A stretch of 38,383 nucleotides of DNA from an uncultured Bacilli bacterium (lineage in GTDB: Bacteria; Bacillota_I; Bacilli_A; RF39; UBA660). The notes under the pieces were generated by a model. That model was not told where the DNA came from. It ran no database searches and saw only the letters and a list, made by a program, of their open reading frames with translations. The stretch covers positions 1-38,383 of the forward strand of contig CANQGB010000011.1 of assembly GCA_947600335.1 (NCBI GenBank), read 5' to 3'. Shown in pieces: positions 1 through 38,383 of this stretch (positions are counted from its first letter, which is position 1; every line of letters begins with the position of its first letter). The translations under genes and the position numbers were made by a program.

Positions 1-100
1 ATACCTTTATTATAATTTGAATTACTTTTAATTACAATATCCTTATGGTATTTTCTTTACATTTATAATTTACCATAGAAGAAGAAAAAACTTTGTCAAA

Positions 101-122
101 ATAAAAAACTGCTAAGCAGCTT
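101..122 (-). terminator. Intrinsic terminator of rpmE
   Basis: On the minus strand a stem of about 7 bp (AAGCTGC / GCAGTTT, with one G-U pair) and a TTA loop is followed by a T-rich run. The rpmE stop codon TAG at 112-114 lies inside the hairpin, so the last codons also form the terminator. Confidence 0.75.
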
Positions 123-330
123 TATTATTATCTTTAATACCATATTTACGAATAAACTTTTCAACATTTCCTGTTCTTTTTGCATTACCTTGTTGTCCGG
201 AATAGAAAGGATGGCATTCGCTACAAACTTCAACTTCAATGTTTTCTTTTGTTGAACGAGTTGTGAAAGATGCTCCACAAGCACATTTAACAGTAGTCTT
301 TTTCATTTCAGGATGAATATTGGCTTTCAT
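112..330 (-). CDS. rpmE: 50S ribosomal protein L31, zinc-binding type
   Basis: The 72-residue protein is a full-length L31 of the large ribosomal subunit. It keeps the zinc-ligand cysteines (KCACG near residues 15-19 and VCSECHPF near 35-42), so it is the zinc-containing RpmE form and not the zinc-free YtiA/RpmE2 paralog. The conserved HPFYSGQQ segment and a lysine-rich tail are visible. The ATG at 330 is preceded by AAAGGAGTG at good spacing. The gene has its own promoter (389-416), a leader hairpin (351-368) and a terminator that overlaps its stop codon, so it is a single-gene unit. In Bacillus the gene also lies in the wider neighbourhood of prfA, prmC and murA. Confidence 0.97.
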
Positions 331-350
331 TATGTAACACTCCTTTCGCC

Positions 351-368
351 ATACCTAATTTTAGGCAT
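351..368 (-). promoter_or_regulatory. Hairpin in the rpmE 5' leader
   Basis: Between the rpmE promoter and its ribosome binding site an 18-base near-perfect inverted repeat forms about 8 bp (CCTAA / TTAGG core, 2-base loop). It sits about 12 bases before the AAAGGAGTG Shine-Dalgarno sequence. Autoregulatory L31 leaders are known in Firmicutes, so this may be a compact one. That role is inference; the hairpin itself is seen. Confidence 0.4.
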
Positions 369-388
369 AGTAAATTTCTTTCTTTAGT

Positions 389-416
389 ATTATATCATAA
401 ATGTTTTATTTCGCAA
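389..416 (-). promoter_or_regulatory. Promoter of rpmE
   Basis: On the minus strand TTGCGA (plus 411-416) and TATAAT (plus 389-394) are 16 bases apart, and the -10 is extended by an upstream TG (TGATATAAT). It matches a housekeeping sigma-A promoter. Confidence 0.7.
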
Positions 417-426
417 TAGCAATTTT

Positions 427-1128
427 TTAAATAGTGCTGGAGGTCTCTTTAGTAAAAGATGATATAATTTTTTCAAAAATATATTTTTGCCCTTTATAAT
501 TTGGATAATAACTATTTTTTTGAATAAAGAATTTGGAATTGTTTCTAATGTCGGAGATGTCGATAAAAGTTATATTGTATTTTTGGCATAGTTTTTCTAA
601 TTCTTTATTAATTTTATTAATTTTATCTTTAGCAATTAAGTTGGATTCATATAGACTTATAACAAATATCTTATTTTTATTTAATTGAGTAATTTTTTGG
701 AAAAGTTCTTCATATTTATTCAAATAGCCTGTTATTTTAGATGAACCTAAAATTTTTTTGGAAGCATAACTATTTAATTCATCCATGCCTAGAGCAATTG
801 TAATAACATCAGATTTTTGAATGGCTTGTTTTATTTTAATTTTGTTTTCTAAAGTATTTATATTATCAGCTATTTTATTTAATAAACTGACTACTGTTTC
901 ATCGGGTTCACTAAAATTTTTGTAATAATTGGCAACATTATCTTTTTGAGACAAGTATTCACTTAGGTAATCATTATAATCGTAGCCTTCTATGTGATAT
1001 GGGGTCATACCAGTTGCTATTCCATCACCTAAACTTAAAAAATTTATATCATTATTGTCAACTTTTAAATAAATAATTATGGTCATGAATAAGCCAACTA
1101 ATAAAATGGCTCCGATTTTAAATTTCAT
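427..1128 (-). CDS. Membrane-anchored SGNH/GDSL-fold protein lacking catalytic residues
   Basis: The 233-residue protein has an N-terminal hydrophobic segment (about residues 5-21) that should anchor it outside the membrane, followed by an SGNH/GDSL hydrolase-like domain. Every recognisable catalytic block is altered. Block I reads LGDGIATG, with Gly36 where the nucleophilic serine should be. Block III reads GMDE (114-117) instead of GxND. The C-terminal DxxHPN box reads NSYYPN (205-210), with Asn for Asp and Tyr for His. It is therefore probably a non-catalytic binding or scaffold protein of the envelope; that is inference. It lies 37 bases downstream of murA, behind a terminator, and its ribosome binding site is an unusual G6 run (GGGGGGCTAAATATG). 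The family call rests on block I context and fold-like motif spacing. Confidence 0.7.
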   Translation of the reverse strand: MKFKIGAILLVGLFMTIIIYLKVDNNDINFLSLGDGIATGMTPYHIEGYDYNDYLSEYLSQKDNVANYYKNFSEPDETVVSLLNKIADNINTLENKIKIKQAIQKSDVITIALGMDELNSYASKKILGSSKITGYLNKYEELFQKITQLNKNKIFVISLYESNLIAKDKINKINKELEKLCQKYNITFIDISDIRNNSKFFIQKNSYYPNYKGQKYIFEKIISSFTKETSSTI

Positions 1129-1142
1129 ATTTAGCCCCCCAG

Positions 1143-1166
1143 AAAAAAATAGTAGTTCCCTACTAT
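1143..1166 (-). terminator. Intrinsic terminator of murA
   Basis: A 7-bp perfect stem (ATAGTAG / CTACTAT) with a GGAA loop is followed by a run of T on the minus strand. It begins within the murA stop codon. The SGNH-like gene downstream would need read-through or its own weak promoter. Confidence 0.8.
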
Positions 1167-2422
1167 TATATTTCTTCTAAATAGATTTTAGCACCAACAT
1201 TACTTAGTTTATTAACAATATTAGCGTAACCTCTTAATATATATTCGACATTTCTAATAACAGTTTTACCATCAGCAATAAGAGCAGCTAGAAATAAAGT
1301 AGCCCCGGCCCGTAAATCACTGGCTTCTACTTCAGTTCCAATTAAATTTGTCGGACCAGTTATTTTTTCAATATTGTCATTTATTTCAATATGACAGCCC
1401 ATTTTGTTTAAATAGGCAACATGGCCCATCCGTTTTTTATATATTGTTTCTTCAATTATGGATATACCTGCCGCTTGAGATAATAAAACAGTGATTGGTT
1501 GAGCTAAATCAGTAGGAAAACCGGGATACACTAAAGTAGTTATATTTGTTGGTTTGATATTATGAGCTTTACTAATCGTTATGCTATCTTCTTCTAATTT
1601 ATAAGGTATGTTCATTTCTTTAAGTTTAGTTAACAGAGATGAAATGTGTTGAGGAATAATATTTTCTATTTTTAAATTATCACCAATTAAAGCTCCAGCA
1701 ATGATATATGTGCCTGCTTCGATTCTATCCGGGATGACTTCGGAAAAACCATCATTTAATTTATCTACTCCTATTATGGTAATAGTGCTAGTACCTGCTC
1801 CAATGATTTTAGCTCCCATACTATTTAAAAAATTAACAACATTAATGATTTCTGGTTCCTTGGCAGCATTGTTTAAAACAGTTTTACCTTTAGCTTTAGT
1901 GGCTGCAAGAATAAGATTAATTGTCGCGCCAACACTAGGAAAATCTAAATAAATGTCGGCTCCTTTTAATTCTTGAGCATCAATAACATATTTGCCATCT
2001 TCTAGTATAGTAACAGAAGCCCCTAGAGATTCAAAACCTTTTAAATGAAAATCAATTTGGCGAGAACCAAAATTGCAACCACCAGGAAAGTAGATTTCGA
2101 CATGGTTAAATTTAGCTAAAAGGGCTCCCATAAAATAATATGAAGCTCTTAATTTTTGAGATAATTCTTGAGGAATAGTAACATTTTTTAAATTATCATT
2201 TTTTATAACTATTTTATTTTCTTCTTGAATACACTCGCTATTTAATAATTCTATTATGTCGATTAAAACATCTATATCCGTTATAGGGGGTATTTCATAT
2301 AAAGTAGCTGTATTTTCGGCTAAAATAGCTGCCGGTAATAAAGCAACAGCACTATTTTTAGCCCCATTTATTTTTATTGTTCCACTTAATGTTTTACCAC
2401 CATCAATGATTAATTGTTGCAT
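1166..2422 (-). CDS. murA: UDP-N-acetylglucosamine 1-carboxyvinyltransferase
   Basis: MurA transfers enolpyruvate from PEP to UDP-GlcNAc, the first committed cytoplasmic step of peptidoglycan synthesis. The 418-residue length is normal. Visible are the substrate-binding KINGAKNSA segment (Lys22, Asn23), the fosfomycin-target cysteine in GGCNFGSRQID (Cys116), the FPTDLAQP segment that holds the catalytic aspartate, and the DLRAGATL motif near the C-terminus. Cys116 predicts a fosfomycin-sensitive enzyme. The usual GxRPID motif has Gln in place of Pro. The ATG follows AAAGGATTG. The gene is 12 bases after mntP and ends in a terminator, so it is probably co-transcribed from the glycosyltransferase-spoIIR-mntP side. 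Bacilli often carry two MurA paralogs, and which one this is cannot be told here. Confidence 0.97.
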   Translation of the reverse strand: MQQLIIDGGKTLSGTIKINGAKNSAVALLPAAILAENTATLYEIPPITDIDVLIDIIELLNSECIQEENKIVIKNDNLKNVTIPQELSQKLRASYYFMGALLAKFNHVEIYFPGGCNFGSRQIDFHLKGFESLGASVTILEDGKYVIDAQELKGADIYLDFPSVGATINLILAATKAKGKTVLNNAAKEPEIINVVNFLNSMGAKIIGAGTSTITIIGVDKLNDGFSEVIPDRIEAGTYIIAGALIGDNLKIENIIPQHISSLLTKLKEMNIPYKLEEDSITISKAHNIKPTNITTLVYPGFPTDLAQPITVLLSQAAGISIIEETIYKKRMGHVAYLNKMGCHIEINDNIEKITGPTNLIGTEVEASDLRAGATLFLAALIADGKTVIRNVEYILRGYANIVNKLSNVGAKIYLEEI

Positions 2423-2434
2423 ATTATCAATCCT

Positions 2435-2971
2435 TTATTTAACTATATGATATAAACCAATAATTATCAATATAATTATACCAAATATTGTGGCATAAAT
2501 GCCTAATAATTTGTTAGCATACTTGCCAATTATTAAACCCATAAACGTAAAGGAAAAACTGACAATAGAAAATATACAAAAAGATAATAATAAATTTGAG
2601 GTTATAGCGCTTAGACCAAGGCCAGTAGAAAAGGAATCGATTGATACGCCAATAGCAAATAAAAACATATTAAATAGATTGAAGTTATTTATTTTTTCTT
2701 CTTTTTTAAATAGTTCAATTAACATGGTAAGCCCGAGATAAATAAGTATTATACCTAATAAAAAATTAGCATTTATAGTAAAGATACTGATTAGTTTATT
2801 ACCAATGGTTACACCAATTAAAGGCATAATAAAGTGCATTAAACCAACAATTAAAGAAAAGGTTATTATTTTGTTTGTTTTAAAATTGGATGTTCCAAGA
2901 CCTAATGATAAAGAAAACGTATCCATACTTAAAGCTACAGCTATTATAAATACTGTTATAATTTCTTGCAC
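2435..2971 (-). CDS. mntP: MntP-family manganese efflux pump
   Basis: The 178-residue protein is almost entirely hydrophobic, with about six membrane helices in two related halves. Each half has the family signature: SMDTFSLSLGLG near residue 15 and SIDSFSTGLGLS near residue 110, with the acidic residues thought to carry Mn2+. The start is a GTG at 2971, supported by AGGAGG eight bases upstream. The same fold includes the sporulation-linked YtaF subgroup. The length, and a gene called ywlD/mntP near spoIIR in B. subtilis, favour MntP. It lies 45 bases after spoIIR and 12 before murA. No manganese riboswitch is present, as the upstream gap is too short. Confidence 0.88.
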   Translation of the reverse strand: MQEIITVFIIAVALSMDTFSLSLGLGTSNFKTNKIITFSLIVGLMHFIMPLIGVTIGNKLISIFTINANFLLGIILIYLGLTMLIELFKKEEKINNFNLFNMFLFAIGVSIDSFSTGLGLSAITSNLLLSFCIFSIVSFSFTFMGLIIGKYANKLLGIYATIFGIIILIIIGLYHIVK

Positions 2972-3016
2972 AAAAAAATCCTCCTAGTTAATAATACTAA
3001 GGGATTTAAAGAAAAA

Positions 3017-3520
3017 TTACAGATATTTTTGAAACAATTCTTTGACTAAAGATTTATATTCTATATTGCTTTGATTGGTAGCAGCTTCATCCATTAGGCA
3101 CAATGGCGGATATAATACACACCACCAATTTTCACCAGCTCCAGCTCCTAAAGTTACAACTAGCGAATCATACATACCTTCTGGATATTTAACATCTTTA
3201 TAAGTTTTTTCAGGAAAATAATTTTTACCTAAACTAATATGATAAGGGATTTGATAGTTTTCTATATTTTTTTCAATCTCAGGGATTTTAGCTGTTATTT
3301 TTTGAGTTATTTCGGCTTTATTATTGCTAGTTAAAATATCAGAGGTCAATAGTTTTTCAATATTGTTTTTGATTTCAATTTTAGTTTTTTGGTCTTCTAT
3401 TGTATTACTATTCGCAATTACACGAAATCTTAAAGCATCATTAGGTATTATATATTCAGTATTTTGCTTTTTTATAAATATTAAAGTAAATAAAAACAAG
3501 ATAATTATTACTTTTTTCAT
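3017..3520 (-). CDS. spoIIR: Stage II sporulation protein R (SpoIIR)
   Basis: In sporulating Bacilli SpoIIR is made in the forespore, exported, and triggers the SpoIIGA protease that activates sigma-E in the mother cell. The 167-residue protein has an N-terminal membrane/signal segment (residues 4-16), the conserved IPNDALRFRVIANSNT block (25-40) and the hallmark NWWCVLYPPLC segment (131-141). It is shorter than B. subtilis SpoIIR (about 224 residues), mainly at the C-terminus. The ATG follows TTAGGTGA. It lies between a GT2 glycosyltransferase and mntP, and prmC and prfA are nearby, as in Bacillus. I see no clear sigma-F promoter. Whether the organism sporulates cannot be decided from this window. 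Confidence 0.93.
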   Translation of the reverse strand: MKKVIIILFLFTLIFIKKQNTEYIIPNDALRFRVIANSNTIEDQKTKIEIKNNIEKLLTSDILTSNNKAEITQKITAKIPEIEKNIENYQIPYHISLGKNYFPEKTYKDVKYPEGMYDSLVVTLGAGAGENWWCVLYPPLCLMDEAATNQSNIEYKSLVKELFQKYL

Positions 3521-3566
3521 TTTATCACCTAAGTAATATTGTCTTGTTTATTTATTTTTTATTCAT

Positions 3567-4787
3567 TTATGATTGGACTTCTTTGATATTCGATTTACGA
3601 TTATGTTCAATTGGTACCCATTTTAAGTCTTTTTTACATAAGCAGATTATATTTATTGGAATCCAAGTTAATAAGAAGACAATAAATAAGAGGATACCGG
3701 GCATAGCTTCATAGGCATCACGGTCATAGTAAGTTATAACATAAATATTAATAATAACCGTGATAACATAACCAATTAAGAAACATAAGAAACCTAAAGA
3801 GTAAAAGTATGAGAAAATATCATTAAGTTCGATGCCTACAACTTTAAAGACAAATAACATGATAGTTAAAATTAAACCTAATACTTGAAATTGGGGAGCG
3901 GCGGTAAAAAGAAATTTATCGATACAAGAAAAGTTTCTTTCTTTTATACCTTTAGCAATTAATTGTTTACGATATAGGCGATTACATTCAATAATACCTT
4001 TACTCCACCGACTACGTTGATGCCATGAATCGATGAATCTAGTTGGTTGTTCATCATAGGTTATAGCACTTTCAACATAAGCAACATTGATATTTCTTAA
4101 AACACACATTATAGATAACTCAATATCTTCGGTGATGGTTTTTGGTTCGAAGCCTTCATCAATGACACTTTTAGCAACCATGAAACCTGTTCCATTAATG
4201 GCGGCAGCTTCATCAATATTCATTCGAGATTTATTGAAAAAGAAATTTTGAATATAGTAAAAAATTGAGTAACTAGTACTAAGCCAATTATCTTGTAAAT
4301 TTTTGCTATCTTTTCTTCCTTGGGCAACTTTATAACCAGATAAGAAAGTATCATTCATTATTTTTAAAAAGTCAGGATGAACAACATTATCGGCATCAAA
4401 TACAAGATAAGCATCATAATCACTTTTTTTTAACTTTTTAAAGGTATATTTTAGAACATCACCTTTAGTCTTTACAGGAACATCAACATTGATAATCTTG
4501 GCCCCGGCTTTTTTGGCAACTTCTTCGGTATTATCAGTACAATTATTAACTAAGGCATAGATATCAAATAAACTTTGAGGATAGTTTTGTTTTTTTAAAC
4601 TTTCGATTAAATCAGCAATAACTTTAGATTCATTTCGAGCCGCGATTAAAACAGCAAATTTAGTTGAAGCATTTTGGGCGGTTATTTTAGGTTTAACTTT
4701 TTTAAATGAAGTGAAACTAGTTACTAAGAAATATAAACCATACATGATTGTAATGATAAATAATATGTAATAAATAAATTGAATCAT
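3567..4787 (-). CDS. Membrane GT2 glycosyltransferase (BcsA/PgaC-like)
   Basis: The 406-residue protein has one N-terminal membrane helix (about 4-26), a cytoplasmic family 2 catalytic domain, and about three C-terminal helices (about 299-317, 330-352, 363-382). Catalytic motifs are complete: DAD (131-133) for the metal and nucleotide sugar, TED (219-221) for the base, and QRSRW (257-261), the QxxRW signature of processive synthases of the cellulose, poly-GlcNAc and hyaluronan type. A KWVPIEH segment lies near the C-terminus. It probably makes an envelope or extracellular glycan; sugar and product are unknown. It has a consensus-like promoter (4851-4878) and a strong GGAGGAG ribosome binding site, and leads the spoIIR-mntP-murA string. 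No partner export or deacetylase gene is nearby. Confidence 0.88.
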   Translation of the reverse strand: MIQFIYYILFIITIMYGLYFLVTSFTSFKKVKPKITAQNASTKFAVLIAARNESKVIADLIESLKKQNYPQSLFDIYALVNNCTDNTEEVAKKAGAKIINVDVPVKTKGDVLKYTFKKLKKSDYDAYLVFDADNVVHPDFLKIMNDTFLSGYKVAQGRKDSKNLQDNWLSTSYSIFYYIQNFFFNKSRMNIDEAAAINGTGFMVAKSVIDEGFEPKTITEDIELSIMCVLRNINVAYVESAITYDEQPTRFIDSWHQRSRWSKGIIECNRLYRKQLIAKGIKERNFSCIDKFLFTAAPQFQVLGLILTIMLFVFKVVGIELNDIFSYFYSLGFLCFLIGYVITVIINIYVITYYDRDAYEAMPGILLFIVFLLTWIPINIICLCKKDLKWVPIEHNRKSNIKEVQS

Positions 4788-4850
4788 TTACTAACTACTC
4801 CTCCGTTATATAATTGTATCTTTATTTAGATATATTATAACTCTAATTTA

Positions 4851-4878
4851 ATTTTAGCAAATTAGTGGGTATTGTCAA
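4851..4878 (-). promoter_or_regulatory. Promoter of the glycosyltransferase-spoIIR-mntP-murA unit
   Basis: On the minus strand a perfect TTGACA (plus 4873-4878) is followed after 16 bases by TAAAAT (plus 4851-4856). It lies in the 116-base gap after the prmC terminator. Confidence 0.65.
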
Positions 4879-4888
4879 GAAATTATTA

Positions 4889-4915
4889 TTTTAAAAGAAC
4901 ACTTTAAAGGTGTTC
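4889..4915 (-). terminator. Intrinsic terminator of the ywiB-argS-rpoE-prfA-prmC operon
   Basis: The stem GAACAC / GTGTTC, extended by A-T pairs, is followed on the minus strand by TTTTAAAATAAT. The prmC stop codon (4904-4906) lies within the hairpin. Confidence 0.75.
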
Positions 4916-5632
4916 TATGAATATATATCTATCTTTCCCAGTCAAATCTTGTTCTATACTTATTTTAGCTTCAGGAAATTTAACTTGCGCCATTTGTTTG
5001 ATTTGAAGGCCTTGTGTTTCCCCGATTTCAAAAGCAATTAATTGGGGTTTATTAGCAATTATATCAAGTATGTGATGATAAAATTCTAAGCCATTTTCTT
5101 CAGCATATAAGGCTATTTTAGGTTCGTATTTGACAGTTTCATCTATTGTTTCTGTATAAGCAATATAAGGTGGGTTACTAATGTAAACATCATAATCGTC
5201 TAACTTAGAAACTGATAAAATGTCTTGTTGGTTATAGGTAATATTTACTTTATTTAATTCTGCATTTTTTTTGGCTATATCTAAAGCTTTATGATTGATA
5301 TCTAAGGCGGTAATTTTAAAAGGCAAGTTTTTAGCTAAACTAATAGCAATACAACCACTGCCGGTACCGATATCTAGAATTGTTAAATTGTTATATTTTT
5401 TTAATTTTTGAATTACTTTTTCTACTAAATATTCGGTTTCAAAACGAGGAATTAAGACATTTTCATTAACTAAGATAGTAGTATTTAAGAATTCCACATT
5501 ACCAATTAAATATTGAACTGGGTAGTTGTTTTTTACTTTTTCTATTTGTTCTTGGTAGTTATGAGGGTATTTTTCTTTTAAGAGTTTAAGGTCATTTTCG
5601 GTTAGAGTTTTATTAAAGAGCAACTTCTTCAC
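4904..5632 (-). CDS. prmC: Release factor glutamine N5-methyltransferase
   Basis: PrmC methylates the glutamine of the GGQ motif in release factors using S-adenosylmethionine. The 242-residue protein has the SAM-binding DIGTGSGCIA (87-96) and the glutamine-binding NPPY (153-156). The PVQYLIGNVEF and LIPRFETE segments at 38-67 are family hallmarks. It is shorter than the usual roughly 280 residues, because the N-terminal helical domain is reduced to about 35 residues. It starts inside the end of prfA (20-base overlap), so translation of enzyme and substrate factor is probably coupled, the standard prfA-prmC arrangement. Confidence 0.95.
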   Translation of the reverse strand: MKKLLFNKTLTENDLKLLKEKYPHNYQEQIEKVKNNYPVQYLIGNVEFLNTTILVNENVLIPRFETEYLVEKVIQKLKKYNNLTILDIGTGSGCIAISLAKNLPFKITALDINHKALDIAKKNAELNKVNITYNQQDILSVSKLDDYDVYISNPPYIAYTETIDETVKYEPKIALYAEENGLEFYHHILDIIANKPQLIAFEIGETQGLQIKQMAQVKFPEAKISIEQDLTGKDRYIFIEHL

Positions 5633-6680
5633 CCTCGAGAATTCTTCTTTGGTCTTCGGTAATTAAGGCTTCAATTATAGGTTCTAAATGGCCATTCATT
5701 ACGCGGTCTAATTCCATTAAGGAAAAATTAATGCGATGGTCAGTTACCCGATTTTGAGGATAATTGTAGGTTCTAATTTTTTCAGAACGGTCACCAGTAC
5801 CAACTTTGCTTTTGCGTTCACTTGTTAATTCCGCATTTTTTTGTTGTTCTAAGTTGTCATAGATTTTCGCTTTTAATAGTTGCATAGCTTTTTCTTTATT
5901 TTTCATTTGGCTCCGCTCATTTTGGCAAGTTACAACAGTATTGGTAGGTAAATGAGTTATCCGAACAGCTGAATTTGAGGTATTTACAGATTGGCCTCCC
6001 GCCCCACTACTATGATAAACATCGATTTTTAAATCACTTTCTTTGATATCGATATCGACATCTTCGACTTCAGGCATAACGACAACAGTCGCGGTTGAGG
6101 TATGAACCCGACCTTGGCTTTCAGTTTCAGGGACTCTTTGAACACGATGAGCGCCACTTTCATATTTTAGTTTGGAATAAACATTATCACCTTTTATTAA
6201 GCATTCAAGTTGGGAAAATCCTCCACTAGTTCCCGGTATTTCATTGATAACTTCAATTTTCCAGTTATTTTTTTCGGCATAATAAGTGTACATTCGGAAT
6301 AAGTCGCCAGCAAAAATATTGGCCTCATCTCCACCAGCAGCGCCACGAATTTCCATGATAACATTTTTACCATCATTTTTATCTTTAGGAATTAACAATA
6401 TTTCTAATTCTTTTTCAATAGTGGCTTTTTGTTCTTGAAGACTTTCTAGTTCTTGCTCAGCCATTTCTTTTAACTCGGCATCATTAATTAAAGTTTTGGC
6501 TTCGTTTATACCGTTTAAAACATTTTTATATTGTTCGTATTTATCGACAATAGTTTTTAAATCACTTTGTTCTTTTGATAAAGCATTGACCGTTTTAAAA
6601 TCCTGCATAATAGCGGGGTCCATTAACTTTTCTTGAATTTCTTGGTATTTTTTTAATATTGCTTCTAATCTATTTTCCAT
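5613..6680 (-). CDS. prfA: Peptide chain release factor 1
   Basis: RF1 reads UAA and UAG and triggers peptide release. The 355-residue protein is full length. The codon-reading tripeptide is PET (184-186, in RVPETESQGR), as in Bacillus RF1, and the catalytic GGQ is at 228-230 (SSGAGGQSVNTS). The ATG follows AAAGGAAAAG. It lies 34 bases after rpoE and overlaps prmC. Since UGA is also used as a stop here, an RF2 gene must exist elsewhere. Confidence 0.98.
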   Translation of the reverse strand: MENRLEAILKKYQEIQEKLMDPAIMQDFKTVNALSKEQSDLKTIVDKYEQYKNVLNGINEAKTLINDAELKEMAEQELESLQEQKATIEKELEILLIPKDKNDGKNVIMEIRGAAGGDEANIFAGDLFRMYTYYAEKNNWKIEVINEIPGTSGGFSQLECLIKGDNVYSKLKYESGAHRVQRVPETESQGRVHTSTATVVVMPEVEDVDIDIKESDLKIDVYHSSGAGGQSVNTSNSAVRITHLPTNTVVTCQNERSQMKNKEKAMQLLKAKIYDNLEQQKNAELTSERKSKVGTGDRSEKIRTYNYPQNRVTDHRINFSLMELDRVMNGHLEPIIEALITEDQRRILEGEEVAL

Positions 6681-6714
6681 GAACTTTTCCTTTCTTTATG
6701 AACGGGGAAAATTA

Positions 6715-7158
6715 CTACAAATTAGTTTCCTCTTCTTCATCTTCATCGATAACTACTAAATCAGATAAACCATCATCATCGTCATTGTCATCATCTTGTT
6801 CATCATAGAAAATGTTTTCCTCAGTTTGTTCCTCTTCTTCGTCTTCTTCAGTTAATTCTTCCTCATCAACAGCTATTTCTTCTTCATCTTCATCTAATAC
6901 TAATTTTTTAGCATGTTTACTACTTAAATCCCAAGTACCATCATCTAACATGATAAATCTTTTATCTAATGTTAACATTTCAAAGAAGTCACCGATTTTT
7001 TCTTCAATAGTTTGGGCTGAAAGACTTACAAGTTTTCCTATTTCATTAAATAAATCAATTATTTTCATAGGTTTATTTTGCTCGTTTAATACCATAAAGG
7101 CAATATCATCATAAGACATATTTTCTAATTCTTCTTTGGTTAAATCTTCTATTTTCAT
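6715..7158 (-). CDS. rpoE: DNA-directed RNA polymerase delta subunit
   Basis: Delta is a Firmicutes-specific RNA polymerase subunit that speeds recycling and tunes promoter selectivity. The 147-residue protein has the N-terminal HARE-HTH fold (residues 1 to about 85, with YDDIAFMVL and the DGTWDLSS end) and a disordered tail from about residue 88 made almost only of Asp and Glu, which is the family pattern. The start follows TAGGAGGA. It is 11 bases after argS and 34 before prfA, inside one operon. The acidic coding run makes the opposite strand look serine-rich; that is not a gene. Confidence 0.95.
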   Translation of the reverse strand: MKIEDLTKEELENMSYDDIAFMVLNEQNKPMKIIDLFNEIGKLVSLSAQTIEEKIGDFFEMLTLDKRFIMLDDGTWDLSSKHAKKLVLDEDEEEIAVDEEELTEEDEEEEQTEENIFYDEQDDDNDDDDGLSDLVVIDEDEEEETNL

Positions 7159-7169
7159 AAATTATCCTC

Positions 7170-8855
7170 CTACATTTTGGTTGGAATATCAATTCCTAAT
7201 ATATTTAACAAGTCTTTAATTATCTTAGTAGTTAAATTAAGTAAGATTATCCAATCTTGTTTTTTTCTTTCATCTTCTAAATTATTAATATGATTATTTT
7301 CATAAAATGCATTCATTAAAACACACAATTCATATAAATAATTAGCAATAACCGATGGCATGCGGGAAATAAACGCATAATTTAAGACATTTTCTAGTTC
7401 TAAGAGTTTGATTCTTAAATTTCGGTCGTGAACATTATATATTGTTTTTGATAAATTGTCTACTGGTGTTTGATTAAACTCAAGAATTTTTTTGGTACGA
7501 AGATATGTGTATAAGATATATGGTCCAGTTTTACCAGTAGTTTTAGAGAATTTATCGATATCAAAAATATAAGATTTTTCATAATTATTTTGTAAATCGG
7601 CAAATTTGATGATGGAGTTAACAATGATATCTAAATCTTGGGGAGTGTATTCGAATTGATGTTCCGGATTATTTAAGAATATTTCTTTGATTTCAGTAAA
7701 CATTTCTTCGAGTTTAGGGGTATTGCCAGCCCGAGTTTTAAAGGGTTTACCATCGGTACCGTTAATAGTACCAAGGCCTAAAAATTCAAAGTCAATATCT
7801 TTAGTTAAGGAATATTTTTGACAAACCCGAAATAATTGAGTGAAATGTAAATTTTGGCGAATATCGGTAGTATAGATTATTTTTTGCGGATTATAGTCTT
7901 TTTTCCGTTGATAAATAGTAGCTAAATCAGTGGTGCCATATAAGTAGGCTTTATTGCTTTTTTGATAGATAAATGGAGGAATTTCTACCTTATCAGTTGG
8001 TAAGGCAACGGGTATTACTCTTGCGCCTTCGCTTTCTTCTAAAAGATTTTCCGTTTCTAAATCGGTAGTTAAAGCTGGGATATATTTATAAGCATCAGAT
8101 TCGCCAAGCCATAAATCGAAGGAAACTCCTAAGTAATCGTAGATTTTTTTGATATCTTTTTTAGATATTTCGAGAATTTGGTGAAAATATTTTTGATATT
8201 CCGGATTACCATCTTGTAATTCTTTAGTAATATTGGCACATTTTTCTTTGATTTCTGCATCTTCTTTACATAAGGCACTCATTTGAGGATAGATTCTAGA
8301 TAGTTTTTCAAGGGTTATGTTTTCAAGGGAACAGTTTTCTTGTTGCAAGCCATAGATAACTTGGCCAATTTGAAGACCATAGTCACCTAGATGAACATCA
8401 CCGATAACTTTTTGATTCATGTATGTTAGTAATCTCTTGATTGATTCACCAAAGATAGCGGGTCTTAAATGCCCAACATGGAGAGGTTTAGCAACATTAG
8501 CTCCCCCATAATCAAGAATTATGGTTTCTTCTGGAGGCATTTTGATATTGTATTTAGGATTATTAAGCATTTGATTTAGTAAATCATTTAGATAAGAATC
8601 ACTTAAAGTAAAATTAACAAAACCGGGTTTAACGCATTCTATTTTGGAAAAATTAGCGGTTAATACAGAGTTTTTTTGGCATTCTTCAACTATCGCATTG
8701 CCGATGTCTAAAGGATTTTGATGCAAGGTTTTGGCTAAGTTAAAAGCACCATCATATTGATAATCACATAAATCAGGACGATTAGATTTTTTTATGTTTA
8801 CTTCTTCCGTTATATTATAAAGTTTTTGGATAATTTGTTGTAGTTCATTATTCAT
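7170..8855 (-). CDS. argS: Arginyl-tRNA synthetase
   Basis: Class I synthetase that charges tRNA-Arg. The HIGH-type motif is HVGH (126-129, in VAKPLHVGHLRPA). As in many ArgRS the KMSKS lysine motif is replaced by GKPFKTR, and the C-terminal DALR-like anticodon-binding domain follows. With the chosen start it has 561 residues, normal for a Bacilli enzyme. I chose the ATG at 8855 and not the in-frame GTG at 8864, because that GTG is itself part of the AAGGTG ribosome binding site. The start overlaps the end of the ywiB-like gene by 8 bases, suggesting translational coupling; the same pair argS-ywiB adjoins in B. subtilis. Confidence 0.96.
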   Translation of the reverse strand: MNNELQQIIQKLYNITEEVNIKKSNRPDLCDYQYDGAFNLAKTLHQNPLDIGNAIVEECQKNSVLTANFSKIECVKPGFVNFTLSDSYLNDLLNQMLNNPKYNIKMPPEETIILDYGGANVAKPLHVGHLRPAIFGESIKRLLTYMNQKVIGDVHLGDYGLQIGQVIYGLQQENCSLENITLEKLSRIYPQMSALCKEDAEIKEKCANITKELQDGNPEYQKYFHQILEISKKDIKKIYDYLGVSFDLWLGESDAYKYIPALTTDLETENLLEESEGARVIPVALPTDKVEIPPFIYQKSNKAYLYGTTDLATIYQRKKDYNPQKIIYTTDIRQNLHFTQLFRVCQKYSLTKDIDFEFLGLGTINGTDGKPFKTRAGNTPKLEEMFTEIKEIFLNNPEHQFEYTPQDLDIIVNSIIKFADLQNNYEKSYIFDIDKFSKTTGKTGPYILYTYLRTKKILEFNQTPVDNLSKTIYNVHDRNLRIKLLELENVLNYAFISRMPSVIANYLYELCVLMNAFYENNHINNLEDERKKQDWIILLNLTTKIIKDLLNILGIDIPTKM

Positions 8856-9207
8856 AGATATCACCTTTTTTAGTTATTATTATTTTATTTTTAGCATCTT
8901 CAGATTCAATAACATATTCTAATTCGATTTTATCAGGGGTTACTTGAAACATGCATTGTTCGACAAGAATGGGAATGATACAATTTTCATTTTTTAGTTT
9001 AATGGAGCATGTTTGATTATTTATATCTAGAGTAAATAAAAAATCTTCATTTTCGCGAATAAATTTTTGATTTTCTATATCTATCACAGTATTATAATCT
9101 AACAATTCAGTTTTAATACATAAATCGGTCAGATTACCAAATAAATCTTTTTGGAAGATAGGTTCATCATTTTTAATAAAAGTTAAAGATATTTCGTTCT
9201 GTTCCAC
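8848..9207 (-). CDS. DUF1934 / YwiB-like beta-barrel protein
   Basis: A 119-residue protein rich in beta-strand-like stretches, without signal peptide or membrane helix. The C-terminal pattern (IELEYVIES...NKIIITKK) and the partnership with argS fit the DUF1934/YwiB family, a small calycin-like barrel of unknown function. The call depends partly on context: the gene immediately precedes argS and overlaps it. It is the first gene of the ywiB-argS-rpoE-prfA-prmC operon, behind an extended -10 promoter. It is a little shorter than B. subtilis YwiB (about 142 residues). Confidence 0.6.
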   Translation of the reverse strand: MEQNEISLTFIKNDEPIFQKDLFGNLTDLCIKTELLDYNTVIDIENQKFIRENEDFLFTLDINNQTCSIKLKNENCIIPILVEQCMFQVTPDKIELEYVIESEDAKNKIIITKKGDIYE

Positions 9208-9233
9208 GAATTACACCTCTTTTTTTCTAGGAC

Positions 9234-9242
9234 ATTATACCA
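9234..9242 (-). promoter_or_regulatory. Extended -10 promoter of the ywiB-argS operon
   Basis: The minus strand reads TGGTATAAT, a perfect -10 with a TG extension; no good -35 is visible. It lies about 25 bases before the ywiB-like start in the gap shared with the divergent PBP gene. Confidence 0.6.
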
Positions 9243-9308
9243 TAAAGGGTAATGATTTGCACTCATAAATTCAATTTTTTTTATCATACTAAAAAAAGGT
9301 GGAATTTT

Positions 9309-11234
9309 ATGAAGAAATTTTGGTTTTTTTCTAAGTCTATTTTGTTTGTTTTTTTAATCTTTTTAATTGTGATGAGTGGGTTATATGTTTATGCCTTTTT
9401 TAGTCCTAAGTTAGAGTTAACCAATATTGGTCAAATGTATATTTATGATAGAAATGAGGCGTTAGTTTACCAAGGTAGTGGCACGAGTGAATGGGTTGAT
9501 TTAGAAAATATTAATGATAATTTAATTAAGGCCGTTATTAGTGTCGAAGATAAAAATTTTTATAAACATCATGGATTTGATTATTTAAGAATTGCTAAAG
9601 CGATGATGGAAAATATTAAAAATAAAAGTATTGTTCAAGGGGCATCGACAATTAGTCAACAATATATTAAAAATATGTATTTAGATTTTTCTCAAACTTG
9701 GGATAGAAAAATTGATGAGGCTTTTTTAACTTTAGAGTTGGAAGTTCATTATAGTAAAGATGAAATATTAGAAGGGTATTTAAATACGATTAATTATGGG
9801 GCTGGCAATTATGGAATTATGAATGCTAGTAAGTATTATTTTAATAAAGAAGCCAAAGATTTGTCTTTAGAGGAAGCTTTAATGCTGGCGGGAATTCCGA
9901 AAAATCCTACGCGTTATAATCCAGTGAATAATTATGATGAGTGTATTAAGCGAGCGAAGATTGTAGCCCAAACGATGGTGGAGAATGATTTATTAACACA
10001 AGAGGAATATGATAATTTATTTTTAGAGGCTATTCCGATTTATGGGAAAAGAGAGTCTAATAATTTACAAATGTTAATGTATTATCAGGATGCAGTTTTA
10101 CATGAATTGAATAATTTAAGTGGCATACCAGCAACTTTATTGGAGAGTGGCAGTTTGAAGATTTATACGAATTTAGATTTGGAAGCCCAAAGTGAGTTGG
10201 AAAAAGCCGTTTTACATAATGTTACTGATGAAAATATGCAGGTAGCCGGAATTTTGGTAGAGCCAGATACCGGGGCAATTTTAGCTTTAACAGGAGGAAT
10301 AGATTATGCAACAAGCCAATATAATCGGGCAATTTCAGCATCTAGGCAAGTAGGGTCAACGATGAAACCATTTTTGTATTATGCAGCTCTAGAACATGGA
10401 ATGACTAGTTCTTCAAAGTTTTTAAGTGAATATACTAATTTTGTTTTTTCAAATAATAAGACTTATAGTCCATCGAATTTTAATGATGTTTATGCGAATA
10501 AAGAAATTACCATGGCCGCGGCTTTAGCTTATTCAGATAATATTTATGCCGTGAAAACGCATTTGTTTTTAGGGGAGGATACTTTAGTGGAAACGGCGAA
10601 AAGATGTGGAATTACAGGCAATTTAGAGCCTAATCCTTCTTTAGCGTTAGGAACTAGTGAACTCAAAATGATAGATTTTATTAATGGTTATACAACTTTG
10701 GCGAATGGGGGATATTTAACCGATAATTTTTTGATTAATAGAGTAGAAGATTTAGAGGGAAATGTTTTATATGAGCATAAAAATAAGAAAAAAATGGTGT
10801 TAAATTCCAATTATTTGTATATTTTAAATGAAATGATGAGTAACACGAGTAATTCAAGTTTTACAAGTTATACTGTACCGACAGCTTTATCGATTGCTAA
10901 TCAAATGAGTCGAAAATATGCTTTGAAAACAGGAACGACCAACAGTGATTATTGGACAGTAGGATACAATAATGATGCTTTATTAATGGTATGGTTAGGT
11001 TATGATGATGGGAAGGCCGTGGAAAGAGATTCAAGTACGTGGGGAAAAAAAATTTGGATTGAAACAATGGAGAATTATTTAAAAGAAAGAAAAAGTAATT
11101 GGTATGAAACGCCTAAACATGTTATTGGAATTTTACAAGACCCAGTGACAGGAGAAGGGGTTACAAATGATAATGCCGCGGTTTTTTATTATGTTAGAGG
11201 TAGTGAAAGTTTGGGAGTTTTGAAGGAAAATTAG
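9309..11234 (+). CDS. Class A penicillin-binding protein (transglycosylase/transpeptidase)
   Basis: A 641-residue bifunctional peptidoglycan synthase (PBP1a-like). It has an N-terminal membrane anchor (about 10-30), a GT51 glycosyltransferase domain (about 60-240; catalytic Glu80 in SVEDKNFYKHHG, and GASTISQQYIKN), and a penicillin-binding transpeptidase domain with STMK (Ser350), SDN (409-411) and KTGTT (540-544). I chose the ATG at 9309 because AAAGGTGG precedes it; an upstream in-frame ATG at 9252 lacks a binding site and would add 19 non-membrane residues. It is the only plus-strand gene left of the origin, so it is transcribed against the replication fork. It is divergent from ywiB and convergent with noc, and looks like an insertion into an otherwise co-oriented arm. 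Confidence 0.95.
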   Translation: MKKFWFFSKSILFVFLIFLIVMSGLYVYAFFSPKLELTNIGQMYIYDRNEALVYQGSGTSEWVDLENINDNLIKAVISVEDKNFYKHHGFDYLRIAKAMMENIKNKSIVQGASTISQQYIKNMYLDFSQTWDRKIDEAFLTLELEVHYSKDEILEGYLNTINYGAGNYGIMNASKYYFNKEAKDLSLEEALMLAGIPKNPTRYNPVNNYDECIKRAKIVAQTMVENDLLTQEEYDNLFLEAIPIYGKRESNNLQMLMYYQDAVLHELNNLSGIPATLLESGSLKIYTNLDLEAQSELEKAVLHNVTDENMQVAGILVEPDTGAILALTGGIDYATSQYNRAISASRQVGSTMKPFLYYAALEHGMTSSSKFLSEYTNFVFSNNKTYSPSNFNDVYANKEITMAAALAYSDNIYAVKTHLFLGEDTLVETAKRCGITGNLEPNPSLALGTSELKMIDFINGYTTLANGGYLTDNFLINRVEDLEGNVLYEHKNKKKMVLNSNYLYILNEMMSNTSNSSFTSYTVPTALSIANQMSRKYALKTGTTNSDYWTVGYNNDALLMVWLGYDDGKAVERDSSTWGKKIWIETMENYLKERKSNWYETPKHVIGILQDPVTGEGVTNDNAAVFYYVRGSESLGVLKEN

Positions 11235-11245
11235 GAATATAAAAA

Positions 11246-11295
11246 AAAGTCTAATTAGGATGTTACTTAGGTGAAACATCGTTAGTTTAGACTTT
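11246..11295. terminator. Bidirectional terminator between the PBP gene and noc
   Basis: A two-step inverted repeat: an outer 9-bp arm (AAAGTCTAA / TTAGACTTT) and an inner 6-bp arm (GATGTT / AACATC). A runs lie to the left and T runs to the right, so it can stop transcripts from both convergent genes. The noc stop codon (11294-11296) touches the outer arm. Confidence 0.8.
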
Positions 11296-12646
11296 ATTTT
11301 TTTATTTTGATTGTTATTTGATATGTATCTTCTAAATCAGCTTCTTCAAGTTCAAGGTCAATTCCCCGTTCTTTGATTTTTTCAATATTGTCGCGAATAT
11401 CATTTATAGTAGTTTTAAAATCAAGGCCGGCTTTTTCTTCTTGAATTTCTTCATATTTTGGGTCTAATTTTTCTATGCTGTCTAAAGGGTCAATTAAACC
11501 TTCTAAATTGGCAAAAGCAAAACTTTCTAATTTTGGTTCGGGAGATGACGTTTCCGGAGTTTCAGGAGTTGGTTTAACTGGTTCAGGTTGGTCATAAATA
11601 GGATTTAAATCGACAACTGTTTCTTTATTTTCGCTAGGTAGTTCGGGAGTATTATCAATAGGAAGTTCTTGAGGTTTAACATAAATATCTTCATCAAGGA
11701 AATCGATAGGATTTAAGTGAGTTGGTTCTTCAATAGGTTTTGGCTCTTCAATTGGTTGTTCTTTATTGAAAATATCAAGTGAGGGAGCGGTATTCATATT
11801 AGTTTGTTCATCTTCTAGGAAATTAAAGAATTTATTAGGTATTGCTTTTTTTTCTTCTTCCTCAGTAGGTTTTGGTTCTTCGATTGGTTGAGGTTCAGAA
11901 TTTTGAGGTTTCATGAATTCTTCAACATTATGAAGTTTGCGACTAACATTTATATCTTGGGCATTATTCATAATTTCAGTTAAATTAGGGTTAATATTAT
12001 TTATCAAAGGCATTCCACTTTCTTCATCATCATCAGGTTTATTATTTTTGAGTTTTTTTAGTTCCATATCTAATTGCCGAACAGGCATTCTTTCTTCAAT
12101 TATTCTTTTTAACCATTTACGTTGTTCTGCTTTATCTTCTAGACTTAATAAAGCTCGGGCATGACGTTCAGATATTTTTTCATTTAAAAGGGCATCTTGA
12201 ACTTCGTTATCAAGATTTAATAGCCGTAGTTTATTGGCAATAGTAGATTGCGATACACCCATTTTATCAGCTAATTGTTCTTGAGTTAGGTAGCCTCTTT
12301 CTAATAGTTTTTTATAGGACTTAGCTTCTTCAATGGAAGTTAGATTTCTTCTTTGAATATTTTCAACTAAAGCTACTTCGGCGCTTTTATTATCATCGAT
12401 ATCCGAAACAATAACTGGAACTTTGGTTAGTCCTGCTAAAGTAGAAGCTTTATATCTTCTTTCACCAGCAATTATTTCATATTTATCACCTAATGGCCGA
12501 ACAACTAGTGGCTGAATTATACCATGTTGTTTAATAGATTCAGCTAGTTCTTTGATACCATCTTCGTTGAATGTTAAACGTGGTTGAAATCTATTTGGTA
12601 TTATATCTTCAATAGGTATTTCTTGGATAGTTTGGTCCCTTTTCAT
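11294..12646 (-). CDS. noc: Noc-type nucleoid occlusion protein with large acidic/proline-rich insertion
   Basis: A 450-residue ParB-family CTPase. Domains: an N-terminal CTP-binding domain with NRFQPR (18-23) and GERRYKA (61-67); a helix-turn-helix DNA-binding domain (about 100-200); an extra segment (about 201-400) rich in Glu, Pro and Asp with repeated QPIEEPKP; and a C-terminal dimerisation piece ending ITIKIKK. Specificity positions indicate Noc and not ParB: Gln133, Lys139 and Arg161 correspond to Noc Gln173, Lys179 and Arg201 in Caulobacter ParB numbering; Asn144 replaces the usual Lys184. Position after rsmG is also the Noc slot in Bacillus. B. subtilis Noc has about 283 residues and an N-terminal membrane-binding amphipathic helix, which is absent here because the protein starts directly at the CTPase domain. 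Noc normally binds scattered sites and blocks Z-ring assembly over DNA. No parA is adjacent. Confidence 0.9.
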   Translation of the reverse strand: MKRDQTIQEIPIEDIIPNRFQPRLTFNEDGIKELAESIKQHGIIQPLVVRPLGDKYEIIAGERRYKASTLAGLTKVPVIVSDIDDNKSAEVALVENIQRRNLTSIEEAKSYKKLLERGYLTQEQLADKMGVSQSTIANKLRLLNLDNEVQDALLNEKISERHARALLSLEDKAEQRKWLKRIIEERMPVRQLDMELKKLKNNKPDDDEESGMPLINNINPNLTEIMNNAQDINVSRKLHNVEEFMKPQNSEPQPIEEPKPTEEEEKKAIPNKFFNFLEDEQTNMNTAPSLDIFNKEQPIEEPKPIEEPTHLNPIDFLDEDIYVKPQELPIDNTPELPSENKETVVDLNPIYDQPEPVKPTPETPETSSPEPKLESFAFANLEGLIDPLDSIEKLDPKYEEIQEEKAGLDFKTTINDIRDNIEKIKERGIDLELEEADLEDTYQITIKIKK

Positions 12647-12675
12647 TTTCTAATCAGCCCCTTTAGCCTATTATT

Positions 12676-12704
12676 AATATATCTTATATTAGAGTTTTTT
12701 TCAA
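12676..12704 (-). promoter_or_regulatory. Promoter for noc inside the end of rsmG
   Basis: On the minus strand TTGAAA (plus 12699-12704) and TATATT (plus 12676-12681) are exactly 17 bases apart, in the last codons of rsmG and just after them. It would give noc its own transcript besides the mnmE operon read-through. Confidence 0.55.
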
Positions 12705-13397
12705 TGGTTTTTTGAGAATTTTGTCATAAGTTCGTGGATATTGAGAATTAGTTTTGGCATTGTGTTCAATTATAAGGATGGTTCTTTTACTATTTTCAAG
12801 AGGAAGAGTGAATTCTTTTTTAGCGATTATTGTTCCTTTAAGTTCTTGGAAATAAGGTTCTAGGCCAAGCATTTCTTTTTCGACTTTAGCTTTCATCGCA
12901 ATAAATTTACCTGATATTTTAAGAGCCGGCAAGGATAATTCAAGTAAAATTTTTAAATCGGCAACAGCGCGAGAGGTAACGATATCAAATTGTTCGAGAT
13001 TATTTTTAACATATTCTTCGGCCCGCATATTGATTATTTCCACGTTTTTTAATTGTAATTTGGTATTTAGGTAGGCTAAAAATTTGGTTTTTTTATTATT
13101 AGAATCAAGCAGAGTAAAGTGGCTAGTAGGCTTAAATATGGCTAAAACAAGGCCAGGAAAGCCAGCACCAGTTCCAATGTCTAAAACTTTACTATTGTCA
13201 GGAATATATTCTAGGATGGTTAGAGAATCATAAAAGTGTTTTAAATAGATATCTTCTTTAGTTTTAAGAGCTGTTAAATTGGTGTGTTCGTTGTATTCTA
13301 ATAATGTTGTTAGATAGATATTTAGAAGGTCTAGTTGATTTTTTGAAAGGTCAATATGCAACTTGGCTAATTCATTTTTTAAGATTTCTTCATTCAT
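12684..13397 (-). CDS. rsmG: 16S rRNA (guanine527-N7)-methyltransferase
   Basis: RsmG (GidB) methylates G527 of 16S rRNA in the 530 loop using SAM; loss gives low-level streptomycin resistance in other bacteria. The SAM motif VLDIGTGAGFPGL and the later VTSRAVADL segment are visible. I prefer the ATG at 13397 (237 residues), 11 bases after AAAGGA. The ATG at 13406 is only a few bases from that site. With this start it overlaps the mnmG stop by 8 bases. A lysine-rich tail (KKPLKKT) extends beyond the core. It is third in mnmE-mnmG-rsmG-noc. Confidence 0.95.
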   Translation of the reverse strand: MNEEILKNELAKLHIDLSKNQLDLLNIYLTTLLEYNEHTNLTALKTKEDIYLKHFYDSLTILEYIPDNSKVLDIGTGAGFPGLVLAIFKPTSHFTLLDSNNKKTKFLAYLNTKLQLKNVEIINMRAEEYVKNNLEQFDIVTSRAVADLKILLELSLPALKISGKFIAMKAKVEKEMLGLEPYFQELKGTIIAKKEFTLPLENSKRTILIIEHNAKTNSQYPRTYDKILKKPLKKTLI

Positions 13398-15255
13398 TTT
13401 TACCATATTCCTTTTTTAAATATATTGCTAATATTGAAATATCAGCAGGGTTGACACCACTTATGCGAGCTGCTTGGCCAATCGATACTGGGCGAACTTG
13501 TTCTAATTTTTGCCGAGCTTCACTAGCTAAATTTTTGACTTTTTGATAATCGATATCATTTGGAATTTGTTTTTCTTCTAATTTTAACATTTTATCGATT
13601 TCTTTTTGGGTTTTCGTAATATAACCTTCATATTTTATAGCAATTTCAACTTCTTCTTTAACATCTTCTGAATAGTCAAGGGGAATAATTTGTTCTAAAA
13701 ATTCTAAAGTTATTTCTGGGCGTTTTAATAATTCAAAAAAACTAGTTTTATTTTGCGGAATAGAGAAATTATTTTGTAGGAAGATGTTTTTTATCTTTTC
13801 AGTTAATTCAAGTTTGGTTTCTTTTAAAATTTGGGTTAATTCATTAATATTAGCCAATCTAGTTTGATAATTTTGATACATTGTATCGGTGATAGTATTT
13901 AACTCATGAGCATATTCTCTTAAACGAAGGTCAGCATTATCATGTCTTAATACTAACCGATATTCAGCGCGAGAGGTAAGCATACGATAAGGTTCTTTAG
14001 TACCTTTGGTAACTAAGTCATCTATTAAAACCCCAATGTAAGATTCGTTTCTTTTTAATATAAGGGGTGGGTGATTTTGTAATTTTAATGAGGCATTAAT
14101 CCCAGCGATTAACCCTTGGCCAGCTGCTTCTTCGTACCCACTAGTACCATTGATTTGACCAGCAGTGAATAGATTAGCAACAACTTTGGTTTCGAGACTT
14201 GGTTTTAGTTGTAAGGGTTCGATAGCATCATATTCGATAGCATAAGCATATTTGGTAATTATAGCATGTTCTAAGCCTTTTAAACTATGAACCATTTGGT
14301 CTTGAATTTTTTCCGGCATACTGGTAGAAAAACCTTGAAGATACCATTCATCATAATACATGCTTTCTGGTTCTAAAAATAATTGATGGCGTTCTTTATC
14401 TTTAAATCGGACTATTTTATCTTCTATTGAAGGGCAGTATCGAGGACCTATGCCCGTAACATAACCACCATACATACTTGATTTATCTAGATTATTAAGA
14501 ATAATTTGATGAGTTTGGTCATTTGTATAGATTAAATAGCATTTTTGTTGGTCTTCTAATTTATATTGGGGTTTATCATCGAAAGAAAAGGTATGGTATT
14601 TATTGTCTCCTAATTCTTCTTGACAAGCCGAAAAGTCGATAGAAGAGGCTTTTAGGCGAGGGGGAGTTCCGGTTTTTAAACGTTGAATTTTAAAGCCATA
14701 TTTTTTTAAGTTATCACTTAGATGGTTACTTCTCTCTTCACCATGAGGACCTTCTTCTTTACTAACAGAACCGCGTAAGATATTGCTTTTTAAGTAAGTA
14801 CCAGTAGTTAATATTAAGGCATTACAGTAGTATTTTGTACCATCGGCTAAGATAATGCCTTTTATTTGGTCGTTTTCAACAATTATATCTTCAACTTTGC
14901 CTTCTTTAATGGTTAAATTTGGAGTGGCTTGTAAGCGTTTAAGCATATTTTTAGGGTATAAAGTTTTATCTGCTTGACAACGCAATGATTGAACAGCGGG
15001 ACCTTTCTTACTATTAAGCATTTTTATTTGAAAATGAGATTCATCGGCTACTTTACCCATTAAACCACCTAAAGCATCGATATCTCGGACAATAACACCT
15101 TTAGCTGTTCCACCTATGGAAGGGTTACAAGGCATATCAGCAATATTTTTAATATTCATAGTTATTAATAAAGTAGAGTGACCCATAAAAGCGGCGATAT
15201 GACTGGCTTCACATCCGGCGTGTCCTCCACCAACAACGATTATTTCATAGTTCAT
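13390..15255 (-). CDS. mnmG: tRNA uridine-5-carboxymethylaminomethyl modification enzyme MnmG (GidA)
   Basis: FAD enzyme that, with MnmE, adds the carboxymethylaminomethyl group to U34 of several tRNAs. The FAD-binding GGGHAGCEAS is at residues 9-18. DMPCNPSIGGTAKG, the INGTSGYEEAAGQGL block and the C-terminal helical MnmE-binding region are all present, and 621 residues is the usual length. The ATG at 15255 is chosen over the in-frame GTG at 15264, because AGGATG gives correct spacing to the ATG and lies too near the GTG. It ends in TGA overlapping rsmG. It follows mnmE by 35 bases. Confidence 0.97.
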   Translation of the reverse strand: MNYEIIVVGGGHAGCEASHIAAFMGHSTLLITMNIKNIADMPCNPSIGGTAKGVIVRDIDALGGLMGKVADESHFQIKMLNSKKGPAVQSLRCQADKTLYPKNMLKRLQATPNLTIKEGKVEDIIVENDQIKGIILADGTKYYCNALILTTGTYLKSNILRGSVSKEEGPHGEERSNHLSDNLKKYGFKIQRLKTGTPPRLKASSIDFSACQEELGDNKYHTFSFDDKPQYKLEDQQKCYLIYTNDQTHQIILNNLDKSSMYGGYVTGIGPRYCPSIEDKIVRFKDKERHQLFLEPESMYYDEWYLQGFSTSMPEKIQDQMVHSLKGLEHAIITKYAYAIEYDAIEPLQLKPSLETKVVANLFTAGQINGTSGYEEAAGQGLIAGINASLKLQNHPPLILKRNESYIGVLIDDLVTKGTKEPYRMLTSRAEYRLVLRHDNADLRLREYAHELNTITDTMYQNYQTRLANINELTQILKETKLELTEKIKNIFLQNNFSIPQNKTSFFELLKRPEITLEFLEQIIPLDYSEDVKEEVEIAIKYEGYITKTQKEIDKMLKLEEKQIPNDIDYQKVKNLASEARQKLEQVRPVSIGQAARISGVNPADISILAIYLKKEYGKNE

Positions 15256-15290
15256 ATATATCACATCCTATTTATGTTTTTTAAAATTTT

Positions 15291-16655
15291 TTATTTTCCT
15301 AAACAAAAGTTGGTAAATAGTTTATCAATTAATTCATCTTCGTATGTTTCACCAATTAAGGTTCCAAGTAAATCGAAGGCATTTCGTAAGTAAATTTCTA
15401 GCATGTCAACAGGAATTGCTTTTTCTAATTCTGCAAGAAGGGTATTGATATTTTGAAGAGATTTTTGAATAATATCAATTTGGCGAGCATTAGAAAGATA
15501 GGTTAAATCTTTTTGGGAGATTTTATCTAAGTTATACATGTCGATGATTTTTTGTTTTAAAGCATCAAGACCATTTAGTTCTTTGGTGTTGCCTTTTACC
15601 ATGTTTAAATTAGTTAAAGTAGGGTCAAGAACTAACTTTGATTCTAAATCAGTTTTGTTTAAGAAAATGATATGAGGTTTATTTTGAATTAAATTGATTA
15701 GTTTTTGGTCTTCAGCCGTTAATGGTTCGTTATTATTTAAGACCAATATTACTAAATCAGCCGAGTCAATGATTTTTTTACTTTTATCAACGCCGATTTT
15801 TTCGACCATATCGGTAGTTTCTCTAATACCAGCTGTATCGATTAAATTTATTTCAATGCCATTTAGTTGCATTTTGGCTTCGATTAAATCGCGAGTCGTT
15901 CCAGATATATCTGTTACGATGGCTTTGTCTTCATTTAGTAAGGCATTTAAAAGACTACTTTTCCCAACATTAGGTCGCCCAATTAGAGCAATGTCTAGAC
16001 CCGATTTGATAATTTTACCGATTTCGGAGTTTTGATAAATTTTTTCGAGTTGTTTTTGAATTTCTATAACAGGCTGTTTTAAGTTAGCTTGAGTTATTTC
16101 CGGAGCATCTTCGTATTCAGGGTAATCGATATTTACTTCGATGTTAGCAATGATATCTAGAATTTGGTCACGAAGGTCTTGAATTATTTTGGTACTACGA
16201 CCACTTAGTCCATTTAAGGCTAGTTTACGTTGTTGCGAACTTTTGGCTTCGATTAAATCACTGACAGATTCGGCTTCTAGAAGATTTATTCGGCCATTTA
16301 AAAAGGCTCTTTTAGTAAATTCACCGGGTTCGGCTAAGCGGGCACCTTGGGCGAGTAAAAGTTGAAGAATTTTGTTGGTCGTAGCAATTCCGCCATGACA
16401 ATTAATTTCAACTATATCTTCCGTAGTAAAAGTTTTAGGAGCGAGCATAACAGTTATTAAAACTTCATCAATGATTTCTTCATTTTCGACTATGTAACCG
16501 TAGTGGATGGTATGAGAGGAAACTTCGAAAAGATTTTTTCCTTGAAATAGGCTGTTAGCGATGGCTAAGGCTTCGGGTCCACTGACTCTTATTATAGAAA
16601 TAGCTCCAACTCCAGTAGCGGTCGAGATAGCGGCTATTGTATCTTGTTCATTCAT
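15291..16655 (-). CDS. mnmE: tRNA modification GTPase MnmE (TrmE)
   Basis: A 454-residue GTPase partner of MnmG. An N-terminal tetrahydrofolate-binding domain (to about 120) is followed by a helical domain holding an inserted G domain: P-loop GRPNVGKS (226-233), DTAG (273-276) and NKTD. The C-terminal FCLGK carries the conserved cysteine (450-454). The ATG follows AAAAAAGGAG. Transcription starts from an extended -10 promoter at 16679-16707, overlapped by a Noc-binding palindrome. First gene of the mnmE-mnmG-rsmG-noc operon. Confidence 0.97.
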   Translation of the reverse strand: MNEQDTIAAISTATGVGAISIIRVSGPEALAIANSLFQGKNLFEVSSHTIHYGYIVENEEIIDEVLITVMLAPKTFTTEDIVEINCHGGIATTNKILQLLLAQGARLAEPGEFTKRAFLNGRINLLEAESVSDLIEAKSSQQRKLALNGLSGRSTKIIQDLRDQILDIIANIEVNIDYPEYEDAPEITQANLKQPVIEIQKQLEKIYQNSEIGKIIKSGLDIALIGRPNVGKSSLLNALLNEDKAIVTDISGTTRDLIEAKMQLNGIEINLIDTAGIRETTDMVEKIGVDKSKKIIDSADLVILVLNNNEPLTAEDQKLINLIQNKPHIIFLNKTDLESKLVLDPTLTNLNMVKGNTKELNGLDALKQKIIDMYNLDKISQKDLTYLSNARQIDIIQKSLQNINTLLAELEKAIPVDMLEIYLRNAFDLLGTLIGETYEDELIDKLFTNFCLGK

Positions 16656-16678
16656 AAAATCGGCTCCTTTTTTCGATT

Positions 16679-16707
16679 AGTATATCACAAAATTATTTCC
16701 CGGGAAA
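16679..16707 (-). promoter_or_regulatory. Promoter of mnmE-mnmG-rsmG-noc
   Basis: The minus strand has TGATATACT (TATACT at plus 16679-16684, with extended TG). The -35 position, 17 bases upstream, is the TTTCCC half of the Noc-binding palindrome (plus 16702-16707). A protein bound there would overlap RNA polymerase. Confidence 0.6.
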
Positions 16708-16708
16708 T
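16695..16708. promoter_or_regulatory. Noc-binding site (NBS), perfect consensus
   Basis: ATTTCCCGGGAAAT, identical to the 14-base B. subtilis Noc consensus as I recall it, within an 18-base perfect palindrome (16693-16710). CCCGGG is conspicuous in DNA this AT-rich. It lies over the -35 region of the operon that encodes the Noc homolog. Confidence 0.85.
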
Positions 16709-16736
16709 AAAAATAGACTTTCGAATTTTGAAGACA

Positions 16737-16761
16737 TTTTAAAACCTACTTAATCAGTAGG
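16737..16761 (-). terminator. Intrinsic terminator of the rnpA-yidC-jag unit
   Basis: Stem CCTACT / AGTAGG, followed on the minus strand by TTTTAAAA. The jag stop codon (16750-16752) is in the loop side of the hairpin. Confidence 0.75.
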
Positions 16762-17358
16762 CTTAATTATAATATGGCGATTAGGTTCTTCACCTTCGCT
16801 GATAGTTTTGACCCCTTTAAAGTTTGATAGTCTATTATGAATAATTCTTCTTTCATAAGAGTTCATGTTATCAAGCGACGTTTCAACTTTAGTAGCTCGT
16901 ACTTCTTTAGCAATCTTAATAGCTAAGCGTTCTAAATTGGCGATACGTTTTTCTTTATAATTTTCAACATCAAGGTTAACATTTAAATATTGTTGGTATT
17001 CATTAAAAATATTTTGTTTAAGAATCGTTTCTAAGGCTTTTAAAGTTTGACCATTTTTTCCAATTAGAATCGGATTATTTTGGGAAGACATATCAATATT
17101 GATTATTCCATCTTTGAATAAGGCTTTAGTTGTTAGATTGATATTGAAAGGAGAAATTATTTGTTTTAAAAATTCTTCTATATCACTAGTTAATTGTTCA
17201 TAAGTAACAGCCTTGATAGTATAAGTTTTACCTTTTAATAGAGAAGTTTTTTCTTCAACTATATTATAAATAAATTCTGTCCGACTGGCATTTAATTTTT
17301 CTTCGGCTTTTCTAATAGCTTCTTCGACGCTTTTAGCTTGTAATGTAACATTATTCAT
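16750..17358 (-). CDS. jag: Jag (KhpB/EloR-like) RNA-binding protein
   Basis: A 202-residue protein with the three expected parts: an N-terminal Jag domain (1 to about 50), a KH domain with the GKNG loop (ILIGKNGQTLKAL, near residue 100) and a C-terminal R3H domain (SYERRIIHNRL, near 168, and EEPNRHIIIKP). Homologs bind RNA and influence cell elongation and division. The gene follows yidC by 5 bases, its near-universal partner. The linker between the Jag and KH domains is very short compared with pneumococcal EloR. Confidence 0.94.
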   Translation of the reverse strand: MNNVTLQAKSVEEAIRKAEEKLNASRTEFIYNIVEEKTSLLKGKTYTIKAVTYEQLTSDIEEFLKQIISPFNINLTTKALFKDGIINIDMSSQNNPILIGKNGQTLKALETILKQNIFNEYQQYLNVNLDVENYKEKRIANLERLAIKIAKEVRATKVETSLDNMNSYERRIIHNRLSNFKGVKTISEGEEPNRHIIIKPTD

Positions 17359-17363
17359 TTATC

Positions 17364-18314
17364 TCACTTCTTTTCTTTTTTTTCTTTTAATTTCTTAAAT
17401 AGATAATTTTGAAAAACAATGAAGGCATTGGTTACTACCCAGTATAATGCTATCGCAGTAGGTAAACTAAAGGAAGCAATGGAAATAATAACAATCATAA
17501 ATTTTAAAGAGTATTGCATTTGTTTTTCAACTTCACTATTGGCATTACTTTGATTCATACTATTTTTAAAAGATAAATAAGTAGTAATAATTATTAAAGC
17601 AATTAAAGCAATGTAGATATATTCACCTTTACTTATACCGACCCAAGGAGTCATTCCTAAAGTCATACCTAATAATTTATCTTCAAAAATGGCCGGAACT
17701 CGATTTATTGCCTGTAAGAAAGCAAAGAATAATGGTAATTGAATAAAGGCCATGAGACAACCCGATACGGGATTAATATTATATTTTTTATATACTAACA
17801 TCGTTTCTTGACTTTTCATCATCATGGAATCGGTATCTGTTTTATTAGCATATTTTTTTTCAATTCTTTGAATTTCTGGAGCGGCTTTTTGCATATTTTC
17901 CGATTGGTCGATACTTTTTTTAGAAAATGGTAATAGAATTAAACGAATTCCTAAACCGATAAGCATAACGGATAGACCATAGTTTTTGATTAAGATACCT
18001 AATTTTAAAATCAAATAGGCCAAAGGTTTAACAAAAAGAGTTTCCCATAAACCAGAATATTCGATATCAGATGGCTTATATTCTTCACAGGTTGGTAATT
18101 CTTCTAAGGGAGTCTTTAATTGGTCATTATATTTTTCATAAAGTCCTAAAAGATTTTCTTCTTTGGGCTTACATAAGATATTATTTTGTAAATTTTGACC
18201 AGTTTCTTCATAGGTGATGATTTTTTTATCTTCTTTTAAATAATTAGAACTTCCACAGCCAGTCGTGAATAATAAGATCAGCAGACTGAGAATAACTATT
18301 TTTTTCTTTTTCAT
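17364..18314 (-). CDS. yidC: Membrane protein insertase YidC (lipoprotein type)
   Basis: A 316-residue insertase of the YidC/SpoIIIJ/Oxa1 family that places proteins into the membrane with or without SecYEG. An N-terminal signal with lipobox-like LFTTGC (Cys20) is followed by an extracytoplasmic stretch of about 75 residues with two more cysteines (48 and 76), then about five membrane helices. The conserved groove arginine is Arg124 (LGIRLILLP). A lysine-rich tail follows the last helix, suited to ribosome contact. The start overlaps the rnpA stop (ATGA). Confidence 0.95.
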   Translation of the reverse strand: MKKKKIVILSLLILLFTTGCGSSNYLKEDKKIITYEETGQNLQNNILCKPKEENLLGLYEKYNDQLKTPLEELPTCEEYKPSDIEYSGLWETLFVKPLAYLILKLGILIKNYGLSVMLIGLGIRLILLPFSKKSIDQSENMQKAAPEIQRIEKKYANKTDTDSMMMKSQETMLVYKKYNINPVSGCLMAFIQLPLFFAFLQAINRVPAIFEDKLLGMTLGMTPWVGISKGEYIYIALIALIIITTYLSFKNSMNQSNANSEVEKQMQYSLKFMIVIISIASFSLPTAIALYWVVTNAFIVFQNYLFKKLKEKKEKK

Positions 18315-18637
18315 TTTATCTCCTTTATTAATTGTACTAACGAATCATTCATTTCTTGATAATTTTTGGTAGTACAACTTTTTTTTATCATTATAATATA
18401 ATCTTTGGTTTTTGAAAAGAAATCTTTATTATTATCAATAATATTGCGAATTTGTCTTTTTAATTTATTTCTTACAACGGCATTACCAACCTTTTTACTA
18501 ATGGCTAACCCAAAACGTGAATAAGAATAAACTGCTTTCCTTATATATATAGTATATAAATCATTTTTGATAAATTTCGAATTTTGAATTATATCATTAA
18601 ATTCTTCTTTTTTTTTCACAACTTCGATTTTTTTCAT
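18311..18637 (-). CDS. rnpA: Ribonuclease P protein component
   Basis: A 108-residue basic protein that assists the RNase P RNA in trimming pre-tRNA 5' ends. The RNR motif GNAVVRNKLKRQIR is clear, as is RFGLAISKK. The ATG follows CAGGTGAG. It overlaps yidC by 4 bases. No convincing promoter lies in the short space after the rpmH terminator, so expression probably depends on read-through from rpmH. Confidence 0.96.
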   Translation of the reverse strand: MKKIEVVKKKEEFNDIIQNSKFIKNDLYTIYIRKAVYSYSRFGLAISKKVGNAVVRNKLKRQIRNIIDNNKDFFSKTKDYIIMIKKSCTTKNYQEMNDSLVQLIKEIK

Positions 18638-18672
18638 TCGCTCACCTGATTAATAAATAATTTAAAAATAGC

Positions 18673-18693
18673 AAAAAAACCACATTTGTGGTT
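18673..18693 (-). terminator. Terminator-like hairpin between rpmH and rnpA
   Basis: Stem AACCACA / TGTGGTT directly followed by seven T on the minus strand. It begins inside the rpmH stop codon and lies before rnpA, so it would reduce but not abolish rnpA-yidC-jag transcription. Confidence 0.75.
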
Positions 18694-18817
18694 ATTTATT
18701 GATTAAATTTTTACGACCTTTTTTTCTTCTTCTTTTTAAGATTTTAGTTTCTTTACGGGCAAAAAATCCATGTTTTTTAGCTCTTCTTCTTTTATTAGGT
18801 GTATATGTACTAAACAT
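18692..18817 (-). CDS. rpmH: 50S ribosomal protein L34
   Basis: A 41-residue, extremely basic protein beginning MFSTYTPNKRRRAKKHGFF and ending with the RRRKKGRK core. It is recognisably L34, but about three residues shorter than the usual 44 in the middle (the ARMATKNG region is compressed to ARKET). It is too short for a simple ORF length cut-off and was read directly from the sequence. AAAGGAGG precedes the ATG at 18817, and a strong promoter lies at 18846-18875. It is the first leftward gene from the origin, as in nearly all bacteria. Confidence 0.95.
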   Translation of the reverse strand: MFSTYTPNKRRRAKKHGFFARKETKILKRRRKKGRKNLINK

Positions 18818-18845
18818 AATAATTCCTCCTTTAATTAGCGTTCTT

Positions 18846-18875
18846 ATTATAATATTATTAGCTTTAAAAAGTCAA
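18846..18875 (-). promoter_or_regulatory. Promoter of rpmH
   Basis: On the minus strand TTGACT (plus 18870-18875) and TATAAT (plus 18846-18851) are 18 bases apart: a strong housekeeping promoter. Confidence 0.75.
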
Positions 18876-18899
18876 GGATTATTGGGAGGTTAAAATTAA

Positions 18900-19310
18900 A
18901 TAGGTAAGTCTTAGCATTTTGAATAATTAAAGTATGAACAATGAACAATTTTTCTTAATTTGGTGGCTAAAATCTTGCTTGAGATTTCACTAAAGTGGAT
19001 AAATATTATTTATTGTGAATTTAAAGTTTATAAGTTGTTGATAACTTTTTAACTATTTATGGGATATATTTTAATTTTTCACATTATAAACAATTTATTA
19101 AATTTTTTAAAAAGTTTATATGTGAATATTGTTTAAAGTTATTTTGTGAATAATGTTGATATTTTGATAAAATTCAGATAAAATAAGGCAAAAACATTGT
19201 GGATAAGATGTTGATATCCTGTGAATTAGTACTTTAGACTTTTATTTTTAAAATACTTGATATACAATGAAATTGGAAAGTGAGACACTTAGGGATGGGG
19301 TGAATGGATT
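18900..19310. other. oriC, part upstream of dnaA
   Basis: A 400-base non-coding AT-rich tract between divergent rpmH and dnaA. It holds one perfect DnaA box TGTGGATAA (19198-19206) and imperfect copies in the same orientation: AGTGGATAA (18994-19002), TGTTGATAA (19036-19044), TGTGAATAA (19145-19153), and weaker TGTGAAT forms at 19014, 19121 and 19220. Position and box cluster identify the replication origin. The rest of the tract is AT-rich without other clear elements. Confidence 0.85.
19258..19266 (+). promoter_or_regulatory. Extended -10 promoter of dnaA
   Basis: TGATATACA, a -10 with a TG extension, lies about 45 bases before dnaA. No clear -35 at standard spacing. Nearby DnaA boxes (19198, 19220) could give autoregulation, as in other bacteria. 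Confidence 0.5.
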
Positions 19311-20672
19311 ATGAAGGTAGATAGTATCTGGGGTAGTTTTTTAGATATTATAAAAGAAGAAATGAATCCTGCTTCTTATCATGCTTGGTTTGAAGGTTTA
19401 AAAGTTGTAAAAGCTGATAATGAAGTCATTACCATTCAAGTTCCCATGGAAATTCACAAAAAAATCTTAGGTGATAATTATTATTCATTAATTGAAGAAA
19501 CATTATTTAAATTAACTGGGGTAAATTATGAAATTAAGTTTGTTGTAGAAGAAGAAGTCGAAATGGCGGAAAGTATTGAAGAATTTAAGCCAGATGAAAA
19601 ATTTGTCCCGATTGAAAAAGAGGAATGGCAAAGTAATTTGAATCCTAATTTAAATTTTGATAACTTTATTGTGGGTAACTCAAATAAATTAGCCAAAGTA
19701 GCCTGTATGGCCGTCGCAGAACAACCAGGAAAGATTCATAATCCCTTATTTATTTATGGAAAAAGTGGTTTAGGTAAAACCCATTTGATGCACGCGATTG
19801 GAAATTTTATTGCTAATAATAGTAATAAAAAAGTGCTTTATACCACTAGCGATATGTTTATGAGTGATTATACGGGGATTGCTAGCTTGGAAAAAGGCCA
19901 AAGTTCGATAGATTATGCGAATAATTTTAAAAATAAGTACCGCAATGTGGATGTTTTAATTATCGATGATATTCAATATTTAGTCGGGGCTGAAAAAACT
20001 CAACAAGAATTTTTCCATACATTTAATTATTTGCACCAATCAAATAAGCAGATTATTATTAGTTCAGATAGTAGCCCCGATGATTTAAAACTTTTAGAAG
20101 AAAGACTTCGAAGTCGATTTATGTGGGGATTACCTGTGGATATCTATCCGCCTGACTTTGAATTACGATGTAAAATTATCAAGCAAAAAATTAAAGGAAC
20201 TAGCATAGAGAACAAGTTAGACCAAAATGTTATTGAATATATAGCTAATAGTTGTCAAAATGATGTAAGATTTTTGGAAGGGGCTTTAAATAGATTAATG
20301 GCTTATACAGCGATTATTGTTCCAGATAAAATTGATTTAGAGTTTTGCAACGAAGCTTTGAAAGATTTTGTTAATAAAAATATTTATTCAGATAATAACA
20401 TTCAAAATATTCAAATTGCGGTAGCTGATTATTATAAAATAACAGTTGAAGATTTAAAGGGGAAGAAAAGGAGTGCTAATATTGCTTATCCTCGCCAAAT
20501 TGCCATGTATTTATCAAGAATGTTAACAGATGAAACTTTTCCAAAAATTGGCATGGAATTTGGGGCTAGAGACCATTCAACCGTAATTCATGCTTGTGAT
20601 AAAATCGAAAATGATTTAAAAAGTAATAAAAAATTAGAGGATGATATAAAAAATATAAAAAATAAAATCTAA
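19311..20672 (+). CDS. dnaA: Chromosomal replication initiator protein DnaA
   Basis: A 453-residue AAA+ initiator. Domain I (1 to about 80) is followed by a very short domain II (about 83-108), the AAA+ domain with Walker A GKSGLGKT (150-157), Walker B VLIIDD and RLRSRF arginines, and domain IV with the DNA-binding signature GARDHSTVIHACDKI near the C-terminus. ATP-DnaA binds the boxes on both sides of this gene and opens the origin. The start follows a G-rich GGGATGGGGTG leader. All conserved catalytic elements are present. Confidence 0.98.
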   Translation: MKVDSIWGSFLDIIKEEMNPASYHAWFEGLKVVKADNEVITIQVPMEIHKKILGDNYYSLIEETLFKLTGVNYEIKFVVEEEVEMAESIEEFKPDEKFVPIEKEEWQSNLNPNLNFDNFIVGNSNKLAKVACMAVAEQPGKIHNPLFIYGKSGLGKTHLMHAIGNFIANNSNKKVLYTTSDMFMSDYTGIASLEKGQSSIDYANNFKNKYRNVDVLIIDDIQYLVGAEKTQQEFFHTFNYLHQSNKQIIISSDSSPDDLKLLEERLRSRFMWGLPVDIYPPDFELRCKIIKQKIKGTSIENKLDQNVIEYIANSCQNDVRFLEGALNRLMAYTAIIVPDKIDLEFCNEALKDFVNKNIYSDNNIQNIQIAVADYYKITVEDLKGKKRSANIAYPRQIAMYLSRMLTDETFPKIGMEFGARDHSTVIHACDKIENDLKSNKKLEDDIKNIKNKI

Positions 20673-20835
20673 GGTTGTTTATAACTTAGGCCTTATTGTG
20701 GATAAGATGAGAATAAAAAGTGGATAAAAATTATGTTTTTAGCTAGGTTTTAAAAGGAATTTAGAAGTTATGCACTTTATAAACAATGTTATTAATATAA
20801 TAATAAATTATAAATAAAAAAAGGAGCGGAAAAAA
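20673..20835. other. oriC, part between dnaA and dnaN
   Basis: A 163-base gap with a perfect DnaA box TGTGGATAA (20697-20705), AGTGGATAA (20719-20727) and a weak TGTTTATAA (20676-20684), followed by a strongly AT-rich stretch (about 20776-20820) that could be the unwinding element. A TATAAT at 20796-20801 may be a dnaN -10. The 15 bases ATTGTGGATAAGATG occur identically here (20695-20709) and upstream of dnaA (19196-19210). Such a bipartite origin is known in Bacillus. Confidence 0.7.
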
Positions 20836-21954
20836 ATGAAATTTACAATTGAAAAAAATGTTTTATTAGAAAATTTAAATAATGTTATTAAAGGAATATC
20901 AACTAAGACAGTTATTCCTATTCTTAGTGGAATTAAATTTGATTTAACAGAAGAGGGATTATCTTTAACAGCTAGTGATAGTGAGTTAACAATTAATTCT
21001 TTTATTGATAAAAATGAGATAAAGATGATTGAAAGTACAGGAACAATCGTTATTCAAAGTAAGTATATTTTAGAAATTATTCGAAAGATGCCTAGTGATG
21101 TTATTAACTTTGAAGTTATTGACAGTTTAAAAATTAGAATCTTTACGGAAAATAATCAATATAATTTAAATTGCTTAGATGCATCTGATTATCCTAATAT
21201 GAAATTGGAAGAACATAAGGACCCGATTATTTTAAAGGGTGATGTGTTGAAAAGTATTATCAATCAAACGGTTTTTGCGATTTCAACCCAAGAATTAAGA
21301 CCTCTTTTAACTGGAGTTAATATGAAAATAACAGGTGATGTTTTAGAATGTATTGCAACTGATTCTTATCGTTTAGCAAAAAAGACAATTAAAATAGATG
21401 TTCCAGTTAATACAGAGATGAATTTAGTTATTCCAGGTAAAAATTTTATTGAGTTAGAAAAAATTATTATGGATGATTCAGATGTGGAAATGCATATATT
21501 TAATAACAAAATATTGTTTAAGTATAAAAACATTAAATTTCAAACTAATTTATTATCTGGTACTTATCCAAATACTTCTAATTTAATACCAACAGAGTTT
21601 GGCATGAAAGTGAAAGTAAATAAGGCTGATTATATGGCCAGTGTTGATAGAGCAGCTTTACTTACGCAAGGTAAAGATAAAAATATTATCAAAATGAAAA
21701 TAGAAAATAATGAAATGATTATTAATTCTTATGCTTCAGAGATTGGTAAAGTTGAAGAAAAGTTATATATTGAAATGGATAGTAACAGTACTATTGATAT
21801 TTCTTTTAGTTCGAAATATATGTTAGAGGCTTTAAAAACCTTAAAAGATGATGAAATAAATATTTTACTAACTAACGATGTCAAACCTATAATTGTTAAA
21901 TCAATTAATGATGAATCGTTAATTCAATTAATTTTGCCAATAAAAACTTATTAA
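20836..21954 (+). CDS. dnaN: DNA polymerase III beta subunit (sliding clamp)
   Basis: A 372-residue clamp protein with three repeated clamp folds, full length. Typical segments include the N-terminal VIKGISTKTVIPILSGIK, TDSYRLAKK in the middle and the C-terminal LILPIKTY end, which forms part of the partner-binding pocket. It encircles DNA and tethers the replicase. The ATG follows AAAGGAGCGG. An intrinsic terminator follows. Confidence 0.98.
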   Translation: MKFTIEKNVLLENLNNVIKGISTKTVIPILSGIKFDLTEEGLSLTASDSELTINSFIDKNEIKMIESTGTIVIQSKYILEIIRKMPSDVINFEVIDSLKIRIFTENNQYNLNCLDASDYPNMKLEEHKDPIILKGDVLKSIINQTVFAISTQELRPLLTGVNMKITGDVLECIATDSYRLAKKTIKIDVPVNTEMNLVIPGKNFIELEKIIMDDSDVEMHIFNNKILFKYKNIKFQTNLLSGTYPNTSNLIPTEFGMKVKVNKADYMASVDRAALLTQGKDKNIIKMKIENNEMIINSYASEIGKVEEKLYIEMDSNSTIDISFSSKYMLEALKTLKDDEINILLTNDVKPIIVKSINDESLIQLILPIKTY

Positions 21955-21965
21955 TAAATTAAAAT

Positions 21966-22001
21966 ATCCCATTTTTTCGACAAAATGTGGATTTTTTTTT
22001 T
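21966..22001 (+). terminator. Intrinsic terminator of dnaN
   Basis: About a 10-bp stem (ATCCCATTTT / AAAATGTGGAT, with one bulged A) is followed by nine or more T. A GTG that would extend the next reading frame upstream (21987) lies inside this terminator. Confidence 0.75.
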
Positions 22002-22043
22002 GTTAGTGTAGAGAACAATTTATTAGGGAGGTTAGAAAGGAAA

Positions 22044-22502
22044 ATGGAAAATTATGAGGTAAATGATAGGACTTTAGCTTTATGTTCTTTGGATAGTAAG
22101 ACTAGAGTTTATGAAGAAGGTTCTACCTTTATTGTGAATAAGCCAGCTTATGAAATAATGGAAGATAGTTGTGAATATTTTGGCAGTTCAATCGAAGGGC
22201 GGAAAAAAGGTACTTTTAATTTGATTGGCGTTACTTATAAAGCTCCGATTATTGTTGAAGAAAGTAAAAATATTATATTTTTTCCTACTTGTTCACCACG
22301 ATTAAAAAATTGTTCTTGGTTGAGGTCTTCAAAAATTGATTCGTATTATTATGAGAGTAATAAGTTATTTGTGCGGTTTAAAAATGGGGAAAGAATTGTG
22401 GTAAATTCATCGTATGGAGTAATCGATAATCAAATTATTAGAGCAATCAAGTTAGAGGTGGCTTTAAAAAATCGAAAATCGGAAAAAAATATACAAATAT
22501 AG
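22044..22502 (+). CDS. comK: ComK-family competence transcription factor
   Basis: A 152-residue protein recognisably homologous to B. subtilis ComK. The N-terminal YEVN (residues 4-7), CEYFGSSIEGRKKGT (43-57, versus CRFFGSSYAGRKAGT), APIIVEESKNIIFFPT (67-81), a CSW segment near 90 and the DNQIIRA segment all align in order. ComK binds paired AT-boxes and turns on DNA-uptake genes. The C-terminal tail of about 35-40 residues of the 192-residue Bacillus protein is missing; as I recall, that part matters for multimerisation and activation there. I start at the ATG at 22044, which begins exactly where ComK homology begins; a GTG at 21987 lies in the dnaN terminator. It occupies the place of the S4-domain gene yaaA between dnaN and recF. 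Confidence 0.85.
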   Translation: MENYEVNDRTLALCSLDSKTRVYEEGSTFIVNKPAYEIMEDSCEYFGSSIEGRKKGTFNLIGVTYKAPIIVEESKNIIFFPTCSPRLKNCSWLRSSKIDSYYYESNKLFVRFKNGERIVVNSSYGVIDNQIIRAIKLEVALKNRKSEKNIQI

Positions 22503-22511
22503 CCTATTTTA

Positions 22512-22520
22512 TGATATAAT
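22512..22520 (+). promoter_or_regulatory. Extended -10 promoter of recF-gyrB-gyrA
   Basis: TGATATAAT, a perfect TATAAT with TG extension, 10 bases after the comK stop. The expected transcription start falls at the base of the hairpin at 22525-22554. Confidence 0.6.
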
Positions 22521-22524
22521 TTTA

Positions 22525-22560
22525 AATAGGTATAGGAGTACATAAATACCTATTATTTTT
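22525..22560 (+). terminator. Hairpin plus T run between comK and recF
   Basis: An 8-bp inverted repeat AATAGGTA / TACCTATT with a 14-base loop, then ATTTTT. It can end comK transcripts; for transcripts starting at the adjacent promoter it would be the first structure in the leader and could act as an attenuator. Which role applies is not shown by sequence. Confidence 0.5.
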
Positions 22561-22586
22561 AATTAAAAGCGAAAAAGAGGCTAAAT

Positions 22587-25600
<3,014 letters not shown>

Positions 25601-25612
25601 GAGGTTATGTTG

Positions 25613-28066
25613 ATGGATAAGATAGTTGAAAATAATATTGTAACAGAATTTAATAAATCTTTTATTCGTTATTCAATGAGTGTTATCGTTGCTCGGGCTA
25701 TACCTGATTTAAGAGATGGCTTGAAGCCGGTTCATCGAAGAATTTTGTATTCGATGTATGAATCTGGTTATACTCCTGATAAACCTCATCGTAAAAGTGC
25801 CAGAATAGTTGGAGATGTTATGGGTAAATATCATCCTCATGGTGATTCTTCAATTTATGAGGCGATGGTAGGAATGGCGCAACCGTTTACTTATCGACAT
25901 ATGTTAGTAGATGGTCATGGTAATTTTGGTAATATGGATGGTGATGGCGCGGCAGCAATGCGTTATACCGAAGCTCGTTTATCTAAGTTATCTTTGGAAA
26001 TGGTTCGCGATTTAAATAAAAATACCGTTGATTTTGAGCCTAATTTTGATGAAACTGAACAAGAACCAGTTATTTTACCTAGTAGATTTCCTAATATATT
26101 AGTTAATGGTTCAATGGGAATCGCTGTTGGTATGGCAACATATATTCCACCTCATAATTTAGGGGAAGTTATTGATGGTTGTGTTGCTTATATTGATAAT
26201 CCGGAGATTGATACTGATGGGTTAATGCAACATATTAAAGGACCTGATTTTCCAACTGGAGCTACGATTTTAGGTAATAGTGGTATAAAGAAGGCTTATG
26301 AAACTGGTCGTGGAACTATTACTATTCGGGGAAAAGCCGATATTGAAGAGGTTGATGGTAAAACAAGAATTGTAGTTACAGAATTACCTTATAAAGTTAA
26401 TAAAGCTGAATTTCAATCTCGGATTGGTGAGTTGGTTCGCGATAAAATTATCGATGGAATTAGTGAATTGCATGAGGAATCTAATTTGGAGAATCCTGTT
26501 AGGGTAGTTATCTATATAAAAAGAGATGCTAATGCTAATGTAGTTTTAAATAATCTATATAAATATACTCAATTACAAACAACATATAGTATTAATTTTT
26601 TGATGATTGATCAAAAAAGTCCCAAGATTTTACCTTTAAAGGATATTATTTCGAAATATATTGATTATCAAAAAGAGATTATTATTCGGAGAACACAATT
26701 TGATTTAGCGAAAGCGCAAGAAAGAGTTCATATTTTAGAAGGTTTAAAGATTGCTTTAGATAATTTGGATGAAGTTATTAAAATTATTCGTAATGCCGAG
26801 AATGATGGTATTGCTAAAGAACAATTAATGTCTAGATTTGGCCTTGATGATATTCAAGCTACAGCAATTTTGGATATGAGATTACGGCGTTTGACCGGTT
26901 TGGAAAGAGATAAAATTGAGAATGAACTAGCTGAATTATTAAAGGCTATTGAAGAGTATAAGAGTATTTTAGCTAGTGATGAAAAGGTTTTAGCGATTAT
27001 TCGCGAAGAATTGTTAGAGATTAAGAATAAGTATGCTGATGAACGGCGAACTAATATTGATATGTCAGCTATTGAGTTTATTGAAGATGAATCATTAATT
27101 CCTGAGGAAGACATTATCGTAGCACTTACTCACAATGGTTATATTAAACGGACTACATCTGACACGTTTAAGTTACAAAATCGTGGCGGAGTTGGTGTTA
27201 AAGGTATGAGTACTAATGAAGAGGATTTTGTGGAGCATATTGCTAACTTATGCACCCATGATTATGTTTTATTCTTTACAAATAAAGGTAAAGTTTATAG
27301 ATTAAAAGGTTACGAAATACCGGAGTTTAGTAGACAGTCTAAAGGTTTACCAATTATTAATTTATTGCAAATTGATAAGGATGAGAAAGTTAATTCAATT
27401 TTAGGTATTAAACGTGATGACAATACAAAATATTTACTATTTGCAACGAAAAACGGTATTGTTAAGCGGACTAGTATTAATGAATTTGATAATATTCGAA
27501 CTAATGGTAAGATATGTATTAATTTAAAGGATAGCGATGAATTAATTTCTGTACGTAAAACTTCAGGTAATGATTGTGTTTTTTTAGCTTCAAGTAACGG
27601 TAGAATGGTTAAATTCATGGAAGATGAGATTAGAGTAATGGGTCGAACTGCTAGTGGTGTTCGAGGCATTAATTTAGAGAATTCTTATTGTATTGGAGCA
27701 GAAATTGCTACTGATGAAGATACTATAATTATTGTAACGAAGAAGGGTTACGGCAAGCAAACAAATGTTCGAGAATATCGTCAAACAAGACGAGGTAGTA
27801 AAGGTGTAAAAGCTTTAAACATTACTGATAAAAATGGTTCTATTTCTGCTTTTGGATTGTCAAAAATGAATTATGATTTAGTTATTGTTACTGATACTGG
27901 CGTAATTATTAGAGTTCCTTTAAATCAAATTAATGTTTTAGGTAGAGCAACTCAAGGTGTTAGATTAATTAATTTAAAAGATAATCAAGAAGTTTCGACA
28001 ATTAGCTTAGTAGAATCTGAACCAATTAATTCTGAAGAAAGCATTGAAGAAAGCTCTGAAAATTAA
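25613..28066 (+). CDS. gyrA: DNA gyrase subunit A
   Basis: An 817-residue DNA-cleaving subunit. The active-site tyrosine is Tyr118 ([10 protein letters not shown]). In the quinolone region the residues are Ser79 and Glu83 ([10 protein letters not shown]), equivalent to E. coli 83 and 87, so no common resistance substitution is seen. The C-terminal domain has beta-pinwheel repeats; its GyrA-box reads QNRGGVG (from residue 522) in place of the usual QRRGGKG. A Glu/Ser-rich tail ends the protein. I chose the ATG at 25613, 8 bases from AGGAGG; the ATG at 25607 is only 2 bases away. A ParC identity is unlikely given the gyrB-gyrA pairing. Confidence 0.96.
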
Positions 28067-28076
28067 TCGATGACTA

Positions 28077-28092
28077 TGTTTCACGTGAAACA
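28077..28092. promoter_or_regulatory. parS site 1
   Basis: TGTTTCACGTGAAACA, a perfect 16-base palindrome matching the Bacillus ParB/Spo0J consensus. It begins 11 bases after the gyrA stop. The downstream flank TTGTGCATAAGT resembles a DnaA box. Confidence 0.93.
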
Positions 28093-28239
28093 TTGTGCAT
28101 AAGTTGAAACAAAGTTAAAATTCAATTTGTATTAAATTTTATATTTTTATTAAATCATTTTATATTTTCTTTTTGTTGTTTTTCTATGTGATATATTTCG
28201 TTTTTTGATTAAAAAAGTGAAAATTTATTTATATTTTAT

Positions 28240-28282
28240 AATTCATATTTTTAACAATTTATTTTAAAAATATGAATTTTTT
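28240..28282 (+). terminator. Long AT hairpin with T tail in the parS spacer
   Basis: A 13-bp perfect inverted repeat (AATTCATATTTTT / AAAAATATGAATT), 13-base loop, then TTTT. It could terminate gyrA transcripts about 200 bases after the stop. The stem has only one G-C pair per arm, so it may instead be a cruciform-prone element. Confidence 0.4.
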
Positions 28283-28314
28283 GCGTATTAAATAAGTTTT
28301 TAAAGTTTTAACAA

Positions 28315-28330
28315 TGTTTCACGTGAAACA
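28315..28330. promoter_or_regulatory. parS site 2
   Basis: Perfect TGTTTCACGTGAAACA. The flank ATTGTGTATAAGT repeats the flank of site 1 with one base changed. Confidence 0.93.
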
Positions 28331-28477
28331 TTGTGTATAAGTATTTGCAGAAAAACTTATATATACATTGAAAATGTTTAAAAAAATAAAATTATGATAA
28401 TACAATAAAGATATAATTACATTTTATTTCCTATTTTATAAACTATTTTCTAATGCAAAAAGAGTGTTGATAATTAA

Positions 28478-28493
28478 TGTTTCACGTGAAACA
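28478..28493. promoter_or_regulatory. parS site 3, within a 30-bp palindrome
   Basis: Perfect TGTTTCACGTGAAACA, with symmetry continuing 7 bases further on each side (28471-28500), making an uninterrupted 30-bp palindrome. Confidence 0.93.
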
Positions 28494-28702
28494 TTAATTA
28501 TTTGTTTCTAAATGTTTACTACTAACTAAATAAATAAATTTAACCGTGATGTGCTATATGTTTCTATATTTTAAATTTAGTTATATTAAAAATAATTATA
28601 AAAAATAGGCAAGACCTACTAATTTATATTATATAAAAAAATAACTATTTATAACTTTCTGCAGCTCAAAAAATACATTTATATTATTTATAAAAAAAAT
28701 AA

Positions 28703-28718
28703 TGTTTCACGTGAAACA
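28703..28718. promoter_or_regulatory. parS site 4
   Basis: Perfect TGTTTCACGTGAAACA, 4 bases upstream of the -35 hexamer of the SRP RNA promoter, so ParB bound here might affect that transcript. Confidence 0.93.
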
Positions 28719-28722
28719 TGGG

Positions 28723-28751
28723 TTGATTTTTAATTTAATTTTTGATAGAAT
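28723..28751 (+). promoter_or_regulatory. Promoter of the SRP RNA
   Basis: TTGATT (28723-28728), 17-base spacer, TAGAAT (28746-28751). The -10 ends 8 bases before the predicted 5' end of the RNA. Confidence 0.7.
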
Positions 28752-28758
28752 TTTAAAC

Positions 28759-28836
28759 GTGCAACAAATATATTGTAACCTGGTCAGAGTTGGAAAACAG
28801 CAGCCACATCAATCCCTATTTGTGTGCACTTTTTTT
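28759..28836 (+). ncRNA. ffs: Small signal recognition particle RNA (4.5S type)
   Basis: The conserved domain IV hairpin is present: CCTGGTCAG on the 5' side, a GGAA tetraloop closed by GTT/AAC (28788-28797), and CAGCAGCC on the 3' side. This is the Ffh-binding region with its internal loops. The ends pair (GTGCAACAAATA with TATTTGTGTGCAC), giving a molecule of about 71 bases followed by seven T. That is the short form, without the Alu domain found in the Bacillus 6S-like scRNA. With Ffh it guides membrane proteins to the membrane. In Bacillus the gene also lies between tadA and dnaX; here it precedes tadA. Confidence 0.93.
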
Positions 28837-28848
28837 AGGTGATTATAT

Positions 28849-29271
28849 ATGAATATAGATATATATTTAAAAATTTTATTAGAAATGGCTAAGAAAGCCG
28901 CTAAGCAAAATGAGGTACCAGTTTCGGCTTTAATAGTTAGAAATAATAAGATAATAGCAAAAGATTTTAATAAAAAAGAAAAAAAACAAGATATAACAGC
29001 TCATGCAGAAATTTTATGCATAAAAAAAGCCGCTAAAAAACTGAAAAATTGGAATCTTAGCGATTGTGATATGTATGTTTCACTGAAACCTTGTTCAATG
29101 TGCTATGAAGTGATAAAGCAGTCACGAATTAAAAACGTTTATTATTTATTAGATAAACCAGATTATAAACATGAATATAATAAAACAAATATGGAATTAT
29201 TACCTGCAAATACTGTTACTAATAGTTATCAACAATTGTTGTCAGTATTTTTCAAAAATAAGCGAAATTAG
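28849..29271 (+). CDS. tadA: tRNA-specific adenosine deaminase
   Basis: A 140-residue zinc deaminase converting A34 to inosine in tRNA-Arg(ACG). Zinc ligands and proton shuttle are His52 and Glu54 (HAE), Cys82 and Cys85 (PCSMC). VPVSALIV and the NW..CDMYVSLKPC pattern fit TadA, though LKPC replaces the usual LEPC and the C-terminal half is somewhat divergent. The context next to dnaX and the SRP RNA supports TadA over another deaminase. The ATG follows AGGTGA. It starts only 12 bases after the T run of the SRP RNA, with no own promoter visible. Confidence 0.85.
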   Translation: MNIDIYLKILLEMAKKAAKQNEVPVSALIVRNNKIIAKDFNKKEKKQDITAHAEILCIKKAAKKLKNWNLSDCDMYVSLKPCSMCYEVIKQSRIKNVYYLLDKPDYKHEYNKTNMELLPANTVTNSYQQLLSVFFKNKRN

Positions 29272-29292
29272 TTTAGTTTAGGCTTTTTTTTA

Positions 29293-29301
29293 TGGTATAA
29301 T
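29293..29301 (+). promoter_or_regulatory. Extended -10 promoter of dnaX
   Basis: TGGTATAAT (perfect -10 with TG extension), 17 bases before the dnaX ATG. It predicts a leader of about 10 bases. The same 9-mer is the ywiB-operon promoter core. Confidence 0.6.
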
Positions 29302-29318
29302 TTAAATGGTGAATTATT

Positions 29319-30998
29319 ATGGACAACGATTTTAAAGTACTTTATAGAAAATATCGCCCAAAGTCTTTTGATGAAATTGTAGGTCAAGAATATACGATAT
29401 CTATGCTAAAAAATGCTGTGATTGCTAACAAAATTTCGCATGCCTATATTTTTACTGGTCCAAGGGGTACGGGAAAGACTAGCACAGCGAAAATATTTGC
29501 TAAAACAATTAATTGTGAAAATCCAAAAGATGGTGTTCCATGTGAAACATGTGCGAGTTGCATGAATATTTCTAATAATGCCGATATTATTGAAATCGAT
29601 GCTGCTTCAAATAATGGAGTAGATGAAATAAGAGAAATTATTAATAATGTTAAGATTGCACCATCTTTTAGTAAATATAAGGTATATATTATTGATGAAG
29701 TTCACATGCTATCACAAAGTGCTTTTAATGCCTTGTTATTAACATTAGAAGAACCACCAAGTCATGTAGTTTTTATTTTAGCTACTACTAATATCGAGAG
29801 TGTTCCAATTACAATTTTATCTCGCTGTCAAAGATATGAGTTTAAGAAGGTAAATTTTGAAAAAATAGTGGCTCATTTGAAATATATTTGTGAAAGAGAG
29901 CAAATTAAAATTACAGATGAGGCTATTGAAGAAATAGCTTATTTATCAGAAGGTGGGTTACGTGATGCTTTAAGTATTTTAAATCAATTATCCACAAGTA
30001 ATGATGATATTTCTTTGGAGACTGTTGTTCAAGATTATGGCTCTATTTCGAATATTCAGATATCGAAAATAATTAATAATTTTTTAAATAATAATTTAGA
30101 AGAATTAGAAGAAATTTTTAATGATTTAAAAAATAGTTCTTTAGATTACAAAGTATTTATAAAAAAATTAATTGATGGACTTTATTTAAAAGCAATTGAT
30201 AGTAAAGAAATGAATGACGAACAAAAGTTCTCAAAAATTAAAAATACTATAATGAATTTAAATGATGTATTGAATAAAGCCAATATTAATGTTGACCCAT
30301 TTATATTAATTTTGATGTCTTTAGTGGAATTTATGGAAATAGCTGATAAAAGTTCTGAATCTTGGAAAGTAAAAGAAGAAAAAGTTGTTAATATTTTAGA
30401 AAATGTTGATGTTAAAGATGAAAAGATTATTGATAATTCAATTAATTTTGACAGTGTCGAAAAAGTTACTACTAATAAAGACACAACGGATGATGAAGAA
30501 GAATTCCTTGAATTCTTAAATAATTTAAAACAAGTAAGAATAAATAATTGTTTAGCAAAGGCTGATAAAAAGTCTTTAAACGAATTTAAAAAACAATGGA
30601 GCGAGTTTGTTTTAAAGAATGATAAAGCTAAAGATATTGGTTTTTTGATTATTGATTCAAATGTAGTGGCGGCTTCAGCAGATGTTATTCTATTTAATTT
30701 AATGCAACAAAGTATGGCCGAGTTATTTAATAAAAATATTGAAATGTTGGAAAAGAAGTTTAACAGTGCTTATAATTCAAAATATAAATTTATGTGCTTA
30801 TCTCAACAAGAGTGGACAAATGTTAAAAATGATTATATTATTAAATTGAAAAATAATTATGTTTATGACATTTTAGAGGAGCCAAATTTTAAGGAAAATG
30901 ATATAATAGTTGAAGAAATTGGCGAAAATGTCGTAAGTGATGACAATATTGATAGTTGTCTTGATATTTTTGATAAAAGTAAAGTAGAAATTAAATAA
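29319..30998 (+). CDS. dnaX: DNA polymerase III gamma/tau subunit
   Basis: A 559-residue clamp-loader ATPase. Walker A GPRGTGKT (47-54), a zinc module with Cys66, Cys75, Cys78 and Cys81, the DEVH Walker B (126-129) and the sensor-1 ATTNIESVP are visible. The C-terminal tau-like region beyond about residue 370 is acidic and weakly conserved. I did not see a clear A-run frameshift site that would make a separate gamma form. It begins the dnaX-ybaB-recR-bofA-holB string. Confidence 0.97.
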   Translation: MDNDFKVLYRKYRPKSFDEIVGQEYTISMLKNAVIANKISHAYIFTGPRGTGKTSTAKIFAKTINCENPKDGVPCETCASCMNISNNADIIEIDAASNNGVDEIREIINNVKIAPSFSKYKVYIIDEVHMLSQSAFNALLLTLEEPPSHVVFILATTNIESVPITILSRCQRYEFKKVNFEKIVAHLKYICEREQIKITDEAIEEIAYLSEGGLRDALSILNQLSTSNDDISLETVVQDYGSISNIQISKIINNFLNNNLEELEEIFNDLKNSSLDYKVFIKKLIDGLYLKAIDSKEMNDEQKFSKIKNTIMNLNDVLNKANINVDPFILILMSLVEFMEIADKSSESWKVKEEKVVNILENVDVKDEKIIDNSINFDSVEKVTTNKDTTDDEEEFLEFLNNLKQVRINNCLAKADKKSLNEFKKQWSEFVLKNDKAKDIGFLIIDSNVVAASADVILFNLMQQSMAELFNKNIEMLEKKFNSAYNSKYKFMCLSQQEWTNVKNDYIIKLKNNYVYDILEEPNFKENDIIVEEIGENVVSDDNIDSCLDIFDKSKVEIK

Positions 30999-31012
30999 GG
31001 AGAGATATTATA

Positions 31013-31306
31013 ATGAATATGCAAAATTTAATGGCTCAAGCCCAAAGAATGCAAAGAGATTTACAAAAGAAAAAAGATGAAATTGATAATATGAATTTTG
31101 AGGCTAAAAATGAATTAGTTCATATAACTATGAATGGTAAGAAAGAATTAGTAGCAATTAATATATCTAAAGATATTGAAATTACAGATTTAGAGGCCGT
31201 TGAAGATATGATTGTCTTGGCTGTTAAGGATGCTATTAAACAAATAGATAAAGTAACGGAAGAAAAAATGGGTTCTCTAGGTGCTGGACTTGGTGGGTTG
31301 TTTTAA
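31013..31306 (+). CDS. ybaB: YbaB/EbfC family nucleoid-associated protein
   Basis: A 97-residue dimeric DNA-binding protein of the YbaB/EbfC (YaaK) family, with the MNMQNLMAQAQRMQ N-terminal helix, the central beta-sheet (NELVHITMNGKKELVAINI) and the Gly-rich GSLGAGLGGLF end. It is 14 bases after dnaX, and its TAA overlaps the recR ATG by one base. The dnaX-ybaB-recR order is very widely conserved. Confidence 0.96.
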   Translation: MNMQNLMAQAQRMQRDLQKKKDEIDNMNFEAKNELVHITMNGKKELVAINISKDIEITDLEAVEDMIVLAVKDAIKQIDKVTEEKMGSLGAGLGGLF

Positions 31307-31905
31307 TGGGGTATCCAACAAAATTAGCCAATGTGATTGAGTATTTAAAAAAGTTGCCAGGAATTGGTGAAAAAAGTGCGGAAAGATGTGCTCTATCTTT
31401 ATTAAATTTAGATTTAGAACAAGTTCAAGATTTAGCTGATTCTTTAGTAATGGCTAAGGAAAGTTTACATCCTTGTAAAATATGTGGTCATTTAACTGAT
31501 AATGATATTTGTGATATATGTAGTGATAGTACAAGAGATAAAAATCTTATATGTGTTTTAGAAAATTCAAAAAGTGTTTTTTCTTTTGAAAAAGGTGGCA
31601 ATTATCATGGAACTTATCATGTTTTGAATGGTCTTATATCTCCAACTGAAGGAATTACTTATGATGACATTAATTTAGCAAGTTTAATTGAAAGAGTCGA
31701 AAAACTAGAAAATCCGGAGTTGATATTAGCTTTAAAATCGACAATTGAGGGTAAAACAACTACCTTATTTATAAAAAAAATTTTTGAAGATAAAAATGTG
31801 GTTATTTCAAGATTGTCTTATGGCATTCCTACGGGAGCCGATATTGAATATATAGATGGCTTGACTTTGGAAAGTGCTTTAGATGATAGAAAGAAAATTT
31901 CATAA
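31306..31905 (+). CDS. recR: Recombination protein RecR
   Basis: A 199-residue protein with a helix-hairpin-helix (KLPGIGEKSAER), a four-cysteine zinc finger (57, 60, 69, 72) and a TOPRIM domain. It forms a clamp that works with RecF and RecO in gap repair; recF lies 8 kb upstream in this window. It overlaps ybaB by 1 base (TAATG). Confidence 0.97.
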   Translation: MGYPTKLANVIEYLKKLPGIGEKSAERCALSLLNLDLEQVQDLADSLVMAKESLHPCKICGHLTDNDICDICSDSTRDKNLICVLENSKSVFSFEKGGNYHGTYHVLNGLISPTEGITYDDINLASLIERVEKLENPELILALKSTIEGKTTTLFIKKIFEDKNVVISRLSYGIPTGADIEYIDGLTLESALDDRKKIS

Positions 31906-31944
31906 AATAACAGTTAAATCATACTTTTAATTAAGGTGATTTAA

Positions 31945-32133
31945 GTGTTAAGAAAAGTATTTGAAATAGTAAAAAAAATAGTTTTGGCTTTTTTATTCAT
32001 TTATAGTTTGAATTTATTTGTGAATTCTTTAAATATTTTAATTCCTATAAATTTATTTACGCTTGGAACTGTTACAGCTTTAGGGTTGCCAGGTTTGTTG
32101 TCATTGGTGGTAATGTTTTTTATAATAAAATAA
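31945..32133 (+). CDS. BofA-family membrane protein (pro-sigma-K processing inhibitor-like)
   Basis: A 62-residue protein with two hydrophobic segments. Its second half (IPINLFTLGTVTALGLPGLL, 33-52) follows the BofA pattern (VPINL...GIPG) closely. In B. subtilis BofA holds the SpoIVFB protease inactive at the forespore membrane, and bofA also lies just after recR. It is shorter than Bacillus BofA (87 residues), lacking the first membrane segment. It starts with GTG at 31945, eight bases after AGGTG. Confidence 0.8.
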   Translation: MLRKVFEIVKKIVLAFLFIYSLNLFVNSLNILIPINLFTLGTVTALGLPGLLSLVVMFFIIK

Positions 32134-32149
32134 AATATGGTGATTTGGT

Positions 32150-32995
32150 ATGATTAAATGTAGCAATATTGAAGTTTTGAAGAGTAATTATCAAAAAAAT
32201 AAGCTAGCCCATGCTTTTTTAATTGAAACAGATAATAAAGATTTGGCTAAATTAGATATTTTAGAATTTTTAAAATTTGTTAATTGTTCAGATGTTTATG
32301 ATGATAATTGTTCAAAATGTAATTTGTGTCATTTAATTAATACGTTATCGCTACCTAATTTGCATATTATTGAACCAGATGGACAAGCTATAAAGAAGGA
32401 ACAAATTGAGAATCTTAAAGAAAAAATGTTATCGATTCCGTTTATTTCTAAATATAACACTTATATTATTAACTATGCCGAAAAATTAAATGCATCTTCA
32501 GCTAATTCGATGCTTAAATTTATTGAAGAACCAGAACCTAATATTTTAGGCTTTTTTATAACTGATAATAGAGAAAATGTTATTTCAACCGTAAAGAGTA
32601 GATGTGAAATAATTCGTGCAATGTATAATACCGATTTAGAGGATGGCTTAGTTTATTATCAAAATCATTATTTAGATTTGTATAATTTGGCAATTGATTA
32701 TTTGGAAAAAGTTGAAAAAGAAGGTAAAAAGTCAATTCTTAATAATATTTCTTTAATGGATGAAAAATTAGAACGAAATGATTTGCTTATTATATTTAAG
32801 ATAATTTTAGAAGTGTATAATTCATATTTTCAAACTGGGACTGGTCCTGAAAAATTATCATTTTTAAGTAATTATAATAGTTTACAATTTTTAAAAAGAA
32901 TTAAGTTAGTTATTGATATTCTTGATAAATTAAATTATAATTCTAACTTGAATTTAGTTTTAGATGGATTTGTAATAAGATTAGGTGAGTTGTGA
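32150..32995 (+). CDS. holB: DNA polymerase III delta' subunit
   Basis: A 281-residue clamp-loader subunit with HAFLIE near the start, a cysteine cluster (CSDVYDDNCSKCNLC), SANSMLKFIEEP and the SRCEIIR segment. A Walker A motif is absent, as expected for delta'. It is part of the dnaX-to-mfd run. Its stop shares a base with the ricT ATG (TGATG). Confidence 0.93.
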   Translation: MIKCSNIEVLKSNYQKNKLAHAFLIETDNKDLAKLDILEFLKFVNCSDVYDDNCSKCNLCHLINTLSLPNLHIIEPDGQAIKKEQIENLKEKMLSIPFISKYNTYIINYAEKLNASSANSMLKFIEEPEPNILGFFITDNRENVISTVKSRCEIIRAMYNTDLEDGLVYYQNHYLDLYNLAIDYLEKVEKEGKKSILNNISLMDEKLERNDLLIIFKIILEVYNSYFQTGTGPEKLSFLSNYNSLQFLKRIKLVIDILDKLNYNSNLNLVLDGFVIRLGEL

Positions 32996-33777
32996 TGCAT
33001 ATATATGGCGTTGTGTTTAATGATCATAAAAAGATTTCATATTTTAAGAGTGATAATTTAAAATTAGATGTTGATAATTATGTTATCGTCGATACTGACA
33101 AAGGTTGGCAATATGGTAAGATTATCGAAATTGTTGAGGAAGAGAAGAATAATGATTCTTTAAAAAATATTGTGCGTTTAGCGACCAAAAATGATTATAA
33201 TCAATATTTAAAAAATTTAAAAGATGCTGAGTTGGCTTTAAAAGAGGCTAAAAAGTTGGCAAAAGAATTGGATTTAAATATGCATTTTTTATCAGCAGCT
33301 TTTACTTTTGATAGAAAACAATTATTGTTTAATTTTATTGCTGATGAGAGAATAGATTTTCGAGAGTTAGCCAAAAAATTAGCCAATATATATAAAACGC
33401 GAATTGAGTTGCATCAAATTGGGGCTAGAGATAAGGCTTCCATGGTTGGTGGAATAGGCAGTTGTGGTAGAGAACAATGTTGTGCTTCTTTTTTAAAAAA
33501 TTTAGAGTCAGTTTCAATTAATATGGCTAAGAATCAAAATTTGGCTTTAAATCCCTCAAAAATAAATGGTAACTGTGGTCGTTTATTGTGTTGTTTAAAT
33601 TATGAAGATGACGTGTATACTAAGTTGAAAAAAGGGTTACCAAATGTTGGCCAAGTTATTACGAAAGAAAATGTTACTGGGAAAGTTGTTAGTGTTGATA
33701 TCTTAAAGAGAAAAGTAAAAGTTGATGCTAATAATGAAATAGTTGAAGTGGAATATCCTTATGAAAGTAATAAATGA
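32995..33777 (+). CDS. ricT: PSP1-domain protein RicT (YaaT)
   Basis: A 260-residue PSP1-domain protein with the characteristic cysteines (GSCGREQCCASF and NCGRLLCCLNYE). In B. subtilis RicT forms, with RicA and RicF, an Fe-S complex that directs RNase Y processing and is needed for competence and sporulation. It is at the same place after holB in Bacillus. I prefer the ATG at 32995 over the GTG at 32992, since the TGATG overlap with holB is the usual coupling. A roughly 25-residue coiled stretch (LKDAELALKEAKKLAKEL) lies near the middle. Confidence 0.93.
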   Translation: MHIYGVVFNDHKKISYFKSDNLKLDVDNYVIVDTDKGWQYGKIIEIVEEEKNNDSLKNIVRLATKNDYNQYLKNLKDAELALKEAKKLAKELDLNMHFLSAAFTFDRKQLLFNFIADERIDFRELAKKLANIYKTRIELHQIGARDKASMVGGIGSCGREQCCASFLKNLESVSINMAKNQNLALNPSKINGNCGRLLCCLNYEDDVYTKLKKGLPNVGQVITKENVTGKVVSVDILKRKVKVDANNEIVEVEYPYESNK

Positions 33778-34468
33778 TTTATTTGATTATGATTTTAAAA
33801 TTGTTCAAGATACCGATTATTTTAAATTTTCTTTAGATTCGTTGCTGTTAGCTGAATTTGTGGATAATGTGTATAACTTGATGAAAATTTTAGATGTATG
33901 TACAGGTAATGCCGCAATACCATTAGTTTTAGCTAGTAAATATGAAAATCAAATATATGGTTTTGAAATTCAAGAGAAAATCTATGACTTAGCTTTAGAA
34001 AGTATAAAGATAAATAAGTTAGAAGATAGAATAAAAGTATATAATGATGATATTGGTAATGTAAAAAAATATTTCCCGGGAAATATTTTTGATGTAGTTT
34101 TAGCTAATCCGCCTTATTTTAAATACAATCAAAGTTCAATAATAAATGAAAATGAGTGTAAAGCGATAGCTCGTCATGAAATTGCTTTAGATTTAGAAAA
34201 ATTATTTGAGAGTGTAAATTATATTATAAAAAATAAAGGTTGTTTTTATTTAGTGCATTTACCAAATAGGTTACAGGAAATTTTAGTTATGGCGGAGAAA
34301 TATAATTTTCGAGCTAAAAAAATTCAATTTGTTTATACAAATAAGAGGAAAGATGCTAAAATAGTTTTAGTTAAATTTGTAAAGAACGGGAACAATGATA
34401 TTAAAGTCAGTTCGCCGGTTTTTATTAATAATTATAAAAGTTATAAAAATATGTTTGGTGGTGATTAA
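33761..34468 (+). CDS. tRNA1(Val) (adenine37-N6)-methyltransferase-like protein
   Basis: A 235-residue SAM methyltransferase with DVCTGNAAIPLVLA (SAM loop) and VVLANPPYFK (NPPY, typical of N6-adenine or amide methylation), matching the YabB/TrmN6 family. In B. subtilis it follows ricT and yabA; here yabA, the DnaA regulator gene, is absent from the gap. I start at the ATG at 33761 (overlap with ricT); a TTG at 33743 is possible. A perfect Noc-binding palindrome is inside the gene at 34071. Confidence 0.88.
   Translation: MKVINDLFDYDFKIVQDTDYFKFSLDSLLLAEFVDNVYNLMKILDVCTGNAAIPLVLASKYENQIYGFEIQEKIYDLALESIKINKLEDRIKVYNDDIGNVKKYFPGNIFDVVLANPPYFKYNQSSIINENECKAIARHEIALDLEKLFESVNYIIKNKGCFYLVHLPNRLQEILVMAEKYNFRAKKIQFVYTNKRKDAKIVLVKFVKNGNNDIKVSSPVFINNYKSYKNMFGGD
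34071..34084. promoter_or_regulatory. Noc-binding site (NBS), perfect consensus, inside a gene
   Basis: ATTTCCCGGGAAAT inside the methyltransferase gene, within a 26-bp perfect palindrome (34065-34090). It is encoded as Tyr-Phe-Pro-Gly-Asn with the proline codon CCG, which looks uncommon in this AT-rich gene set and hints that the DNA site itself is selected. Confidence 0.8.
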
Positions 34469-35014
34469 ATGAAATTAATTGTAGGACTAGGAAATCCAGG
34501 GAAAGAGTATGAAAATACACGACATAACGTGGGTTTTATGGTGGTAGATAGTTATTTAAAGGATAACGATTGGAAAAATAAGTTTGATGGTTTGTATCAA
34601 CTCGTTAATATTGAAGGTGAAAAAGTTTTATTTTTAAAGCCAACAACATTTATGAATGCTTCGGGAAATGCCGTTTATAAAGCAATGAATTTTTATAATA
34701 TAGATATCAAAGATATTTTGGTTATTCAAGATGATATGGATATGGATTTGGGAAAATATAAGTTGAAGATAAATAGTTCTTCAGGCGGTCATAATGGTAT
34801 TAAGTCAATAATTAGTGCTTTAAATTCGGAAGGTTTTGCTCGTTTAAAGATTGGTATTTCCCATGATAGAAAAATTGATACAGTGGATTATGTGTTAGGA
34901 TGTTTTTCTAAGGCAGAAAAAGAAATTTTAACAAATAATTTGCCTGTTTTTGGTGATATTATTACTAGTTTTATAAAAAACGGGTTAGATGATACTATGC
35001 AAAAGTTTAACTAG
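34469..35014 (+). CDS. pth: Peptidyl-tRNA hydrolase
   Basis: A 181-residue hydrolase that recycles peptidyl-tRNA. LIVGLGNPGKEYENTRHNVGF carries the catalytic His19 region, followed by FLKPTTFMNASG and the QDDMDMDLGKYKLK and GGHNGIKSI motifs. It starts one base after the previous stop and precedes mfd directly, the order found in Bacillus. Confidence 0.97.
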   Translation: MKLIVGLGNPGKEYENTRHNVGFMVVDSYLKDNDWKNKFDGLYQLVNIEGEKVLFLKPTTFMNASGNAVYKAMNFYNIDIKDILVIQDDMDMDLGKYKLKINSSSGGHNGIKSIISALNSEGFARLKIGISHDRKIDTVDYVLGCFSKAEKEILTNNLPVFGDIITSFIKNGLDDTMQKFN

Positions 35015-35023
35015 GTGAAAGAA

Positions 35024-38000
35024 ATGAAATGGCTAAGTGATAAGTTTCCGGCAGAAGAAAATGTTAGGATAACAGGATTAACAAAAGAGTTAAATGTTTT
35101 TTATATTTTAGATAAGTTTAATAAAAGTGATAAAAGTATTTTAGTGGTCACTAATTCTTTATTTGAATGTAATAAAATGTATTCATTATTAAGTACCTAT
35201 ATGGACAGTGTGCTTATTTTTCCAATGGATGATTTTTTAACTACGGTAGCCTTAGCTGTTTCACCCGATTTAAAAGTTAAAAGATTAGAGACTTTAAGAA
35301 AAATATCTGAAAAAAAGAGTATTGTGGTCACTAATTTAATGGGATATTTGAAATTTTTGCCAGTAAAAAGTTCGGGAAATGAGAAGTTTAATTTAGAGGT
35401 AAATGCGGAGATTTTCCGAGATGATTTAATTCAAAAGTTGGAAAACTTTGGTTATACGAGAGATTCTTTGGTTACAGCAACAGGTACTTATGCAGTACGA
35501 GGCTTTATTGTCGATTTATTTTTGATTGAAGAAGAGCATCCGATTAGAATAGAGTTTTTTGGTAGTCAAGTGGAGTCAATCAGGTATTTTGATGAAAATA
35601 CCCAGTTATCTTTGAATAATGTTGAGAGTATTCAAATTTTTCCATTTGCTGAGTTAGAGAGTAAGGAAAATGCACCACTAGTTAGTTACATGAATAATCC
35701 CATGGTAGTTTATATTGATTATCAACAAATTGAGAATGGTTATTTAAGATTGGAAGAAGATATATTAAGTTATAGGGAAAGTAATGATATTGATTCTAAT
35801 ACGAAATTTATGTTTTCATGGAATGAAATCGCGGTTGATTCGAAAGTTTATTTAGATAGTTTGGATAGTGTTGTTAGTAGTAAAGAAAAAGTCTATAATT
35901 TTAAGACAATGGAGCTTGATAATTTTAATTCTAACTTTACAGTGTTAAAAGAAAAAGTGCAACATTGGCTGATTCAGAAGAAGACTGTGGTTTTTTGTGT
36001 GTCCAAAGATAATCAGATAAAGCAGTTAAAAGAGCTGTTGGAAGATGCGCATGTAGTTCGAGATAATGATTTTTTGGAAAATCAAATAAATATTGTTAAG
36101 AAGAAAATTAATAAGGGATTTATCTGGGATAATTTGGTAGTTATTTCGGAGTTTGATATTGAAAATATAAAGGATGAAAAGATTAAATATAAGAATACTT
36201 TAAAGATTGGAAAAAAAGTCAATTCTTTAGATAATTTATGTTTGGGAGATTATGTCGTTCATCGGGCTCATGGTATCGGAATTTATAATGGTGTAGTAAC
36301 TTTAAAACAAATGGGAATGGAAAAAGATTTTATTCAAATTAATTATTTTGGTAATGATAAGGTCTATATTCCTGTTGAGAAAATTTCTAATATTTATAAG
36401 TATTCGGATGCTGATGGTCTTAAACCGAAAATAAATAAATTAAATAGTACTTCTTGGGAGTTAAAGAAAAGACAAGTTAAGAAGAAGATTAAGGATATTT
36501 CTGAAGAGTTAATGAAGTTATATGCTATTCGTAGTCAAACTAAAGGTGAGACATATGTCGATTACCCGATGGAAGATTTGTTTGCTATGGAGTTTCCTTA
36601 TGAAGAGACGAAAGACCAAATGAAAGCAATTTCTAATGTTTTGGATGATTTGAGAAATCCTGTTCCCATGGATAGATTATTATGTGGTGATGTAGGTTTT
36701 GGGAAGACGGAAGTGGCTTTTCGGGCAATTTTTAAGACAGTTTTAAATAATCGTCAAGTTTTGTATTTGTGTCCGACAACTATTTTGTCTAAGCAACAGT
36801 ATCAGTCAGCTTTAAAGCGTTTTGCTTCTTATCCAGTGACCATTGAGTTATTGAATAGGTATATTTCGAGTAAAGATGTTAAGAGAATTTTAGATGATTT
36901 AGCTAGTGGCAAGATAGATATTTTGTTTGGAACTCATCGATTGTTGAGTGATGATGTTAAATGTAAGCATTTGGGATTATTGATTGTGGATGAAGAGCAA
37001 CGATTTGGAGTTACGCATAAGGAGAAGATTAAATCTTATAAAAATGATGTTAATATTTTAACTTTGTCGGCAACCCCTATTCCGCGTACTTTGAAAATGG
37101 CAATGAGTGGGTTAAGAGATTTGTCTATTATCGATACAGCTCCGACTAATAGATATCCAGTTCAAACTTATGTGGTTAGTGAAAATGATTTTATTGTTAA
37201 GGATGCAATTTATAAGGAGTTAGCTAGAAATGGTCAAATTTTTATTTTATATAATCGGGTAGCATCTATTGAAGAGTTTTGTAATCGATTAAGAAGATTA
37301 GTACCAGAAGCGCGAATTAATTTTGCTCATGGCCAAATGGCGAAGAAGGAATTAGATTCAATAATGGAGTCTTTTGTTAGTAATGAGTTTGATATTTTAG
37401 TTTGTACTACAATAATTGAAACAGGTATCGATATTCCTAATGCTAATACATTAATTATTTATGATGCTGATTATTTTGGTTTGAGTCAATTATATCAAAT
37501 TAGAGGTCGTGTTGGGCGAAGTGATAAAATTGCTTATGCGTACTTTTTGTATAATAAACATAAGGTTTTAAATGATATCGCGGTAAAAAGATTGCAAGCT
37601 ATTAAAGATTTTACAGAACTTGGAAGTGGTTATCGTATTGCCATGCGAGATTTGTCTTTGAGAGGTGCTGGCGATATTTTAGGAAGTGAACAAGCTGGTT
37701 TTGTTGATTCTGTAGGTATTTCTTTATATATGAAGATGATAGAAGAAGAAATAAAGCGTTTGAATGGCGAGGAAGTTGCTGAAGATGAAGATACGAAATC
37801 ACTTATTAATGTTAGTACGCATATAAGTGATGATTATGTAAGTGATGAGGATGTTAAAATAGAAATACATGGTTTAATTAATGAAATTGAAGATTATGGT
37901 TCTTTAGAGAAGATTAAAGGTATTTTGGAAGATAGATTTGGTAAGATTTCTGATGATATGGAAATATATATGTATGAAGAATGGTTTGAAAAATTAGCTC

Positions 38001-38245
38001 AAAAATTAGAAATAAAAGATGTTAAACAAACTGATAGATTAGTTGAAATAACTATTCCAGAAAAATTTTCATCGAAGATTAAAGGTGACAAATTATTTTT
38101 AGAAGCTTATAGTATTAGTTCTAGTTTTATGTTTAAATATTTAAATAAACAGATAATAATTTCTTTGCCAATAAGAAAGTTAGATAAGCATTTTTTATAT
38201 TATTTAATTCCATTGTTGAATTTAATATTAGAAGATTTGGATTGA
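35024..38245 (+). CDS. mfd: Transcription-repair coupling factor Mfd
   Basis: A 1073-residue translocase that removes stalled RNA polymerase and recruits UvrA. In order: a UvrB-like N-terminal part, an RNA polymerase-interaction (CarD-like) domain (VVHRAHGIGIYNGV onward), and a RecG-like motor with Walker A GDVGFGKT (555-562), DEEQ (656-659) and SATPIPRTL. The C-terminal TRCF domain follows. It is about 100 residues shorter than B. subtilis Mfd. I use the ATG at 35024, placed 6 bases after AGGTGA; the GTG at 35015 is part of that binding site. Confidence 0.97.
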   Translation: MKWLSDKFPAEENVRITGLTKELNVFYILDKFNKSDKSILVVTNSLFECNKMYSLLSTYMDSVLIFPMDDFLTTVALAVSPDLKVKRLETLRKISEKKSIVVTNLMGYLKFLPVKSSGNEKFNLEVNAEIFRDDLIQKLENFGYTRDSLVTATGTYAVRGFIVDLFLIEEEHPIRIEFFGSQVESIRYFDENTQLSLNNVESIQIFPFAELESKENAPLVSYMNNPMVVYIDYQQIENGYLRLEEDILSYRESNDIDSNTKFMFSWNEIAVDSKVYLDSLDSVVSSKEKVYNFKTMELDNFNSNFTVLKEKVQHWLIQKKTVVFCVSKDNQIKQLKELLEDAHVVRDNDFLENQINIVKKKINKGFIWDNLVVISEFDIENIKDEKIKYKNTLKIGKKVNSLDNLCLGDYVVHRAHGIGIYNGVVTLKQMGMEKDFIQINYFGNDKVYIPVEKISNIYKYSDADGLKPKINKLNSTSWELKKRQVKKKIKDISEELMKLYAIRSQTKGETYVDYPMEDLFAMEFPYEETKDQMKAISNVLDDLRNPVPMDRLLCGDVGFGKTEVAFRAIFKTVLNNRQVLYLCPTTILSKQQYQSALKRFASYPVTIELLNRYISSKDVKRILDDLASGKIDILFGTHRLLSDDVKCKHLGLLIVDEEQRFGVTHKEKIKSYKNDVNILTLSATPIPRTLKMAMSGLRDLSIIDTAPTNRYPVQTYVVSENDFIVKDAIYKELARNGQIFILYNRVASIEEFCNRLRRLVPEARINFAHGQMAKKELDSIMESFVSNEFDILVCTTIIETGIDIPNANTLIIYDADYFGLSQLYQIRGRVGRSDKIAYAYFLYNKHKVLNDIAVKRLQAIKDFTELGSGYRIAMRDLSLRGAGDILGSEQAGFVDSVGISLYMKMIEEEIKRLNGEEVAEDEDTKSLINVSTHISDDYVSDEDVKIEIHGLINEIEDYGSLEKIKGILEDRFGKISDDMEIYMYEEWFEKLAQKLEIKDVKQTDRLVEITIPEKFSSKIKGDKLFLEAYSISSSFMFKYLNKQIIISLPIRKLDKHFLYYLIPLLNLILEDLD

Positions 38246-38257
38246 AATGTTTTTCAT

Positions 38258-38279
38258 TTTGACAAAATCTTCTTTTTTG
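38258..38279 (+). terminator. Weak terminator after mfd
   Basis: ATTTTGACAAAAT forms a short 5-bp A-T stem, followed by a T-rich run, just after the mfd stop. Stability looks low. Confidence 0.35.
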
Positions 38280-38282
38280 TTT

Positions 38283-38291
38283 TGATATACT
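38283..38291 (+). promoter_or_regulatory. Extended -10 promoter pointing out of the window
   Basis: TGATATACT, identical to the core of the mnmE promoter, about 40 bases after mfd. It should serve a gene beyond the right edge. No gene start is visible in the remaining 90 bases. Confidence 0.45.
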
Positions 38292-38383
38292 ATAAATGTA
38301 AAGAATATACCATAAAAAGATTGTAATTAAGAATAATACAAACTTGCTAATAAAAATCAATAGTTTTTTTAAATTTTTTAAAA

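Follow-up and report, generated by a model that had tools for sequence, protein, structure and literature searches.

Noc is, in its textbook form, a copy of ParB that acquired both a new DNA site and a membrane hook and that guards the whole nucleoid, and in Bacillus subtilis its gene lies beside rsmG/gidB. The N-terminal amphipathic helix of the B. subtilis protein is described as weak, replaceable and predicted in all homologues examined in that work (PMC4331003; here and below, such identifiers stand for excerpts of the papers). For specificity toward the Noc-binding site (NBS), a lysine at one of two permissive positions is reported to be enough (PMC7383237). Staphylococcus aureus Noc restrains replication initiation, and species-specific contacts have been proposed for it (PMC5540599). 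During a block of early replication, Noc and Spo0J jointly keep Z rings from forming at midcell (PMC6852036), and the architecture of Noc is given as canonical in a survey of the ParB fold from 2025 (PMC12704722). Among the matches listed in a literature search, taken at the level of titles and opening abstracts, neither a Noc with a long linker nor NBS interleaved with parS was found.

The window analysed here is a stretch of 38,383 nucleotides, positions 1 to 38,383 of the forward strand of contig CANQGB010000011.1 (assembly GCA_947600335.1), from an uncultured Bacilli bacterium (GTDB lineage Bacillota_I; Bacilli_A; RF39; UBA660). A preliminary description, made from the letters of this DNA, had pointed to a Noc homolog with a long acidic and proline-rich linker and had suggested a different design of nucleoid occlusion.

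The noc gene and its place in the Noc branch

The noc gene occupies 11294..12646 on the reverse strand and encodes 450 residues from an ATG start; the coordinates, strand, length and motifs quoted in the preliminary description were exact. The adjoining gene is one that we take to be rsmG-like. The product consists of a ParB-type CTPase domain (residues 6-98, 12353..12631; PF02195, Noc structures 7ng0 and 7nfu), an HTH domain (residues 101-200, 12047..12346; Pfam ParB HTH) with the specificity residues Q133, K139, N144 and R161, a linker, and a Noc-type C-terminal domain (residues 407-450, 11297..11428), all on the reverse strand. The C-terminal domain was matched at E 3.5e-8, in a set of 80 sequences, by a profile made from the Nocs of other families (21 sequences), and the closest solved structures for the protein are the Nocs of Geobacillus and Bacillus.

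As had been described, the protein starts directly at its CTPase domain, without a membrane helix. The Pfam ParB_N match starts at residue 6, and an N-terminal amphipathic helix of the B. subtilis type is absent. The codon 5' of the ATG is AAA and is preceded by an in-frame TAG, two codons upstream of the start, so that no upstream helix can be added to the window Noc and a membrane helix beyond the assumed start is ruled out. For comparison, 80 noc loci of the window's family were fetched from the 108 genomes with a listed long frame, and 79 of them yielded an ORF. An extra N-terminal helix was found in 0/79 of these family proteins, with the nearest ATG taken as the beginning of each, or another start where there was no ATG, and with several open frames extending further up. 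Nine of the 120 listed relatives were deposited with longer N-termini (MYINNRLKGLIS... and similar), which look like read-through of the ribosome-binding region. Some relatives have a short gap between rsmG and noc similar to that of the window (12647-12683); in them it has no in-frame stop and was annotated as an N-terminal extension, for example MYINNRLKGLIS.

The ORF is genuine and falls in the Noc branch of the ParB family. When the CTPase plus HTH region was used for a tree, rooted at its midpoint, 53 Noc-type and 16 ParB sequences separated without mixing, and the 28 sequences from the window's family formed one clade with support 1.0. The Q-K-x-R specificity residues are present in all 80 proteins compared (the window's and the 79 of its family). 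Gln133, Lys139 and Arg161 are thus as first reported; Asn144, which had been called a deviation and could be read as a loss of specificity, is neither, since QKNR, the state of the window protein, is the commonest one (40/80 family proteins and 14/25 Nocs examined from other families of the class) and lysine at either permissive position suffices. The ParA-binding motif LG[KR]G and the R-x-x-G specificity residues are both absent from the window Noc; the same genome encodes a separate ParA-ParB pair on another contig, and that ParB has the ParA-binding motif as well as R-x-x-G. With the NCBIfam model TIGR04285 (nucleoid_noc), the window protein scores 304.5 bits, under the curated cut-off of 315 bits, which was reached by none of 117 genomes of the order. 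A scan of named genomes returned five relatives, all from metagenome-assembled genomes.

Elsewhere in the class, Nocs take other forms. Several families have short Nocs of about 260 residues (L104, L108-L111 and L113-L121), some of which pass the NCBIfam cut-off; by eye, these seem to have no N-terminal amphipathic helix, unlike the homologues of PMC4331003, and they have no long linker. In another family, a 675-residue Noc (genome G141, ORF 280..2307 on the reverse strand) carries an acidic extension after its C-terminal domain that ends in NDGFWNLFK, and three perfect NBS lie around its gene. This extension is possibly an independent effector arm.

A conserved motif in a variable linker

The acidic and proline-rich linker spans residues 201-385 (11492..12046, reverse strand) and is mostly predicted to be disordered. 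The disorder prediction called for by the preliminary description was made with AlphaFold2 (input: the window protein and 57 of the 120 listed relatives); the model has a mean pLDDT of 68 and a pTM of 0.33, with pLDDT under 50 at residues 205-218, 249-268 and 285-380 and short helices at 222-228 and 275-283, the latter of low confidence. In an alignment of the same 58 sequences, mean majority identity is 0.90 over residues 1-200 (CTPase plus HTH), 0.68 over 205-247, 0.34 over 248-269, 0.92 over 270-284, 0.33 over 285-311, 0.64 over 312-320 and 0.31 over 321-380. Element A/B (residues 205-247, 11906..12034, reverse strand) reads IPLVNINPNxxxIxNNAxDIN..HDVxSMLxP in near relatives. Motif C, PNKFFNFLEDEQTNM (residues 270-284, 11795..11839, reverse strand), is likely a docking motif, and within it KFFNFL-E-D-E (272-280; K272-D279 encoded at 11833-11810) is conserved like the catalytic core among near relatives.

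The six residues K272 to L277 are invariant in the 58 sequences, which indicates that residue identity is kept and not hydrophobicity alone. KFFNFL occurs in 120/120 listed near relatives, a count that, like those from the 58 aligned sequences, is biased upward because the search collects proteins sharing words with the query. At the DNA level, the pattern for KFFNFLED found a match at 0 or 1 mismatch in 12 of 13 same-genus genomes; the exception, G081, has neither a listed long noc frame nor a perfect NBS. The main match is noc in the window's own genome and in G113, and presumably in the other same-genus genomes. No second gene with the motif was seen with this pattern in the 13 genomes, each matching genome having one place; G113 has one extra 1-mismatch match, and some further 2-mismatch matches are roughly as frequent as those of the reversed control.

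Of the linear motifs that had been proposed to recruit a partner, FFNFLEDE fits the idea, being strongly conserved among relatives in a fast-changing, predicted-disordered linker; the others do not. QPIEEPKP, present twice in the window protein, is conserved in only 1/120 relatives, from the window's own cluster, and was rejected as a functional feature. The second motif, NPIDFLDED (residues 312-320, 11687..11713, reverse strand), had been thought similar to the first, and the likeness is superficial: FFNFLEDE is invariant or nearly so, while NPIDFLDED is kept only as [ED]xLD[DE], a loose pattern around which appears in 107/120 near relatives and 8/79 proteins of the wider family. A likeness of motif C to the N-terminus of SepF was also considered and set aside, the genome's own SepF being more lysine-rich there and different.

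In the wider family the motif loosens. KFFNFL itself is found in 8/79 noc genes drawn from it, and a looser [KRH]F[FIV] theme lies in the linker of 49/79 proteins, against a maximum of 14 in 200 shuffles, and is absent from the other 30. Its forms include GKFFSFIEEN, FKFFSPxEE, PPKFIDYGLEDED and RFIPD, sometimes two in one protein. Upstream, a theme like DIDxIKxNAxDIN, a looser version of the first part of element A/B, occurs in 44/79 proteins (shuffle maximum 6), and one like DIDxLL in 29/79 (shuffle maximum 7). The linker can also be far longer. Noc frames of 630-764 residues were found in G084, G046, G067 and G070 (L044, L070, L067 and L081), three of the four linkers being strongly Asn-rich; these four genomes have no perfect NBS, and the DNA site of their Noc may have drifted.

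Such a motif could serve the protein in ways other than docking a partner. The main rival to the docking reading is that it is the membrane-targeting helix itself, relocated from the N-terminus into the linker, and that the DNA is tied to the membrane directly and only at the origin. KFFNFL is the most membrane-seeking hexamer of the window linker, with an interfacial affinity of -2.54 kcal/mol on the Wimley-White scale, like three of the five Noc N-termini compared (MFNIFS -2.25, MFNLFT -2.49 and GLFDFL -2.14; the other two are MALFNR -0.52 and MNIFKN +0.16), and the window Noc's own N-terminus stands at +2.12. Its hydrophobic moment of 0.53 exceeds those of all five (0.21-0.48), its core resembles FNIFSRDD and the mutated residues K2, F5, R7, F8 and F9 of the B. 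subtilis helix (PMC4331003), and the helix at 275-283 in the AlphaFold2 model, though of low confidence, falls on the motif. The B. subtilis helix is itself reported as highly conserved, weak and replaceable by an unrelated one (PMC4331003). Against this rival, the exact residue identities are fixed, and versions in the wider family can hold proline or acidic residues and would bind a membrane poorly; where proline stands beside the theme (KFFSPEE, KFINPEE, RFIPD), it suits an extended docking peptide more than it does a membrane helix. Moreover, the most membrane-seeking hexamer of the linker coincides with the theme in only 45/120 and 36/79 relatives, and the short Nocs that seem by eye to have neither an N-terminal helix nor such a linker suggest that the helix can simply be lost. 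Fixed identities and proline-containing variants together favour a docking peptide for a protein, and we regard a relocated membrane anchor as less likely but, given the interfacial affinity of KFFNFL, as a serious rival. The earlier proposal that the motif replaces direct membrane binding holds for the missing N-terminal helix and is qualified for the motif, which may have a direct membrane role itself.

A second alternative would have the motif fold back on its own CTPase domain and regulate the clamp by autoinhibition, much as the helix of apo Geobacillus Noc is held in an autoinhibitory pose in the crystal (PMC8429893). Several contact residues named in that paper fall, by eye, in stretches shared with the window protein, so a docking surface on its own CTPase domain may exist. 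The model, with its low pTM, gives no confident placement of the motif, however, the spacer before the motif is strongly variable, and regulation alone would leave the protein without an effector. We consider autoinhibition improbable.

Noc-binding sites at the origin

Perfect sites were sought with the NBS pattern WWTTTCCCGGGAAAWW. The 1.23 Mb assembly holds exactly two, both TATTTCCCGGGAAATA and both in the window: one in the mnmE-jag intergenic region (16694..16709) and one inside a methyltransferase-like ORF, where it codes YFPGN (34070..34085). They flank, without interleaving, a gene that is presumably dnaA, named from sequence features and gene order and marking the origin region (19311..20672, forward strand; TTATCCACA boxes at 19198 and 20697 lie around it), together with four perfect parS (28077..28092, 28315..28330, 28478..28493 and 28703..28718). 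No other perfect parS occurs in the assembly, and one 1-mismatch parS lies at 29534. The methyltransferase-like ORF spans 33743-34468, and its YFPGN stretch uses the rarer codons CCC (27/245 Pro) and GGG (47/454 Gly; 21 window ORFs). Reading the palindrome at 16694 as a terminator offers no general explanation, the copy at 34070 being inside a gene and other copies lying between parS sites.

NBS are found in relatives as well. Between 1 and 10 perfect sites are present in 95/117 genomes of the order, with none for the reversed control in each. Perfect sites occur in 39 of 198 genomes sampled from the class, 23 of these genomes being from the window's family (23/26) and 16 from others (16/172). 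Within the order, sites occur in 93/108 genomes with a long noc frame, counted by eye among the matches listed, versus 2/9 others (Fisher 1e-4), a co-presence that is confounded, since an assembly that misses the origin contig would lose noc and NBS together. The few-contig assemblies G097 and G106 are among the 15 genomes that have noc but no perfect site, and several of the 15 have very long Asn-rich linkers.

The position of sites was mapped in 29 genomes, namely the window's own and 28 relatives selected from site-bearing genomes for their low contig number or their kinship, a choice that leaves out few-contig site-less genomes such as G097 and G106. In this set, 48 of 64 NBS lie on the noc contig, at a median distance of 17.2 kb and at most 32.2 kb away, and 63/64 lie on a contig with noc or a perfect parS; of the 16 off the noc contig, 15 are on contigs with a perfect parS and the remaining one (G009) is on neither. 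Exact TGTTTCACGTGAAACA is present in 19 of the 28 relatives. Forty-four NBS lie on contigs that also carry parS; the distance between the two is under 100 bp for 14 of these NBS and under 2 kb for 28, and the farthest is at 17.1 kb. The two kinds of site are interleaved in G008, G025, G048 and G089; in G008 the order is parS 35813, NBS 35873, parS 36021, NBS 36082, parS 36226, 36412 and 36537, and NBS 36597. Same-genus G113 repeats the window's order of noc, 4 kb, NBS, parS and NBS, and a third member of the genus, G098, has a single NBS 25.9 kb from noc.

These positions bear on whether the protein performs ordinary nucleoid-wide occlusion by way of numerous degenerate sites too divergent for a strict pattern. 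In S. aureus, ChIP placed Noc at 41 loci, which with a single exception are in the origin half (PMC5540599), and Noc-bearing genomes of other families are likewise poor in perfect sites, with the 16/172 above, which suggests that working sites can be degenerate. Yet the window's own assembly has no 1-mismatch site at all, and at up to 3 mismatches it has 143 matches, the reversed pattern 132. Relative G111, assembled as a single contig, has four sites at no more than 1 mismatch, all of them in 6.4 kb with parS among them (reversed control 0); four genomes of another family, likewise in single contigs, have 7, 9, 2 and 6 sites, which are dispersed (reversed controls 4, 1, 1 and 1), a contrast that is weak because those four have few near-perfect sites. 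Occlusion across the nucleoid is therefore unlikely, and the least probable of the readings weighed here. Perfect NBS being limited to the origin/parS region, loading would be expected mainly in that region, and the 'nucleoid occlusion' in the different design first suggested for this locus is weakened.

Discussion

The reading that we prefer, and to which we give about an even chance, is that of an origin-confined Noc clamp without an N-terminal helix, whose KFFNFL-EDE motif, in a linker predicted to be disordered, likely docks a partner onto the origin region. By homology with studied Nocs, NBS would be the loading sites from which the protein, closed into a CTP clamp, would spread within the origin region. 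The linker would be its effector: the KFFNFL-EDE motif would dock a putative partner protein, and the conserved upstream element (INPNxxxIxNNAxDIN / HDVxSML) may be part of the same docking module. As an outcome, the origin might be held or licensed, with division or replication initiation coupled to it. On a broader interpretation, which we rate somewhat short of an even chance, Noc would have become a second centromere protein in this family: NBS and parS, interleaved in some species, would form one composite centromere at the origin, occupied side by side by two orthogonal CTP clamps, of which ParB would serve segregation and Noc another task, carried out through a disordered arm whose KFF motifs recruit the partner.

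If this is true, Noc is built of three modules, a clamp, an address and an effector, that can be separated and exchanged, and a short conserved peptide offers a handle for finding the partner long suspected for Noc proteins. Measured against the textbook form, Noc in the window's bacterial family keeps the clamp and the site and lacks the hook; its perfect sites are found only near the origin, and an arm predicted to be disordered carries a fixed motif.

Among described systems, B. subtilis Noc shares with the window protein the CTPase, HTH and C-terminal domains, the Q-K-x-R residues, the NBS consensus and a gene position beside rsmG/gidB. It differs in having the N-terminal amphipathic helix, whereas the window Noc has no such helix and has a motif-bearing linker of about 180 residues, and in that its NBS are 'scattered around the chromosome' (PMC4331003), whereas perfect NBS in the window's family lie near the origin and parS. 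S. aureus Noc shares the NBS consensus, and the window protein, too, may plausibly act at the origin; the 41 loci of S. aureus Noc spread over the origin half (PMC5540599), in contrast to 0-10 perfect sites per genome in the 117 genomes of the order and to a distance of at most 32.2 kb from noc for perfect sites sharing its contig in the 29 mapped genomes. ParB/Spo0J with parS has a similar layout, with few sites clustered at the origin, and in G008, G025, G048 and G089 NBS and parS are interleaved; unlike ParB/Spo0J, the window Noc has neither the LG[KR]G ParA-binding motif nor R-x-x-G, and its genome encodes a ParA-ParB pair separately.
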